A stretch of 64,000 nucleotides of DNA, taken from NCBI RefSeq assembly GCF_900102375.1, contig NZ_FNBO01000014.1:1-64000 (forward strand), in the 5' to 3' direction. This document shows positions 1 through 64,000 of the stretch, in pieces (the stretch's first letter is position 1; every line of letters starts with the position of its first letter). The DNA is from Halorubrum xinjiangense (GTDB lineage: Archaea; Halobacteriota; Halobacteria; Halobacteriales; Haloferacaceae). The translations under genes were made by a program, and so were the position numbers. Under the pieces are notes generated by a model. That model made no database searches. It was not told where the DNA came from and saw only the letters and a program-made list of their open reading frames with translations.

Positions 1-43
1 GATGAGGATCACGCCCCCTGCGCTCCGGCGTAAGCGGTGATCT

Positions 44-113
44 GATGTGAGCCGTGGTCGTTCGGTGCCATCCAAGCCGTTGGGTGCCCGGACACCACAC
101 AGACCAATGCAAT
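44..113 (+). other. 16S rRNA processing stem, left arm
   Basis: This stretch is the inverted complement of 1717-1788 over about 70 bases, so the pre-16S can fold into a long stem enclosing the mature rRNA. Inside the stem, 64-67 (GGTG) pair with 1758-1761 (CACT), and 3-base bulges remain at 68-70 and 1762-1764. That is the classical 3-4-3 bulge-helix-bulge substrate of the archaeal tRNA splicing endonuclease. Pairing was read directly; processing is inferred from haloarchaeal precedent. Confidence 0.88.
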
Positions 114-150
114 GGTGTGTCAACAGCATCGTTGACACCCGCCAACACCC

Positions 151-178
151 CCTTCAGGCCGGGAATCAGGCCTGAAGG
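151..178 (+). other. Hairpin just before 16S 5' end
   Basis: A perfect 10-base inverted repeat (151-160 with 169-178) surrounds an 8-base loop, ending 6 bases before the 16S rRNA. It lies inside the 16S processing stem, so it is probably a leader hairpin that helps folding or trimming of pre-16S. The role is inference; the pairing is exact. Confidence 0.6.
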
Positions 179-184
179 ATATTC

Positions 185-1653
<1,469 letters not shown>

Positions 1654-1716
1654 ACCGACCCGAGACCTCCCTTTGGGAGGCTCACCTTACGACCGTCACC
1701 ACGACGGTCACTACTC

Positions 1717-1788
1717 ATTCGCATTGGACTGTGTCGTCCGCCACCCACCGGCTTGGACACTTTAGAACGACCACGGCTCACACACATC
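1717..1788 (+). other. 16S rRNA processing stem, right arm
   Basis: This is the partner of the 44-113 arm. It contains the second bulge (TTA, 1762-1764) of the bulge-helix-bulge motif next to the 4-base helix strand at 1758-1761. Cutting and joining at the two bulges would release pre-16S and ligate the leader to the spacer, as described in other archaea. It ends 29 bases before tRNA-Ala. Confidence 0.88.
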
Positions 1789-1817
1789 ACACACCAGACC
1801 TTCCCGCTAGGGAAGGT

Positions 1818-1889
1818 GGGCTCATAGCTCAGCGGTAGAGTGCCTCCCTTGCAAGGAGGATGCCCTGGGTTCGAATCCCAGTGAGTCCA
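1818..1889 (+). tRNA. tRNA-Ala (anticodon TGC)
   Basis: A 72-base cloverleaf lies in the 16S-23S spacer. The acceptor strands GGGCTCA (1818-1824) and TGAGTCC (1882-1888) pair with one G-T wobble, with discriminator A at 1889. The anticodon loop reads CTTGCAA with TGC, the T arm holds GGTTCGAATCC, and CCA is not encoded. Ala-TGC in this position is the standard arrangement of haloarchaeal rRNA operons. Confidence 0.97.
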
Positions 1890-2027
1890 TGTCCGTTCGG
1901 ACCGAATCCGTCCCCTTAAGTGGGAGACGCGACTCGGTTCGAACACGACGACCGATGCACCATCCCGGGAAACCGCGGATGGGAAGGGTTCGACGAACGC
2001 CCCGTCACACCCGGGGCGATTCAATGA

Positions 2028-2080
2028 CAACCGTGTATACGTGCGATCCAGACGTCCACTGAACTCATCCGAGTTCGTGG
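2028..2080 (+). other. 23S rRNA processing stem, left arm
   Basis: These 53 bases are the inverted complement of 5087-5139. The central mismatch resolves into a 3-4-3 bulge-helix-bulge: helix 2053-2056 (CGTC) with 5107-5110 (GGCG, one U-G wobble), and bulges 2057-2059 (CAC) and 5111-5113 (GTA). This is the expected splicing-endonuclease site for release of pre-23S. Confidence 0.88.
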
Positions 2081-2129
2081 AACGTCAGTGAACCATATAC
2101 AGTCGGGTGACACTATGTCACTTGACACC

Positions 2130-2159
2130 GTCAGCACTCTCTTCGGAGAGTTGGCTGAC
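2130..2159 (+). other. Hairpin just before 23S 5' end
   Basis: GTCAGC at 2130-2135 pairs with GCTGAC at 2154-2159, and ACTCTC pairs with GAGAGT around a TTCG tetraloop, with a 2-base bulge. It lies between the processing stem and the mature 23S end. It is probably a pre-23S folding or trimming element; that role is inference. Confidence 0.55.
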
Positions 2160-2165
2160 ACACTA

Positions 2166-5068
<2,903 letters not shown>

Positions 5069-5086
5069 TTCATTGGCGCTGACGCG

Positions 5087-5139
5087 CCACGACTCGCATG
5101 AGTTCAGGCGGTATCTGGATCGCACGATTTACACGGTTG
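5087..5139 (+). other. 23S rRNA processing stem, right arm
   Basis: This arm pairs with 2028-2080 and carries the GTA bulge (5111-5113) of the bulge-helix-bulge. It starts about 20 bases after the mature 23S end. Between it and the 5S gene lies a small CTCGG/CCGAG hairpin near 5202-5218, which may mark 5S processing. Confidence 0.88.
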
Positions 5140-5229
5140 GTATCGAACCAGACCGACACAGGCGTCTCGCTTCGTCCGTCACGAGTGACGGTTCGAAGAG
5201 AGTCTCGGTTCGACTCCGAGAGTCGGCGT

Positions 5230-5352
5230 AAAGGCGGCCAGAGCGGTGGGGGAACACCCGTACCCATTCCGAACACGGAAGTTAAGCCCACCAGCGTATC
5301 GTGAAGTACTGGAGTGAGCGATCCTCTGGGAACCACGAGTCGCCGCCTGCCC
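5230..5352 (+). rRNA. rrfA: 5S ribosomal RNA
   Basis: About 122 bases match the haloarchaeal 5S layout: a 5' AAGGCGGCC strand pairs with the 3' GCCGCCT strand, and the conserved CCCGTACCCATTCCGAACACGG block is near 5258 with its partner AGCCCACC after it. It is the last gene of the rRNA operon, about 90 bases after the 23S processing arm. No tRNA-Cys follows, although many haloarchaeal operons have one there. Confidence 0.95.
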
Positions 5353-5378
5353 ACTCATACGGGAGCCAACTCCCATCC

Positions 5379-5411
5379 AGCCCACGGACAGCGCGTCCGT
5401 GGGCTTTTTTT
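5379..5411 (+). terminator. rRNA operon terminator
   Basis: An 11-base perfect stem (5379-5389 with 5395-5405) and a 5-base loop run straight into seven T residues. It lies 27 bases after 5S and is the obvious transcription stop for the rRNA operon. The following 247 bases up to 5658 hold no gene that I can support. Confidence 0.85.
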
Positions 5412-5658
5412 CATGTACGCCGAGCCCCCAGGCTCGGGAAACAAATATCATGAGTAACTACTGTCCGCGAATCCACCAGCGCCGGTATTCGCAACCCTGC
5501 TGAGTAGCGCCGACTCGGTCCGTGTCACCGCTGGTTCAGTTGTGGATACCCATCCCACCTCACAAACGGTCAGCCGGTGATCGTCTCGCCAAGGGACGTA
5601 TCAGTACTAATAGCTTCATCCGTAAGTTTATCACTTTTGTCGCTGAACCTAACGTATC

Positions 5659-6504
5659 ATGGGAGGACCGGACGACACGACACGACTCGTCTGTGGGGGC
5701 CGCTCATCGGTTCGCGACGGAGTCGCCGCCGACCGTGTTGTGTCCGTGTTGTTCGGGACCGACGTTGAGTCGTGGCGTCGCGGTTGGGACCGAACGCCCG
5801 CGGGAGCGCCGGACCGCGAGGCGGTAGTAGACGTGAACGACATCGTTCGCAGCGGGGCTGTCTCGTCGACGCAGATGATGCCGAACAACGGGCTTGCGTA
5901 CACGGTCCTCGGTCGTGCCGCCGAAAGGGAGCATATTCTCGACGCCGTCGCTGACCATTTCGAGGGTGCCCCCTCGGGGACGGTCGACGTCATCGTCGAC
6001 GATCTTGAACCTCTCGCCGTTCGGGAGGGGGTCGACTCGGCGATGACGTTCGTCGACCGTCTCTTCGAACGCTTTCGGGGGCGAGCTGATGATATCTCGA
6101 TGGGATGTTCGTTCGAGGGGTCGGAGGAGTTGCTGTCGCGAGTCGGCGCCCGCGTGGACTCCGTGGTCGGTGTGGACGCGGACGCAGCGTCGGCGGTCGA
6201 GCAGCTCTCCGGGGAGGATCCAACGACCTTTGGGTACGTCCGTCGGCACTGGGCCGAGGCCAAGCGCGGTATCGAGGCGTGCGACCGCAACTACCCGCAG
6301 TCGAAGCAGATCCACGCCGCGCTGGTTGATCCGGAGACGACGCCGCGAACGCTGGGGGCGACCCTGTCGGGGCTGGTCACGCTCGGCGCGCTGGACACGT
6401 GGGGAAACACCGTCGGCCCGACCCGATACGATCTCACTGTCTACCGGCCGGACCGGACGTTGGCCGTCGGCGCGGCCCTCGCGGCAAGCATTTCGGACGA
6501 CTGA
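5659..6504 (+). CDS. Haloarchaeal protein of unknown function with C-terminal winged-helix-like region
   Basis: The product has 281 residues and I cannot assign a function. The first 190 residues alternate strands and helices without membrane segments or a cysteine cluster. They contain a GLAYTVLGRAAEREHI stretch and acidic loops suggestive of a degenerate Rossmann or KaiC-like fold. Residues about 190-270 look like a winged helix (a YPQSKQIHAAL helix, then TLGATLSGLVTLGALDTWG and a wing with a YDLTVY strand), so a regulator is possible. The ATG follows a weak TATA-like AGTTTATC about 30 bases upstream, which supports a nearly leaderless start. It stands alone after the rRNA operon. Confidence 0.7.
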   Translation: MGGPDDTTRLVCGGRSSVRDGVAADRVVSVLFGTDVESWRRGWDRTPAGAPDREAVVDVNDIVRSGAVSSTQMMPNNGLAYTVLGRAAEREHILDAVADHFEGAPSGTVDVIVDDLEPLAVREGVDSAMTFVDRLFERFRGRADDISMGCSFEGSEELLSRVGARVDSVVGVDADAASAVEQLSGEDPTTFGYVRRHWAEAKRGIEACDRNYPQSKQIHAALVDPETTPRTLGATLSGLVTLGALDTWGNTVGPTRYDLTVYRPDRTLAVGAALAASISDD

Positions 6505-6531
6505 GTCCGACGTCCTGTCGAAATCGGCCCG

Positions 6532-6834
6532 CTAGCCCCCGGTGTCGGGTCGATCGTCGGTCTCCCCGATACGTTTGAGGTCGGCCTCCACGACGGTGCC
6601 GTCCGGCTCCAGCGTCACGCTCCCGAGGGCCGCGGTCTCGCCGGTGTCGTACCGCGCGGCGATGGCCTCCAGCGTCGGGCGTCGGTCGAGCCGCTCCCAC
6701 ACGGCCTCCGTGACGAGCGACTGAAACGTCTCGGGGTCGGTCCATCCGGCGTCGATGTCGGAGGGAACGCCGACGACGACGCGGAGTTCCGTCTCGGCGA
6801 CGCGGATGCCGACGCCGAACGTGTCCGCACACAT
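6532..6834 (-). CDS. Small haloarchaeal protein of unknown function
   Basis: This 100-residue protein begins MCADTFGVGIRV and has no membrane segment or metal motif. It looks like a compact alpha/beta domain with a helical middle (residues 35-62) and a C-terminal strand pair (LGSVTLEPDG). It converges with the preceding plus-strand gene, leaving 27 bases between the stops. Codon use and third-position GC match its neighbours, which supports it being real. I do not recognise the family. Confidence 0.65.
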   Translation of the reverse strand: MCADTFGVGIRVAETELRVVVGVPSDIDAGWTDPETFQSLVTEAVWERLDRRPTLEAIAARYDTGETAALGSVTLEPDGTVVEADLKRIGETDDRPDTGG

Positions 6835-6973
6835 GAGCGCTCGTTCGCGTCGGGGAGTGAAATCTCCGTCGGCGCCGTCCGTCGGCCGCGCGCTGTGAGG
6901 GTCTCTCGCCGTGTCGACCGGTCGGCTCTCGAAACCGGTAAGCGCTCGCCGCGCGAACGACCGCGAGTACCCG

Positions 6974-7861
6974 ATGAGTCCGAAGCCAGCGGTGTCGCCG
7001 AAATGGGGGCTAGCGCTCGCGGTCGTCGCGGTGAGCGCGGGTGCGATTCTCGTGCGCCTGAGCGACGCGCCGAGTTCGGTCGCCGCGTTCTACCGGGTGC
7101 TGTTCACGACTCTGCCGCTGGCTACGGTTGCGGCGTGGCGGTACCGCGGGGAGTTCGCGCGGATCCGGACCCACGACCTCGCGTTTGCGGTGCTCTCCGG
7201 GGTCGCGCTCGCGGTCCACTTCGCTGCCTGGTTCGAGAGCCTCCGGTGGACGAGCGTCGCGGCGAGCGTGACGCTCGTCCAAGCGCAACCGGTGTTCGTC
7301 GCGGTCGGCGCGTGGCTGCTGTTGCGCGAACGGGTCACGCGTCGCATGGCCGCGGGTATCGCGGTCGCCGTCGGCGGGATGGCGTCGATGTCGCTCGGGG
7401 ATCTCCTCGGCGGCGTGGCGGTCGGTCCGCGCCCGCTGTACGGGAACGCGCTGGCGCTGACGGGCGCCGTCGCCGCCGCGGGCTACGTGTTGGCAGGTCG
7501 TTCACTGCGGCAGCGGATCTCGCTTATCCCCTACGTCACCGTCGTGTATGGCGTCTGCGTGGCCGTTTTACTCGTGTTTGTCATCGCCGCGGGACACCCG
7601 CTCACGGGATACCCCGCCCGGGAGTGGCTTCTGTTCGCCGGGCTCGCGGTCGGGCCGGGGCTGCTCGGTCACACCGTTCTCAACTGGGCGCTCGCGCATC
7701 TCGAGTCGAGCGTCGTCTCCGTCTCGCTGCTCGGCGAGCCGGTCGGCGCGACGCTGCTCGCGTTCGCGTTGCTCTCGGAGGCGCCGACGCCAGTGACCGT
7801 CGCCGGCGGGTGTGTCGTCCTCGCGGGCATCTACGTCACCGCGACGGCGGCTCCGACGTAG
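6974..7861 (+). CDS. EamA/DMT-family transporter
   Basis: This is a 295-residue membrane protein with about ten hydrophobic segments in two similar halves, the EamA (drug/metabolite transporter) fold. The first half shows the family pattern of small residues (SAGAILVRLS, AFYRVLF, ALAVHFAAWFESL). The second ends with SSVVSVSLLGEPVGATLLAF and GGCVVLAGIYV, matching the EamA repeat. I chose ATG 6974 over an upstream ATG because the extra 21 residues are polar and unlike the family. It probably exports a small metabolite or amino acid; the substrate cannot be told. A second EamA protein is at 58894. Confidence 0.9.
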   Translation: MSPKPAVSPKWGLALAVVAVSAGAILVRLSDAPSSVAAFYRVLFTTLPLATVAAWRYRGEFARIRTHDLAFAVLSGVALAVHFAAWFESLRWTSVAASVTLVQAQPVFVAVGAWLLLRERVTRRMAAGIAVAVGGMASMSLGDLLGGVAVGPRPLYGNALALTGAVAAAGYVLAGRSLRQRISLIPYVTVVYGVCVAVLLVFVIAAGHPLTGYPAREWLLFAGLAVGPGLLGHTVLNWALAHLESSVVSVSLLGEPVGATLLAFALLSEAPTPVTVAGGCVVLAGIYVTATAAPT

Positions 7862-7921
7862 CGTTTTCAGTGCCGATATTTTGCGGTGAAGATTGAAGCC
7901 AGTCGAAGGGATTGAAGCGGT

Positions 7922-9496
7922 ATGAACCGGCGAACGGTCGTTGCGTTCGTGAGCGATGACGCGAGCGCGAGCGAACGCGTGTCCCGCGCGGTCGACGCCG
8001 TCTGGGGCGGCCCGAACGGGCCGGAACTCCGCACGTTCGCCGCGGCGGATCTGGACGGTGATCGAGACGGCGAGGACCCGCTGAGCGTCGCGTGCGGCGT
8101 CGTCGTCACCGCCGCGGCGACGGCCAATGGCGCGGTGACGGAGCGGCTCGCGGCGCTCCCGTCGAACGTCCCCGTGATCGCGCTCGTCGAGGATGCGACG
8201 ACGAGGACGCTCCGATCCCTGCTGGCGGCGGACGTGGACGACGTGGTCGCGACCGACGACTGGGGATCGAACTCCGACGAGACCGACGCGTCCGACCCGC
8301 TCGCCGAGCGCCTCGAGAGTCGGCTGGCTCCTGACTGTGTCAGGCTCGGCAGCGACGACGTCGCTCGCCTCGCCGACGTGTTGCTCGACGCCGGAACGAC
8401 GCTTATGAGCACGCGCACGGACGAGGTCCAGACGAAGATCGAGTGGACGATAGAGAACGTCGGCGAACACGCCGAGCTCGATCGGATCGTCTGTTATCGG
8501 GAGGCCGGCGGGGAGTTCGTCCCAGAGTACGGCTGGTGTCCCGACGGATCCGAGCCGACGCCGAGAGCGTTTGAGGAGTTCCCCGAGCCGGAGCGGCTGT
8601 CGACGTTCGGCAACGTCGCCAGCCCCGCGGCTTCGGACGAGAGCACTGACGGCGGTGGCGACAGGGCGGAGAACGCGGACCCGCCGGCGACGGTTCACGT
8701 CCCGCTCGTCGTCGACTGGGAGCTGAGCGGGATCGTCGCGTTCGAGTCCGATGCCCCCCGCGTCTGGACGGACGACGAGGTCGATCTGTACCGCACTCTC
8801 GGCGATCTGATCGCGCACACGATCGCGCGCAACGATCGCCGAACGGCGCTCCGGCGGCAGGCGGATCAGCTCGAACAGTTCAGCGCGGTCGTCTCCCACG
8901 ATCTCAGGAATCCGCTGAACGTGCTCTCGGGATACCTCTCCCTCTCCGAGGACGAACTCACGCCGTCGCGGTACGACGCCATGAGCGGCGCAGTCGACCG
9001 CATGGAGACGCTGATCGACGATCTCCTCATGCTCGCGCGGCGCGGCGAGGCGATCGGCGAGACCGAGTCGGTGCCGATTGCGGCCGTCGCGGAGGACGCC
9101 TGGGAGTCGGTGCGCGCCCCCGACGCGACGCTCACGATTGCGGGCGACGTTGGTCACGTTGAGGCTGACCCGGGTCGGCTGCGGCAGGCGCTGGAGAATC
9201 TCTTCCGGAACGCGATCGACCACGGCGGTCACGACGTCGCGATAGAGATCGGGCCGCTCGCCGCGGACGGCGGCGGCGGGATGTACGTCGCGGACGACGG
9301 GCCCGGGATCCCGGTCGAACTCGCCGACAGGGTCTTCGACTCCGGCGTTTCCTCGGCCGACAGCTCCGGCATCGGACTGGCGATCGTCGACCGGATCGTC
9401 GACGCACACGAGTGGAACATCGAGGCCCGGAACGACGACGGCGCCGTCTTCGAACTCACGTTTGGCGCGGACGCGACGCCGATGGCGTCGCCGTAG
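7922..9496 (+). CDS. Sensor histidine kinase (receiver-like, GAF, HisKA, HATPase)
   Basis: The protein is soluble, 524 residues long. Residues 1-130 resemble a degenerate receiver-like sensor domain. Residues about 140-300 form a GAF-type domain. The HisKA helix follows, with the phospho-acceptor His326 in SHDLRNPL. The HATPase domain has an N box near 428 (NLFRNAIDHGG), a G1 box VADDGPGIP and a G2 box SSGIGLAI. There is no transmembrane segment, so the signal is probably cytoplasmic. It is an orphan: no response regulator lies next to it. It starts 60 bases after the EamA gene. This architecture is common in haloarchaea, and the ligand is unknown. Confidence 0.92.
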   Translation: MNRRTVVAFVSDDASASERVSRAVDAVWGGPNGPELRTFAAADLDGDRDGEDPLSVACGVVVTAAATANGAVTERLAALPSNVPVIALVEDATTRTLRSLLAADVDDVVATDDWGSNSDETDASDPLAERLESRLAPDCVRLGSDDVARLADVLLDAGTTLMSTRTDEVQTKIEWTIENVGEHAELDRIVCYREAGGEFVPEYGWCPDGSEPTPRAFEEFPEPERLSTFGNVASPAASDESTDGGGDRAENADPPATVHVPLVVDWELSGIVAFESDAPRVWTDDEVDLYRTLGDLIAHTIARNDRRTALRRQADQLEQFSAVVSHDLRNPLNVLSGYLSLSEDELTPSRYDAMSGAVDRMETLIDDLLMLARRGEAIGETESVPIAAVAEDAWESVRAPDATLTIAGDVGHVEADPGRLRQALENLFRNAIDHGGHDVAIEIGPLAADGGGGMYVADDGPGIPVELADRVFDSGVSSADSSGIGLAIVDRIVDAHEWNIEARNDDGAVFELTFGADATPMASP

Positions 9497-9555
9497 CGGT
9501 TCCCCCCGCTCGCCGTCGGGCGATCAACCTTCGGAGAACCGCTCGTCGCGGGCGG

Positions 9556-10056
9556 TCAGTTCTCGGAGAACCGATCGACCGTCCGGCGGTGCCGGTCGCG
9601 GAACATCCCCTCGAACCCGACCTTCGCCATCGGGCCGACCGCGTCACCGAGCGGGCCGAGCGGCAGCCGGTAGGCGACCGTGTCCACGAGGAGCGTCTCG
9701 TCGCCGTCGGCGTAGAACGCGTGGGTGTGTTCCCACCGTCGGAACGGACCGCCTTCCATCTCGTCGACGAACCGGGCGGAGCGCTCAGGAGAGGTCGTCC
9801 CCTCGGGCTCGCGCTCGACGATCCGCGACGTCCACCGCTGTCGCGGTCCGGCCCCGAACGGTCGGATCGACATCTCTATCTCCGACCCGGCGACGAGGAC
9901 CTCGGGGTCGAGCGAGCCGTCCGGGCCTTTGACGTCACCGACACGGAGACGCATCCAGTCCGGAGTGAGTTCTCGCAGTCCGTCGACCGTGGAGTGAAAC
10001 TCCCACACGTCTTTGATCGGGGCCGGTACCCGAGTCGTCCGCCTGTACGTCGGCAT
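9556..10056 (-). CDS. SRPBCC (polyketide cyclase/START-like) protein
   Basis: This 166-residue protein begins MPTYRRTTRVPAPIKDVWEF, the usual first strand and helix of the SRPBCC fold. It also has the family sequence order of DGLRELTPDWMRL, a central IEMSIRPFG strand, the hairpin RQRWTSRIVEREP and the long C-terminal helix FRDRHRRTVDRF. Members bind hydrophobic ligands in a deep cavity or act as cyclases, so the ligand cannot be assigned here. ATG 10056 is used because the longer ORF upstream is antisense to the glycosylase gene. It is divergent from that gene and convergent with the kinase. Confidence 0.85.
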   Translation of the reverse strand: MPTYRRTTRVPAPIKDVWEFHSTVDGLRELTPDWMRLRVGDVKGPDGSLDPEVLVAGSEIEMSIRPFGAGPRQRWTSRIVEREPEGTTSPERSARFVDEMEGGPFRRWEHTHAFYADGDETLLVDTVAYRLPLGPLGDAVGPMAKVGFEGMFRDRHRRTVDRFSEN

Positions 10057-10149
10057 AGGCGGGATACGAGTCGCGCGGACAAAAACCCGTCCTCGGCGGC
10101 GGTTCGGGGACCGAAACCGCCATGCCCGCGCGAGCCCTGACCGAAGACG

Positions 10150-11076
10150 ATGGAACGCGGGGCGATCGACGTCGGCGACCTGGCTGGACCGTTCGACCTT
10201 CAGGCGACCCTCGAGAGCGGCCAGAGCTACCTCTGGAACCGCGCGGACGGCGAGACGTACGCCGAGCTCCACGCTCACGGCGGCGACGCGTGGTACGAGA
10301 CCGTCGTCGATCCGATCCTCGGCGTGACCGACGAGCGCGTCGCGGTCAGAGTCCGACAACAGGGTGGCGTCCACGACGGCACGCTCCGCTGGGAGGCGTC
10401 GACGGACGCCGAGCCGCTGTTGACGCACCTGCTCCGGCTCGACGACGACCTGGACGCGATCCTGGACGCCACGCCGGACCTCCCCCTCTTAGAACGGGCG
10501 TACGACGCCTACGAGGGAATGCGGTTGACCCGCGATCCCGTCTTCCCCTGTCTGATCTCTTTCATCTGTTCGGCGCAGATGCGGGTCGCGAGGATACACG
10601 GGATGCAGCGGCGGCTCCGGGAGACGTACGGCGACGCTGTCGCGCTCGGCGACGAGACGTACCGGTCGTTCCCCACATCCGAGCAGCTGGCCGCGCGCAC
10701 CGAGGACGAACTCCGCGACCTCTCTTTGGGGTACCGCGCGCCGTACGTCCAACGGACGGCGGAGATGGTCGCGAGCGGCGAGGCGGACCCGCTGGAAGCG
10801 GCCGACCTCCCCTACGAGGAGGCGCGCGAGTCGCTCACGCGGTTCGTCGGCGTCGGTGACAAGGTCGCCGACTGCGTGCTGCTGTTCTCGCTGGGGTTCC
10901 TCGAAGCGGTCCCGCTCGACACCTGGATCCGCACCACGATCGAGAAGTACTACCCCGACTGCGACCGGGGGAGCTACGCCGCGACCTCGGAGGCGATCCG
11001 CGAGCGCTTTGGCGGCGAGTTCGCCGGCTACGCGCAGACGTACGTGTTTTACTACCTCCGCGCCGGCGGCGAGTGA
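10150..11076 (+). CDS. ogg: 8-oxoguanine DNA glycosylase (OGG1-like)
   Basis: This 308-residue protein has the OGG1 layout: an N-terminal TBP-like beta domain (GPFDLQATLESGQSYLW), an HhH-GPD core beginning near 115, and the signature VGVGDKVADCV. Lys238 is the predicted Schiff-base lysine, and Asp257 in VPLDTW lies 19 residues later, the same spacing as Lys249/Asp268 of human OGG1. It should excise 8-oxoguanine from DNA and nick the strand as a bifunctional glycosylase. It is divergent from the SRPBCC gene with 93 bases between. The fit to OGG1 is better than to Nth or AlkA. Confidence 0.9.
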   Translation: MERGAIDVGDLAGPFDLQATLESGQSYLWNRADGETYAELHAHGGDAWYETVVDPILGVTDERVAVRVRQQGGVHDGTLRWEASTDAEPLLTHLLRLDDDLDAILDATPDLPLLERAYDAYEGMRLTRDPVFPCLISFICSAQMRVARIHGMQRRLRETYGDAVALGDETYRSFPTSEQLAARTEDELRDLSLGYRAPYVQRTAEMVASGEADPLEAADLPYEEARESLTRFVGVGDKVADCVLLFSLGFLEAVPLDTWIRTTIEKYYPDCDRGSYAATSEAIRERFGGEFAGYAQTYVFYYLRAGGE

Positions 11077-11240
11077 TCGGGAATCCCCGGGGGCCGGCCC
11101 TTCGGAGCTGAGAGGCGGCGGCTCCGGTGTCAAGAATCGACCGCTTCGTCCCCCGAGAGCCGACCGGTTTGACTCCCGCCTTCCCGACCGTCGGCCGCAG
11201 CCGAAGTTTGATACTCGTTCGCGTGGTACTCTCGGTCGTG

Positions 11241-11705
11241 ATGGACTGCCGAGTCGTCGTCGAGGCAGCGGTTCCGGTGTACGACGTGGACACCGCCGAC
11301 GAAGCGGTCCGTATCGCCATCTCGAAGACCGGTGAGATGCTCAACCCGGACCTCAACTATGTCGAGATCGACACCGGGACGCGGACGTCGCCGAGCGGCG
11401 AACAGCTCGACCCGGCGTTCGTCGCGGCCGACGAGGCGCTCGTCGCCTTGGAGCTTCGAATGGACGTGTTCAACGTCGACCGAGGCGAACACGCCAGCCG
11501 CGTCGCGCGCAAGGAGATCGGACAGCGGCTCCGAAACATCCCGCTGAAGGTGCTTTCTGTCACCGAGATCGATTCGGCGGAGAGCGACCGCACGGGGGAA
11601 CCCGCGGCCGCGAAGGAGCCCCCAGCCGGGGAGGAGACCTCCGAGACGGACCCCGACGCTCCCGAATCTGGTGCTCACGGCGACGAGGCGGGCGGCGAGT
11701 CCTGA
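11241..11705 (+). CDS. UPF0212 (DUF555) protein
   Basis: This is a 154-residue protein. Residues 1-115 match the archaeal UPF0212 family, with VVVEAAVPVYDVDTADEAV, an AISKTGEMLNPDL segment and a VEIDTG strand. The last 35 residues are an acidic, Pro/Glu-rich tail of the kind seen on many haloarchaeal proteins. I start at ATG 11241, because the upstream extension is not family sequence. The function is unknown; the family is conserved in many archaea and soluble. It converges with the UPF0058 gene. Confidence 0.85.
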   Translation: MDCRVVVEAAVPVYDVDTADEAVRIAISKTGEMLNPDLNYVEIDTGTRTSPSGEQLDPAFVAADEALVALELRMDVFNVDRGEHASRVARKEIGQRLRNIPLKVLSVTEIDSAESDRTGEPAAAKEPPAGEETSETDPDAPESGAHGDEAGGES

Positions 11706-11800
11706 ACACCGGTCGCCGTCGTCCGTTGGCGCTCAGGAGCTGTCCGTGACGCTGGCCGGCGTTTGGTACGGTCGGCGAGGAGTAGCGCGCAGTAAACGTC

Positions 11801-12034
11801 TCAGTCGGCCGTCGGGGCCAGCGGCTCCGATTCGGACGACTCCATCGGCTCAGTGATTCCCTCTGTCAGCTTGAAAACGGCCGCTTTGTGGTCGGTCTTC
11901 GATTTGTGAATCGATGTCGGCTTCACGCCCAGTTCCTCGTAGGCTTCGAGGTCGACGTCGTCGTCCCAGAACTCGCACTGTTTTCGTACCTCTGCGAGGA
12001 GACCGTGAAGATGGATGAGCTCCTGCTTCTTCAT
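11801..12034 (-). CDS. UPF0058 family protein (first copy)
   Basis: This is a 77-residue helical protein starting MKKQELIHLHGLL, the hallmark of archaeal UPF0058. It shares the SIHKSKTDHKAAVFKL block with a second copy at 37338-37616. The conserved His/Lys residues suggest a binding surface, but the role is unknown. A TATA box (minus strand, 12059-12068) sits 27-33 bases before the ATG, so the transcript should be leaderless. Confidence 0.88.
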   Translation of the reverse strand: MKKQELIHLHGLLAEVRKQCEFWDDDVDLEAYEELGVKPTSIHKSKTDHKAAVFKLTEGITEPMESSESEPLAPTAD

Positions 12035-12058
12035 GAGTACCAGTCCTTTGCTACCGGA

Positions 12059-12068
12059 GGTTTATATT
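12059..12068 (-). promoter_or_regulatory. TATA box of UPF0058 gene
   Basis: On the minus strand this reads AATATAAACC, about 27-33 bases before the ATG at 12034. That is the distance expected for a leaderless archaeal transcript. The AT-rich patch stands out sharply from the GC-rich surroundings. Confidence 0.65.
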
Positions 12069-12224
12069 ATTATCTTGAGCCACGTTACCACACTATTCGC
12101 GTATTTCGCGAGTAGCGGGGCGGAGAAGTGCGTTCTCGATAAATCGTTAAGAATCGGTTTCGCCCGTCTTCGGCGGCCCGCGAACGACGAGCGACAGCGG
12201 TCGCTGTACGGTCGGGGCGTGGAC

Positions 12225-12313
12225 GTTCGGGAGGGAAGTCGGGTAGTTGTTCGGGAGGGGGACCGGGTGGTCGTTCGGGAGGGGGACCGGGTGGTCGTTC
12301 AGGAATGCGGCGG
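12225..12313. repeat. 24-bp tandem repeat
   Basis: Three consecutive 24-base units (12225-12248, 12249-12272, 12273-12296) and a partial fourth follow the pattern GTTCGGGAGGGGGACCGGGT plus four bases. Units two and three are identical, and unit one has diverged. There are no spacers, so this is not a CRISPR array. The tract sits just after the zinc-ribbon gene (minus strand). The minus strand could encode repeated NDHPVPLP residues, but I do not accept that ORF as a gene. Confidence 0.85.
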
Positions 12314-12321
12314 AGAGGATC

Positions 12322-12501
12322 TCACTGGAACTGCTTGACGGCCTCAAGGTCGCGCTCCGTTCGCATGAACTCGGTCAGGCGGCGCGTCGCGTGACACGCC
12401 GAACAGCTGAAGTTAGACCGGAGATCCTGAAGGTCGGCGGGGTTGTCCTGCCACTCCTTGCCGCACTCCGGACAGACGAGCCTAACGAACGCGTCAACCA
12501 T
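12322..12501 (-). CDS. 59-residue zinc-ribbon protein
   Basis: This short gene is read on the minus strand from the ATG at 12499-12501 to the TGA at 12322-12324. The protein begins MVDAFVRLVCPECGKEWQ and continues to a second pair in FSCSACHATRRLTEF. The two knuckles CPEC and CSAC make a clear four-cysteine zinc ribbon, and the rest is polar and helical. It is probably a nucleic-acid or protein adaptor. It lies between the UPF0058 gene and the first TFB gene, all on the minus strand. It is too small for routine ORF cut-offs, but the cysteine pattern and normal codon use make it convincing. Confidence 0.8.
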   Translation of the reverse strand: MVDAFVRLVCPECGKEWQDNPADLQDLRSNFSCSACHATRRLTEFMRTERDLEAVKQFQ

Positions 12502-12600
12502 GTCCTCTCCTACAGCCGGCGGCGTTAAAAACGTAAGTGACGGTGGGGGTCGACCGCCGAGGCGTTCGTCACGAGCGTCGAACCGGCCCTCGCCGGCGTC

Positions 12601-13665
12601 TCAGGCGCTTACCGTGCCGCTCGCCTCGAGCAGCTCCTTATACCGGTTCCGGATGGTGACCTCCGAGACGTCGGCGACGCCGCTGACCTGGCTCTGGGTC
12701 ACCTTCTCGTTCGACAGCAGCGCCGCGGCGTAGACCGCGGCGGCGGCGAGGCCGACCGGCGACTTGCCGCTCGTGATCCCCGCGTTCGCGGCGTCGTCGA
12801 GCAGTTCGCGGGCGCGCCGCTCGGTCTCCTCCGAGAGGTCGAGCCGCGAGACGAACCGCGGGACGTAGCTCGTCGGGTCCGCGGGCTGGACGCGGAGTCC
12901 GAGTTCGCGGATAACGTAGCGGTACGTCCGGGTGAGCTCCATCTTCTCCACCCGAGAGACCGCCGTGAACTCGTCGAGGCTCCGGGGGTTCCCCACCTGC
13001 CGAGCCGCGGCGTACAGCGCCGCGGTCCCGACGCCCTCGATGGATCGCCCGGGGAGGAGGTTCTCGCTCAGCGCGCGGCGGTAGATGACGGAGGCGGTTT
13101 CGCGGACGTTATCCGGGAGGCCGAGCGCCGAGGCCATCCGATCGATCTCGCCGAGCGCCTGCTTGAGGTTGCGCTCCTTCGAGTCACGGGTGCGGAACCG
13201 CTCGTTCCACGTGCGCAGCCGCTGCATCCGGCGTCGCTGTCGCCCCGAAAGCGACTTGCCGTAGGCGTCTTTGTCCTGCCACCCGATGTTCGTCGAGAGC
13301 CCCTTGTCGTGCATCATGTTCGTCGTCGGGGCGCCGACGCGCGACTTGCTGTCCCGCTCGCCGGAGTTGAACGCGCGCCACTCCGGCCCGCGGTCGACCG
13401 AGTCCTCCTCGACGACGAGCCCGCAGTCGCTACAGACCGTCTCGCCGTGTTCGGTGTCCGTCGCGAGCCGGCCGCCGCACTCGGGACAGGTCGTGGTCCG
13501 CTCGCGGTCGCGCTCGCTCGCCGTCTGCTCTCGGGCGTCCGCCGACTCCTCGGCTGCGGTGTCTGATCTGGTCCGCGTTCGCTCACCGCCTCCGGACGCG
13601 CCGTTGGCGTCCGCGAGTCTCTCTCGTTCCGTGCCGCCGTCGCTGTAGGTGTCTGTCTCTGTCAT
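12601..13665 (-). CDS. tfb: Transcription initiation factor TFB (first copy)
   Basis: The product has 354 residues. After a disordered, charged N-terminus of about 58 residues comes the zinc ribbon with Cys60, Cys63, Cys78 and Cys81. The B-reader/linker follows ([13 protein letters not shown], then VGAPTTNMMHDKGLSTNIGW), and then two cyclin-like repeats. The helix-turn-helix near the end ([21 protein letters not shown]) contacts the BRE. It recruits RNA polymerase with TBP. The N-terminal tail is longer than in the second copy (32928-33881), and the linker differs, so the two factors may serve different promoters. The upstream region contains palindromic AT-rich boxes. Confidence 0.95.
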   Translation of the reverse strand: MTETDTYSDGGTERERLADANGASGGGERTRTRSDTAAEESADAREQTASERDRERTTTCPECGGRLATDTEHGETVCSDCGLVVEEDSVDRGPEWRAFNSGERDSKSRVGAPTTNMMHDKGLSTNIGWQDKDAYGKSLSGRQRRRMQRLRTWNERFRTRDSKERNLKQALGEIDRMASALGLPDNVRETASVIYRRALSENLLPGRSIEGVGTAALYAAARQVGNPRSLDEFTAVSRVEKMELTRTYRYVIRELGLRVQPADPTSYVPRFVSRLDLSEETERRARELLDDAANAGITSGKSPVGLAAAAVYAAALLSNEKVTQSQVSGVADVSEVTIRNRYKELLEASGTVSA

Positions 13666-14064
13666 GGGCTTGCTCCGACGATCCCCCGACGAAAATACAG
13701 CGAGGTCCGCGAATCGCCAGTCTGTTAACGTATAGTTAGTTGCGAGAGTATATAAATCTACCTACGGACATGCGCGGTGAATACCGACTGAAACCACCTG
13801 AGGCGCGGTTTCCGCCGACTCGCCGCCGCGGCCGTGTCGGTGAGGATTCGAGGGATTCGTCGCACGACAGTATATATACTTCACTCTCAGGGCCGCCCCG
13901 AGGGGACGGGACCCGCTCGCGGTTTGGGGTGGCCGGCGACTCGCGGTCGAAGGCGGTCGTCAACTCACGGTCGGCACTCCCTCACCGGTTTCGTCTCACC
14001 GGGAACGCGACCCTGTTCGGATTCTTGTTGAACCGCTTTACGATCCGCTCGTCCGGTCAGTTCT
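13666..14064. other. Intergenic region upstream of tfb with TATA-like palindromes
   Basis: These 399 bases hold no gene that I can support. They carry two AT-rich boxes: AGTATATAAATC at 13747-13758 and a perfect 12-base palindrome AGTATATATACT at 13869-13880. The first could serve the TFB gene (minus strand) with a leader of roughly 60 bases. The second can be read as a TATA box in either direction. A plus-strand ORF crossing here looks like random Arg/Ser-rich sequence and runs antisense into the amidohydrolase. Confidence 0.55.
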
Positions 14065-15375
14065 TCACGCGCTGGCCGCGACGCGCGCGATCGCTCCCGC
14101 TAACACCTCGGTCGCGGCGGCGCAGTCCGCCCAGTCGGTCCACTCGCGGGGGTTGTGCGAAATCCCGTCGCGCGAGGGGGCGAAAAGCAGCGACGCGTCC
14201 GTGACGCGCGCGACCCGCATCGCGTCGTGGGCGGCCCCCGAGTGGAGATCGATCGCCTCGCGCCCGGCGGCGTCGGCGGCGTCGTGGGCGGCCTCGCGGA
14301 GGCGGTCGCTCATCGGCGTCGGCGCGACGTCGAACGGGCGCTCGAACGCCGTCTCGACGCCCCGCTCGCGCTCCAACCGCGCGAGCGAGTCGCGCGCCGC
14401 GTCGACGATCGTCTCCATCGACTCGGCCTCGACGTCGCGGACGTCCACGCCCGCCTCCACGCGCCCGGGGACCACGTTCGTCGCGTTCGGCTCGACCGAC
14501 AGCGACCCGACGGTGCCGACCGCGGAGGGCGAGGAGGACGCCACGACCTCGTTCGCGGCGGCCTCCACGTCTAACACGAACTCGCTCGCGGCCGCGAGCG
14601 CGTCCGTCCGCTCGCCCATCGCGGTCGCGCCCGCGTGGTTCGCCTCGCCCTCGATCGTCGCCTCGCAGTGGGTGATCCCGGTGATCGTCGTCACGACGCC
14701 CGCCGCGGCGCCCGCGTCCTCGAGCGTCGTGTCCTGCTCGACGTGGAGCTCGTAGAACGCCGCCCACGACGCGGGGTCGATCGTCGCCGGGGCGCTGTCG
14801 GCGTCGGTCGGCATGGCGGCGTCGACCGCGCTTCCCCCGCGGTAGCCGATCCGATCGAGCGCCTCGCCGAGCGTCTCCCCCTCCGCGTTCGACAGCGCGA
14901 GCGCCTCGTCGAGCGTCGACTCTCCGGTCGCGACCGTCGAGCCCAGCAGCCCGTTACCGAACGTGCCGCCCTCCTCTTCGGTGAAGCTGACGACGCCGAC
15001 CGGCCGGTCGGGCTCGAAGCCGTCGTCGCGCATCGCGCGGACCGCCTCCAGCGCGGCGTAGACGCCGAGCGGGCCGTCGAAGATCCCGCCCTCGGGGACG
15101 CTGTCGAGGTGGCTGCCGGAAACGACCGGCGCCGCGTCCGGGTCGGCGCTCTCTGGGGTCCACGTCCCGAAGACGTTCCCGACGGCGTCGACCGTCACGT
15201 CGAGATCGGCGTCGCGGAGCCGCTCGACGAGTCGGTCCCTGGCGCGGCGGTTCGCCTCGGTCCCCGTCCGATTCGTTCGGGCGTGCGCCGCCGGATCGTC
15301 CGTCTCGACGCGGCCGAACGCCGCGTTCGCCTCGATGTCCGCGCGGAGCCGGTCCGCGTCGACTGGGAGCTTCAT
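14065..15375 (-). CDS. M20-type Zn-dependent amidohydrolase (N-carbamoyl-amino acid hydrolase/allantoate amidohydrolase family)
   Basis: The enzyme has 436 residues. Predicted metal ligands are visible in the family order: His89 (SGSHLDSVP), Asp100 (GGIFDGPLGV), Glu133/134 (FTEEEGG), His211 (ELHVEQ) and a final His in LHSGAAHDAM near the C-terminus. An inserted dimerisation domain lies between about 215 and 330 (GEANHAGATAMGERTDAL). It should hydrolyse an N-carbamoyl amino acid or ureido compound, releasing ammonia and CO2; the exact substrate cannot be told, and no purine or hydantoin genes are adjacent. The start at ATG 15375 gives the normal N-terminus; the longer ORF upstream is spurious. 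Confidence 0.88.
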   Translation of the reverse strand: MKLPVDADRLRADIEANAAFGRVETDDPAAHARTNRTGTEANRRARDRLVERLRDADLDVTVDAVGNVFGTWTPESADPDAAPVVSGSHLDSVPEGGIFDGPLGVYAALEAVRAMRDDGFEPDRPVGVVSFTEEEGGTFGNGLLGSTVATGESTLDEALALSNAEGETLGEALDRIGYRGGSAVDAAMPTDADSAPATIDPASWAAFYELHVEQDTTLEDAGAAAGVVTTITGITHCEATIEGEANHAGATAMGERTDALAAASEFVLDVEAAANEVVASSSPSAVGTVGSLSVEPNATNVVPGRVEAGVDVRDVEAESMETIVDAARDSLARLERERGVETAFERPFDVAPTPMSDRLREAAHDAADAAGREAIDLHSGAAHDAMRVARVTDASLLFAPSRDGISHNPREWTDWADCAAATEVLAGAIARVAASA

Positions 15376-15461
15376 ACCGGAGCCGGGCGCCGCGGGATCA
15401 AAACGGTTCGGGCTCCGGCGGGGCGCTCGGCGCCGCCCGGATCCCCACCGCGCCGTCCCGG

Positions 15462-15794
15462 TCACTCCCCGCGCCGCGCGAGCCAGTAGCCCGCCGACCC
15501 GAGCCCGAGGCCGGCCGCGAACGATCGGCTCGCCGCGGGGTCGTCGACGGACCGGTCGACCGCGACCCCGAGCGCCGCCCACGCCAGCGCGACGCCGGCG
15601 CTCCGCCCCGGCCCGCTCCGGAACCGCCGACAGCCCGCGACCGCCCGCGAGTGCCGATAGAGGTACCCGACGGCGAATCCCACCGCGAGCGGTCTCGCTC
15701 GTACCCCTCCGTCGATGGCCCGCGACAGCGCGAGCAGGACGGCGCCGCCGAGACACTCGACCGCGGCGCCGACCGCGCGCACCGCATTCGCCAT
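15462..15794 (-). CDS. Small membrane protein of unknown function
   Basis: This 110-residue protein starts MANAVRAVGAAVECLGG and is rich in Ala, Gly and Arg. It has three to four weakly hydrophobic segments (CLGGAVLLALSRAI, PLAVGFAVGYLY, AGVALAWAALGVAV and a final AGLGLGSAGYWLA). It has the look of an integral membrane protein with basic loops. I do not recognise it. The start was chosen at 15794, because the upstream Arg-rich stretch is unlikely to be translated. It is divergent from the small PLDc_N-type gene. Confidence 0.6.
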   Translation of the reverse strand: MANAVRAVGAAVECLGGAVLLALSRAIDGGVRARPLAVGFAVGYLYRHSRAVAGCRRFRSGPGRSAGVALAWAALGVAVDRSVDDPAASRSFAAGLGLGSAGYWLARRGE

Positions 15795-15889
15795 GGGCTG
15801 CGTTCGCACTCGGCGCGAAAATCGGTTTCGCCGAGCGGCCATCGTGGATCCGAAAACACTTGTCGGCGGGCGTCCTCGTTTCGGCCGGC

Positions 15890-16102
15890 ATGTCCCCGTT
15901 GCTCCTCCAAGGCGCGGCCGCCGGAATCGCCCTCCTGATCAGCCTCCTCTTCCTCATCGTCCACCTCGCGATGATCGTGTGGACGTACTCGGACGCGCAG
16001 TCGCGAAGCGACCACCCGCCGATCCTCTGGGCGCTCGTGGTGTTCTTCGCGCCGATCCTCGGGCTGCTCCTGTACCTCATCATCGGTCGGGACTCCTACT
16101 AA
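15890..16102 (+). CDS. PLDc_N-type small membrane protein
   Basis: This 70-residue protein has two transmembrane helices (ALLISLLFLIVHLAMIVW and WALVVFFAPILGLLLYLI). Between them is a short loop with YSDAQSRSDHPP, and it ends in IGRDSY. The arrangement of two helices, a YSDA-type loop and a terminal YLIIGR matches the phospholipase D N-terminal membrane domain family (PLDc_N). There is no phospholipase domain, so it is probably a membrane accessory protein. It is convergent with the cation exchanger at 16172. Confidence 0.8.
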   Translation: MSPLLLQGAAAGIALLISLLFLIVHLAMIVWTYSDAQSRSDHPPILWALVVFFAPILGLLLYLIIGRDSY

Positions 16103-16171
16103 GGCTCCGTCGCCGCGGGCGACAGGTCACCGGCGGTGACGGCCTCGGAGGGTGAGCCGCGCTCGCACCGG

Positions 16172-17200
16172 CTACACGCCTCTGAGAACGCTCGTCGCCC
16201 CGACGGTCTCGGCGACGACCCACGCGACGAACAGCCCGTAGGCCGCGAGCAGCGCGTACGACTCGCGGTCGGTGAGCGCGAGGCTCGTCCGGAGCGTCAC
16301 GAAAAGCAGGACGGTCGCGCCCGTCAACACGCCGAGCATCGGCACCGCCGTCGAGAAGTTCACGGCGACCTCGCCGACGATCAGCACGCCGAGCGGGATC
16401 GCGACGAGCAGGTCGAAGGTGTTCGACCCGAGGACGTTGCCGAGGCTGGTCGCACCGCGGTTCTCGCGCGCGGTCCGGACGCTCACCAGCGCGTCCGGCA
16501 CGCTCGTCGCGGCCGCGACCACTGTGACGCCGGCGAGAAACTCGGGGATCCCGAAGGTGACGCCGAGCGACTCCACCGACGCCACGAGCCGCTCGACGGT
16601 GATGACGATGAGCCCGAGCCCGGCCGCCAGCCTCGCCCACTCACGGCGGACGTCGACCCCGTCGCGCACGCGCTCGATCTCGGCGTCGCCGACGTCCTCG
16701 TACTGGATGAAGAGGTAGAGCCCGTACAGCGCGAGCGGGATGACCGCGAGGGAGCGGTTCATCGTCCCGACGATCGGGTCCGTCGAGACCGGGAAGTAGA
16801 TGACCGCGAGCGCGAACGTCACGACCAGCGCCGACACCGCGAGCATGTAGAACTGCGCCTCCTTGTACACGATCGCCCGGTTGGCCTCCAGCTCGCCGTC
16901 GCCGCCGAGTCCGGACGCTGCGGGGATCACGAGGACGTTGAAGATGGCCGACCCGACGAGCGCGCCGACTCCCATGTCGAAGACGCCGGTGAGGGCGGTG
17001 ACGAGCACGCTCACCAGCTCCGGGAAGCTCGACCCGACCGCGACGACGATCGACCCCTGGACCACGGCCGGGAGCCCGTAGTACCCGGAGAGCGATTCGG
17101 CCGCCGCCTCCAACCAGCCGCTTCCGAGCCAGATGAGCCCCGTCGCCGCGGCGATCACGAGGACGTGGACGATCGGCGCGTCCGGGAGGACTCCCGTCAC
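16172..17200 (-). CDS. CaCA-family sodium/calcium-type exchanger
   Basis: This is a 342-residue membrane protein with about ten helices and the two characteristic alpha repeats. The first holds GSSFPELVSVLVTAL and GALVGSAIFNVL; the second holds ATSVPDALVSVRTA and GNVLGSNTFDLL. These repeats build the cation site of Na+/Ca2+ and H+/cation exchangers. The ion is not certain. The start codon lies 3 bases after the malQ stop, so it is probably cotranscribed with malQ; the link to sugar metabolism is unexplained. Confidence 0.9.
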   Translation of the reverse strand: MTGVLPDAPIVHVLVIAAATGLIWLGSGWLEAAAESLSGYYGLPAVVQGSIVVAVGSSFPELVSVLVTALTGVFDMGVGALVGSAIFNVLVIPAASGLGGDGELEANRAIVYKEAQFYMLAVSALVVTFALAVIYFPVSTDPIVGTMNRSLAVIPLALYGLYLFIQYEDVGDAEIERVRDGVDVRREWARLAAGLGLIVITVERLVASVESLGVTFGIPEFLAGVTVVAAATSVPDALVSVRTARENRGATSLGNVLGSNTFDLLVAIPLGVLIVGEVAVNFSTAVPMLGVLTGATVLLFVTLRTSLALTDRESYALLAAYGLFVAWVVAETVGATSVLRGV

Positions 17201-17203
17201 GGG

Positions 17204-18694
17204 TCAGCGAACGTGCTTCCCCGCCAGTTCCCACAGCCGGTCAGCGATCGCGTCGTCGAGCGCGTCGCGCGTGACGCGCCACTCCCAGTTGCCGTCTAGG
17301 GTCCCCGGCTCGTTGAACCGCGACTCGCTGCCGAGCCCGAGCAGGTCTTGAACCGTCGTCACGGCGAGGATCGCGTCCGAGCCCCACACCGCGTCGATTA
17401 TCGCCCACTCGGACGGCTCGTCGGGATCGGAGCCGACGTTGTACCGGAAACAGTCGCGCTGCTCGGCCGGGAGATCCTCGAAGTAGCCGGCCCACGTGTC
17501 CGTGTCGTGCGTCGAGGTGTAGCCGACGACGCCCTCGCCGTAGTGCATCGGCTGGTACTCGTCCCCCTCGGCGCACCAGTCGGCGTACTGCGGGACGCGC
17601 ATCCCCGGGAAGCCGAACTCGGCCATCAGCTCGTCCATCGCCGGATCCTCGAAGCCGAGGTCCTCGGCGATGAACGGGGCCTCACCGAGCTCGCGCTCGA
17701 CCGTCTCGAACAGGTCGCGGCCCGGGCCGTCGCGCCACTCGCCGTCCGCGGGGTCGTCGCTGTCGGCCGGGATCGCCCAGTAGTTCACGAACCCGAGGAA
17801 GTGGTCGAGCCGCGCCACGTCCGCGAGCTCGAACAGCCGGCGGAACCGGTCGAGCCACCAGTCGTACCCCGACTCGGCGAGCCGCTCCCAGTCGTACAGC
17901 GGGTTCCCCCAGCGCTGGCCGGTGTCGCCCGCGTTCGGCGGGACGCCCGCCACCGCAGTCGGGCGGTTCCCCTCGTCGAGCCGGAACGCCTCCGGGCTCG
18001 CCCATACGTCCGCGGAGTCGAGCGCGACGTAGATGGGCACGTCGCCGACGATCGACACCCCCTCCTCGGCCGCGACCGCGCGCAGGTCGCGCCACTGGCG
18101 GTCGAACGTCCACTGGACGAACTCGCGGAACCGGACCTCTCGGGCGTGCTCGTCGCGCGCGTCTGTCAGCGCCTCGGGGTCGCGCGTCCGCAGCGGCTCC
18201 GGCCACTCGGTCCAGACGTCCTCCGGCCGCGCGTCGGAGAGCGCCCGGAACAGCGCGTAATCCGCGAGCCACGGCTCGCGCTCGCGGAACTCGTCTATCG
18301 CCGCGCGGTCGGCCTCGGTCGCCCGCTCCTCGAACCGCTCGAAGGCAGTTCGCAACAGCGGGAGCTTGTACTCGCGGACGGCGTCGTAGTCGACACGGTC
18401 CGCCGGGAAGTCGGGGACCGGCTCCAGGTCCCCCTGGTCGAGCCACCCGTCCTCGACGAGCCCCTCGGGGTCGACGAACAGCGGGTTGCCGGCGAACGCC
18501 GACGGCGACTGGTACGGTGACTCGCCGGCGGCGGCGATGGTCGGGCCGATTGGACATATCTGCCAGTGGTCGACGTCGGCGTCGCCGAGGAACGAGAGGA
18601 ACTCGCGCGCGCCCTCGCCGAGGTCGCCGATCCCGTACGCCCCCGGCAGCGAGGTGACGTGACAGAAGACGCCGTCGGAGCGGTCGAATCGCAT
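17204..18694 (-). CDS. malQ: 4-alpha-glucanotransferase (GH77)
   Basis: This 496-residue enzyme has the full GH77 sequence. It starts RSDGVFCHVTSLPGAYGIGDLG. The nucleophile is Asp297 (RLDHFLGF), the acid/base is Glu344 (IAEDLG) and the transition-state aspartate is Asp397 (TSTHDTDTW), equivalent to the Thermus residues. It transfers maltodextrin segments between alpha-1,4-glucans, releasing glucose. With the GH13 enzyme upstream (95-base gap) and the divergent GH15 protein it makes a cytoplasmic glucan-degradation set. No signal peptide is seen. The start at ATG 18694 matches the family N-terminus. Confidence 0.95.
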   Translation of the reverse strand: MRFDRSDGVFCHVTSLPGAYGIGDLGEGAREFLSFLGDADVDHWQICPIGPTIAAAGESPYQSPSAFAGNPLFVDPEGLVEDGWLDQGDLEPVPDFPADRVDYDAVREYKLPLLRTAFERFEERATEADRAAIDEFREREPWLADYALFRALSDARPEDVWTEWPEPLRTRDPEALTDARDEHAREVRFREFVQWTFDRQWRDLRAVAAEEGVSIVGDVPIYVALDSADVWASPEAFRLDEGNRPTAVAGVPPNAGDTGQRWGNPLYDWERLAESGYDWWLDRFRRLFELADVARLDHFLGFVNYWAIPADSDDPADGEWRDGPGRDLFETVERELGEAPFIAEDLGFEDPAMDELMAEFGFPGMRVPQYADWCAEGDEYQPMHYGEGVVGYTSTHDTDTWAGYFEDLPAEQRDCFRYNVGSDPDEPSEWAIIDAVWGSDAILAVTTVQDLLGLGSESRFNEPGTLDGNWEWRVTRDALDDAIADRLWELAGKHVR

Positions 18695-18789
18695 ACGCCA
18701 CCCTGCGATCCCCACCGACTCAAGCGTTGCGTCCGGACGGGTCGCGCCGCGACGAGATCGGAGTGTGGGACCGGCCGCCGCCCGAGCGC

Positions 18790-20904
18790 TTACTCCTTCT
18801 CGACGGGCACCACAGCCACCTCGTCGACGCGGATCCGCTCGGTCCCGTCGACGTCCTCCACGACGCACCGGTCGTCGGCGATCAGGTCGCGCTCGCCGTG
18901 GTCGACCTCGACTGCGACGCTCGCGTCCGCTGGCGCGAAGTTGAGGACCACGACGAGCTCCTCGTCGCCGTCTCGCCGGCGGAACGCGACCACGTCGTCC
19001 GGGTGGACGTCGCCGCTCGCGACGATCGGCCGCTCCGAGAGGTCGCCGCTCGCGACGTGGTAGCCGACGCGAGACACGTCGCCGCCCGGACCGAGCGCGG
19101 GGTGGGCCCGCCGCGTCTCGAGCAGGCGCTCGTAGCGGTCGCGGACGTCCTCGCGCGCGTGGTCCCACGCGATCGCGTCCCGGCGGCCCCGCTGGCCGAT
19201 CTCCTGGCCCGCATACACCATCGGGACGCCCGGCAGCGTCATGATCGCCGCGCCCGCGGCGGCCGCGGCGGCGTCGCCGCACTCGACGCGGTAGCGCGTC
19301 TCGTCGTGGTTCTCGATGTACTGGAGGAACTCGGCGTGGTCTGGGAACCCGATCTCGGCGCGTTGGTCGACCGCGTCGAGGACGGTCGCCGCGGGCTCCG
19401 CGCCCCGGCCGACCTGCCGGAGCTGGAAGTACAGCGTCGCGTCGAAGTGGACGTCGAACATCCCCTCGTGGAAGCCGGGGATGTACGGGATCGTCTCGTC
19501 CATCAGCAGGAACTCCCGGTCGATGTCCTTCACGCGGTCGCGCAGTTCGCGCCAGAAGGAGTCGGGCACGGCCCACGCCATGTCGCACCGGAACCCGTCG
19601 ACGAGCGGCGCCCACTCGTCGATCACGTCGAGCAGGAACCGCCGCACGTCGAGGTTCGCGTGGTTGAGGTTCGCGATCAGCTCCCAGTCGAAGTAGGTGC
19701 CCGGCTCGCCGGACTCCTGCCACTCGTAGCGGTCGCGGAACGGCGAGTCGGGGTTCCGATACGCGTCTCGGAACCACTCGTGGTCGCGCGCGGTGTGGTT
19801 GGCGACGAAGTCGAACAGCACGCGCATCCCGTGGTCGTGGGCCGTCTCGACGAGCGCCTCGAACTCCTCCCGCTCGCCGAGGTCCTCGGCGGTGTCGAAG
19901 AAGTCGACGATGTTGTAGCCGTGCGGCTTCCCGTCGTGGCCGAGGACCGGCGTGAGCCACAGCGTGTCGACGCCGAGGTCCGCGATCCGCGGGATCCGCT
20001 CGGCGATGGCGTCGAACGCCTCTCCCTCCTCGGCGTCCGCGAAGGTGCGGACGAACACCTCGTAGACGGAGGCGTCGCGCGTCCACGCCGGCGGCTCGTT
20101 GAGCCGGACCGTCTCGAAGTCGGGCGTGTCCGGCGTCAACACCGCCTCGCCCCCCGAGGCGTCGGGAGCCGCGGACGGGCTACTGCCGGCGCGTTCGACG
20201 GCCGCCGCGTCGGCGACGCTGACTCGGGGGTCCTCGCCCGGGTCCCGCGCGACCGCGACGGCGTGAACGCGGAGCCGCTCGGGCACCGCGTCGAGAGGTA
20301 CGCGGAGCTCGCGGCCATCCTCGCTCACGCGGAGCGCGTCCCGCGGGTTCGTGCGCCCCGCCGCGACGGCGTCGGCGACGTCACGGTCGTCGACGACGAA
20401 CGTCACGGAGAGGTCCTCGGCGTCGAACGCCGACTCCGGATTCGGCGTCGGCACCGCGGTGAACACCGCCTCGCCGCCGGCTCCCTCGCCCGCCGGCCGG
20501 GCGTCGTCGCCGAACGCGACGCTCGCGTCCACCCGCACGCGCGGTCGGCCGACCCCCTCGTGCTGCTCACGGGCGGCGTAGTCGACCGGCGCGTCGATGT
20601 CGCCCGCGTCGCGGTCGCGTATCGCGGTGCCGCTCCCGCCCGCGACGTCGACGCCCTCGTAGCTCGCCGGGAACGCGCGGACGGTGAGCAGGTGGTCGCC
20701 GTCCGGCGCGTCGAGCCCGAGTAGGTAGCGGCCCGGCACGTCGGGCGTGAACTCGGTCACGGGGCCGTCGCCCACGGTCGCCTCGCTCTCGGGCGGCGCG
20801 TCCGCGACGCGCCACGCGTACTGCGCATCGGGGTTCGGGTCTCTCGGGGCCAGTTCCGTCCGCTCGCCGGTCGCGAGGAAGCGCGGGGGTCCGGGGTGGT
20901 GCAT
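18790..20904 (-). CDS. GH13 alpha-amylase-family glycosidase
   Basis: The protein has 704 residues. Residues 1-270 form extra N-terminal beta domains with a Gly/Asp-rich linker, the catalytic barrel spans about 285-620, and a short beta domain closes the protein. The four GH13 regions are visible: DFVANHT, GFRCDMAW with nucleophile Asp441, LLMDET with acid/base Glu470, and ENHDE with Asp534. It probably hydrolyses alpha-1,4-linked maltodextrins inside the cell, since there is no signal peptide. Similarity is closest to neopullulanase/cyclomaltodextrinase-type enzymes. It heads the minus-strand run GH13-malQ-exchanger and is divergent from the GH15 gene with 131 bases between. Confidence 0.9.
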   Translation of the reverse strand: MHHPGPPRFLATGERTELAPRDPNPDAQYAWRVADAPPESEATVGDGPVTEFTPDVPGRYLLGLDAPDGDHLLTVRAFPASYEGVDVAGGSGTAIRDRDAGDIDAPVDYAAREQHEGVGRPRVRVDASVAFGDDARPAGEGAGGEAVFTAVPTPNPESAFDAEDLSVTFVVDDRDVADAVAAGRTNPRDALRVSEDGRELRVPLDAVPERLRVHAVAVARDPGEDPRVSVADAAAVERAGSSPSAAPDASGGEAVLTPDTPDFETVRLNEPPAWTRDASVYEVFVRTFADAEEGEAFDAIAERIPRIADLGVDTLWLTPVLGHDGKPHGYNIVDFFDTAEDLGEREEFEALVETAHDHGMRVLFDFVANHTARDHEWFRDAYRNPDSPFRDRYEWQESGEPGTYFDWELIANLNHANLDVRRFLLDVIDEWAPLVDGFRCDMAWAVPDSFWRELRDRVKDIDREFLLMDETIPYIPGFHEGMFDVHFDATLYFQLRQVGRGAEPAATVLDAVDQRAEIGFPDHAEFLQYIENHDETRYRVECGDAAAAAAGAAIMTLPGVPMVYAGQEIGQRGRRDAIAWDHAREDVRDRYERLLETRRAHPALGPGGDVSRVGYHVASGDLSERPIVASGDVHPDDVVAFRRRDGDEELVVVLNFAPADASVAVEVDHGERDLIADDRCVVEDVDGTERIRVDEVAVVPVEKE

Positions 20905-21035
20905 GTGACGCCCATCGACGCCCGGGGCCTTCGGTGTTGCTCTTGTTTCGGGGTCTCCTCGGGCGGCGACGCTCGGCGTTGCGCGGTCTCCGCCGCGGTC
21001 GTCAAGGCTTTTACTCCGGCAGTCGCAGGGCGGGT

Positions 21036-24000
21036 ATGCGACTGCGTACCGCCCTTACGGAGCACGAACGTCGGCGCGGGGAGCGCTACCCGGCGGAGCA
21101 CTCGATGACCGCCGGCGCGTTCACCGGCGACGACGGCCGACTGGTCCACGTGGGGCCGGACGGGACCGTCCACGACTGTTCGTACTCCCTCTCTGAAGTC
21201 GGCGGCGCCGACCGGCTTCGGATGGGGATAACCGCCGGGCGCGGCGTCCGCTGGTTCGACGACCTCGAGACGACCCGCCAGCACTACGACGGCGACACGC
21301 CCCTCGTCGAGACGGAGTACGACGCCGGCCGCTACACCATCCACCAGTTCGACCTCGTCGTGAGCGACACCCACCTCACTCACGTCGAACTCCGCGGCTC
21401 GCCGCCGGCAGACGCCGAGCTCGTCGCCGCCTACGCGTTCTCGCCGGACATGGTCGAGGGCCGCGTCGGCAACATGGTCCACGACGGCGCCGGCCCCGAC
21501 GACGGCGGGGTCGTCGAGGTGTACCACCGGACCGAACACGACTTCCTCACCGCCTCCACCGGGCTCTCGAACGCCCACGGGCAGCGCCTGCGGACGATCC
21601 CGGAACTGCTCGGCGAGGCCGACGACGGCTTCCCGCACCGCGGCGAGATCGACCGCCGCGAGGACTCGCGGCTCACCCCGGACGTCGTCGTCCGCGCGCC
21701 CTTCGAGCGCGACGGGCGCACCGAGCGCGTCACGCTCGCCGGCCGCGCGGTCGTCGACCGCCGGGCGGCGCGCGACACCGGTGACGACGCGAAGGACGCG
21801 CTCACCGACGGGATCGACCGCCAGCGCCGCATCGAGACGGTCTCGAACATCGCGACCGCCTACCCCGACGCCGACGACCTCCGCGAGGCCGCGGACGGTC
21901 GCGGCCCGAATGTCCCCGAGGACGCTCCGCGTCGCTCGGTGATCGCGAGCGACCTCCGCGCGCTCGATCTGCTCACCGCGGAGTCCGGCGCGCGGATCGC
22001 GGCCCCGGAGTTCGACCCGTTCTACTCCACCTCCGGCGGCTACGGCTACACGTGGTTCCGCGACGAGGCGACGGTGTCGACCGCGCTGCTCGACGCGAGC
22101 GACGAGCTCGGCCTCGACGCCGACGAGGAGCTGCTCGCGGCCGCGAGCTTCTTCTGCCGGACGCAGGACGCAGACGGCTCGTGGCCGCACCGCGTGTGGG
22201 CCGACTCCGGGAAGGTCGCGCCCGGCTGGGCGAACGCCCGGATCGAGGGCGCGAACGCGACGCCGGGCCCCAACGACCAGCTCGACCAGCCTGCCACCGT
22301 CGTCGCCTTCCTCGCGACGCTGCGCCGCGAGGCCGACCTCCCCGCCGAGTGGCGCGACCGGATCGACGAGACGATCGCCGACGCCGTCGAGTTCCTCTTA
22401 GAAACGACCGAGGACGACGGGCTCCCCCGCCGCTGTCAGAACTGCTGGGAGAACGCGCTCGGCCGGTTCACCCACACCGGCGCCGAGTACCTCCGGGCGT
22501 TCGCCGCGGTCGCGCGCGCGCCGGTCGACGAGGACCTCCGCGCCGACGCCGCCGACGCCGCCGAGGCGGCGCTGTCCGGACTGGACGCACGGTGGAACCC
22601 CGACACGGAGCGGTTCCTCCAGCGCGCCAGCGACGAGAGCCGGGACGCCCGCGCCGACGCCAGCACCTTCGCGCTCGCGACCGCGGCCGCCGAGTACGCC
22701 GCCCTGCTCGACGACGAGTCCGAAGCGGGCGACGACGCGACCGCTGCCGCCGCGACCGGCGACGACGCGGCCGACGAGGACGCGGCGACGACCGACGGCT
22801 CCGGCCCCGCCGGCGTCGACTCCGTCGCGACGACCGAGTTCGACCGCTTCCTCGACCGCGTCAACACCCACGTCCGGCAGTCGATCGACGCGCTCCATCG
22901 CGAGACCTCTTCGGTGGAGGGGCTCGTCAGGTTCACCGGCGACGACTGGCGCACGGCCGAACAGGGCGCCGCGAAGGTGTGGTCCATCGCGACGCTGTGG
23001 GGCGCGACCGCCGCGGCGACGCTCGCGGGCGTCGTCGAGGAGCGCGGCGGGGCCGCGGGCCCGCTGTTCGCGGACGCGCGAGATCTCTATTCTCTCTGTG
23101 AACCCGACGGGCACTTCGTCAACGAGGCCGGGCTGTTCGCGGAGCAGGCGTTCGACGACGGCGACCTCGACAGCGCGACCCCCATCGGGTGGTCGCACGC
23201 CCTCCGGATCGACGCGACGGTGACGCTGGCGAGCCACGGGGAGCTCCCGGTCCCGCACGACCGCGAGACCGGCCCCGAAGCGGCGCCCCACTGGACGACC
23301 GGCCGGAAGTTCGGCGTCGGAACGCCCGCGGACTACGAGTCCGACGAGCCGGTGCCGGTGTGGTTCACGCTCACCGAGGGGGCGCTCACCGAGGCGCGAT
23401 TCCCCCGGATCGACGTGATGAACGTCCGGACGTTCGACTTCCTCGTCGCGGATCCCGACTCCGGCTACGCGATCCGCACGTTCGACGAGACGGGGCACGT
23501 CTCGGCGACGCAGACGGTCGAGCGGACGACGGAGCCGGCGGCCGACGACGCGCTCGCGTACGTCCAGACGATCCGCGAGACCGGCGACGGCCACGGCCAC
23601 AGCTGGACGCTCACCGTCGAGTACGCGGTCGACACCGACGGGACGGCGATCCTCGCCGACGTCCGCTTCGAGGGGAGCCGCGAGTACGACGTGTTCGCCC
23701 TGGTCGACACGACGATCACGAACGTCGGCACGAACGACCGCGGCGAACGCGTGGGCGACGCCGACGGCTACCACCTGATCGCGCGCAAAGACGACGACCG
23801 CGATGCGGGCAAGCTCGTCGACGACGACGGCGACCCCTTCGAGGTCGCGCTCGCGCTCGACAGCGCCGGCGGCTTCGACTGGGCGAGCGCGCTCGCGGCG
23901 GGCGGCTACGAGATCGACGCGCTGTTCGCCGAGGGAGAACGCGGCCCGGGGATCACGGAGGCGACCGGCAACGTCGTCCTCGCCGGACTCGTCGGGAGCG

Positions 24001-25790
24001 GGACCGCCGTCTCGGACACGGTCGCGCTCGGATTCGCCGAGAAGGGCGATACTGCGGCCGCACTCGGCGAGGCCCGCGGCGCCATCTCGCGTGGCTTCGA
24101 CGACGCCGCGAACGCGTACGCCGAGACGTGGCGGTCGTGGCTCGCCGACCGCGACCTCCCCGACTCGGTCGCGGACGACCCGGACCTCGCGGCACAGTAC
24201 CGCTTCGCGCTGATGACGCTGGCGGCCGTCGAGGACAAGGCCCACGACGGGGCGGGGATCGCGAGCCCCTCGGTGCCGTGGGGCGAAACGGAGTACGCCG
24301 CCGAGGACCGTGGCTACGGCTACAACTTCGTCTGGTCGCGCGACCTCTATCAGGTGTTCACGGCGCTGATAGAGATGGACGAGCTCGAGCGCGGCGCCGA
24401 CGCCTTAGCGTACCTGTACAACACCCAGCAGGACGCCGACGGGTTCCTCCCGCAGAACACCTACATCGACGGGCGGACCCGGTGGGGCGGCGAGCAGATG
24501 GACAACATCGGGTTCCCCTCGGTGATGGCGTGGCAGCTGTACGAGCGCGGCGTGACGCTCGACGACGCGGACTACACCTACGACCAGGTGGCCCGCTCGC
24601 TCGACTACATCGCCGAGAACGGCCCCGAGACCGCCCAGGAGCGCTGGGAGGAAGAGGCTGGCTACTCGCCGTCGAGCATCGCGGCCGAGATCGCCGGCCT
24701 CGTTTGTGGTGCGGCACTCGCCCTCGCGGAGGCCGACCGACGGGACGAGTCCGGCTCCGGGAGCGACGCCGCGGAATCGTCCGACTCGCTCCGCGCCGAC
24801 GCGCTCGCGTGGCTCGCGCTCGCGGACGACTGGACGGCGCGCGTCGAGGAGTGGTGCGCGACCGCGACCGGAACCGACCGCCACGGCCGGACCCCGTACT
24901 ACATCCGGATCACGGCCGACGGGAACCCCGACTCCGGCCGCCCGCGGACGATCGCCAACGACGGCCCGACGTACGACGAGCGGGAGATAATCGACGGCGG
25001 CTTCCTCGAACTCGTCCGGCTGGGGATCAAGCCCGCCGACGACCCCGTCGTCCGCAACTCCGTCTCGGTCGTCGACGACTCGATTCGCGTCGACACGCCT
25101 CACGGCGCCGCCTGGTACCGGTACGTCGGCGACGCGTACGGCGAGATAGCCGTCGGCGACCCCGGCGCGCCCTGGGCCGGCACGGGCGACGGCCGCGGGC
25201 GCCTCTGGCCCATCTTCACCGGCGAGCGCGGCGAGTACGAGCTGCGCGCCCGCGCCGACGGGCCGGACGCCTTCGGCGGCACCGACGAGGACGCGCTGGA
25301 ACCGGAGACGCTGCTGGAGACGATGGCCGGCTTCGGCAACTCCGGGCTAATGCTCCCCGAGCAGGTGTGGGACCGCGAACACCCGACGAAGTACGGCTGG
25401 GAGTTCGGCGAGGGCACCGGGGGCGCGACCCCCCTCGCGTGGTCGATGGCCGGCTTCGTCCGGCTGGCACACGGCGTCGACGCGGGCGAGCCGGTCGAGA
25501 CGCCGACCGCCGTTCGCGACCGCTACGTCGAGCGCGACCGCCCCGCAGGCCCCGACCTGACGGCCACCGCCGAGTTCGTCGAGGACTCGGTCGCCGTCGC
25601 CGGGGAGACGGACGCCGAGCGCGTGGCTGTCCACACGCGAAAGACCTCGCGGCTCGTGACGCCCGACGACGACGGCGCGTTCGAGGTGGACCTCGACGCC
25701 GACACGGACGCCGACACCGTCGTGGTCGCGGCCGCGACAGACGACGACTTCGAGGCCGCCGGCACCGCGGTCGAGCGGCTGCGCCTCTAG
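21036..25790 (+). CDS. Giant GH15 glucoamylase-type protein with two catalytic-like modules
   Basis: This is one 1,584-residue protein. Residues 1-300 form a beta-sandwich module. A GH15-like barrel follows (about 310-745), with YGYTWFRDEA and Glu472 in NCWEN as a possible acid. A Gly/Asp/Ala-rich linker (near 565-595) interrupts this barrel. A glucodextranase-like N domain starts near 750 (HWTTGRKFGVGTPADYES). A second GH15-like barrel follows (about 1040-1490), with FVWSRDLYQVF and TGERG, where Glu1397 is a likely base. A short Ig-like C domain ends the protein. Exo-hydrolysis of alpha-glucans to glucose is the expected activity. ATG 21036 lies about 27 bases after an AAGGCTTTTA box. It has no signal peptide. 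Confidence 0.9.
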   Translation: MRLRTALTEHERRRGERYPAEHSMTAGAFTGDDGRLVHVGPDGTVHDCSYSLSEVGGADRLRMGITAGRGVRWFDDLETTRQHYDGDTPLVETEYDAGRYTIHQFDLVVSDTHLTHVELRGSPPADAELVAAYAFSPDMVEGRVGNMVHDGAGPDDGGVVEVYHRTEHDFLTASTGLSNAHGQRLRTIPELLGEADDGFPHRGEIDRREDSRLTPDVVVRAPFERDGRTERVTLAGRAVVDRRAARDTGDDAKDALTDGIDRQRRIETVSNIATAYPDADDLREAADGRGPNVPEDAPRRSVIASDLRALDLLTAESGARIAAPEFDPFYSTSGGYGYTWFRDEATVSTALLDASDELGLDADEELLAAASFFCRTQDADGSWPHRVWADSGKVAPGWANARIEGANATPGPNDQLDQPATVVAFLATLRREADLPAEWRDRIDETIADAVEFLLETTEDDGLPRRCQNCWENALGRFTHTGAEYLRAFAAVARAPVDEDLRADAADAAEAALSGLDARWNPDTERFLQRASDESRDARADASTFALATAAAEYAALLDDESEAGDDATAAAATGDDAADEDAATTDGSGPAGVDSVATTEFDRFLDRVNTHVRQSIDALHRETSSVEGLVRFTGDDWRTAEQGAAKVWSIATLWGATAAATLAGVVEERGGAAGPLFADARDLYSLCEPDGHFVNEAGLFAEQAFDDGDLDSATPIGWSHALRIDATVTLASHGELPVPHDRETGPEAAPHWTTGRKFGVGTPADYESDEPVPVWFTLTEGALTEARFPRIDVMNVRTFDFLVADPDSGYAIRTFDETGHVSATQTVERTTEPAADDALAYVQTIRETGDGHGHSWTLTVEYAVDTDGTAILADVRFEGSREYDVFALVDTTITNVGTNDRGERVGDADGYHLIARKDDDRDAGKLVDDDGDPFEVALALDSAGGFDWASALAAGGYEIDALFAEGERGPGITEATGNVVLAGLVGSGTAVSDTVALGFAEKGDTAAALGEARGAISRGFDDAANAYAETWRSWLADRDLPDSVADDPDLAAQYRFALMTLAAVEDKAHDGAGIASPSVPWGETEYAAEDRGYGYNFVWSRDLYQVFTALIEMDELERGADALAYLYNTQQDADGFLPQNTYIDGRTRWGGEQMDNIGFPSVMAWQLYERGVTLDDADYTYDQVARSLDYIAENGPETAQERWEEEAGYSPSSIAAEIAGLVCGAALALAEADRRDESGSGSDAAESSDSLRADALAWLALADDWTARVEEWCATATGTDRHGRTPYYIRITADGNPDSGRPRTIANDGPTYDEREIIDGGFLELVRLGIKPADDPVVRNSVSVVDDSIRVDTPHGAAWYRYVGDAYGEIAVGDPGAPWAGTGDGRGRLWPIFTGERGEYELRARADGPDAFGGTDEDALEPETLLETMAGFGNSGLMLPEQVWDREHPTKYGWEFGEGTGGATPLAWSMAGFVRLAHGVDAGEPVETPTAVRDRYVERDRPAGPDLTATAEFVEDSVAVAGETDAERVAVHTRKTSRLVTPDDDGAFEVDLDADTDADTVVVAAATDDDFEAAGTAVERLRL

Positions 25791-25820
25791 CGCTGGCGTT
25801 CGGTTTCTTCCCGGCTCGCC

Positions 25821-26279
25821 TCACCCGAGTGCGACCACGTCGACTTCTCGGACGTCGCCGTCGACCTCGATTTCGACCGTCGAGCCGACGCGCTCTCGGA
25901 CGCGCTCGCGCCACCTCTCGACGGCCTCCGCGTGTCGCTCTCGGCGGGTTTCGAGGTCGGCGTCCGGATACTCGCTCGCGGTGTCGTCCGGCTCCGGGTA
26001 CGGCGGAACCTCCGCGACGAGGTCCCGGGGATCGACGTGGAGGGGTGCGGGCGCGTCGGCGGAATCGGCTGAGTCCCTTTCGCCGCCTTCGTCACTGCCC
26101 GCGTCGAGCGCGTGGAGGCGAGCGCGCATTCGTCCGGAGAAGGGCGGTGTCGCGCGGAGGACGACATCGCGGTCGCTCCGGAGGGTGGCCTCGAGGGCGT
26201 TCGCCACGTCCTCGCGGTGGACCGCGATCGACCGGATCCGGTCCGGTCCGGGGTCGCGACCGCGTTCCTCCTCAGTCAT
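25821..26279 (-). CDS. Haloarchaeal protein of unknown function, MutS2-linked
   Basis: The product has 152 residues. The first 45 residues look like a small alpha/beta unit (IRSIAVHREDVANALEATL, then DVVLRATPPF). The middle is acidic and probably disordered. The C-terminal third has a charged helix (ETRRERHAEAVERWRERV) and a final strand pair ending DVREVDVVALG. The start codon overlaps the MutS2 stop by 8 bases, so translation is probably coupled to it. I do not recognise the family. A role beside MutS2 in DNA maintenance is only suggested by the overlap. Confidence 0.75.
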   Translation of the reverse strand: MTEEERGRDPGPDRIRSIAVHREDVANALEATLRSDRDVVLRATPPFSGRMRARLHALDAGSDEGGERDSADSADAPAPLHVDPRDLVAEVPPYPEPDDTASEYPDADLETRRERHAEAVERWRERVRERVGSTVEIEVDGDVREVDVVALG

Positions 26280-28110
26280 CGTTCGCCGCCCACTCGGCGT
26301 CCGACAGCGTTCGCTGGACCGCCTCCTCGCCGACCGCGCCCGCGAGGTGCTCGAAGCCGGCGCGGACGCCGCGGTCGCCCGCGTTCGCGACCAGTCGCGA
26401 GACGATGAACTCCGGCGTCGACTTCCCGACCGTCTCAAACCGCGGCTGGTAGTCGACGCGGAGCTCCAAGTCGTTCGTCAGCCCCTCGGCGAAGATGCCG
26501 TCGATCCGGGCGGCGTCGGGCAGCGGACTCAGGTCCTCGGCGAGGTGCGTCACGTAGACGCCGAGCGCGCCGCGGTCGACGGTGAGCGTCACCAGCCCGT
26601 TCAGCAGGTCGGCGGCGCGCCCCGGCTCCGTGATCGCCTCGAACTCGTCGACGAGCATGAGCGTGCGGCCGTCCGCGACCAGCGGCGGGACGACGGACTT
26701 CAGCGTCGACTCCAGCACGCCGGCGTTGAACGAGGCGTGCCGGCGGTGGAAGACGATCCGGTCGAACGTCCCGACCTCGGCCGCCTCGGCGGGCACGGGC
26801 AGCCCCATCGACGCGAGCAGCGCCACCGCACAGAGGGTCTCCAAGAGCGTCGTCTTCCCGCCCGAGTTCGCCCCGGTGAGCACGCTCACGCGGTCGCCGG
26901 TCGGCGGCGCGTCCGCGCTCGCGACGCCCGCCTCGTCCGCGAGCGAGTGGGAACCGACGCCGTAGGAGACGGGCTGGACCTCCCCGCCGAGGAAGGGGTT
27001 CCGCGCTCCCCGCACCGCGATGCCGTCGTCGACGAGCGTCGGCCGGACGTGGCCGTTCTCGGCCGCGAACCGCCCGAGCGACAGGAGAAACGCGGCGTCG
27101 GAGGTCGCCGTCGCAGCGCGGGCGACGGTCGTGTCGCCGTCGCCCGCGGCGGTGCCGTCTTCGTCGGCCTCCGGTTCGTCTCCGAGCCGTTCGCGGATGT
27201 CCGCCGCGACGGCGGCCTCACGCTCCTCGACCGCCGCTTCGAGCTCGACGACGAGGTCACGGAGGGTTCCCGAGACGAAGTCGGCCGCGTCGAGCGCCTC
27301 GTCGGGCGCCGCGGCTCGCACCGTCGCCGGCTCAACCCCCGACTCGCGCGCGACGTGCTCTATCGTCGCTGCCTCCAGCGCCTCGAAGTCGCGGAGGCTC
27401 CCGTCGCGGACCGATTCGAGCACGTCGAACGCTGAGTCCGCGAGGTCGCGCGCGGCCGACAGGTGCTCGCGCAGCCGGTCCAGTTCGTCGTCGGCGCCCG
27501 TCGCGATCTCGATGTCGTCGCCGTCGAGCCCGCCGGCGGGGTCGATCGAGCCCCGCACGTCGGCGAGCGCGTCGGCCGCGTCGCGCAGGCGATCGCCGTC
27601 GAGCGCGCCGACGTCGGCGAAGGGGCCGTCCGTCAGCCCCGCCTTGCGGAGCACGACTGCGGTCTCGACCGCGGCGAGGTCGGAGCCGTCGGACTCGTCG
27701 TACCCGGCGAAGGCGTCCACCACGGCCTCGCGGTCCGCCTCGTCGAGGGCGGCCCACGCGTCGCGGGCGGCGACGACCCGATCCAGTCGCTCCTCGACGG
27801 CGTCGCGGTCGAGCAGCGGGGTCAACACCCGGATCCGGTCGGCCGCGTGCGCGGTCAGCGCCTCGCCGGCCGCGAGCGAGAGGAGGTCGTCGTACACCGA
27901 GCGTGCGTCCCCCGTCGCGAGGACGTCCATCCCGGCCTCGCCGTTCGCCCGGCGGAGGATGCGGGTCGCGCGGCCGCGGTGGAGACCGGCGTCGACGAGC
28001 GCTCGGACGTCGGCCGACTCGATCGCCTCGACCGCCCGCTCGGTCCCGAGGGCCTCGGCGAGCCGCTCGCTCGTCTTGGGCCCGATCCCCCAGTAGTCCT
28101 GGAGTCGCAT
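26272..28110 (-). CDS. mutS2: MutS2-like ATPase (MutS domain V)
   Basis: This 612-residue protein starts with a helix-hairpin-helix (DYWGIGPKTSERL). A helical core and clamp-like region of acidic helices follow, and then the MutS-type ATPase, with Walker A TGANSGGKTT near 410-419 and Walker B LMLVDEFE near 484-491. It lacks the mismatch-recognition domain of MutS1. The C-terminus has no clear Smr nuclease domain. Family knowledge suggests action on branched DNA or stalled translation complexes; the archaeal role is unsettled. It is followed by the 8-base-overlapping small gene at 25821. Confidence 0.88.
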   Translation of the reverse strand: MRLQDYWGIGPKTSERLAEALGTERAVEAIESADVRALVDAGLHRGRATRILRRANGEAGMDVLATGDARSVYDDLLSLAAGEALTAHAADRIRVLTPLLDRDAVEERLDRVVAARDAWAALDEADREAVVDAFAGYDESDGSDLAAVETAVVLRKAGLTDGPFADVGALDGDRLRDAADALADVRGSIDPAGGLDGDDIEIATGADDELDRLREHLSAARDLADSAFDVLESVRDGSLRDFEALEAATIEHVARESGVEPATVRAAAPDEALDAADFVSGTLRDLVVELEAAVEEREAAVAADIRERLGDEPEADEDGTAAGDGDTTVARAATATSDAAFLLSLGRFAAENGHVRPTLVDDGIAVRGARNPFLGGEVQPVSYGVGSHSLADEAGVASADAPPTGDRVSVLTGANSGGKTTLLETLCAVALLASMGLPVPAEAAEVGTFDRIVFHRRHASFNAGVLESTLKSVVPPLVADGRTLMLVDEFEAITEPGRAADLLNGLVTLTVDRGALGVYVTHLAEDLSPLPDAARIDGIFAEGLTNDLELRVDYQPRFETVGKSTPEFIVSRLVANAGDRGVRAGFEHLAGAVGEEAVQRTLSDAEWAANDD

Positions 28111-28238
28111 ACTCCGTGGTGTCGCCCCGGCGTCTTGGCGCTTTCGTCGCCCGCGCCGTCACTCCGATCCCCGACGGCCGCGTTCCCCTCGCTTCCGCCA
28201 CGGCAGCGTTCATTCCGCTCCGGGCCGTACCCGTCGCC

Positions 28239-28916
28239 ATGGCGACGGAAATCGCGGACGGCGTCTGGCGGTTCGACTGCCGCGGGGTCAACGCGTACCT
28301 CGTCTTCGATGACGTGCCGACCCTCGTCGACGCCGGGACGCCGTGGGACGAGGAGACGATCCGCCGCGGCCTCGACGAGGCCGGGGTCGGGGTCTCGGGG
28401 ATCGGTCGCGTCCTGATCACTCACTACGACCTCGACCACGTCGGGACGCTGGCGGCGCTGGCATCCGACCTCGACGCGCCGGTCTACGCCTACGGCTTCG
28501 ACGCGCAGCTGCTCCGGGGGGCTCGGCGGCCACCGTTCCGCAATCATAAGGGACTCATCCAGCGGCTCGGCGGCCGCCTCACGGAGCGGGCAGACCTCGA
28601 CGTGGTCGGCGTCCGCGACGGCGAGGCGATCGGGTCGTTCACGGCTTACCACACGCCCGGCCACACGCCGGGCCACGTCGCGTACGTTAGCGAGGAACTG
28701 GGCGTCGGGCTCCTCGGCGACCTCGTCTCCGAGTCCGACGGCGAACTGTCGCCCTCCGGCTGGCTGATAAGCTACGATACGGACGCGGTCGCGACGAGCG
28801 TGCGCGGGCTCGCGGCGCGCGCTCCGCCGTTCGAGGTCGCCTGCGTCGGGCACGGGGACCCGCTCGCGTCGGGCGGGAGCGAGGCGCTGGCCGCGCTCTC
28901 GGCGCGGGTCGGATAA
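28239..28916 (+). CDS. Metallo-beta-lactamase-fold hydrolase
   Basis: This is a 225-residue MBL-fold enzyme. The metal motif reads THYDLDHVG, with His62, Asp66 and His67. The usual second histidine of HxHxDH is Asp64 instead. The later ligands are present in HTPGHTPGHV and GDLVSE. It resembles glyoxalase II-like or general haloarchaeal MBL hydrolases of about 220 residues. The substrate is unknown. It is divergent from mutS2 with 128 bases between and has no signal peptide. Confidence 0.88.
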   Translation: MATEIADGVWRFDCRGVNAYLVFDDVPTLVDAGTPWDEETIRRGLDEAGVGVSGIGRVLITHYDLDHVGTLAALASDLDAPVYAYGFDAQLLRGARRPPFRNHKGLIQRLGGRLTERADLDVVGVRDGEAIGSFTAYHTPGHTPGHVAYVSEELGVGLLGDLVSESDGELSPSGWLISYDTDAVATSVRGLAARAPPFEVACVGHGDPLASGGSEALAALSARVG

Positions 28917-28932
28917 AAGTCGATCCGCTCGT

Positions 28933-30081
28933 CTACCGCGACTGCCGGTAGATGAGGTTCCGCTGGATGTCGTTGGCGCCCTCGTAGATCACCGGGATGC
29001 GCACGTCGCGGTAGACGCGGGCGATGCGGCGGTCGGTGAAGTTCGACCGGCCGCCGTGGAGTTTCATGCCCTTCTCGGCGCAGTCGGTGGCCACCTCGGT
29101 CGACTTCGTCTTCGCGAGCGCGGCCCAGTAGCCGGCGTCCTCGCCGTTTGCGACCTTTTCGCACGCGCGCCAGTTGAGCGCGCGCGCCGACTCGAACCCG
29201 ATCCGCATGTCCGAGATGGTGTGCTGGACGGCCTGGAAGTCGTCGATGGTGCGGCCGAACGCCTCGCGGTCGCTGATGAACGCCTCCGCCTCTTCGATGG
29301 CGGCGGCGGCGAGGCCGAGCCCGTGCCCGCCGACGATGACGCGCCCGTGGTTGAAGAAGTCCGCGAGGACGTAGAAGCCGCCGCCCTCGCTGCCGACGAC
29401 GTTCTCCTCGGGGACGAAGCAGTCCTCGAAGACGATGTGGCCCTGCTTGGACGCGCGCATCCCCATCTTCTCCGGGATGTGTTCCGCCTCGTAGCCGTCC
29501 GAGTCGGTCTCGACGATGAACAGCGTGTAGTTCGAGTAGCGGTCGTCGCTCTCGCCGGTCTTCGCGTAGACGGTGAGCCAGTCGGCCTCGACCGCGTTGC
29601 CGACCCAGTACTTCTCGCCGGTCAGCTCGTAGCCGCCCTCGACCTTCTCCGCCTTCGTCGTCATGCCCGCGAGGTCAGAGCCGGTCTGCGGCTCGGAGAC
29701 CGCGAGCCCCGAGATCTGCTCGTTCTCGGCGATCGGCCGGAGGTACTTCTCTTTCTGTTCCTCCGTCCCGTAATCCTCGACCATCTCCGCGCCGAAGCTG
29801 GCGAGCTGGAGCGTGAGCGCGATACCGGCGTCAGCGCGATAGAACTCCTCGGCGATGGCGAGCACCTGCGCGAGGTCGAACCCCTTGCCGCCGTACTCCT
29901 CGCCGATGTCCTGGGCGACGAGCCCGGCGTCCATCCCCGCTTCGAGGACCTCCCAGGGGTACTCGCCCGACTCGTAGTACGACTCGGCGTTCGGGGCGAT
30001 GTACTCGTCGGCGAACTCGCGGGCCTCTTGTTTGACGTCTCGCGCGTGCTCCGGCACGACGCTGTCGTCGAGTAACTCCAT
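28933..30081 (-). CDS. Acyl-CoA dehydrogenase
   Basis: The 382-residue flavoprotein shows the standard order: a helical N-domain, a beta-domain with LAVSEPQTGSDLAGM (FAD/acyl contact) and a C-terminal helical domain. The catalytic base Glu367 is in IYEGANDIQ. It oxidises an acyl-CoA to the 2-enoyl-CoA, passing electrons to ETF. Chain length cannot be predicted. The start at 30081 (MELLDDSVVPEH) was chosen over an upstream ATG, because the extra 14 residues are not family sequence. It lies 92 bases after the MenE-like gene on the same strand, but a metabolic link is not proven. Confidence 0.93.
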   Translation of the reverse strand: MELLDDSVVPEHARDVKQEAREFADEYIAPNAESYYESGEYPWEVLEAGMDAGLVAQDIGEEYGGKGFDLAQVLAIAEEFYRADAGIALTLQLASFGAEMVEDYGTEEQKEKYLRPIAENEQISGLAVSEPQTGSDLAGMTTKAEKVEGGYELTGEKYWVGNAVEADWLTVYAKTGESDDRYSNYTLFIVETDSDGYEAEHIPEKMGMRASKQGHIVFEDCFVPEENVVGSEGGGFYVLADFFNHGRVIVGGHGLGLAAAAIEEAEAFISDREAFGRTIDDFQAVQHTISDMRIGFESARALNWRACEKVANGEDAGYWAALAKTKSTEVATDCAEKGMKLHGGRSNFTDRRIARVYRDVRIPVIYEGANDIQRNLIYRQSR

Positions 30082-30173
30082 ACCGCCACTGCGGCCCCCG
30101 CGAACAAAACCTTCGTGGAACAACGAAGAACGCCGTGTGAGTTTACCCTCGTGGGCCGTGTCGGCTGTTCCTC

Positions 30174-32363
30174 TCAGGCGCCTTCCTTGTCGCCGCCGCC
30201 CGAATCGTCTGCGGCGCCGGTGTCGACGGTCTCCGCGGCGTCAGCGGCGTGGTCACCCGATTCCGACGCGACCTCGTCGGCGTCGGCGATGTCGACCCCA
30301 TCGCTTTCGGTAACGTCGTCCCCGTCGCCGCCCTCGATAGCGTCCTCTTCGCCGCCGCCCTCGATAACGTCTTCTTCGCCGCCGCCTTCGCCCGTCGAGT
30401 CAGATTCAGGTTCCGGGGCCTCCGCCTCGTCCGGCGTCCGTGACTCGGACTCCGCCGGCGGTTCGGCGGGGTCTGCCGGCTTGAACCCGGCCGTTTCGAG
30501 GTCCGCGTCGAGGCTCGCGCGCGGGTCCGCGCCGCGCTCGTGGAGGATGGCGCGCGTCGCCTCCCTGTCGACCGTTCCCGAGACCGTTCGGGGGAGCTCC
30601 TCGACGTAGGCCACCGTCTTCGGGAGCTTGAACCCCGCGAGTCGGTCGCGGGCGAAGTCGACGAACGCCGCCTCGTCGACGGGCGCGGGGCCGATGCCGC
30701 CGGCCTCAATGGCCGGCTCCGGGGTCTCGGTGTCTGGTTCTTCCGTCTCGCCGTCCGACTCCGCGCCCTCATCGTCCGCGGCGTCTGCTTCTGGGGCGTC
30801 TCCGCCTGCGGCGTCTGCTTCTGGGGCGTCTCCGTTCGCTCCGGAATCGCCCGCCGAGGGGTTGGGATCCGAAGCGGTGTCCGTCTCGGCCTCGGCCGAC
30901 ACCGACGGGAACCGGTCGCCGACGGCCACGAGGGCCGCGACGCGCTCGCCCCACACCTCGTCGTCGAGCCCGACAACCGCCACGTCGTCGACCTCGGCGT
31001 ACTCCCGGAGCACGTCCGCGACCTCCCCGGGTTCGACGTTCTCGCCGCCGCTGATGATCCGGTCGTCGACGCGGTTGAGCACGTGGAGGTAGCCGTCCTC
31101 GTCGAACCGTCCGACGTCGCCCGTGTGGAGACCGTACGGGCCGAACTTTGATCTGTCGAGGCTCTCGGAGCCGATCCCGTTCAGGTCGACCGCGTCGGTG
31201 GGAGACGCGTCAGTTTCGTCGATTGCGTCCGGAGCAGGCGCGTCGCCTTCGTCGGCGCCTTCCGTGGAATCGCCCCCGCTCTCGGCGAGATACCCCGGTG
31301 TGATCGTCGGCCCCCTGACGACGATCTCACCGGTGTTGCCCGGCTTGGCCGGATCGCCGTCGTCGTCGACGACCGTCACGTCGGTGCCGAAGAGCGGTCT
31401 CCCGACCGTCCCGATCCGGCCTCTGGTCTGTCGGGGCGTCGCGGTCGTTATCTGCGAGGCGGCCTCCGTCATCCCGTACGTCGGGTAGACGGGGACAGAG
31501 TAGTCGCGACACCGCTCTATCAGCTCCCCCGGCGCGGGCGCGCCCCCGAGCAGGACCACGCGGAGCGAGTCCGACAGCGTCCCGCGTCTGTCGAGCATCC
31601 GGCGGAGCATCGTCGGGACGAGCGAGACGCCGGTCACGTCGTACGCGTCGATGTCGTCGGCGGTGCCGCCAGCGTCGAACCCCTCGCGCAACACGAGCGT
31701 GGTCCCGTACAGCACCGACCGGTACACCGGGGCGAGCCCGCCCATATGGTGGAGCGACAGCGACACGAGCCATCGGTCGTCGGCCTCGACGCCCAGGCGG
31801 AACGCGGAGGCGACCGCCGAGCTGTACACGTTGCCCGCGGTCAGCGGCACGGGCTTGGGCTCGCCGGTGGTCCCCGAGGTGAACAGCACGCAGAGCGGGT
31901 CAGCGAACCCCCACTCCGGCGGGTCGAGCGACGCGGGGTCGACGTCATGGATCCCGGTGACCGCGGGGCTCGTCGGGTCGTCGACGGAGTAGACGGGGAC
32001 CCCCTCGATCTGCGACGCCGCGTCGGTGGCCGTCGGCTCTGTCGGCTCCGCGCAGACGACCGCGTCGAGGTCGGTCCGATCGATCCGCGCCGCGATCTCG
32101 CGCGACGTCAGCTCCTGCCCGAGCGGCACAAACGTCGCGCCGATCCGCATCGTCGCGTGGACGAGCCCGACGGTGCCCACGTACGGGGGCGTGAGCACGC
32201 CGATTCGGTCGCCCGCTCCGAGTCCGTGGGCCCCGAGCCGGCCCGCCGTCTCGGCGACGAGCCGGTCGAGGTCGGTGTAGCTCCACGCTTCGCCGTCCTC
32301 GGCGCGGACGAGAGCGGTGTCGTTCGGCGACGAGACCACGCGGTGAGAGAGCCAGTCGCGCAT
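30174..32363 (-). CDS. menE: o-Succinylbenzoate-CoA ligase-like AMP-forming ligase (MenE-like)
   Basis: This 729-residue ANL-family enzyme has the P-loop FTSGTTGEPKP near 159-169, the A5 motif YPTYGMTEAA near 290-299, HTGDVGRFDEDGYLHVLNR and the final lysine in GTVDREA. Typical MenE is 450-520 residues. This one has acidic low-complexity insertions near 357-400 and 485-560 and an acidic tail of about 115 residues. It should activate o-succinylbenzoate for menaquinone synthesis. Isochorismate synthase is about 6.5 kb away, so the men genes are scattered. An in-frame GTG 9 bases upstream is an alternative start. A Usp gene lies 33 bases upstream. Confidence 0.8.
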   Translation of the reverse strand: MRDWLSHRVVSSPNDTALVRAEDGEAWSYTDLDRLVAETAGRLGAHGLGAGDRIGVLTPPYVGTVGLVHATMRIGATFVPLGQELTSREIAARIDRTDLDAVVCAEPTEPTATDAASQIEGVPVYSVDDPTSPAVTGIHDVDPASLDPPEWGFADPLCVLFTSGTTGEPKPVPLTAGNVYSSAVASAFRLGVEADDRWLVSLSLHHMGGLAPVYRSVLYGTTLVLREGFDAGGTADDIDAYDVTGVSLVPTMLRRMLDRRGTLSDSLRVVLLGGAPAPGELIERCRDYSVPVYPTYGMTEAASQITTATPRQTRGRIGTVGRPLFGTDVTVVDDDGDPAKPGNTGEIVVRGPTITPGYLAESGGDSTEGADEGDAPAPDAIDETDASPTDAVDLNGIGSESLDRSKFGPYGLHTGDVGRFDEDGYLHVLNRVDDRIISGGENVEPGEVADVLREYAEVDDVAVVGLDDEVWGERVAALVAVGDRFPSVSAEAETDTASDPNPSAGDSGANGDAPEADAAGGDAPEADAADDEGAESDGETEEPDTETPEPAIEAGGIGPAPVDEAAFVDFARDRLAGFKLPKTVAYVEELPRTVSGTVDREATRAILHERGADPRASLDADLETAGFKPADPAEPPAESESRTPDEAEAPEPESDSTGEGGGEEDVIEGGGEEDAIEGGDGDDVTESDGVDIADADEVASESGDHAADAAETVDTGAADDSGGGDKEGA

Positions 32364-32396
32364 CGGTGTCACCCGCGTCCGCCGAGCGCGATGCGG

Positions 32397-32831
32397 TTAC
32401 TCATCCGCCGGCTGCCGCACGGTCAACACCGGGACGTCCGAGGTCCGGACGACCCGCTCGGTGACGCTTCCGAGGAGGTAGCGGTCGAGCCCCTTCCGCC
32501 CGTGGGTCCCCATCACGACGACGTCGATGCCGTGCTCGTCGACGTAGTCGTGGATCGACCGGTAGGCCGTCCCCGACGTGACGCTGGTGACGCAGTCGAC
32601 GCCGGCGTCCGCGGCGGCGTCGGCCACGCGCTTCGTCGCCTCCGCCCCCTCCGATTCGAGCGCCTCGACGACGACCTCCGCGCCCGCTTCGAGGCTGGAG
32701 TACGCCGCGCCGTCGACGACGTACAGTGCGTGGAGGCGCGCGCCGTACTGCTCCGCGAGGTCGATCGCGTGTTCGATCGCGGCGTCCGACGCCGGGCTGC
32801 CGTCGGTGGGAACGAGGATCTCTGAGTACAT
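32397..32831 (-). CDS. Universal stress protein (UspA family)
   Basis: This is a 144-residue protein with the UspA fold: VPTDGSPASDAAIEHAIDLA at the start and the ATP-binding-type GTHGRKGLDRYLLGSV loop near 110-126. The loop suggests it binds nucleotide. It should be a cytoplasmic dimer in stress physiology. It sits 33 bases upstream of the MenE-like gene, in the same direction. A second Usp is at 62226. Confidence 0.93.
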   Translation of the reverse strand: MYSEILVPTDGSPASDAAIEHAIDLAEQYGARLHALYVVDGAAYSSLEAGAEVVVEALESEGAEATKRVADAAADAGVDCVTSVTSGTAYRSIHDYVDEHGIDVVVMGTHGRKGLDRYLLGSVTERVVRTSDVPVLTVRQPADE

Positions 32832-32927
32832 CTCACTCCGTGGTACAGCGGGTATCGATTAAAAACCCGATCAACTTCTCGAACTGTAGTAAGGAACGAA
32901 TACCGCCGTCTCGATCGGCTCCCCGTC

Positions 32928-33881
32928 CTACCGGAACCCCATCGCCTCGATCTGCTCTTGGTACCGGTTGCGGATGGTGACCTCGGTGACCTGCGCGACG
33001 TCGGCGACCTCACGTTGGGTCTTCTTCTCGTTACAGAGCAGCGAGGCCGCGTAGATGGCGGCCGCCGCGAAGCCGGTTGGGGACTTCCCGGAGAGTAACC
33101 CCTGTTCGGCGGAGACGTCGATGATTTCGGTCGCCTTCGACTGGACCTCTTCGGAGAGCTGGAGCGCGGACGCGAACCGGGGGACGAACTGCTTGGGGTC
33201 GACCGGCTTCAGCTCGAGTCCCAGCTCCTGGGAGATATACCGATACGTTCGACCGATCTCCTTTTGCGGCACCCGCGAGACGTCCGCGACCTCGTCGAGG
33301 CTGCGGGGGATCCCCTCCTGTCGGCAGGCGGCGTACAGGGCGGCGGTGGAGACGCCCTCGATGGAGCGGCCGCGGATCAGGTCCTCGTTGAGCGCGCGTC
33401 GATAGATGACGGACGCGACCTCGCGTACCGAGCGGGGGACGCCGAGCGCGCTCGCCATGCGGTCGATCTCCGAGAGCGCGAACTGGAGGTTGCGCTCGCC
33501 CGCGTCTTTGGTTCGAATCCGCTCCTGCCACTTCCGGAGGCGATGCATCTGCGAGCGCTTCTCCGAGGAGAGCGACCGCCCATAGGCGTCTTTGTCCTTC
33601 CAGTCGATCGTCGTCGTCAGCCCCTTGTCGTGCATCGTCTCCGTGATCGGGGCGCCGACGCGCGATTTCGACTGCCGCTCGTTGTGGTTGAACGCGCGCC
33701 ACTCCGGGCCGCGGTCGATGTTCCGCTCGTCTAAGACGAGCCCGCAGTCCTCGCAGACGAGCTCTTGGTCGGCGTCGGTGACGATGTTCTCCGAGTCACA
33801 CTCCGGACAGGAGACCGTCGATTCGTCCGTTTCCTGCTCCGTGTCCCGCTCCTGTTGCCGCTGGCGACTCGGACGTTCCAT
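32928..33881 (-). CDS. tfb: Transcription initiation factor TFB (second copy)
   Basis: This 317-residue TFB has the zinc ribbon Cys25, Cys28, Cys43 and Cys46, the [23 protein letters not shown]-reader region in the usual place, and two cyclin repeats. Its BRE-contacting HTH reads [20 protein letters not shown]. It is the more canonical of the two, with a short N-terminal tail. A TATA box (minus strand) at 33905-33914 predicts a leaderless transcript. Haloarchaea often carry several TFBs that divide promoters between them. Confidence 0.96.
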
Positions 33882-33904
33882 TAAAAGGTTTGTGGTCAGT
33901 CGCG

Positions 33905-33914
33905 TATTTAAACC
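33905..33914 (-). promoter_or_regulatory. TATA box of second TFB gene
   Basis: The minus strand reads GGTTTAAATA, about 24-33 bases before the ATG at 33881, a typical distance for leaderless transcription. The plus strand in this patch is clearly AT-rich relative to the flanks. Confidence 0.65.
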
Positions 33915-34254
33915 TTATCCACGTCTATTAACGATCCTGATGGTTCTCGGTTCGTTCTAATCACGGGATATCGGCTCATAGGGCGCGCATACTGGCAGTA
34001 TCGAGAATCTATCGGGTATCCGTCGACGACGGCGGCGGCGCTTCCGCGGTCCACCGTGACGCACGAAACGTGACCGTGAGTTGAGGTCGGATTCGCCGCG
34101 CCGTTCGCAAACCCCGGGCCCAGTTTAGACTCCGTCGTTCGTCGCCGGTTGCCTGCCCATTGACCGCCGTTTACTCGCCGTTCGCCCGCCATATCCGTCG
34201 ATTTCGGCCCCGATGCGGTCCGATTCCCGACGCCAAAATATTACTATCAAACAT

Positions 34255-34264
34255 CTATAAAGAC
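34255..34264 (+). promoter_or_regulatory. TATA box of METTL5 operon
   Basis: CTATAAAGAC lies about 30-39 bases before ATG 34294, within an AT-rich tract (34235-34275). A start site near 34282 and a leader of about 12 bases are expected. Confidence 0.55.
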
Positions 34265-34293
34265 TTTTGTATTACCTATGCCAATAGGTCGGT

Positions 34294-34686
34294 ATGAGTA
34301 CCACCTCGTCCCCGGGCATCGAACGCACGCTGCGCGGCTGTCGTCCCGCCGACGTCGACCCCGTCGTCATCGACGCGGCGGACTTAGACAGCACCGCGCC
34401 CGACCACCTCCGCGACCTCAAGCGGGGGCTCGCCGCCCGCGGCTACCAGCCCGCCGCGGTCGCGGCCGAGGCGACGTTCGACGCCGAGAGCACGCTCGAA
34501 CGCCAGCGCGAGGCCGACCGGCTCCGCGGGCTCGTCCGCGCGGCGTCGTTCCTCGGCGCCGGCCGGGTCGAGGTCAGCGTCGACGGCGAGGCGTCCAAGC
34601 AGGCCCGCACCGCCCTCGCGGCGCTCGCCGAGCGGGCCGACCGCGAGGGCGTCGAGTTCGTCCGCGTCGACGGCGACAGCGCCTGA
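34294..34686 (+). CDS. Haloarchaeal protein of unknown function, METTL5-linked
   Basis: The product has 130 residues. It has VVIDAADLD and HLRDLKRGLAARGYQPAAV in the first half, a charged helix (STLERQREADRLRGLVRAA) in the middle, then VEVSVDGEASKQARTALAALAERA. This looks like a compact alpha/beta domain without cysteines. I do not recognise a named family. Its stop lies 3 bases before the ATG of the METTL5-like methyltransferase, so the two form a tight operon. A role as RNA-binding partner is inference only. Confidence 0.75.
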   Translation: MSTTSSPGIERTLRGCRPADVDPVVIDAADLDSTAPDHLRDLKRGLAARGYQPAAVAAEATFDAESTLERQREADRLRGLVRAASFLGAGRVEVSVDGEASKQARTALAALAERADREGVEFVRVDGDSA

Positions 34687-34689
34687 CCG

Positions 34690-35313
34690 ATGGCGACGAA
34701 GCGGTCGCTCGCGACCAAGCTTGGCGTCGTCGCCGGCTTCGAGCGTCCAGACGCCGCCCTCGAACAGTACCCGACGCCGCCGGAGCTGGCCGCCCACGTC
34801 GTCCACCTCGCCGACCTCCACGGCGACGTCGAGGGCCGGACCGTGATCGACCTCGGCGCCGGCACCGGGATGCTCGCACTGGCCGCCGCGCTGCGCGGTC
34901 CGGCCCGCGTCGTCGGCCTCGAACTCGACGGCGGCGCGCTCGCGACCGCCCGGGCCAACGAGCGCCGGGTCGCAGCCAGCGCCCCCGTCCACTGGGTCCG
35001 CGGCGACGCCACGCGCCCGCCGCTCGCCATTGCGGAGCCCGCGACCGTCGTGATGAACCCGCCGTTCGGCGCGCAGGATGGCAACCGCAACGCTGATCGG
35101 GAGTTCCTCGCGGTCGCGAGCGACCTCGCGGACGTCTCCTACTCGGTCCACAACGCCGGAAGCCGGGAGTTCGTTGAGGCGTTCGCCGCCGACGAGGGCG
35201 GGGAGGTCACCCACGCGTTCGCGGCGGAATTCCGGATCGACGCGCAGTTCGACCACCACACCGACGAGGCGCGCGAGATCGACACCGAAGTGTACCGGAT
35301 CGAGTGGGCGTGA
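34690..35313 (+). CDS. METTL5-like RNA N6-adenine methyltransferase
   Basis: This is a 207-residue class I methyltransferase. The SAM loop is DLGAGTGML at 54-62, and the catalytic motif IV is NPPFG at 123-127, the form used by N6-adenine methyltransferases of the METTL5 type. The N-terminus has EQYPTPPELAAHVVHLA, typical of this family. Human METTL5 methylates one adenine in 18S rRNA with TRMT112. The archaeal target is probably rRNA, but is not shown by sequence. The gene follows its 130-residue partner by 3 bases. Confidence 0.9.
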   Translation: MATKRSLATKLGVVAGFERPDAALEQYPTPPELAAHVVHLADLHGDVEGRTVIDLGAGTGMLALAAALRGPARVVGLELDGGALATARANERRVAASAPVHWVRGDATRPPLAIAEPATVVMNPPFGAQDGNRNADREFLAVASDLADVSYSVHNAGSREFVEAFAADEGGEVTHAFAAEFRIDAQFDHHTDEAREIDTEVYRIEWA

Positions 35314-35353
35314 GACGCGCGGCTCCCCTTCCCCGCGAGGCGACCGATGCGGG

Positions 35354-37240
35354 CTACTGCCGGCCCTCGTAGCGCTCCCGCTGCGCGACCCGCACGCGCG
35401 TCTCGCCGCGCTCCGCGTACAGGACGTCGCTCTCTCTGACGAGTTCGACGCCCCGGAGCGTCACCGACTCGTTCGCCGCCGGGAGCGGCGCGCTCGCGTT
35501 GCCGCCCGGACCGTCGACCCGCAACTCGAATCCCCCTCGCGTCGCCGCGACGGTGACGTTGCGGCCGTCGATCCGGGGCTCGGCCCGCGCCGGCTCGCTC
35601 GTGAACAGCGTCCGCCTGGTCTCGTTCCGTATCGCGTCGACCCGGTAAGTCGGACCGCCGTTTGCGGCGACCCAGCCGACCCGCTGGACCCAGACGGTCT
35701 CGCGCCAGCCGGCGCCGCCCACGTCGACCGCGCGGTACCCCCAGAACGCGAGGTTCCCCTTCGAGACGGCGGTCGTCCATATCTCGCGGTCCGGGTCGCT
35801 GACGATCACCCCCGAGGTGTTTACCGAGGTCGAGCGCCCGAACGCCTCGACGTCGACGACGCCCACCAGCTGGTCTTCCACATCCTCCGCGTAGGTCACC
35901 TGATACCCCTCCACCTCGATCGGGTCGCCTGGGAGGTCGCCGTCGTCGACGGCGACGAGGTTCGGGACGACGCCCGGCCCGGCGACAGCCGCCAGCGACG
36001 CGACGAGCAGGAAGAGACCGATCGCCGCCGGCATCGCCGACCGGACCCCGCCCCGGATCGTCTCGGGCTCCGGAACCGCTCGACTCGGCCACAGGGGCTC
36101 GTCCCGCGAGACGGCCGCGACGGCGACGACCGCGGCCAGCAGGGCGAGCAGCCCGACGCCGACCGCGCGGTACAGCTCGTACCGCTCGTTGCCGAGGTAC
36201 CAGTACACCGCCCACAGCCGGCGCGAGGCCCCGAACAGCAGCACCGCGCCGAAGACGACGGCCGCCGACCGCTCCGTCGCGTCAGTGCCGGACCCGTCGC
36301 CGTCCGCGGTCGCGAACGGGTGGTACCGCCACCGCCCCGCGGTCGTGTGCGGGTCCGCGTGGTGGTCTCCGCCGTTCGACCTCCGGGCTCGCCGTCGCAG
36401 GAGGACGACCGCGACCAGCGCGCCGCCGATGAGGCCGAGCGCGTGCCCCTGGATCGCGACGTTCGCCCACCCTGGCACGCCGTAGGAGGGGGACGCCTCC
36501 GCGAACGCCACCGGGACGCGGACGGCGTCGTAGAGGACGCTGACGAGCGTCGTCCCCGCCATCGCGACGACCGCGGCGACGGGGCGCGAGACGAGCGCGA
36601 ACCCCCAGTACGCGAACACCACCACGGAGAAGCCGATCACCGGCCCCAGCGCGAACAGCGCCGAGAGGAGGCCGAACGCGACGGCGGCGCTGGGGACGAT
36701 CAGGAACGCCCGGACGTAGGGGTTCGCGGCGGGCGACTCGACGGCCGCCACCCGGCTCGGCACCGCTCGGATTCGCTCGGGGAGTCTCCGCAGGCGGCTT
36801 GGGAGCCGCCGGAGGCGGACGGCGAGCCGGTCCCCCTCGTCGACCTCGCGTCCGGTGGGGAAGTGGCCGTACGCGTACTCGGCGAGCCCGCCCGCGACGA
36901 GCGCGGAGAGGAGGTTTCCAGTGATGTGCCCGCGGCCCGAGTGTGCGAAGCTAGACCAGAAGAGGCCCTCCGGGTAGAAGTACGACCACGACCGGAACGG
37001 GATCACGACCGGTCGGTTCGGGTCGTCGACGCCGGACTGGACGAACAGGTACACCCCGAGCACGCCGGCGATCACGACGAGCGTCCCCCACGGGACGCCG
37101 AGGAGGAGCCGCGCGCGGAGCGCCCGCGTTCGGCCGGCGCCCGCGCGGTCGACGAGGAACACCGCGGCGAGCGCGACGACGACGGCGACGCCCCCGGCGG
37201 CGAGGTGAACGGCGTCCGACGTCAGCGCCTCCGCGACCAT
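35354..37240 (-). CDS. Rhomboid-family membrane protein
   Basis: This is a 628-residue membrane protein. Rhomboid features are visible in the first half: HITGNLLSALVAGGLAEY (the HxxxN-like helix), a serine in the GPVIGFSVVVFAYWG segment, and a histidine in the IQGHALGLIGGAL helix. The canonical GxSG is here GFSV, so protease activity should be doubted until tested. The second half (about 380-628) adds several more helices and an extracytoplasmic-looking domain with NVT and NASA sites. It is convergent with the METTL5 gene. Confidence 0.8.
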   Translation of the reverse strand: MVAEALTSDAVHLAAGGVAVVVALAAVFLVDRAGAGRTRALRARLLLGVPWGTLVVIAGVLGVYLFVQSGVDDPNRPVVIPFRSWSYFYPEGLFWSSFAHSGRGHITGNLLSALVAGGLAEYAYGHFPTGREVDEGDRLAVRLRRLPSRLRRLPERIRAVPSRVAAVESPAANPYVRAFLIVPSAAVAFGLLSALFALGPVIGFSVVVFAYWGFALVSRPVAAVVAMAGTTLVSVLYDAVRVPVAFAEASPSYGVPGWANVAIQGHALGLIGGALVAVVLLRRRARRSNGGDHHADPHTTAGRWRYHPFATADGDGSGTDATERSAAVVFGAVLLFGASRRLWAVYWYLGNERYELYRAVGVGLLALLAAVVAVAAVSRDEPLWPSRAVPEPETIRGGVRSAMPAAIGLFLLVASLAAVAGPGVVPNLVAVDDGDLPGDPIEVEGYQVTYAEDVEDQLVGVVDVEAFGRSTSVNTSGVIVSDPDREIWTTAVSKGNLAFWGYRAVDVGGAGWRETVWVQRVGWVAANGGPTYRVDAIRNETRRTLFTSEPARAEPRIDGRNVTVAATRGGFELRVDGPGGNASAPLPAANESVTLRGVELVRESDVLYAERGETRVRVAQRERYEGRQ

Positions 37241-37337
37241 ATCAGGGTCGAGGGGGCCGCGCGCACATCAATACGGGGGTCGATCCGGGGGTAAAGCGAT
37301 CCCCGAGATCAGGAGAGCAGCCCGAGCGCTCGGCGCG

Positions 37338-37616
37338 TCAGATCTTGTTCTCGGCGTCGTCGGCGAGCTCCTCCATCCGCTTGCCGACGCGGCCGGCGGG
37401 CGAGAACTCGTCTTCGCTCATCGCGTTCGCTAAGGCGTTGCCGAGAACGAACACGGCGTGTTTGTGCTCGCTCTTCGACTTGTGGACGTGGGAGGGGTCG
37501 ACGTCGAGCTCGTCGTAGGGGTCGAACAGCGAGCCGTCGACGGACTCCTGCGCGCGGAAGTGCTCCATGATCGTCACCATCTGTTCGTGAAGCTCGAGCA
37601 GCTCGTCCTTGTGCAT
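37338..37616 (-). CDS. UPF0058 family protein (second copy)
   Basis: This 92-residue paralogue of the 11801 gene starts MHKDELLELHEQMV and keeps the VHKSKSEHKHAVFVLG core. It has a longer acidic C-terminal helix. The conserved core suggests the same unknown role. The promoter palindrome CCCTTTAAGGG lies 24-34 bases before the ATG. Confidence 0.9.
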   Translation of the reverse strand: MHKDELLELHEQMVTIMEHFRAQESVDGSLFDPYDELDVDPSHVHKSKSEHKHAVFVLGNALANAMSEDEFSPAGRVGKRMEELADDAENKI

Positions 37617-37638
37617 ACCCACCGATACGGGTCGTAGG

Positions 37639-37650
37639 CCCTTTAAGGGT
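37639..37650 (-). promoter_or_regulatory. TATA-like palindrome of second UPF0058 gene
   Basis: The sequence CCCTTTAAGGG is self-complementary and centred about 28 bases before the ATG at 37616. It could act as the TATA element and possibly as an operator, because it is palindromic. This is inferred from position only. Confidence 0.5.
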
Positions 37651-37708
37651 TGTTGAGGTCGAGACGCACGGTTTCGGCGGTCGAGCCTCGGGAAAAACGG
37701 TCGCGCGG

Positions 37709-37924
37709 TCAGAAGACGTACTCGTCTTCGTGGCCCATCATCCCCTCGTCTTCGAACCCGTTGGAGTCGTCGTCGTCCCTCGGGCCGCTCGTCTTGTACG
37801 CCTTGATGCCGGTCGACAGCAGCTCCTCGACCGCCTCCTCGCGGTTGAGGAACTCCCCCTCCTCGACCATCTGGGCGATCTGCATCTCCAGATGCTCCGG
37901 CACGGTTATCTTCACTCGTGGCAT
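37709..37924 (-). CDS. Ribbon-helix-helix regulator (CopG-like)
   Basis: The 71-residue protein begins MPRVKITVPEHLEMQIAQMV. That is an RHH beta strand and first helix, followed by the second helix LNREEAVEELLSTGIKAY, and then an acidic tail. It should bind DNA as a dimer. No adjacent toxin gene is seen, so it is more likely a solitary haloarchaeal regulator. A TATA box (37951-37960) lies 27-36 bases before its ATG. Confidence 0.9.
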   Translation of the reverse strand: MPRVKITVPEHLEMQIAQMVEEGEFLNREEAVEELLSTGIKAYKTSGPRDDDDSNGFEDEGMMGHEDEYVF

Positions 37925-37950
37925 TTGCTGTGCGGGTCTTGTGGGATGGC

Positions 37951-37960
37951 GTATATAAAA
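37951..37960 (-). promoter_or_regulatory. TATA box of RHH regulator
   Basis: The plus strand reads GTATATAAAA, so the minus strand gives TTTTATATAC. It is 27-36 bases before the ATG at 37924, predicting a leaderless transcript. Confidence 0.65.
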
Positions 37961-38089
37961 TTGGCGTCGGAGATCCGTAGATTTGAAAACTCAAAACGAC
38001 GGTTCAAAAGTTCATTTTTGATGTGTTAAACATTTATTTGAGAAGTACGAACCAAATAAATCCAAGCCCTCCGCAGTCGGCGCGTCGCT

Positions 38090-38121
38090 CCCGCGAGTGC
38101 GGCGCTCGCGGGCAGCTGCCC
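38090..38121 (+). promoter_or_regulatory. Hairpin and 12-base palindrome before Mo oxidoreductase
   Basis: CCCGCGAG at 38090-38097 pairs with CTCGCGGG at 38105-38112 around a 7-base loop. It overlaps the perfect palindrome GGGCAGCTGCCC (38110-38121). It is 49-80 bases before the ATG at 38170 and downstream of an AT-rich tract around 38030, so it may lie in the mRNA leader. A regulatory role is speculative. Confidence 0.4.
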
Positions 38122-38169
38122 GTCTCCGAGAGCGACATCCATACGTCGGTCCGGGCCGAACCGGATGCT

Positions 38170-38784
38170 ATGACCGAATCCGGCGTCGACGCCGCCGAGG
38201 ACCTCACCGACCTCTACCGCGAGTACGGCGACGACCGGCTCCCGCCGGGACAGCGCGAGACCGACGGGTTCCCGGTGCTCTCGAAGAGCGGCACGCCCTC
38301 GTGGGACCCGGAGACGTTCGAGCTCGAGGTGTGGGGCGCCATCGAGGAGTCGCTCTCCCTCTCGCTCGACGAGTTCCGCGACCTCCCGACCGTCACCCAG
38401 CGACAGGACTTCCACTGCGTGACGGGGTGGAGCAAGTTCGACTGCGAGTTCACCGGCGTCGCGTTCGCCGACCTGGCCGAGCGCGCGGAGGTCCGCGACG
38501 AGGCGGAACACGTGATGTTCCACTCGCTGGACGGCTACACGACCGACCTCCCGCTCGACGAGTGTACGAAGCCGGGCGTCCAGCTCGCGCACGGCTTCGA
38601 CGGCGACGACCTCCCGGCCGACCACGGCGGCCCGATCCGGGTCGTCACGCCGCACAAGTACGCCTACAAGGGCGCGAAGTGGGTCTCGGGCGTGGAGTTC
38701 CTCACCGAGCCCGAGCTCGGCTACTGGGAGAAGCGGGGGTACAGCGACACGGCGAACCCCTGGAACGAGGACCGCTACAGCTAA
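38170..38784 (+). CDS. Sulfite oxidase-like molybdopterin oxidoreductase
   Basis: The 204-residue protein has the sulfite-oxidase-type molybdopterin fold. The cofactor cysteine is Cys83 in DFHCVTGWSKFDCEFTGV, and the domain continues with HMFHS-like strands, PHKYAYKGAKWV and GYSDTANPWNEDRY. These match cytosolic YedY-like proteins. It lacks a Tat signal and a heme domain, so it is cytoplasmic and probably accepts electrons from an unknown donor. The start at 38170 is supported by family length. Confidence 0.9.
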   Translation: MTESGVDAAEDLTDLYREYGDDRLPPGQRETDGFPVLSKSGTPSWDPETFELEVWGAIEESLSLSLDEFRDLPTVTQRQDFHCVTGWSKFDCEFTGVAFADLAERAEVRDEAEHVMFHSLDGYTTDLPLDECTKPGVQLAHGFDGDDLPADHGGPIRVVTPHKYAYKGAKWVSGVEFLTEPELGYWEKRGYSDTANPWNEDRYS

Positions 38785-38892
38785 CTGCGGACGGTCGCGG
38801 CTTGGATTCCTTTTTCAATTCTCGCTCGATTTCCCCCGTGCGCCCCGCCCCGATAGTCAGGATAAAGGGTCCCCGGCCCCGACTTGATACGT

Positions 38893-40275
38893 ATGAAACG
38901 GGCGCGCTCTCGGTCGTCGCCGCCGCTGGTCAGCCGGACCACGGCGGTCGACGAACCGGCGTTCGCGGCGGCGTTCGACGCGCTCCCGTCGCCGCGCACG
39001 ACATGGAGCGCGCCCGACGACGCGCTGGTGCTCGGCGGCGGCGCGGCGGCGACGCTCACCGCCGCCGGCGGCGACCGGTTCGGGTCGATCCGGGAGGCGG
39101 CTGCGGAGCTGTTCGAGTCCGGCGACGTCCACGCCGGCACCGAGGCGGCCCGCCCCCGCGTGTTCGGCGGGTTCGCCTTCCACGAGGGCGCCTGCGACGG
39201 CGAGCCGTGGGGGCCCTTTCCCGAAGCGCGGTTCGTGTTACCGCGGGTCCAGCTGACGGTCGCGGACAACGGCGCGTGGCTGACGGTCAACGCGGTCGGC
39301 GACGACGCCGACGTGTCCGCCGTCGAGGACCGACTAGCGCGCGAGGTCGACCGGTTCGCCGCGCTCGACCGAAGCGACGACGCGGCCGCGGCCTCCGCCG
39401 CTTCTCGCCCGCCCCGCCCGGGAATCCGTGAGAGCCGCCGGACGACGAGCCGCGAGGCGTGGCGCGACAGCGTCGGCGCCGCCGTCGACCGGATCCGCGC
39501 CGGCGACCTCCGCAAGGTGGTGCTGGCGCAGGCGCTGGAGGCCGACCTCGCGGCCGACTTCCCGCGCGCGGCGACGCTCGAACGCCTCGCCGAGAAGTAC
39601 CCCGACTGCCACCGCTACTGGTTCGAGCCCGACGCCGGCGACAGCGCCTTCTTCGGCGCCACGCCCGAGCGGCTGGTCTCGCTGCGCGGCCGGACCGTCG
39701 AGACGGACGCGCTCGCCGGGACGACCGGGCGCGGCGAGACGCCGAACGAGGACGAGTGGCTCGCGCGGGAGCTGCTCGACGACGAGAAGAACGTCCACGA
39801 GCACGAGCTCGTCGCGGAGACGGTCCGCGACCAGCTGGAGCCGTTCGCGGCGTCGATTGCCGCGGGCGAGCGCCGGGTCCGCCGGCTCGCGACGGTCCAG
39901 CACCTCCACACGCCGATCACCGCCGAGCTCGACGCGGACCGGCACGTCCTCGAACTCGTCGAGGCGCTCCACCCGACCCCCGCCGTCGGCGGGCTGCCGC
40001 CGGACCGCGCGCTGGCGACGATCCGCGAGACGGAGCCGTTCGACCGCGGCTGGTACGCCGCGCCGGTTGGCTGGATCGACGCCGCGGGCAACGGCGCGTT
40101 CGCGGTCGCGATCCGCTCCGCCGTCGCGAGCCCCCGCCGCGCAACGCTGTTCGCGGGGGTCGGCGTCGTCTCCGACTCCGACCCCGACCGCGAGTGGGAC
40201 GAGGTCCAGCTGAAGTACCGCCCGATCCTCGACGAGCTGGAAGGGGACGGCGCGGGCGGTTCGCTCGATCAGTAG
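38893..40275 (+). CDS. menF: Isochorismate synthase
   Basis: This is a 460-residue chorismate-binding enzyme. The catalytic half (from about 190) has KVVLAQALEADL, FFGATPERLVSL, LAGTTGRGETPNEDEWL, and the motifs HLHTPITAEL and HPTPAVGGLP. It isomerises chorismate to isochorismate, the first step of menaquinone synthesis. I start at ATG 38893. It is followed closely by a convergent PAC2 gene, so menD is not adjacent, unlike in many haloarchaea. Confidence 0.92.
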   Translation: MKRARSRSSPPLVSRTTAVDEPAFAAAFDALPSPRTTWSAPDDALVLGGGAAATLTAAGGDRFGSIREAAAELFESGDVHAGTEAARPRVFGGFAFHEGACDGEPWGPFPEARFVLPRVQLTVADNGAWLTVNAVGDDADVSAVEDRLAREVDRFAALDRSDDAAAASAASRPPRPGIRESRRTTSREAWRDSVGAAVDRIRAGDLRKVVLAQALEADLAADFPRAATLERLAEKYPDCHRYWFEPDAGDSAFFGATPERLVSLRGRTVETDALAGTTGRGETPNEDEWLARELLDDEKNVHEHELVAETVRDQLEPFAASIAAGERRVRRLATVQHLHTPITAELDADRHVLELVEALHPTPAVGGLPPDRALATIRETEPFDRGWYAAPVGWIDAAGNGAFAVAIRSAVASPRRATLFAGVGVVSDSDPDREWDEVQLKYRPILDELEGDGAGGSLDQ

Positions 40276-40285
40276 CGCGGCACCG

Positions 40286-41026
40286 TCACTGGAACATCTT
40301 CAGCGGCTCCGCCTGCGAGCTCTCCTCTGTCGCCTGTCGCATCTGCTCGGCGAGCTGCTGTTTCGCGTCCCGGATCTCGGTCGCCTGCTCGACGAGCCCG
40401 TCGGTCGGCGTCTCGATGCCGGCGATCGGGTCGATCCCGTCGGCGATGAGCACGCGCGCCGCCTCGGGATCGGGGAACTGCGGGTCGGACTCGACGACGA
40501 GCCCGACCGCGTCGCGGCCGTCCTCCAGCGCAGCCGCGAGCATCGCGCCCGTGGGCCCGGAGACGAGCCCGGACTCGGACGGGTCGGACACCTCGGCGCG
40601 ACCCAGCGCCTCGCCGCCGTCGCCGGTCGCGATCCCGTACAGGTCCGGGGGCGCCTCATCCTTCTCGCGCCCGAGCCCCGACAGGAACACCGGGAACAGG
40701 TCGACCTCGTCGAACCACGAGCCGAGACACGCCGCGACCTCCGTCGCCGCGCTCGGGTTCACCGGCACGTCGCTGCGGAGCGCGACGAGGTCCTTTCCGG
40801 CGTCGGCGTACAGCCGCACCGGCGTCGTCGCGGCCGTCTCGGACTCGCGGTAGACGGTCACCGGCGGGAGCCCGTCGCAGTGGACGTTCGCGTAGTGGGT
40901 CATCTCGTGGACGTCGATCAGGTGGTCGGTCGCGATCTTCCCGACGAGCCCGACGCCGGGGAACCCCTCGATCAGCGTCGGCTCCTCCAGCGAGACGTCG
41001 TCGTCGAGGACGGAGATACGTGCCAT
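40286..41026 (-). CDS. PAC2-family proteasome assembly chaperone-like protein
   Basis: This 246-residue protein begins MARISVLDDDVSLEEPTLIE, and the PAC2 GFPGVGLVGKIATDHLI motif follows at residues 21-37. The middle has SGLGREKDEAPPDLYGIA and a GPTGAMLAAALEDG motif. PAC2 proteins assist 20S proteasome assembly in eukaryotes; the archaeal role is uncertain. The C-terminal helix (QQLAEQMRQATEE) is charged. It converges with menF over 10 bases and diverges from the NOP gene. Confidence 0.9.
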   Translation of the reverse strand: MARISVLDDDVSLEEPTLIEGFPGVGLVGKIATDHLIDVHEMTHYANVHCDGLPPVTVYRESETAATTPVRLYADAGKDLVALRSDVPVNPSAATEVAACLGSWFDEVDLFPVFLSGLGREKDEAPPDLYGIATGDGGEALGRAEVSDPSESGLVSGPTGAMLAAALEDGRDAVGLVVESDPQFPDPEAARVLIADGIDPIAGIETPTDGLVEQATEIRDAKQQLAEQMRQATEESSQAEPLKMFQ

Positions 41027-41146
41027 GCGCGTCGGTACGCTCGGGGCGGACCTAAAGGTGGGGCGCGGGGCGGTTCCGGGTACGGGCGAGGCGCGTCGCC
41101 GCCCGAGTCCCGAAACGGTCTAACGGCCCGGCGCGAAAGGAGGGGC

Positions 41147-42091
41147 ATGAATCCGCTCGACCGATACGAATCGCTCGTCGACGACGTCGACGCGTTCCGA
41201 GCGGCGTGCGACCGGTCCCTCCCCTCGGTCGTGCGCGCGAACGGGGTCGCGGCGTCTCCCGACCGCGTCCGCGAGGCGTTCGACGAGTCGGGCGTGGCGT
41301 ACGAGCCGGTCGACTGGCACGACGGGCTCTTCCGGCTGCCCGACGGGAACCCCGGCGGCAACTGGCCGTACGTTCACGGCTGGACGCACGGCCAAGAGGA
41401 GGTGTCCGTGCTGCCGACGCTCGCGCTCGACCCGCGGCCCGGCGAGCGGGTCTGGGACGCCTGCGCGGCCCCCGGCAGCAAGACGACCCAGATCGCGGAC
41501 GCGATGGACGACGAGGGGACCGTCGTCGCCAACGACAACAACCTCGGGCGGCTCTCCGCGCTCCGGCACAACGCCGAGCGCCTCGGGATCACGAACACGA
41601 TCGTCACGAACCAGGACGCGCGCAACTTCTCGACGAAGCCGCTGGCGTTCGACGAGTTCGACCGCGCGCTCGTCGACGCCCCCTGCTCCTGTGAGGGCAC
41701 CTGCCGGAAGAACCCGGACGTGCTCGACCAGTGGACGCTCGACCACGTCCACGCGGTCGCGGGCATCCAGAAGGGAGTCTTAGCGCGAGCCGTCCAGGCG
41801 ACCCGCCCCGGCGGGACCGTCGTCTACTCCACGTGTACGTTCGCGCCCGAGGAGAACGAGGCCGTCCTCGACCACGTCCTCGCGAACGAGGACTGCGGAC
41901 TGGTCGCGTTCGACCTGCCGCTCGACACCGACCCCGGCGTGACCGAGTGGGAGGGCGAGACGTACGACGAGTCGGTGACGCGCGCGAAGCGCATCTACCC
42001 GCACCGCAACGACACGGGCGGGTTCTTCTGCGCGAAGCTGCGCGTGGGCGGGGAGGGCGATGGAAGCGACGGCGAGGGGGTGGCCGCATGA
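41147..42091 (+). CDS. RsmB/NOP-family tRNA/rRNA (cytosine-5) methyltransferase
   Basis: This is a 314-residue SAM enzyme. Motif I is CAAPGSKTTQIA. The two catalytic cysteines are Cys180 in DAPCSCEGTC (motif IV) and Cys230 in YSTCTFAPEE (motif VI), the canonical RNA m5C pair. The N-terminal region (about 1-80) is the usual RNA-binding cap. It has no PUA domain of its own. The stop overlaps the start of the next gene by 4 bases (ATGA), and that gene encodes a PUA-like protein. Confidence 0.94.
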   Translation: MNPLDRYESLVDDVDAFRAACDRSLPSVVRANGVAASPDRVREAFDESGVAYEPVDWHDGLFRLPDGNPGGNWPYVHGWTHGQEEVSVLPTLALDPRPGERVWDACAAPGSKTTQIADAMDDEGTVVANDNNLGRLSALRHNAERLGITNTIVTNQDARNFSTKPLAFDEFDRALVDAPCSCEGTCRKNPDVLDQWTLDHVHAVAGIQKGVLARAVQATRPGGTVVYSTCTFAPEENEAVLDHVLANEDCGLVAFDLPLDTDPGVTEWEGETYDESVTRAKRIYPHRNDTGGFFCAKLRVGGEGDGSDGEGVAA

Positions 42092-42648
42092 GCGACGACG
42101 CGGCGGCCGCCGGCGAAGCGGCGAGCGACGCCCCCACCAACGACGGCCAGCAGTTCGACCGGTTGCCCGAGACGCCCGCCGACCGCGAGGTCCAGGGTCG
42201 GGCGAGTCGCGCGGAGGTCCTCGACTGGTGGGCCGAGCGGTTCGGGATCGGCGAGGGAGTGTTCGAGGAATACGGCTTCTGGGAGAAGGGGGCCGGGAAG
42301 ATCTGGGTCTTCAACGGCGAGGCGACCGACCCGAGCGAGGTGGAGGCGGTCGGGATGACGTTCCTCCGGACGCGACAGGAGCACTGGAAGCCGACAGGGC
42401 GGGCGGTCTCGCGGTTCGGGGCGCACGCGACGAAGAACGTGATCGAACTGGACCCGGAGCAGGCGTCTCGGTTCGCTGCCGGGGACGACCAGGACATCCC
42501 GGAGTGGGACGGCGACTGGGGGTACCTGATCGCGACGCACGAGGTCGCCGGCGAAAGCGTGCCTATCGGAGTGGGACTGTACTTATACGACGAACTGCGC
42601 TCCGTGGTCCCGAAGGGGAGTCGCGCGGATCTGCCCGTCGTGGAGTGA
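42088..42648 (+). CDS. PUA-like protein coupled to NOP methyltransferase
   Basis: The product has 186 residues. After an acidic N-terminus come ADREVQGRASRAEVL, FGIGEGVFEEYGFWEKG and AGKIWVFNGEA. These resemble the pre-PUA/PUA region found at the C-terminus of NSUN-type RNA methyltransferases. The 4-base ATGA overlap with the NOP gene shows translational coupling, so the two proteins probably act on the same RNA. It may supply the missing PUA domain in trans. Membrane and signal features are absent. Confidence 0.75.
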   Translation: MSDDAAAAGEAASDAPTNDGQQFDRLPETPADREVQGRASRAEVLDWWAERFGIGEGVFEEYGFWEKGAGKIWVFNGEATDPSEVEAVGMTFLRTRQEHWKPTGRAVSRFGAHATKNVIELDPEQASRFAAGDDQDIPEWDGDWGYLIATHEVAGESVPIGVGLYLYDELRSVVPKGSRADLPVVE

Positions 42649-42677
42649 CTGAACGCGTTAAACAACCGATTTGCTGC

Positions 42678-42974
42678 TTATAAATGGCTGATTCCGGATC
42701 GACGGAGAACACCTCCAAAGCCCCAGCCGCGAGGGCGGCGCACGCTCGTTGCGCGCTTCAGTCGCTCACTTCGTTCGCTCCTTCCAGTGCTTACGTCGCC
42801 TGCGCCGCCCTCGCGACTGCCCCTTTGAGTCCCGCCCCGCACCGCACCGCGACCGCGCCTCACGCCTCCCCAGCCTCGTCAGTCGCCGTCGCTTCGCTCC
42901 GGCGACTGACTCCCTCGCACGTGCTCCTCGCGGCCGCCGATGGCGGCCACTCGGAGGCGCGCGCCACCGCATCG
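42678..42974 (+). repeat. Three-hairpin dispersed element, copy A (with TATA box)
   Basis: The non-coding body spans about 42705-42974 and is homologous to 44566-44819 (reverse) and 54904-55089. Hairpin H1 has 14-base arms at 42729-42742 and 42801-42814. H2 has 11-base arms at 42878-42888 and 42900-42910. H3 pairs 42932-42938 with 42942-42948, plus outer CTCC/GGAG. A TTATAAA box at 42678-42684 lies exactly 27 bases before the left boundary. The rest of the 337-base gap between the NOP operon and the Bax1 gene holds nothing else. Confidence 0.85.
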
Positions 42975-42985
42975 GTTTAAATATT

Positions 42986-44503
42986 CTATTCCGATTTCTC
43001 CCGGACCGTCCCGCCGCCGAGCCCCTCCCACTCGACCCGGTAGCCGAGCCGCGAGAGGGCCGCGCTGGCGTCGTCGACGCCGTGCTCGTCGAGAATCGCT
43101 TCGGCCTCCGAGAGCGCCATGCCGGCCTCGATTTCGGCGTCGATGGCATCTAACACCGCGGGGCGCACGAGCGTCCGCCCGATCCGCTCGTGGTCGGGGA
43201 ACGGCTTGTCCTCAATCGCGTCGACGCTCACGCCGTACTCGTCGGCGAGGGCGTCCAAGTCGATCGCGTCGGCGTCCGGCGAGAGGGAATCGGGAAGGTC
43301 GGCGGCGGCGTCCGCGACGAACTCGGCCTCGAACTCGCGAAGGACGTCGACCACGTCCTTCACGCGGACCGCTCCCGAGTAGGTGACGACGCGGTGGTCG
43401 CGTGCGGCGATCTCCTCGCCGACGCCGAGGCTCTCGTCGACGGCCACGAGCAGGTCCACGTCCTCCACGTCCGCCAGCTGGCCGAGCTTCTTCTCGACGT
43501 ACTCGGGGGTCCAGAAGCCCATCACCTCGAAGAAGAGCCGGAAGTCGGCGTGTTCGTAGTCGAACGCGAAGTCCGGGATCATGACGCTCGCGCCGGTCTC
43601 CAGCGGTTCCGGCTCGCGGACGAGCGCCCAGTCGAGGTCGAGCCCCCGGAACCGCCCGGCGAAGTCGGCCTCGACCCCGCTGTCGAAGTCGGGCTCCGCC
43701 ACCGGCTCTACGTCCGGCACGGTCACGTCGCCGTCCGAGAGGCGCATCGTGCGCTCGCGGCCGCGGTCGTCGATTGTCGCCTCCAGCGACCACTCCGCGG
43801 ACTCCGCGACGGTCCGAAGTAGTCTGGCGAACGCGGTCCCGTAGCGGCGCGTGCGTGAGAACAGCCGGTCCGGGCCGGTAACGACGAGCTCGCGCCCCTC
43901 CGGCGTCTTCTCCACCTCGTACATCAGCCGGAGGCGCTTGACGGCGGAGACGAGACGTTTGGGGTCGTTCGACCGAACCCGGACCTCGGTGGCGTCGAAC
44001 AGCGCGGTCTGGGCCAAAGAGAGGTCGTACTGCTCTAGCAGCGAGTCGGGGTCCCAGCGCACGTCGGCGTCGACGAGGACCTCGTTGACGTCGCGGTCGG
44101 CGTACAGCGACGCCTCCACGTCTCCGGCGTCGATCCCGAGCGCGTCGGCCGCGCGGTCGACAGCGGTCTCGCGCTCCGCCTCGCTCGCGACGCCGACCGC
44201 CTCCGCGGCCTCGAACGCGGCCCGCCGGACGCGACGCGGCGGGACCGGCGCGCGCGTCTCGAACTCGCACTCGCGCTCGACGAGCGCCGCGAGCCCGCGG
44301 ACGAGCTTGAAGTCGCCGTTCCGCGCGGCGGCGTCGGCCTCCAGCGCCGCCAGCGCGTCGTCGAGGTCGCCGCGGCGCTCCCCGATGTGCGACTCGAACG
44401 TCCCGAGGACGCGGGCTGCGAGCGGGCGGTGTTCCCGTCCCGTGAACTGCGGGCGGTAGCCGCCGCCCGCCCGTGAGACGCGCAGGAGGTCCTTCCGTAG
44501 CAC
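42986..44503 (-). CDS. Bax1-type nuclease (DUF790)
   Basis: This 505-residue protein starts MLRKDLLRVSRAGGGYRPQF, typical of the DUF790 family that includes Bax1, the nuclease partner of archaeal XPB helicase. The nuclease core is visible near 310-380: MIPDFAFDYE, then DFRLFFEVMGFWTPEYVEKK, a PD-(D/E)xK-like arrangement. The family normally sits beside an XPB gene. Here the position upstream is occupied by repeat copy B and no helicase lies in this window. It ends 11 bases from repeat copy A. Confidence 0.88.
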   Translation of the reverse strand: MLRKDLLRVSRAGGGYRPQFTGREHRPLAARVLGTFESHIGERRGDLDDALAALEADAAARNGDFKLVRGLAALVERECEFETRAPVPPRRVRRAAFEAAEAVGVASEAERETAVDRAADALGIDAGDVEASLYADRDVNEVLVDADVRWDPDSLLEQYDLSLAQTALFDATEVRVRSNDPKRLVSAVKRLRLMYEVEKTPEGRELVVTGPDRLFSRTRRYGTAFARLLRTVAESAEWSLEATIDDRGRERTMRLSDGDVTVPDVEPVAEPDFDSGVEADFAGRFRGLDLDWALVREPEPLETGASVMIPDFAFDYEHADFRLFFEVMGFWTPEYVEKKLGQLADVEDVDLLVAVDESLGVGEEIAARDHRVVTYSGAVRVKDVVDVLREFEAEFVADAAADLPDSLSPDADAIDLDALADEYGVSVDAIEDKPFPDHERIGRTLVRPAVLDAIDAEIEAGMALSEAEAILDEHGVDDASAALSRLGYRVEWEGLGGGTVREKSE

Positions 44504-44565
44504 GGAACGGGGTACGCCGCGCCCGGCCTAAAACGAGCGGATTCGGCTCCCCGAACGTGTGGTCG

Positions 44566-44833
44566 CGGTGGCGCGTGCCTGCGAGCGGCCGACAGGCCGC
44601 GAGCAGCACGCGCGAGGGACGCGGCGACCGGAGGGAGCCGCGAGGCTGGGGAGGTGTGAGGTGCTGTGCGGTCGCGGTCGGGTGGGACTCGAAGGGGCAG
44701 CCGGGAGGGCGGCGCAGGCGACGCAAGCACCACAGCGAAGGAGCGAACGAAGTGAGCGACTGAGCGAGGCGCGCAGCGAGCGTGCGCCGCCCTCCCGGCT
44801 GGGGCTTCGGTGGTGTCACTCGTCTATTTATCA
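44566..44833 (-). repeat. Three-hairpin dispersed element, copy B
   Basis: This is the reverse-oriented copy. H1 has 16-base arms at 44701-44716 and 44783-44798. H2 is shorter and different in sequence but still pairs (44620-44625 with 44637-44642). H3 pairs 44585-44590 with 44595-44600, with an outer CTGC/GCAG pair. The body ends near 44819 at GGTGTCAC. A TATA-like TGATAAATAG follows at 44824-44833, only about 7-12 bases away. The adjoining 44834-45011 holds only the Elp3 promoter region. Confidence 0.8.
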
Positions 44834-45011
44834 GATTGGACTCCTTCATACGACCGAGCGGCCGAGGGCTTGGGGTTCGTGTCGTCGAGGCGGGAAACGA
44901 GGTGTCGTGTGATCGAACCCGTGGCGCCGACGCTCGCTCTGCTACAGGTACGCGCCCCTCTCATGTATCGGTGCGACACGCTTAACCCCGAAACCCGTCG
45001 ATCGAAGAGTA

Positions 45012-46733
45012 ATGAGTACCGACGCGGCAGGTGACGCGGCTGCCAAAGGGGAGTCCGACGCCGACTCGGAGGCGTTCGTCCGCACCTGCGAGCACCTCGT
45101 CGAGCGCATCCTCGACGGCGAGATCGAGCGCGACGACCTCGAGCGCGCCAAGCTCGACGCCTGCTCGGAGTTCGGCTCCCCGAAGGTGCCGAAGAACACC
45201 GAAATTCTGGACCACGCGCCCGCCGAGGCTCGTGACGACGTGATCGAGGTGGTTCAGCGCAAGCCCGTCCGGACGGCCTCGGGCGTCTCCCCGGTCGCGA
45301 TCATGACCTCGCCGGAGCTGTGCCCGCACGGGAAGTGCCTCTACTGCCCGGGCGGCCCGGCCTCGGAGTTCTCCTCGGCGCAGTCGTACACGGGCCACGA
45401 GCCCGCCGCCGCGCGCGGCGAGCAGAACGACTACGACCCGTACGGACAGGTCACCCTCCGACTCGAACAGCTCCGGAAGATCGGCCACCCAGTCGACAAG
45501 GTCGAGCTCATCCTCATGGGCGGGACGATGACCGCGCGCTCGCACGACTACCAGGAGTGGTTCGTGAAGCGCGCGCTCCAGGCGATGAACGACTACGACC
45601 TCGAGAAGGAACCCGAACCCGCCGAGGGCGAGTCGTTCGCGCCCGCCCCCGAGGAGACTTCGTTCGAGTACCTCGAGGACGTGATCGCCGAAAACGAGAC
45701 GAACGCGATCCGCAACATCGGGACGACGTTCGAGACGAAGCCCGACTGGTGCGACCCCGAACAGATCGACCGCATGCTCGACCTGGGCGGCACGAAGGTC
45801 GAGGTCGGCGTCCAGACCACCTACGAGCGCGTCAACCGCGAGATGCACCGCGGGCACGGCAACGAGGCGAGCCGGAACGCCAACCGCCGCCTGCGCGACG
45901 CCGCGTTCAAGGTCGGCTTCCACATGATGCCGGGCCAGCCCGGGATGACGCGGGTGATGTGCGTAGAGGACTTCCGCCAGCTGTTCGACAACCCCGACTG
46001 GCGCCCCGACTACCTGAAGATCTACCCCACCCTCGTCGTCGAGGGGACCCGCGTGTACGACCGCTGGCGCCGCGACGACTTCGACCCGCTCACGAGCGAA
46101 GAGGCGGCCGACCTCGTCGCCGAGGTGATGGGCCTCATCCCGAAGTACACGCGGCTCCAGCGCGTCCAGCGCGACATCCCCGCGGACTTCATCGACGCCG
46201 GCGTCCAGAAGTCGAACCTCCGCCAGCTCGCGGCCCAGCGCGCCGAGGAGAAGGGTATCGTCCAGCGCGACGTCCGCGCCCGCGAGGTCGGCCACAACGA
46301 CGCCGACCCGGACCCGGACGACGTCGAACTCGACGTGCTGACCTACGAGGCGGGCGGCGGGACGGAGCACTTCATTTCGTTCGAGGACCCGGTCCGCGAC
46401 CTCCTCGTCGGCTTCTGTCGCCTGCGGTTCCCCTCGTTCGCGCCCGATCAGCCCGGCGCGCCGGGCACCGAGAGCGACCCGATCCGCCCCGAACTCGAAA
46501 ACGCCGCCTTGGTCCGCGAACTCCACGTGTACGGCAACGAGGTCGGCATCGGCGGCGACGGTGACTGGCAGCATCAGGGGTACGGAACGCGGCTCCTCGA
46601 ACGCGCCGAGGAGCTATCCCGTGAGGCGGGCTACGAGAAGGTCGCGGTCATCTCCGGCATCGGCGCCCGCGAGTACTACCGGAACAAGCTCGGCTACCGG
46701 CAGGACGGGCCGTACGTGTCGAAGCGGCTGTAG
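45012..46733 (+). CDS. elp3: Elp3-type tRNA uridine-34 carboxymethyl synthase
   Basis: This 573-residue protein has both Elp3 halves. The radical-SAM cluster cysteines are Cys104, Cys109 and Cys112 (CPHGKCLYC), followed by PGGPASEF. The C-terminal GNAT domain begins near 470 and contains WQHQGYGTRLLERA. Elp3 adds a carboxymethyl group to U34 of tRNA from acetyl-CoA using radical chemistry. ATG 45012 follows the repeat-adjacent promoter region. Archaeal Elp3 works alone, without other Elongator subunits. Confidence 0.95.
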   Translation: MSTDAAGDAAAKGESDADSEAFVRTCEHLVERILDGEIERDDLERAKLDACSEFGSPKVPKNTEILDHAPAEARDDVIEVVQRKPVRTASGVSPVAIMTSPELCPHGKCLYCPGGPASEFSSAQSYTGHEPAAARGEQNDYDPYGQVTLRLEQLRKIGHPVDKVELILMGGTMTARSHDYQEWFVKRALQAMNDYDLEKEPEPAEGESFAPAPEETSFEYLEDVIAENETNAIRNIGTTFETKPDWCDPEQIDRMLDLGGTKVEVGVQTTYERVNREMHRGHGNEASRNANRRLRDAAFKVGFHMMPGQPGMTRVMCVEDFRQLFDNPDWRPDYLKIYPTLVVEGTRVYDRWRRDDFDPLTSEEAADLVAEVMGLIPKYTRLQRVQRDIPADFIDAGVQKSNLRQLAAQRAEEKGIVQRDVRAREVGHNDADPDPDDVELDVLTYEAGGGTEHFISFEDPVRDLLVGFCRLRFPSFAPDQPGAPGTESDPIRPELENAALVRELHVYGNEVGIGGDGDWQHQGYGTRLLERAEELSREAGYEKVAVISGIGAREYYRNKLGYRQDGPYVSKRL

Positions 46734-46763
46734 CTGGAAAAACTGGAGTTCGGTGGCCGTGAA

Positions 46764-48164
46764 TTAGAGCGCGTCGACGACGTTCAGATAGCCGGCGCCG
46801 TAGTACTCTTTCCCGTAGTCGTCGGGCACTTCAGCGGCCTTCTTCAGCGCGGCCTCGACTTGGTTGGCGTTGTAGTCCGGATTTGACGATTTGACGAGGG
46901 CGGCCGCGCCCGCGACGTTCGGTGCCGCCATCGAGGTTCCGGCCTTCCAGCCGTAACCCGGAACCTGCTCAGACTCGCCATCTTCGTCTGATTCCACGGA
47001 GAACACCGTGTTGAACACGAGATCGTACGCATACGCCGGGACGCCACCGACCGGATCGGTCAGGGAGATATCGTAGTCGCCACCTGGCGCGGCAAGCGTG
47101 ACCGCGTTGGTCCCGTAGTTGGTGTAGACTGCGGGGCTGTCCGCGGGGCTGTCCACGTCGTCGAGGTCGAACGAGAGGCCGTAGCCGATCGGGCCGGTGG
47201 AGGCGACTGACAGCGCCTGTGCTCCCTCGTTGGGGAGGCTTATCCAGTACCCACCGGAGAGCGTCTCGTCTTCTCCGTCGTTATCTAAGTCGACCTGCGT
47301 ACCGTTGTCGTGCTGGAGGTCGGCACTATCGTTTCCGGCGGCGATGACGAGCAGTGTCCCCTCTTTGTTCGCGTACGTCATCGCGCTGTTGAGAACTTTT
47401 CCGTAAAACTGACCCTGTGCCTGTCTAGACACCGGATACGCACCTAGCGAGAGATTCGCAACATCCGCGTCGATGTTCGCGCTGTAGACGACCGCCGCGA
47501 GGATGTCGCCGAACGCCGCACCGCCCCCTGCGGAGAACACGCGGCAGTCGACAAGGTCGGTCTTTGGAGCGGTCCCGTTGACCCCGGTGCCGCCGCCGTT
47601 GTCCGCGGCGACGATTCCGGCGACGTGCGTCCCGTGGTCGTCGCCGGCGACGGGGTTGTGGTCGCCCCCGTCGTCGGTGAAGTTCTTGGAGAGGTCGACG
47701 TTTAGCGGCTCCTTCAAGTCCGGGTGCGTTTCGAGAACGCCCGAGTCGATCACGGCGACCCGTGTCCCCTCGCCCTCGGTCGTCTCGTGCGCCTCCGGAA
47801 CGTCGAGGTCTGCCTTGTCCCACTGGAGGACGTCCCCGGGGTCTCCCTCGTAGTCGGAGTCCTCCAGCGTCGGTGCCTCCTCGTTCACGTCCGGCGAGTC
47901 GAGTTCAATCTGTATGTCCGCCTCGTAGCTCTTGACCGACCGCTTCACCTCGGACTCGTCACCTCGGACGACCGCGTAGTTGATCCCGGGCATCTCGTGG
48001 ACGACCGTCAGGTCGCTCAAATCGGCCTTGCCCTTCGTCGAGACGATGAACCGGTCGGTCCGCTCCGCGGCGGTAACTGTCGTCCCGGCCGCGATTCCGC
48101 CGATTACCGCCCCGCTCACCTTGAGAAACTCACGCTTGGTAACGTCAGGCATGTAATCATTCAT
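46764..48164 (-). CDS. Secreted subtilisin-like serine protease (halolysin-type)
   Basis: The preproprotein has 466 residues. The signal is DVTKREFLKVSGAVIGGIAAG, a Tat-like n-region where the first Arg is Lys. A pro-domain follows to about 120. The S8 triad is Asp140 (VAVIDSGV), His177 (DDHGTHVAG) and Ser411 (GTSMAAPNVAG), with VIAAGNDS as oxyanion Asn region. The acidic surface fits a secreted haloarchaeal protease. I chose ATG 48164; an in-frame ATG at 48152 is possible. A clear TATA box lies at 48196-48204. The DNA here is slightly less GC-rich than its surroundings. Confidence 0.9.
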   Translation of the reverse strand: MNDYMPDVTKREFLKVSGAVIGGIAAGTTVTAAERTDRFIVSTKGKADLSDLTVVHEMPGINYAVVRGDESEVKRSVKSYEADIQIELDSPDVNEEAPTLEDSDYEGDPGDVLQWDKADLDVPEAHETTEGEGTRVAVIDSGVLETHPDLKEPLNVDLSKNFTDDGGDHNPVAGDDHGTHVAGIVAADNGGGTGVNGTAPKTDLVDCRVFSAGGGAAFGDILAAVVYSANIDADVANLSLGAYPVSRQAQGQFYGKVLNSAMTYANKEGTLLVIAAGNDSADLQHDNGTQVDLDNDGEDETLSGGYWISLPNEGAQALSVASTGPIGYGLSFDLDDVDSPADSPAVYTNYGTNAVTLAAPGGDYDISLTDPVGGVPAYAYDLVFNTVFSVESDEDGESEQVPGYGWKAGTSMAAPNVAGAAALVKSSNPDYNANQVEAALKKAAEVPDDYGKEYYGAGYLNVVDAL

Positions 48165-48195
48165 AGGATATTGTGAAAATATAATTTTCCCATAA

Positions 48196-48204
48196 CATTT
48201 ATAC
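48196..48204 (-). promoter_or_regulatory. TATA box of halolysin gene
   Basis: The minus strand contains TATAAATG in an AT-rich tract (48165-48230), 32-40 bases before ATG 48164. That predicts a start site near 48174 and a leader of about 10 bases. It lies in the 144-base divergent gap with rqcH. Confidence 0.6.
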
Positions 48205-48308
48205 AGGATAATAGTAGCAAATACCGACCGGCAGCCAGATGCGGTTCCCACGTGACTGGGATAGCGACAACGACACGCCTTTTTCCGGGCCGCGAGTCTC
48301 TATCGAGT

Positions 48309-50519
48309 ATGGACCAGAAGCGGGAGCTGTCGAGCATCGACCTCGCCGCGCTCGTCACCGAGCTCAATCGGTACGAGGGCGCGAAGGTCGACAAGGCGTA
48401 CCTCTACGACGACGACCTGCTCCGGCTGAAGCTACGCGACTTCGACCGCGGCCGCGTCGAGCTCATGATCGAGGTCGGGGACATCAAACGGGCGCACGCC
48501 GCCGACCCGGACAACGTCGCCGACGCGCCGGGGCGCCCGCCGAACTTCGCGAAGATGCTGCGGAACCGGATGTCGGGAGCGGACTTCGCGGGCGTCGAGC
48601 AGTACGAGTTCGACCGCATCCTCACCTTCGAGTTCGAGCGCGAGGACCAGAACACAACGCTCGTCGCCGAGCTGTTCGGCCAGGGGAACATCGCCGCGCT
48701 CGACGAGACGGGCGAGGTGATCGGGGCGCTTTCGACGGTCCGGCTGAAGTCCCGCACCGTCGCGCCCGGCTCGCAGTACGAGTACCCCGCGTCTCGGCTG
48801 AACCCCCTCACCGTGAGCCGCGGCGGGTTCGACCGGCACATGCGCGAGTCGGACAGCGACGTGGTGCGCACGCTCGCCACGCAGCTGAACCTCGGCGGGC
48901 TCTACGCCGAGGAGGTGTGTACCCGGGCCGGCGTGCCGAAGGAGACGCCGATCGACGAGGCGACCGACGACCAGCTGGGGGCGCTCCACGACGCGCTCTC
49001 GCGGATCGACGAGCGGCTCCGCTCGGGCGACGTCGACCCCCGCGTGTACGAGGAGTCGGTCGACTGTGAGGGGGCCGAGGGAGGCGACGGCGGCGACGCC
49101 GACCGCGACCCTCGCGTCGTCGACGTGACGCCGTTCCCGCTCGCGGAACACGAGGACCTGCCGAGCGTCGGGTTCGACTCCTTTAACGCCGCCGTCGACG
49201 AGTACTTCCACCGGCTCGACAGCGAGGGGACCGACGAGGGCGAGGCGCCCGCGGACGCGAGCGCGTCGCGGCCCGACTTCGAGGAGGAGATCGCCAAACA
49301 GGAGCGGATCATCGAACAACAGCGGGGGGCGATCGAGGGGTTCGAGGAGCAGGCCCAGGCGGAACGGGAGCGCGCGGAGCTCTTGTACGCGAACTACGAC
49401 CTCGTCGACGAGGTGCTCTCGACCGTGCGCGAGGCCCGCGCGAACGAGGTGGCGTGGGACGAGATCGCGGAGACGCTCGCCGCCGGCGCGGAGCGGGGGA
49501 TCCCGGCCGCGGAGGCCGTCGTCGACGTCGACGGCGGCGAGGGAACGGTGACGGTCGAACTCGACGAGGAGGGCGACGACGGGGGGACGACCCGCGTCGA
49601 GCTCGACGCGAGCGAGGGCGTGGAGGTCAACGCCGACCGGCTCTATCAGGAGGCGAAGCGCGTCGAGGAGAAGAAAGAGGGCGCGATGGCCGCCATCGAG
49701 TCGACCCGCGAGGAGCTGGAGGCGGTCAAGGCGCGAAAGGCGGAGTGGGAAGAAAAGCAGGCGGCCGACGACGGCGCGGGGGACGGCGCCGGCAGTGACG
49801 GCGACGACGAGGACGACGAAGAGTACGAGACGGACTGGCTCGCCCGCTCGTCGATCCCGATCCGGAGCCCGGACGACTGGTTCGAGCGGTTCCGCTGGTT
49901 CCGCACCTCGACCGGCTACCTCGTCATCGGCGGGCGTAACGCCGACCAGAACGAGGAGCTGGTAAAGAAGTACATGAGCAAACACGACCGGTTCTTCCAC
50001 ACGCAGGCGCACGGGGGACCGGTGACGCTACTGAAGGCGTCCGGCCCCTCCGAGTCGTCCGAGCCGGTCGACTTCTCCGAGGAGACCCTGCGGGAGGCCG
50101 CGCAGTTCGCGGTCTCCTACTCGTCGGACTGGAAGGACGGTCGCGGCGCGGGCGACGCGTACATGGTCGAGCCCGATCAGGTGTCGAAGACGCCCGAGAG
50201 CGGCGAGTACATCGAGAAGGGGAGCTTCGTGATCCGCGGCGACCGCACGTACTTCGAGGACGTCCCCTGCCGGATCGCCGTCGGCGTCCAGTGCGAGCCG
50301 GTCACCCGCGCGATCGGCGGCCCGCCGTCGGCGATCGTCGACCGCGCGGCCGCGCACATCACCTTCGAGCCGGGGATGTACGCGCAAAACGACGCCGCGA
50401 TGATGGCCTACCGGAACCTGAAAGAGCGGTTCACCGACCAGTCGTTCGTGCGCAAGGTCGCGAGCGCGGACCAGCTTCAGGAGTTCCTGCCGCCGGGCGG
50501 GTCGGACATCGTCGACTGA
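48309..50519 (+). CDS. rqcH: Ribosome rescue factor RqcH (NEMF/FbpA family)
   Basis: This 736-residue protein has the NFACT layout: NFACT-N (KRELSSIDLAALVTELNRY onward, with the DIKRAHAADP and PPNFAKMLRNRM motifs), a helix-hairpin-helix, long coiled coils (about 340-530 with an acidic insert), then the NFACT-R domain (GYLVIGGRNADQNEELVKKY and DRFFHTQAHGGP). It binds stalled 50S-peptidyl-tRNA complexes and, in bacteria and archaea, promotes C-terminal Ala tailing. ATG 48309 matches the family start. The upstream in-frame ATG would add 19 unlikely residues. Confidence 0.93.
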   Translation: MDQKRELSSIDLAALVTELNRYEGAKVDKAYLYDDDLLRLKLRDFDRGRVELMIEVGDIKRAHAADPDNVADAPGRPPNFAKMLRNRMSGADFAGVEQYEFDRILTFEFEREDQNTTLVAELFGQGNIAALDETGEVIGALSTVRLKSRTVAPGSQYEYPASRLNPLTVSRGGFDRHMRESDSDVVRTLATQLNLGGLYAEEVCTRAGVPKETPIDEATDDQLGALHDALSRIDERLRSGDVDPRVYEESVDCEGAEGGDGGDADRDPRVVDVTPFPLAEHEDLPSVGFDSFNAAVDEYFHRLDSEGTDEGEAPADASASRPDFEEEIAKQERIIEQQRGAIEGFEEQAQAERERAELLYANYDLVDEVLSTVREARANEVAWDEIAETLAAGAERGIPAAEAVVDVDGGEGTVTVELDEEGDDGGTTRVELDASEGVEVNADRLYQEAKRVEEKKEGAMAAIESTREELEAVKARKAEWEEKQAADDGAGDGAGSDGDDEDDEEYETDWLARSSIPIRSPDDWFERFRWFRTSTGYLVIGGRNADQNEELVKKYMSKHDRFFHTQAHGGPVTLLKASGPSESSEPVDFSEETLREAAQFAVSYSSDWKDGRGAGDAYMVEPDQVSKTPESGEYIEKGSFVIRGDRTYFEDVPCRIAVGVQCEPVTRAIGGPPSAIVDRAAAHITFEPGMYAQNDAAMMAYRNLKERFTDQSFVRKVASADQLQEFLPPGGSDIVD

Positions 50520-50628
50520 GGAACCGGCTCGACCGCGAGTCGTCGTCGACAGAGGGTTGTCGTCGACCGCGGAGCGACTCTCCGCCCCCGAGCGCGACGT
50601 TTTCAAGCCTCCGCGACGGAGGAGGCGC

Positions 50629-51021
50629 ATGGCCTTCGAATCGCTGCCGGAGGGGTGGCGGGTGTGGAACGAGGAGCCCAGCGGGCGGGCCATCCTCGTC
50701 TACCGCCCCGACGTCTTCGGGACCGGCGACCTCCCGAACGAGTGCCTCCCGACGATCTACCTGACGAACGGCGCCCGGAACGCCCGGCCCGGATCGGGCC
50801 AGTACGCGACCGACGAGTGGCACGTCGTCTGCTTCTTAGAGCCCGAGATCGAGGCGGTCGCGGAGACCCACGAGAGCCGCGAGGCGGGCGCGGCCGGCGC
50901 GGTCGACGTCGCGGAGCGGTTCGTCGCGGGCGAGGTCGACTACCGAGGGGCGTACCAGGTTCCGCGGGAGGACTACTTCGAGCGCCTCGACGAGTTCGTT
51001 GGCGGCGAGGAGACGGCGTGA
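50629..51021 (+). CDS. DUF5820-family haloarchaeal protein
   Basis: This is a 130-residue protein with the DUF5820 sequence order: LPEGWRVWNEEPSGRAILVYRPDVF, then ECLPTIYLTNG, ATDEWHVVCFLEPEIE and a final YQVPREDYFERLDEF. The function is unknown. It is soluble with no motif for metal or nucleotide. A small CCTCC/GGAGG hairpin (50608-50622) lies just before the ATG and could mask it. It precedes purF by 137 bases on the same strand. Confidence 0.85.
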   Translation: MAFESLPEGWRVWNEEPSGRAILVYRPDVFGTGDLPNECLPTIYLTNGARNARPGSGQYATDEWHVVCFLEPEIEAVAETHESREAGAAGAVDVAERFVAGEVDYRGAYQVPREDYFERLDEFVGGEETA

Positions 51022-51124
51022 CGGTTCTCAGTCGGACCGCGTGACGGCAGGAGGACGTCCGGATTTTATCCACGATTACGCATAACTCGACGCGAGAAAC
51101 GGGGGGATACGCCACGAACACGAG

Positions 51125-51134
51125 GATTTTTATC
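51125..51134 (+). promoter_or_regulatory. TATA box of purF
   Basis: GATTTTTATC at 51125-51134 lies 25-34 bases before ATG 51159, which predicts leaderless transcription. A TTTTTATC box is used by several genes in this window. Confidence 0.55.
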
Positions 51135-51158
51135 GCCGCACGCCCGACCCTCGCGTAC

Positions 51159-52658
51159 ATGAACGCCGGTGGGGACTACGGCGGCGACGAACCGCGGGAG
51201 AAGTGCGGCGTCGTCGGCGTCTCGCTCGAGGACCGGGAGGCCGCCCGACCGCTGTACTACGCGCTGTACGCGCTCCAACACCGCGGCCAGGAGTCGGCCG
51301 GGATCGTCACGCACGACGGGTTTCAGCAGCACAGCCACGTCGAGCGGGGCCTCGTCGGCGACGCCTTCGAGGAGGGGGACCTCGCGTCGCTGTCGGGCGG
51401 CACGGGCATCGGCCACGTGCGCTACCCGACCGCCGGCAGCCTCGACAAGAGCTGCGCGCAGCCCTTCTCGGTGTCGTTCAAGTCCGGCTCGCTCGGGCTC
51501 TCGCACAACGGGAACCTCGTCAACGCCGACGAGGTGCGCGAGGAGCTGGCGGCGGCGGGCCACGCGTTCACCTCCGACGGCGACACCGAGGTGATCGCCC
51601 ACGACCTCGCGCGCAACCTCCTCGAAGAGGACCTCGTGCGCGCCGTTAAACACACGATGAACCGCATCCACGGCTCCTACTCGCTGGCGATCACCCACGA
51701 CGACACCGTGCTGGGCGTCCGCGACCCGCTCGGGAACCGCCCGCTCTGTCTCGGGAAGATCGACGGCGGCTACGTCATCGCCAGCGAGTCGGCCGCTATC
51801 GACACGCTCGACGGGGAGCTGATCCGCGACGTCCGCCCCGGCGAACTCGTCGTCTTGGACCCCGACGGCACCGGCTACGACACGTATCAGCTCGTCGAGC
51901 GAGACTCGACGGCCCACTGCTTCTTCGAACACGTCTACTTCGCCCGTCCCGACTCCGTCATCGACGAGAGCCTCGTCTACGAAGTCCGTCGGAAACTCGG
52001 TCGGAAGCTCTGGGAGGAGTCCGGTGTCGAGTCCGACGTGGTGATGCCCGTCCCCGACTCGGGGCGCGCGTTCGCCTCCGGCTACGCGGACGCCGCGAGC
52101 GAGACCACGGCCGACGGGGAGCCCCGAGAGGTCGACGGCGGCGGCGTGGAGTTCGCGGAGGGGCTGATGAAGAACCGGTACGTGGGCCGGACGTTCATCA
52201 TGCCGACGCAGGACGAGCGCGAGCGCGCGGTCCGGCTGAAGCTGAATCCGATCCGCTCGACGGTGGAGGGGAAGTCGGTAACCATCATCGACGACTCCAT
52301 CGTCCGCGGCACGACCTCCACCCAGCTCGTCGACTTAGTCCGCGAGGCGGGCGCCGAGGAGGTCCACCTCCGGATCGGGGCCCCGCCGATCCTCGCGCCC
52401 TGCTACTTCGGCATCGACATGGCGACGCGCGACGAGCTGATCGCGGCCGACGCCTCGACCGAGGAGATCCGGCAGGAGGTCGGCGCGGACTCGCTGTCGT
52501 ACCTCTCCATCGACGCGGTCGCAGAGGCCCTCGGCGAGAGCCGCGCGGACCTGTGTCTCGGCTGCGTCACCGGCGAGTACCCCTTCGACGTGGAGGGAGA
52601 GGCGACCGACCGCGACGTCGACGCTCCGGTCTCGGACCCGACGCCCGCGGACGATTAG
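51159..52658 (+). CDS. purF: Amidophosphoribosyltransferase
   Basis: This 499-residue enzyme is of the Bacillus type. Cys16 (REKCGVVGV) becomes the N-terminal nucleophile after propeptide cleavage. The glutaminase half continues to about 235, and the PRPP site is VTIIDDSIVRGTTSTQLV. Cysteines in AHCFFEH, APCYFGID and DLCLGCVTGEY are the four expected ligands of a [4Fe-4S] cluster. It makes 5-phosphoribosylamine, the first purine intermediate. The end of the gene is part of a 35-base tandem repeat. Confidence 0.96.
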   Translation: MNAGGDYGGDEPREKCGVVGVSLEDREAARPLYYALYALQHRGQESAGIVTHDGFQQHSHVERGLVGDAFEEGDLASLSGGTGIGHVRYPTAGSLDKSCAQPFSVSFKSGSLGLSHNGNLVNADEVREELAAAGHAFTSDGDTEVIAHDLARNLLEEDLVRAVKHTMNRIHGSYSLAITHDDTVLGVRDPLGNRPLCLGKIDGGYVIASESAAIDTLDGELIRDVRPGELVVLDPDGTGYDTYQLVERDSTAHCFFEHVYFARPDSVIDESLVYEVRRKLGRKLWEESGVESDVVMPVPDSGRAFASGYADAASETTADGEPREVDGGGVEFAEGLMKNRYVGRTFIMPTQDERERAVRLKLNPIRSTVEGKSVTIIDDSIVRGTTSTQLVDLVREAGAEEVHLRIGAPPILAPCYFGIDMATRDELIAADASTEEIRQEVGADSLSYLSIDAVAEALGESRADLCLGCVTGEYPFDVEGEATDRDVDAPVSDPTPADD

Positions 52659-52725
52659 GGACCACGGACGGCCAATAACGCGCGGACGATTAGGGACCGC
52701 GGACGGCCAATAACTCGCGGACGAT
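52646..52725. repeat. 35-bp tandem repeat at purF 3' end
   Basis: Two near-identical 35-base units start at 52646 and 52681, and a partial third starts at 52716. Each begins CGCGGACGAT, and the first two continue TAGGGACC, so each carries a copy of the purF terminal codons GCG GAC GAT TAG. The units are followed by the inter-gene spacer before the halocyanin. The repeats have no spacers, so CRISPR is excluded. The rest of the gap is ordinary sequence with the halocyanin promoter. Confidence 0.9.
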
Positions 52726-52828
52726 TTCGCGCTCTCTTTTCGACTGCGACCCCGCACACGTTCGACGCGGCTCCGACCGCTCGGGACGTATCGGGGGCTT
52801 AAATACGCTCACCGTCAGACGTGGAGGT

Positions 52829-53896
52829 ATGACATGGAACGCCGACGCTGCCGAGGACGCCGCCGCGTCGATGAGCCGCCGCGGGTTCTTCCGCGCCGGG
52901 GCCGCCGGGGCGGCGGTCGCCGCGGGGGTCGCGGCCGGGAGCGGGACCGCCGCCGCACAGTACGACGGCTGGCTGGACGACGTCAGCAACTACGACGGCA
53001 CCCACGATTACCGCGGGCAGGACGAGGTCACCGTCGAGGTCGGCGCGGGCGAAAACGGGCTCCGGTTCGGCCCCGCCGCCATCCTGATCGATCCGGGCGC
53101 GACCGTGGTCTGGGAGTGGACCGGGCAGGGCGGCGGCCACAACGTGGTCGCCAACGACGGCACCTTCGACAGCGGGTCGGCGGTCGGGGAGGAGGGAACG
53201 ACCTTCGAGCACACGTTCGAGGACGCCGAGGAGGGCGACACGTTCAACTACCTCTGTGAACCCCACGAGGCGGTCGGGATGAAGGGAGCCGTCGCGGTCG
53301 GCGACGTCGACGATGACCTCGTGGACCCGCAGGCTGAGGGCGGCGGCAGCGACGGCGGTGACGGGCCTGCCGGCTACGGCGACTGGTTCGAAGACGTCGG
53401 TAACTACGAGGGGACCCGCGACCTCCGCGGCGAGAGCGAGGTCACCGTCTCGGTCGGTGCGGGCGAGAACGGCCTGCTGTTCGACCCGCCCGCGATCCTC
53501 GTCGACTCGGGGGCGACCGTGGTCTGGGAGTGGACCGGCGAGGGCGGCGGTCACAACGTCGTCGAGGAGGACGGCACCTTCGAAAGCGGCGAGCCGGTGG
53601 CGGAGGAGGGCGAGACCTTCGAGTACACCTTCGAGGACGCCGGCGAAGGCGACGTGTTCCGCTACGTCTGCGAGCCCCACGAGGGGGTCGGGATGAAAGG
53701 CGCCGTGGCGGTCGGCGATGTCGACGACGACATCATTGGCGGTGAGGGCGGCTCCGGGGGCGACGGCGGCAGCGGACTCTCCGCGAGCGACATCGGCACG
53801 CTCGCGCTCGGCTTCGGCTTCGCCGGCGCGCTGCTCGTCCCGCTGTTCTACGCGGCCCACCAGATGGCCGAGCGGAACGCGGACCGGAACACGTAG
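52829..53896 (+). CDS. Two-domain membrane-anchored halocyanin
   Basis: This 355-residue blue copper protein has a Tat signal with SRRGFFRAG (Arg17-Arg18). The first copper domain has ligands His104, Cys143, His146 and Met151. The second has His242, Cys281, His284 and Met289. The two domains share GGGHNVV and CEPHE motifs and are joined by a Gly/Asp-rich linker. A C-terminal helix (about 315-340) anchors the protein to the membrane. It should carry electrons at the outer face. The next gene (DUF420) is convergent and links to respiratory assembly. A TTAAATA box lies about 25-31 bases before the ATG. Confidence 0.93.
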   Translation: MTWNADAAEDAAASMSRRGFFRAGAAGAAVAAGVAAGSGTAAAQYDGWLDDVSNYDGTHDYRGQDEVTVEVGAGENGLRFGPAAILIDPGATVVWEWTGQGGGHNVVANDGTFDSGSAVGEEGTTFEHTFEDAEEGDTFNYLCEPHEAVGMKGAVAVGDVDDDLVDPQAEGGGSDGGDGPAGYGDWFEDVGNYEGTRDLRGESEVTVSVGAGENGLLFDPPAILVDSGATVVWEWTGEGGGHNVVEEDGTFESGEPVAEEGETFEYTFEDAGEGDVFRYVCEPHEGVGMKGAVAVGDVDDDIIGGEGGSGGDGGSGLSASDIGTLALGFGFAGALLVPLFYAAHQMAERNADRNT

Positions 53897-53923
53897 TCGG
53901 CTCTCTCTTTCTGTCGCGCTCGG

Positions 53924-54484
53924 TCAGTAGATGTGGTACAGCAGCAGGTAGACGCCGATCCCCATCGAAAAGGAGATCAGCCAGAGGACGGCGCCGACCA
54001 TCCCGACCTGCGCGTGTCGTGTGTGATAGAGGTCCTCGTACGGGCGGGTCACGGCGAGGAAGAGTGCGTGGAAGACGAACGGGACGCAGACGATCGCGAG
54101 CAGGATGTGGGTCGCGAGGAAGGGGAGGTAGACGAACGAGTAGACGCCCTCCGGGCCGGGGAACTCGGTCGTGCCGACGATGATCAGCCGGTAGAGGTAC
54201 GCGCCGAGGAACGCGGCGAACAGCGCGAACGACGAGATCATGAAGTTCCGGTGGCGCTTCACGTTCCCGCGGGAGATCGCCCGCCAGCCGAGGACGATCG
54301 TGGCGATGGCGGTCGCGGAGACGGCGGCGTTGAAGTGCGGGATCGCGGCGAGGACGGCGTCGCTCGCGCGCGGCAGCAGCGAACTCGGAATCACGCCGCC
54401 GACCGCGCCGAAGACGAGCGCGAGCGCGACGCCGGAGGCGACGGCGGTCAACACGGAGACGTTCTCGCGGGCCCAGTCGGACAT
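53924..54484 (-). CDS. DUF420-family membrane protein
   Basis: This is a 186-residue protein with about five transmembrane helices. It has PHFNAAVSATAIATIVLGW and KRHRNFMISSFALFAAFLGAYLYRL. The histidines in PHFN, THILLA and YHTRHAQVG are placed as in the DUF420/CtaM group, involved in heme-copper oxidase assembly. The adjacent halocyanin fits an electron-transport context. The function is inferred by family only. Confidence 0.85.
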   Translation of the reverse strand: MSDWARENVSVLTAVASGVALALVFGAVGGVIPSSLLPRASDAVLAAIPHFNAAVSATAIATIVLGWRAISRGNVKRHRNFMISSFALFAAFLGAYLYRLIIVGTTEFPGPEGVYSFVYLPFLATHILLAIVCVPFVFHALFLAVTRPYEDLYHTRHAQVGMVGAVLWLISFSMGIGVYLLLYHIY

Positions 54485-54597
54485 GTTCCGACGTTAGGAT
54501 GCGACCCCCAAACGCGTGCCGGTTGCGGTCGCCGAGTCGCAGCGCGCTCCGCCGCTCGGTGGTCTGCGAAGCGCCGCCACGGTCCCGCCAAATGGAA

Positions 54598-54612
54598 GGG
54601 CTTTTAATTAGG
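54598..54612 (+). promoter_or_regulatory. TATA region of tRNA-Leu
   Basis: AAGGGCTTTTAATTA lies about 38-50 bases before the tRNA at 54648. Allowing for a start site near 54630, it is a standard archaeal tRNA promoter with a short leader. Confidence 0.55.
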
Positions 54613-54647
54613 GGAAGGGTACGTGGAGACGCGACAGAACACCGCGA

Positions 54648-54732
54648 GCGTGGGTAGCCAAGCCAGGCCAACGGCGCAGCGTTGAGGGCGCTGTCCTGTA
54701 GAGGTCCGCCGGTTCAAATCCGGTCCCACGCA
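54648..54732 (+). tRNA. tRNA-Leu (anticodon GAG)
   Basis: This 85-base class II tRNA has acceptor strands GCGTGGG (54648-54654) and CCCACGC (54725-54731) and discriminator A at 54732. The anticodon stem CAGCG/CGCTG frames the loop TTGAGGG, with anticodon GAG at 54684-54686. The T arm has GGTTCAAATCC. A long variable arm (near 54692-54702) is typical of leucine. No intron is present and CCA is not encoded. Confidence 0.95.
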
Positions 54733-54846
54733 TCGCAGGGGTACACCCCCGAACGATGCACGGTGTTGTCTCTACGACAGCACCCACGCACAATTCCTTC
54801 CGACCGCTACGCGACGAGTGACAGCTTTGATCGGAATGCTGTGGTC

Positions 54847-54870
54847 GTGAACACCGCCGAAGCCCCAGCC
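54847..54870 (+). repeat. Solo left end of the three-hairpin element
   Basis: GTGAACACCGCCGAAGCCCC matches the left boundary of the dispersed element. It is followed after AGCC by GCTCACTTATAAAC instead of H1. It stands 57 bases before the left boundary of copy C, so an older truncated copy may have been interrupted here. The neighbouring 54733-54846 holds no gene I can support. Confidence 0.65.
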
Positions 54871-54876
54871 GCTCAC

Positions 54877-55107
54877 TTATAAACATCTCATAACGGATCA
54901 GCGGTGAACACCTCCAAAGCCCCAGCCTCGCGGCTGCCCCTTTGAGTCCCGCCCCGCACCGCTCCGCACAGCACCTCACACCTCCCCAGCCTCGTCAGTC
55001 GGCCTCCGCTACGCTCCGGCCGACTGACTCCCTCGCGCGTGCTGTCTCGCGGCCGCCGGGGGCGGCCGCTCGCAGGCACGCGCCACCGCTTCAGCCATTT
55101 ATAAACA
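54877..55107 (+). repeat. Three-hairpin dispersed element, copy C (with TATA box and flanking repeats)
   Basis: The body runs from about 54904 to 55089. H1 is a minimal CAGCC-TCGC-GGCTG hairpin, without the long arms of copies A and B. H2 arms are 54994-55004 and 55018-55028. H3 pairs 55049-55057 with 55061-55069. Short terminal inverted repeats AGCGGTG/CACCGCT bound it. The direct repeat TTATAAACA flanks it at 54877-54885 and 55099-55107. The left TTATAAA is 27 bases before the GTGAAC boundary. Together with the solo end this fills the space between tRNA-Leu and gatE. Confidence 0.85.
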
Positions 55108-55182
55108 ACCACAGTTATCTCGCTCCGAATCGCCCGCGCGAACTGCCACCCTTTTAGTCGCGCGCCGTCGGAGTGAGGCGTA

Positions 55183-57066
55183 ATGAGTACGGACGCGACC
55201 CCCGAGTACGACTACGAGGAGCTGGGGCTCGTCGCCGGGCTGGAGATCCACCAGCAGCTCGACACCGAGACCAAGCTGTTCTGTGACTCCCCGACCGTCG
55301 AGCGCGACCCGGACGAGGCCGAGCGGTCGATCACCCGTAAGCTCCACCCGACGAAGAGCGAGCTGGGCGAGCTCGACGACGCCGCGGTAGAGGAGAGCCG
55401 CGTCGACCGCGAGTTCACCTACCTCGCGTACGACACCACCTGCCTCGTCGAGGAGGACGACGAGCCGCCACGGCGCGTCGACGGCGAGGCGCTCTCGGTG
55501 GCGCTTCAGATCGCCGACCTGCTCGACCTCTCGGTGGTCGATCAGGCACACGTCATGCGGAAGCTCGTCATCGACGGCTCGAACACCTCCGGCTTCCAGC
55601 GCTCGATCCTGCTCGGGCAGGACGGCGATATCGAGACCGACGCCGGCTCGGTGTCGGTCGTCGACCTCATGCTTGAAGAGGAGTCCGCGAAGCGCGTCGA
55701 GGAGACCGACGAGGGCGTCGTCTACTCGCTCGACCGCCTCGGCGTCCCCCTCGTCGAAATCGGGACGGGCCCGGACATCCGCAGCCCCGAGGGAGCCCGC
55801 GAGGCCGCCGAGCGAATCGGGATGCTACTGCGCTCGACGGGCGCGGTGAAGCGCGGGCTCGGCACGATCCGGCAGGACGTGAACGTCTCCATCGCGGACG
55901 GCGCCCGCGTCGAGGTGAAAGGCGTCCAGGACCTCCAGGGGATCGAGGACATCGTCCGCGGCGAGGTCGGCCGGCAGGCCGAGCTGCTCGAGATCCGCGA
56001 GGAACTCCGCGAGCGCGACGCGAGCGTGGGCGACGTCGCGGACGTGACCGACGTCTTCGCCGACACCGAGTCGGGGGTCATCCGCGGCGCGCTCGACGCC
56101 GGCGGGAAGGTGTCGGCGGTCCCGCTGTTCGGCTTCGACGGGCTCGTCGGCCGCGAGCTCCAGCCGGACCGCCGACTCGGCACCGAACTGTCGGACCACG
56201 CGAAGCGCCACGGCGCGGGCGGAGTCTTCCACACCGACGAGCTGCCGGCCTACGGCGTCACGGCCGCGGAGGTCGACGCCCTCCGCGACGCGGTCGGCGC
56301 GGGCGAGGGCGACGCGGTCGCCATCGTCGCGGCCGACCCGGAGACCGCCGACCTCGCGATCGAGGCGGCCGCCGACCGCGCCGAGACCGCCATCGAGGGC
56401 GTCCCCGAGGAGACTCGTGGCGCGAACGACGATGGGACCACGCGCTACCTCCGGCCGCTGCCGGGCGCCGCGCGGATGTACCCCGAGACGGACGTGCCGC
56501 CCGTCGAGCCGGACCCCTCGGACGTGGACCGGCCGGAACTGCTCGACGAGAAGGCCGAGCGGTACGCCGAGGAGTTCGGGCTCGACGCCGGCCTCGCGGA
56601 GCAGGTCGCGTTCGGTCAGCGGTTCCCGCTGTTCGAGACCGCGGTCGGGCACGGCGTCGACCCGACCTTCGCCGCGTCGACGCTGGAGTCGACGACGACG
56701 GAGATCCGGCGCGACGGCGCGCCCGTCGAGGCCCTCACCGACGACCACTTCCTCGACCTGTTCGACCTCGTGGAGGGCGGCGACCTCGCGAAGGAGGGCG
56801 TCCCCGAGGTGCTGACAACGCTCGCCGAGGAGCCTGACCTGACGGCGAGCGAGGCCGTCGAGGAGGCCGGGCTCTCGGGTGTGAGCGAAGACGAGGTCCG
56901 CGAGGCGGTCGTCGAGGTCGTCGAGCGCAACGCCGACCAGATCGAGGCGGAAGGGATGGGCGCGTTCTCCGGCCTGATGGGCGAGGCGATGGGTGCGCTC
57001 CGCGGGAAGGCCGACGGCGAGGTCGTCTCGGACGTGCTGCGCGAGGAGATCGGCAAGCGCTCGTAG
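55183..57066 (+). CDS. gatE: Glu-tRNA(Gln) amidotransferase subunit E
   Basis: This 627-residue protein begins LGLVAGLEIHQQLDTETKLFC, the GatB/E signature, with the kinase-like core to about 290. The insertion near 290-430 is the AspRS-like GAD domain that distinguishes GatE from GatB. The C-terminal YqeY-like tail has GEAMGALRGKADGEVV. With GatD it converts Glu-tRNA(Gln) to Gln-tRNA(Gln), the archaeal route. GatD is not in this window. A CCCTTTTAGTCG box precedes the ATG by about 30 bases. Confidence 0.96.
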   Translation: MSTDATPEYDYEELGLVAGLEIHQQLDTETKLFCDSPTVERDPDEAERSITRKLHPTKSELGELDDAAVEESRVDREFTYLAYDTTCLVEEDDEPPRRVDGEALSVALQIADLLDLSVVDQAHVMRKLVIDGSNTSGFQRSILLGQDGDIETDAGSVSVVDLMLEEESAKRVEETDEGVVYSLDRLGVPLVEIGTGPDIRSPEGAREAAERIGMLLRSTGAVKRGLGTIRQDVNVSIADGARVEVKGVQDLQGIEDIVRGEVGRQAELLEIREELRERDASVGDVADVTDVFADTESGVIRGALDAGGKVSAVPLFGFDGLVGRELQPDRRLGTELSDHAKRHGAGGVFHTDELPAYGVTAAEVDALRDAVGAGEGDAVAIVAADPETADLAIEAAADRAETAIEGVPEETRGANDDGTTRYLRPLPGAARMYPETDVPPVEPDPSDVDRPELLDEKAERYAEEFGLDAGLAEQVAFGQRFPLFETAVGHGVDPTFAASTLESTTTEIRRDGAPVEALTDDHFLDLFDLVEGGDLAKEGVPEVLTTLAEEPDLTASEAVEEAGLSGVSEDEVREAVVEVVERNADQIEAEGMGAFSGLMGEAMGALRGKADGEVVSDVLREEIGKRS

Positions 57067-57135
57067 CGCGCACTGTCCCCGTTAGGCCCGTTCTTTACGT
57101 GTCGGGAGTCCTCACAGCGATCCGAGTGACTCCAG

Positions 57136-57660
57136 ATGGCTGACTCGCGCCCGGCCGACCCGTCGGACGACTCGGCCGCGTCGGACCGCGCGCCCGGCTC
57201 GGCCCCCGCGCAGACGCACGGGGACCGCGTCTCCGACGCGACGAACCGCTTCATCCACGGCGTCGAACTGGCGGCGGCGGCGCTTTTCGCCCTGTTGTTC
57301 GGTATCGGCGTGGTCGACCTCGCGATCCAGATCGTCGAGTCCGTCCCCACCGGCGAGATAACGGATCCCAACACTGTCATCGGCTTCATCGAGACCGGCC
57401 TGCTCCTGCTCATCATCGTCGAGGTGTACGAGACGGTCGTCGCCTACATCGAGCAGAGCGACACCCGGCGGATCGTCAGGCTGGTGATCTACACCGGCGT
57501 CATCGCGATGGTCCGGAAGGTGATCATCTTCCGCACCACGGAGTATCCGTCGACGCAGGACGCCCTGTTCGCCGCGTTCTCCTACACGCTCGTGATACTC
57601 GGCCTGGTGGCGCTGCTGTACGTCGAGCGCTCGGTCGGCTCCGCGCTGACCCCCGAGTGA
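57136..57660 (+). CDS. PsiE-family membrane protein
   Basis: This 174-residue protein has a disordered acidic N-terminus of about 35 residues and then four transmembrane helices. The central segment LLLLIIVEVYETVVAYIEQ and the VRKVIIF loop match the phosphate-starvation-inducible PsiE family. The molecular role is unknown. It lies 70 bases after gatE, so it may share a transcript or use its own promoter (TTCTTTACG). Confidence 0.85.
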   Translation: MADSRPADPSDDSAASDRAPGSAPAQTHGDRVSDATNRFIHGVELAAAALFALLFGIGVVDLAIQIVESVPTGEITDPNTVIGFIETGLLLLIIVEVYETVVAYIEQSDTRRIVRLVIYTGVIAMVRKVIIFRTTEYPSTQDALFAAFSYTLVILGLVALLYVERSVGSALTPE

Positions 57661-57732
57661 CCCCCGCAGCGGCCGCCCCGGAAACACCCGACACGCCCGA
57701 CACTTTTTATCGTCGGCGCGGAACTCGACCCC

Positions 57733-58206
57733 ATGCGAGAGCCGTTCGACCCGGGGTTCGACTTCGACCGCGGGACCGTCGCCGCGGTCACCGCGACGAC
57801 CGTCCTCCTGTGTGTAACCGTGTTATTCGTGTTTGACCGCCCGGCGTGGATGCTCCCCGTCGCCGTCGCCGTCGGCGCGATCGCGACGATGCTCGGCGGG
57901 TTCTACGACGCGAGCGCGAACAACGCCCTCCTCGGCGTGGCGCTCGCCGCGATTCCGCTGTACCTGCTCGTGTTCGTCTACCGGATCGGGGGCGTGCCGA
58001 CGCCGGGGACGGACCCCGACCTGCTGTTCGCCACCGCGGTTTACTCGATGGGCGATATGATCGGCTACGCGCCCATGATGGCGATATTCGGCTATCTTGG
58101 CGCCACCGCCGCCGATCGGGCCCGCCGGCGCTTCGAGCCGCCGATCGGCTACCCCGACGGCGGGGACGCCCGACGGATTCCCGGGCTCGACGACGAGACG
58201 CGCTGA
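57733..58206 (+). CDS. Haloarchaeal membrane protein of unknown function
   Basis: This is a 157-residue protein with three to four transmembrane helices (VAAVTATTVLLCVTVLFV, MLPVAVAVGAIATMLGG, LLGVALAAIPLYLLVFVY, and MGDMIGYAPMMAIFGYLG). Its N-terminus is acidic and the C-terminal tail polar. I do not recognise a family. The ATG lies 22-31 bases after an ACTTTTTATC box, so it probably has its own promoter. It is convergent with the Lrp gene. Confidence 0.7.
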   Translation: MREPFDPGFDFDRGTVAAVTATTVLLCVTVLFVFDRPAWMLPVAVAVGAIATMLGGFYDASANNALLGVALAAIPLYLLVFVYRIGGVPTPGTDPDLLFATAVYSMGDMIGYAPMMAIFGYLGATAADRARRRFEPPIGYPDGGDARRIPGLDDETR

Positions 58207-58227
58207 CCGGCCGGTCGGCGTTCCGGG

Positions 58228-58710
58228 TCAGTCCGTCAGCTCCTCGATCAGCGTGTCGAGGTCGTACGTCGCCGGCGCGCGCGGCTCGTCGCGCAGCGTG
58301 GCGATGGTGAACGTCGAGTTCGTGCGCTCCACCTCCGGGATCGCCTCGAAGTCGCTGATGAGCCGCTCGACGGTGTCCGACGAGGAGAGCCGCGCGAGGA
58401 CGACGAAGTCCGTCTCGCCCATCGTGAAGAACGCCTCCGTCACGCCCTCGACGGCCAGCAGCTCGTCGGCGAACTCCTCGTAGGGGCCCTCGTAGTTCGC
58501 GAGCACCTCGACGATGACGGTGACGCCGAGCCCGAGCGCCTCGTGGTCGAGGTCGTACAGGTCGTTCTCGATGACGCCGTCCTCGCGGAGGTTGTTCAGT
58601 CGGTAGTGGATCGTCGACACCGGGATGTCCGTCTCCTCGTGGAGCCGCTCCGGGCTCCCGGTGCCCAGGTCGGAGATGGCCTTCAACAGCCGCACGTCGC
58701 GCTCGTCCAT
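58228..58710 (-). CDS. Lrp/AsnC-family regulator
   Basis: This is a 160-residue Lrp-type regulator. The N-terminal helix-turn-helix spans about 1-50 (MDERDVRLLKAIS and TIHYRLNNLREDGVI). The AsnC effector domain follows with GLGVTVIVEV and GETDFVVLARLSSSD. Such proteins sense amino acids and act at their own and divergent promoters. It is divergent from the EamA gene, the usual pairing of Lrp with an exporter. A TATA box (58737-58744) predicts a leaderless transcript. Confidence 0.93.
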   Translation of the reverse strand: MDERDVRLLKAISDLGTGSPERLHEETDIPVSTIHYRLNNLREDGVIENDLYDLDHEALGLGVTVIVEVLANYEGPYEEFADELLAVEGVTEAFFTMGETDFVVLARLSSSDTVERLISDFEAIPEVERTNSTFTIATLRDEPRAPATYDLDTLIEELTD

Positions 58711-58736
58711 ACCCCGCGATCGACCCCCGATCGGTT

Positions 58737-58744
58737 GTATATGT
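58737..58744 (-). promoter_or_regulatory. TATA box of Lrp gene
   Basis: The plus strand reads TGTATATG, about 27-34 bases before the ATG at 58710 (minus). The 183-base divergent gap also contains the EamA promoter, so an Lrp operator between them is likely, but no obvious palindrome was found. Confidence 0.5.
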
Positions 58745-58851
58745 CGACCGACAGGGTTGGAGTCTGCTCTAAGATGCGGACGCAGTTCGGCCGTCGAATC
58801 GGATCTGATTCGTATGTCTGATTTTTCATTCCGAATCTCAGACGCTTCGAA

Positions 58852-58863
58852 AGTATAATTTAA
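58852..58863 (+). promoter_or_regulatory. TATA box of EamA gene
   Basis: AGTATAATTTAA is 31-42 bases before the GTG start at 58894. The following AACTATATTCG is also AT-rich. It probably serves the divergent EamA gene. Confidence 0.5.
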
Positions 58864-58893
58864 CTATATTCGCGTATTTCGAACTGACAGCCA

Positions 58894-59829
58894 GTGAATC
58901 TTAGAAACCTCCTCTCTACTCCGGAAGCGATCGTCGCCGCGTTCCTGTTGCTCGCAACGCTCTGGGGCACGTCCTTCGTCGCCATCGAGGCCGGCCTCCA
59001 CTACTTCCCGCCGCTTTTGTTCGCCGGCCTCAGGTACGTCGTCGCGGGCGCGGTCGTGCTGGCCTACGCCGCGGTCGCCGCGGACCGGTGGCTCCCGCGC
59101 GGCCGTGACGAGTGGCTCGGCGTCGCCGTCGCGGGCACGTTCGTGATCGCGGCCTACCACGGGTTCCTCTACCTTGGCGAGATGCGAGTCTCCGGGGCGG
59201 TCGCCGCGGTCGTCGTGAGCCTCGCGCCGGTGTTGACGGCCGTCTTCGCGGCCGTTCTCCTCCCGAACGAGCGGCTCGGGCCCGTCGAGATCGGCGGCTT
59301 CGCGCTCGGGATCGTCGGGGTGGTGGTGATCGCCGACCCGGCCGCCGCCGGACTCGGGAGCGCGGCGGTCGTCGGCGTGGCGCTCGCGTTCGCGGGCGCG
59401 GTCGCCTTCTCGCTCGGCGCCGTGCTGCTCCGCCCGCTCCGCACCGACCTCCCGATCGCCGCGCTCCAGGGCTGGGCGATGGTGTTCGGCGCCGGCCAGC
59501 TGCTCGTCGCCGCCGGTGCGGTCGGCGAGTCGCCCGCTACGATCGTCTGGAACCAGACGTCGATCGCGTCGCTCGCGTACCTGACGCTGCTCTCCGGCGT
59601 GGTCGCGTTCCTGTTGTACTTCGCGCTGCTGGACGCCGTCGGCCCCTCGCAGCTCCACCTCGTCGGCTACGCGGAGCCCGTTGTCGCCGCAGTCGGCAGC
59701 TGGATCCTGCTCGGTCACCTCGTCGACGCCGAGGCGCTCGTCGGGTTCGTCGCGATCCTCGCCGGCTTCCTCGTCTTAGAGCGGCACGAGATCGCCGACT
59801 ACGTCGGCATCGACCGCCTCTCCGGGTAG
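58894..59829 (+). CDS. EamA/DMT-family exporter (Lrp-linked)
   Basis: This 311-residue membrane protein has about ten helices in two EamA repeats. Family motifs include ATLWGTSFVAIEAGL near residue 20, AGLRYVVAGAVVL, and SGVVAFLLYFALLDAVGP in the second half. It starts with GTG (58894). It is divergent from an Lrp/AsnC regulator, which suggests amino-acid or related export under Lrp control. The substrate is not identifiable. It belongs to the same family as the EamA gene at 6974 but is not a close copy. Confidence 0.92.
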   Translation: MNLRNLLSTPEAIVAAFLLLATLWGTSFVAIEAGLHYFPPLLFAGLRYVVAGAVVLAYAAVAADRWLPRGRDEWLGVAVAGTFVIAAYHGFLYLGEMRVSGAVAAVVVSLAPVLTAVFAAVLLPNERLGPVEIGGFALGIVGVVVIADPAAAGLGSAAVVGVALAFAGAVAFSLGAVLLRPLRTDLPIAALQGWAMVFGAGQLLVAAGAVGESPATIVWNQTSIASLAYLTLLSGVVAFLLYFALLDAVGPSQLHLVGYAEPVVAAVGSWILLGHLVDAEALVGFVAILAGFLVLERHEIADYVGIDRLSG

Positions 59830-59867
59830 GGGGTCCGCCGACCGGTCTCCCCGCTTCTCCCGAGGGC

Positions 59868-60452
59868 TCAGCCCTCGATGTCCTGACTCAGCCCCGCGCG
59901 CAGGTCCCGCCCGAAGTAGTGGCCGAGCAGCGCGAGCGCCAGTCCGACGCCCCCGCCGACCGCGACGAGGGGGAGCCCCCACTGCGAGAGGTAGTCGATG
60001 CCGATTGGGAGAAACCCGACGCCGAGGACGCTCGTCACCGCGCTCACCGCGCCCGCCGCCCCGCCGGCGATCCCCGTCTCGACGTACCGGCGCGTCGAGA
60101 AGGCAAGGCCGAGCAGGAACGCGGCGAGGAACACGCCGCCCGCGGTCCCGACCGTCCCGCCGATGAGCGGGATCAGGCTCCCGACGAACACGCCGACCGC
60201 GACCGTCACGAGCGCGAGTCCGAACGCCTTCGCCGAGAACCACCGGCCGGAGACGCCGATTCTGCCGGTGCCGCCGGAGCCGGCGGTGCTCCCGGCGCTC
60301 CGCGCGCTCCCGGCGTCCGTGTCGGTCGGCGCGGCGCCGCCGGAATCGGCGCCGGACGCCCCCTCGCCGCCGGCGAGGTCGTCGTCGAGGAGGTCGTCGA
60401 GGTCGTCCATCGGGTCGTTCTCGGACGACTCGCGCTCCTTGGAGGGTTGCAT
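59868..60452 (-). CDS. Membrane protein of unknown function with acidic N-terminus
   Basis: This 194-residue protein has a disordered Asp/Gly-rich N-terminus (1-75), then three to four hydrophobic segments (FGLALVTVAVGVFVGSLIPLI, GGVFLAAFLLGLAFS, AVSAVTSVLGVGFLPIG and a final GVGLALALLGHYFG). The alternating Gly-rich helices resemble DUF456-type proteins, but I am not sure. The ORF can be extended upstream only through an Arg/Thr-rich repeat, so I start at ATG 60452. Confidence 0.7.
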   Translation of the reverse strand: MQPSKERESSENDPMDDLDDLLDDDLAGGEGASGADSGGAAPTDTDAGSARSAGSTAGSGGTGRIGVSGRWFSAKAFGLALVTVAVGVFVGSLIPLIGGTVGTAGGVFLAAFLLGLAFSTRRYVETGIAGGAAGAVSAVTSVLGVGFLPIGIDYLSQWGLPLVAVGGGVGLALALLGHYFGRDLRAGLSQDIEG

Positions 60453-60516
60453 ACCGGACCGTTCGGGCCCGCGGACTTGGCTTTTGTGCTGCGGCGGGGT
60501 CCGTTTCGCCTGTCTC

Positions 60517-60588
60517 GTCCGTCTCGCCGCTCTTGTCCGTCTCGCCGATCTCGTCCGTCTCGCCGATCTCGTCCGTCTCGCCGATCTC
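60517..60588. repeat. 18-bp tandem repeat
   Basis: Four units of GTCCGTCTCGCCGATCTC run from 60517 to 60588; the first is diverged and the next three are identical. They lie in the 210-base gap upstream of the minus-strand membrane gene. No spacers, no gene. Minus-strand frames through it give GETDEI or RRTRSA repeats, which I take as accidental. Confidence 0.88.
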
Positions 60589-60662
60589 ACCCGTCGCGTG
60601 TGACGCGGTACCGTCCGCCGTTTCACCGGAAACGAGGTGTGGGGTCAGCCGGTTCGTCGCGC

Positions 60663-61112
60663 TCAGCGGCCGCGGTCCGAGTCCTCCTCCTCGTCGCTCG
60701 CGCCGGACGACCGCCCGCCCCACACGCGCTTGTCGACCAACGCGACCGTCATCGAGCGGTCGACCGAGATCTGACAGGAGAGCCGCGGATAGCCGAACCG
60801 CTCGGCGAGGCGGTCGTGCCAGTGGTCGGCAGACGGTCCCTCGCGGACGCGGACGCCGCAGGTGGCACAGAGCCCCCGGCCCCCGCAGTTGAGGCGACGG
60901 GTCGCGGGCGCGTACGGCGACAGCCCGGCGTCGAGCATGACCCGCCGGAGGTTGCGGCCGCGCTCGACGTCGAGTTCGACGCGCTCGTCCCCGTCGACGA
61001 CGACGAGCGGCACCGTCTCGGCCCCGTCGGCCGGCCGGTCGTCGGTCCCGTCGCTGCCGCCGCCGCGGTCGTCGATCCCGTCGCTGCCGCCGCCGCGGTC
61101 GCCGTCGGTCAT
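60663..61112 (-). CDS. 2Fe-2S ferredoxin-like protein
   Basis: The 149-residue protein has a disordered N-terminus with a duplicated RGGGSDG motif, then a beta-grasp ferredoxin domain. The cluster cysteines are Cys76, Cys82, Cys85 and Cys113, in LNCGGRGLCATC and LSCQ (C-x5-C-x2-C spacing, as in adrenodoxin-type proteins). It should be a cytoplasmic electron carrier. It has no partner reductase beside it. Confidence 0.9.
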   Translation of the reverse strand: MTDGDRGGGSDGIDDRGGGSDGTDDRPADGAETVPLVVVDGDERVELDVERGRNLRRVMLDAGLSPYAPATRRLNCGGRGLCATCGVRVREGPSADHWHDRLAERFGYPRLSCQISVDRSMTVALVDKRVWGGRSSGASDEEEDSDRGR

Positions 61113-61189
61113 CGTCCGCCCTTCGCGCGCCGGGCACAAAGCGTTCGGGACCCGGAACGGCTTTCGGCGCGGGCGTCGGATCGCGGGGT

Positions 61190-62188
61190 ATGGACACGCG
61201 TCGCGCGCTGCTGGACGCCCTCGCGGCCGACGACGGCCCCGTCTCCGGCCCCGCCCTCGCCGAGTCGCTCGGCGTCTCGCGGGCGGCCGTCTGGAAGGCC
61301 GTCGAGGGCCTCCGCGAGGAGGGGTTCGGGGTCGAGTCGACTTCCGAGGGGTACGTCCCCCCCGAGGACCCGGGCTATTCCGGACCGGGCATCTCGTTCG
61401 GCCTCAACGCCCCCTACTCGGTGGAGTACCACGACCGGATCGCGTCGACGAACGAGCGGGCCCGCGAACTCGCGGGGGAGGGCGCCGCCGACGTCGCCGT
61501 GGCCGCCGACGAGCAGACCGGGAGCCGGGGGCGCCTCGACCGCGAGTGGGTGGCGCCGAGCGGCGGCGTCTGGGTGTCGGTGCTGACGCGGCCCGACGTG
61601 CCGACCGCGCGGGCGCCGCTTTTCACGCTCGCGGCCGCGGTGGCGACGACCGATGCCGCCCGCGAGGCCGGCGTCGACGCGCGGATCAAGTGGCCGAACG
61701 ACGTGCTCGTCGGGGACGACGCGGACGAGGGGAGCGCCGCCGCGCCGGCCGAGACAGACTCAACCGGCCGCGGCGGGCGAAAGCTGGCGGGGATCCTCAC
61801 CGAGATGGAGGGCGAGGCCGACCGCGTCGGCTGGCTCGTCGTCGGCGTCGGCGTCAACGCCAACATCGACCCCGAGACGCTGCCCGCGGGCGCGACGTCG
61901 CTGTCGGCGGAGCGCGGCGCCCCGATCGATCGTCGGCGCTTCGCCGCGACGCTGCTCGAACGCTACGCGGAGCTGACGGCGTCGACCGCGGCGCTCGACG
62001 GGGTCCTCCCGGCGTGGCGCGAGCGGGCGAGCACGCTCGGGCGGCGCGTCCGCGTCGACGTTGCCGACGGGGTCGTGGAGGGCACCGCGGTCGACGTCGC
62101 GGAACCGGGCGCGCTCGTGGTCGACACCGACGAGGGGCGACGGCGCGTCCACGCGGGCGACTGCGAACACCTCCGCGACGCCGAGTGA
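61190..62188 (+). CDS. birA: Biotin-protein ligase (BirA, with HTH)
   Basis: This 332-residue protein has an N-terminal winged helix (LLDALAADDGPVSGPALAE, then SRAAVWKAVEGLREEG), the catalytic domain with GSRGRLDREW (biotinyl-AMP loop) and KWPNDVLV, and a C-terminal SH3-like domain. It attaches biotin to carrier proteins and may also repress transcription, since the HTH is intact. A low-complexity insert (near 182-198) follows KWPNDV. No biotin operon is nearby. Confidence 0.94.
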   Translation: MDTRRALLDALAADDGPVSGPALAESLGVSRAAVWKAVEGLREEGFGVESTSEGYVPPEDPGYSGPGISFGLNAPYSVEYHDRIASTNERARELAGEGAADVAVAADEQTGSRGRLDREWVAPSGGVWVSVLTRPDVPTARAPLFTLAAAVATTDAAREAGVDARIKWPNDVLVGDDADEGSAAAPAETDSTGRGGRKLAGILTEMEGEADRVGWLVVGVGVNANIDPETLPAGATSLSAERGAPIDRRRFAATLLERYAELTASTAALDGVLPAWRERASTLGRRVRVDVADGVVEGTAVDVAEPGALVVDTDEGRRRVHAGDCEHLRDAE

Positions 62189-62225
62189 CTCGCATCGGAG
62201 CGAGGGTCGAACCGCCGCGTTTCGC

Positions 62226-62861
62226 TTACCCGGTCTCCGTCGCGTCGGAGACCGATCCGTCCGCACGCGTCCCGGCCGCGCCTGTCTCGTCCGCTCTCGT
62301 CCCGTCCGCGCTCGTCTCGCCCGCACTCGTCCCGTCAGCACTCGTCTCGCCCGCCGTCGCGGACTCCTCACCGCCCGCGGCGGTCGCGCTCGCGGATTCG
62401 GCCGCGTTCGCGGCGGCCTCCTCGTCGCCGATCCGGACGGTCAACACGGGGACCGACGAGCCGCGGACGACCTTCTCCGCGACGCTGCCGAGGAGCAGTC
62501 GGTCGATCCCGCCCCGCCCGTGGGTCCCCATCACGACGAGGTCGCAGCCAGCCTCCTCGGCGTGGGTGATGATCTCGCGGCTCGGCGACCCCTCGACGAC
62601 GGCCGTCTCGACGTCGACGTCGCGGTCCGCGGCGAGTTCGCACACCGTTTCGAGCGCGGCCTCGCCGTCGTCGTACAGCAGGTCGCCGACGCCCTCCCAG
62701 GTCGTCTCCATCGGCATCCCAGCGTACCGCGCGGTGTCGACCACGTAGATGGCCCGGACCGAGGCCCCGTGGACCGCGGCGAGGTCGAGCGCGTGGCACA
62801 CCGCCAGCTCCCCCTCGGGAGAGCCGTCGGTCGGGACCAGAATCCGGTCGTATAGGGGCAT
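62226..62861 (-). CDS. Universal stress protein with acidic repeat tail
   Basis: This is a 211-residue Usp. The fold runs from VPTDGSPEGELAVCHA to the MGTHGRGGIDRLLLGSVAEK nucleotide loop near 120-140. After about 155 comes a disordered tail with repeated GETSADGT and ADGT units. The start is taken at ATG 62861, although an ATG 15 bases upstream is possible. The first Usp (32397) lacks such a tail. Confidence 0.88.
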   Translation of the reverse strand: MPLYDRILVPTDGSPEGELAVCHALDLAAVHGASVRAIYVVDTARYAGMPMETTWEGVGDLLYDDGEAALETVCELAADRDVDVETAVVEGSPSREIITHAEEAGCDLVVMGTHGRGGIDRLLLGSVAEKVVRGSSVPVLTVRIGDEEAAANAAESASATAAGGEESATAGETSADGTSAGETSADGTRADETGAAGTRADGSVSDATETG

Positions 62862-63045
62862 GTTCACGTGTAGCATGACACCGACGACTGATAACCCTTT
62901 GCGGTTCTTGCCGGTTTCTCGCCGGTCGTCGGTGACTGATCGTTCGACGTCGGCGTTCGCGCGAGCCCGGGCGGAGGGTCGAACCGCGCCGCGAGGCAGT
63001 CTCACCAGGGCGCGCGTTTATGTCTCTTCCGGCCGAGAGGACGGT

Positions 63046-63303
63046 ATGCCTGACGAGATCAACCTCTCCCGGCTCGAACCGACGCTCGACTCCCACGCGT
63101 ACCCCGCGGAGCGCGCCGCGCTCGCGGAGTCGTTCTCCGGCACGACGGTGCTTTTCGCCGACGGGGACGCCGACCTCGGCGACCTGCTCGCCGACGTCGA
63201 CCAGGAGACGTTCGCGAGCGCCGACGACGCGCACACCGCGCTCCAGAACGTCCTCCCGATCGAGGCGCTCGGGGAGCCGGGCCAGTCCGACGGCGACGCC
63301 TGA
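63046..63303 (+). CDS. Small haloarchaeal protein, probably DUF5789
   Basis: The 85-residue protein contains LDSHAYPAERAALAESF, TTVLFADGDADLGDLLADV and ETFASADDAHTALQNVL. These resemble the DUF5789 family of small haloarchaeal proteins (same order of a Tyr-Pro start, a beta strand with ADG and a DETFxSADDA helix). The assignment is from memory and moderate. Its role is unknown. It lies 113 bases before the YchF-like GTPase gene. Confidence 0.65.
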   Translation: MPDEINLSRLEPTLDSHAYPAERAALAESFSGTTVLFADGDADLGDLLADVDQETFASADDAHTALQNVLPIEALGEPGQSDGDA

Positions 63304-63416
63304 GGTCGCCCGTCGAGCGCCGCTCGGCGTCCCGCTTCGCCCGCCCCCTCGTCACCGCGTCTCACGCCGCGACGCGTCTCGCATCGCTTTTTAGCGTGGA
63401 TCGCGCAGTGATGCCA

Positions 63417-64000
63417 ATGAGTTATCGGATCGGTCTCGTCGGCAAGCCCTCGGTGGGGAAGTCGACGTTCTTCAACGCCGCGACGATGAACGACGTGCCC
63501 GAGGGCGCGTACCCGTTCACCACCATCGACCCGACCGTCGGCGAGGCGTACGTCCGCGTCGACTGCGCCGCCCCCGAGTTCGACGAGACGTGTACGCCGA
63601 GCGTCGGCGTCTGCCGCGAGGGGACGCGGTTCGTCCCCGTGAAGCTCGTCGACGTCGCCGGGCTCGTCCCGGGAGCCCACGAGGGGCGCGGCCTCGGCAA
63701 CCAGTTCCTCACCGACCTCAACGAGACCGACGTGCTGATCCACGTCGTCGACTTCTCGGGGAAGACGGACATCGAAGGCGAGGCGACCGAGGGCCACGAC
63801 CCGCGCGAGGACATCGACTTCTTAGAGGAGGAGCTCGACGCGTGGTACCTCGACGTGTTAGCGAAGGGGATAGAGAAGTTCGAGACGCGCTACCAGGGCT
63901 CGGAGGCGGCGATCGAGGAGGAGCTCGCCGAGCAGATGTCCGCGTTCGGCACGGACAAGGACCGGATGAAGCGGACGATCCTCGCGCAGGGGCTCGAACT
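63417..64000 (+). CDS. YchF/OLA1-like P-loop GTPase, start only (runs off the window)
   Basis: About 194 residues are visible, and the frame stays open to the window edge. It starts MSYRIGLVGKPSVGKST, with the P-loop GKPSVGKST, a switch II VDVAGLVPGAHEGRGLG and an N(L/I)xD-like segment. The order matches archaeal YchF-type proteins that end in a TGS domain (not in this window). An ATG 6 bases upstream is in frame and also possible. It probably binds nucleotide at the ribosome. Confidence 0.9.
   Translation, partial: MSYRIGLVGKPSVGKSTFFNAATMNDVPEGAYPFTTIDPTVGEAYVRVDCAAPEFDETCTPSVGVCREGTRFVPVKLVDVAGLVPGAHEGRGLGNQFLTDLNETDVLIHVVDFSGKTDIEGEATEGHDPREDIDFLEEELDAWYLDVLAKGIEKFETRYQGSEAAIEEELAEQMSAFGTDKDRMKRTILAQGLE

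Follow-up and report, generated by a model that had tools for sequence, protein, structure and literature searches.

A conserved haloarchaeal gene companion of METTL5 with a predicted half-barrel-like fold

Organization of the METTL5 locus

The window analysed here is a stretch of 64,000 nucleotides from Halorubrum xinjiangense (contig NZ_FNBO01000014.1, positions 1 to 64,000). The genes and features considered below are as follows.

32928-33881, minus strand: TFB gene, the divergent neighbour upstream of the pair
34239-34275, plus strand: 37-nt promoter element upstream of the companion–METTL5 unit, assigned from matrix score, spacing and pattern counts
34294-34686, plus strand: companion gene, an ORF of 130 amino acids belonging to a family without a name
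34684-34692, plus strand: junction TGA CCG ATG, in which the companion stop and the METTL5 start lie 3 nt apart in the sequence
34690-35313, plus strand: METTL5-like N6-adenosine methyltransferase gene (COG2263), an ORF of 207 amino acids with NPPF at residues 123-126
35354-37240, minus strand: rhomboid-like gene, the convergent neighbour downstream of the pair

An earlier note on this DNA described a 130-residue ORF ending 3 nt before a METTL5-like gene, and the sequence agrees: the TGA of the companion is followed by CCG and then by the ATG of the 207-residue ORF. This junction is too short to hold a separate promoter. Since both flanking genes lie on the opposite strand, the companion and METTL5 form a unit of two, and they are presumably co-transcribed.

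METTL5 and its predicted rRNA target

The second gene encodes METTL5, an assignment that we regard as practically certain and that upholds the label "METTL5-like" in the earlier note. In sequence searches, the protein matched Pyrococcus horikoshii PH1948 (PDB 1wy7; E 1.8e-30, residues 1-204 covered) and human METTL5 (9ohl and 6h2u; E about 4e-25, residues 5-204 covered). Its similarity to solved members of METTL5 (COG2263) is full-length, and fold comparison with the predicted model returned PH1948 and human METTL5 as the best structural matches. The NPPF catalytic motif is present in 115 of 115 METTL5 rows of the alignment. The window protein thus resembles PH1948 and the human METTL5-TRMT112 system in sequence, fold and motif, whereas the haloarchaeal system differs by a dedicated companion gene upstream of METTL5 (221 of 392 genomes).

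Archaeal METTL5 is predicted to produce m6A in helix 44 of 16S rRNA in H. volcanii. In the available parts of Grosjean et al. 2008 (PMC2584109) and of PMC8481954, the COG2263 protein HVO_1475 is assigned as the enzyme for m6A-1432 of 16S rRNA (E. coli 1500), in the former as a prediction. Table 1 of PMC3017900, a source available in part, notes no phenotype for the HVO_1475 deletion in H. volcanii, and growth is given there as 0.0266 and 0.0177 per h, compared with 0.0227 and 0.0133 for the wild type. The predicted helix-44 target sequence, GTAACAAGGT..., occurs in the 16S rRNA copies of the H. xinjiangense genome, one occurrence starting at window position 1611. This part of the window (1611-1633) is a 3' stretch of 16S rRNA, and three such copies exist genome-wide.

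Conservation and adjacency of the gene pair

Conservation of the pair, proposed in the earlier note as a check, was confirmed in two sets of loci. Among 59 relatives, the companion was detected in 41 and METTL5 in 57, and all 41 companion copies lie directly upstream of METTL5 on the same strand. The second set comprises 80 named loci, the best of 88 relatives, from Halorubrum, Haloferax, Halopenitus, Natrialba, Natrinema and others; here METTL5 is directly downstream of the companion on the same strand in every case. In 79 of these loci, the METTL5 start follows the companion stop at a distance of -1 to 10 nt; the remaining locus has 90 nt. No natural companion-METTL5 fusion was found in the 80. 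Adjacency was thus checked in 121 copies from two sets with overlapping species. No strong companion match away from METTL5 was present among the matches listed for the 59 relatives and the 392 genomes. As candidate relatives elsewhere, the marginal matches in G041 and G052 (E about 0.003) and in G634 (0.0016) were set aside; the genes look unrelated by eye. The pairing of the companion with METTL5 is far beyond chance.

The companion and METTL5 are the only families present in all 80 named loci; 41 of these contain a TFB relative and 64 a relative of the rhomboid-like protein. In H. volcanii, the rhomboid gene rho1 is HVO_1474, numbered next to HVO_1475, in the available part of PMC11985538. 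Gene order makes HVO_1476 the likely H. volcanii companion, and no mention of it by locus tag was found in the literature searched. The loci examined include H. profundi and H. marinum, with H. volcanii itself outside them. Likewise, no description of the companion was found in the available portions of the literature on METTL5/Trm112 in archaea or Haloferax, on rRNA m6A and on PH1948.

Across 392 Halobacteriales genomes, the companion was detected in 221, including one marginal match (G184, E 0.003), and 171 yielded no companion match. METTL5 was found in 388 of the same 392, so METTL5 persists without the companion. Among the genomes of good quality, the counts are 345/345 for METTL5 and 202/345 for the companion. 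Within Halorubrum, the genus of the window, three genomes (L074-L076) also carry METTL5 without it. In a sample of the phylum, 34 of 294 genomes matched the companion, 33 of them inside Halobacteriales and the other being the marginal G634; with a wider companion profile, all 12 matches fell inside Halobacteriales. In a tree built from 116 METTL5 rows, companion presence requires 12 changes, compared with a shuffled mean of 30.9, and the starred branches force just two. This distribution fits an old gain followed by repeated losses but does not prove it. Companion and METTL5 distances correlate (r 0.77, 3160 pairs), a value that shared ancestry alone could give.

The companion matches in G020 and G118 each contain one internal stop codon (TGA and TAG, respectively). 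These stops reflect either decay or, for G020, an end effect, as a shorter match there has no stop.

For comparison, 36 companion-less loci were chosen, in which a profile of 51 companions found no match up to E 10. The genes upstream of METTL5 in companion-less loci are varied. A diphthamide synthesis (Dph2-like) gene occupies this position in L064 (2999-4033, minus strand; confirmed with Pfam) and, as judged by eye, in L061, L066, L069 and L213. In these several companion-less haloarchaea, the adjacency links two translation-related modifications. A histidine-kinase-like gene is found there in L070 (confirmed with Pfam) and in L212 and L214 (by eye).

A promoter element that goes with METTL5

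The 37-nt element upstream of the unit consists of a left block, TATTACTAC..GCAT, and a right half resembling BRE and TATA motifs, in which TTTGTAT starts about 28 nt upstream of the unit's first start codon. The available part of PMC4983044 describes haloarchaeal promoters with a TATA motif TTWT and a BRE CGAAA, and 72% of coding transcripts as leaderless; the right half of the element fits this published pattern. Scored with a matrix of 75 relatives, the element reaches 60.4 bits, and the next best place in the window on either strand scores -9.8. TTTGTAT lies 27-31 nt before the companion ATG in 75 of the 80 loci; the remaining five lack the exact heptamer and score 14.3 to 46.1 bits. Identity within the element is 66% between 27 Halorubrum-type and 41 other loci, compared with 27-36% in its flanks. 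A looser pattern allowing up to three mismatches was found in 45 of the 59 genomes at 46 places, of which 45 immediately precede the METTL5 unit and one (G010:C260) is located elsewhere; the reversed pattern was found in 2 of 59. A first count of TATA motifs had given little signal (10/80 versus 4/80).

Five of these 45 genomes (G001, G010, G032, G043 and G053) have no companion. Within 250 nt before METTL5, 13 of the 36 companion-less loci score at least 10 bits, compared with 1 of 108 control stretches, and at a threshold of at least 20 bits the counts are 11 and 0. In six companion-less loci, the spacing from the element to METTL5 equals the usual spacing from the element to the companion. 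When each stretch was compared with 200 dinucleotide shuffles, 19 of the 36 loci passed, but so did 12 of the 108 controls; the stricter cut on the matrix score separates the two groups better than the shuffle test. Since the element precedes the companion where this is present and METTL5 in many genomes where it is absent, the sequences indicate that the promoter travels with METTL5, the companion having entered or left the unit beneath it.

In the same loci, the neighbouring TFB gene has a promoter conserved to nearly the same degree (best 37-nt match 26.8 versus 28.0), so the strong conservation of the METTL5-unit element is not special by itself. The rhomboid gene promoter is less conserved (21.3 versus 26.0, same loci), and the uspA promoter scores 29.7 in few loci. 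No perfect dyad was found in the window element, and we therefore claim no operator. A sigma-70 and terminator scan and Rfam found nothing.

The companion family and its predicted fold

The companion family has 16 invariant columns across 51 members. The earlier note described the protein as lacking cysteines, which is incorrect: a single cysteine, C16, is present in the window protein and is conserved at 90% or above in alignments of 36 and 51 members. The note was right, however, that the protein is not a TRMT112 by sequence, as a CxxC pair is missing and the matches listed for it up to E 1 include no Trm112p.

The window companion does not reach the cut-off of any Pfam or NCBIfam family, and no NCBIfam family was listed for the 51 members at E up to 0.01. 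The barrel family AP_endonuc_2 scores 19.5 bits against a cut-off of 31.1, which places the companion outside the family by score. Weak matches to this xylose-isomerase-like barrel family occur in 29 of 36 members (E up to 0.1; best 8.2e-6) and, at E up to 0.01, in 11 of 51. Within the window genome, the same family has four above-cut-off matches elsewhere, and the companion appears at E 0.0067. Matches to Pilus_CpaD are about as strong (24 of 36 members, and 11 of 51 in the larger set), and thus sequence alone does not decide the fold. The CpaD identity was set aside, as structure comparison points to barrels. Neither a single-protein search nor a profile search found a convincing solved relative.

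A single-sequence AlphaFold2 model of the companion had a pLDDT of 71.4 and a pTM of 0.62. In a Foldseek search with this model, the first eight rows were isomerase-type barrels (E 3.6e-3 to 1.2e-2) and rank 9 was a designed binder; no row reached E 0.001 or below. VIA-align gave a best Z of 9.4, with 24 of 1000 chains at Z 8 or above, the level below which, by the program's own caution, a score may reflect merely a common arrangement. Judged by title, most of the 50 rows listed are sugar isomerases, epimerases or allied barrel enzymes; the alignments mostly span the first half of the barrels (e.g., 15-149 of 271), with some extending further. In a profile comparison with three full barrels encoded in the same genome, the companion covered template positions 52-151 of 286 (probability 45.5%, E 2.2e-4). 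An alignment-based model agreed in the order of its strands and helices, and its block means over residues 21-120 ranged from 77 to 96. These models suggest that the companion is probably the N-terminal half of a xylose-isomerase-like TIM barrel. It would share with these barrels the strand and helix order and the first-half fold, whereas the listed chains comprise about 270 residues or more and the companion only 130.

With four predicted strands, the companion is not a complete eight-stranded barrel with metal ligands. In the xylose-isomerase-like family, most metal ligands lie in the half that the companion lacks, and its last strand carries no conserved Glu in the 51-member alignment. The companion monomer is therefore unlikely to act as a barrel-type metalloenzyme. 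In barrel enzymes, ligands bind just after the strands; in the companion, the conserved S33, T34 and F62 and the nearly conserved D65 directly follow predicted strands 1 and 2. Should the predicted fold be correct, the companion would be similar in size and architecture to engineered (beta-alpha)4 half barrels such as those of HisF. These are laboratory constructs in the available parts of PMC5770038 and PMC8250049, whereas the companion would be natural. According to the same two sources, a half barrel can be a self-contained unit, and a full barrel can be engineered from identical halves.

Relation of the companion to Trm112 and METTL5

The earlier note proposed that the companion could be a haloarchaeal stabiliser of METTL5, in analogy to TRMT112. 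A Trm112p match above the family cut-off was found in all 59 relatives, whether the companion was present or absent, so the companion does not replace Trm112 and METTL5 has its usual partner at hand. The companion was accordingly rejected both as Trm112 and as a stand-in for a missing one. Trm112 is likewise a small protein associated with a translation-related methyltransferase, but it is encoded elsewhere in these genomes. Archaeal Trm112 is discussed in the available part of the review PMC5372719.

A comparison of METTL5 sequences (44 rows versus 31, after two partnered rows were dropped for length or X and five deep partner-less rows were left out) revealed no clear companion-linked signature. 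In most of the top 20 differing columns, the companion-bearing window protein carries the residue of the partner-less set, and the differing columns look lineage-bound. An in-frame read-through of the window pair was modelled with AlphaFold2 as a fusion, using 87 rows (35 read-through, 30 companion-only and 22 METTL5-only), a linker of only two residues plus tails, and no control run. The model contained two good domains with a mean pLDDT of 85.1 and a pTM of 0.63, a value about as expected for two domains of such size without a fixed arrangement. In the PH1948 structure (1wy7), one molecule is listed in four chains, and no second molecule is named. The ubiquity of Trm112, the companion-less METTL5 genes, the METTL5 columns and the fusion model speak against an obligate stabiliser and leave that proposal unsupported; a weak, transient or 30S-bound role is possible.

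Discussion

Our best overall reading, to which we assign a probability of about 0.5, is that the companion is a dispensable, non-catalytic and lineage-specific component of the METTL5 pathway whose fold resembles a half barrel. In haloarchaea, a single conserved promoter would serve two genes, first that of the accessory protein and then that of archaeal METTL5. The accessory protein would be a free-standing N-terminal half barrel, and it probably works by binding rather than catalysis because it lacks the half bearing most catalytic ligands. It may form a homodimer or dock on METTL5 or the nascent 30S subunit, and may thereby tune where or when METTL5 acts. That the companion works in the METTL5 pathway is slightly favoured, and direct binding to METTL5 is doubtful. 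A more elaborate version remains speculative: a natural, free-standing half TIM barrel that has become a non-catalytic METTL5 cofactor specific to the lineage and acting beside Trm112, for example by positioning METTL5 on helix 44 of the 30S subunit during assembly, while the whole unit is driven from a single-place promoter element of its own.

The strongest competitor, though an improbable one, is that the companion has a job unrelated to METTL5 and merely shares its promoter. Many genomes keep METTL5 without it and no packing is predicted in the fusion model, as this explanation would have it; an unrelated gene would nevertheless be expected to move, and none of the 121 checked copies, drawn from overlapping species, lies away from METTL5. 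The tight and conserved gene order would suit a stabiliser that METTL5 needs, as human METTL5 needs TRMT112. We consider this unlikely, given the Trm112 match in every one of the 59 relatives, the retention of METTL5 without the companion, the fusion pTM of 0.63 and the PH1948 structure, in which all four chains are listed as one molecule.

Two half barrels might instead pair into a full barrel that acts as an enzyme or small-molecule binder. The engineered halves, self-contained and joinable in the available parts of PMC5770038 and PMC8250049, provide a precedent. The conserved residues after strands 1 and 2 also occupy the usual ligand-binding place, but most metal ligands belong to the missing half and the last strand lacks a conserved Glu, which makes such an activity quite improbable. 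Least probable of all is a regulator of the unit's expression, acting by promoter binding or by translational coupling at the junction. The short junction in 79 of 80 loci and the single place of the element would accommodate it, but the protein itself is conserved, and five companion-less genomes keep the element, whose use is thus independent of the companion.

The preferred reading, a dispensable accessory protein in the METTL5 pathway, concerns a small-subunit m6A enzyme that humans and archaea have in common. Another protein linked to METTL5 in more than half of the sampled haloarchaea would offer a tractable entry to the control of m6A. H. volcanii is usable for this question, as HVO_1475 has already been deleted with no growth defect reported in the available part of PMC3017900. 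A natural half barrel, if true, would also bear on the origin or decay of the TIM barrel, studied with engineered halves in the sources available to us.
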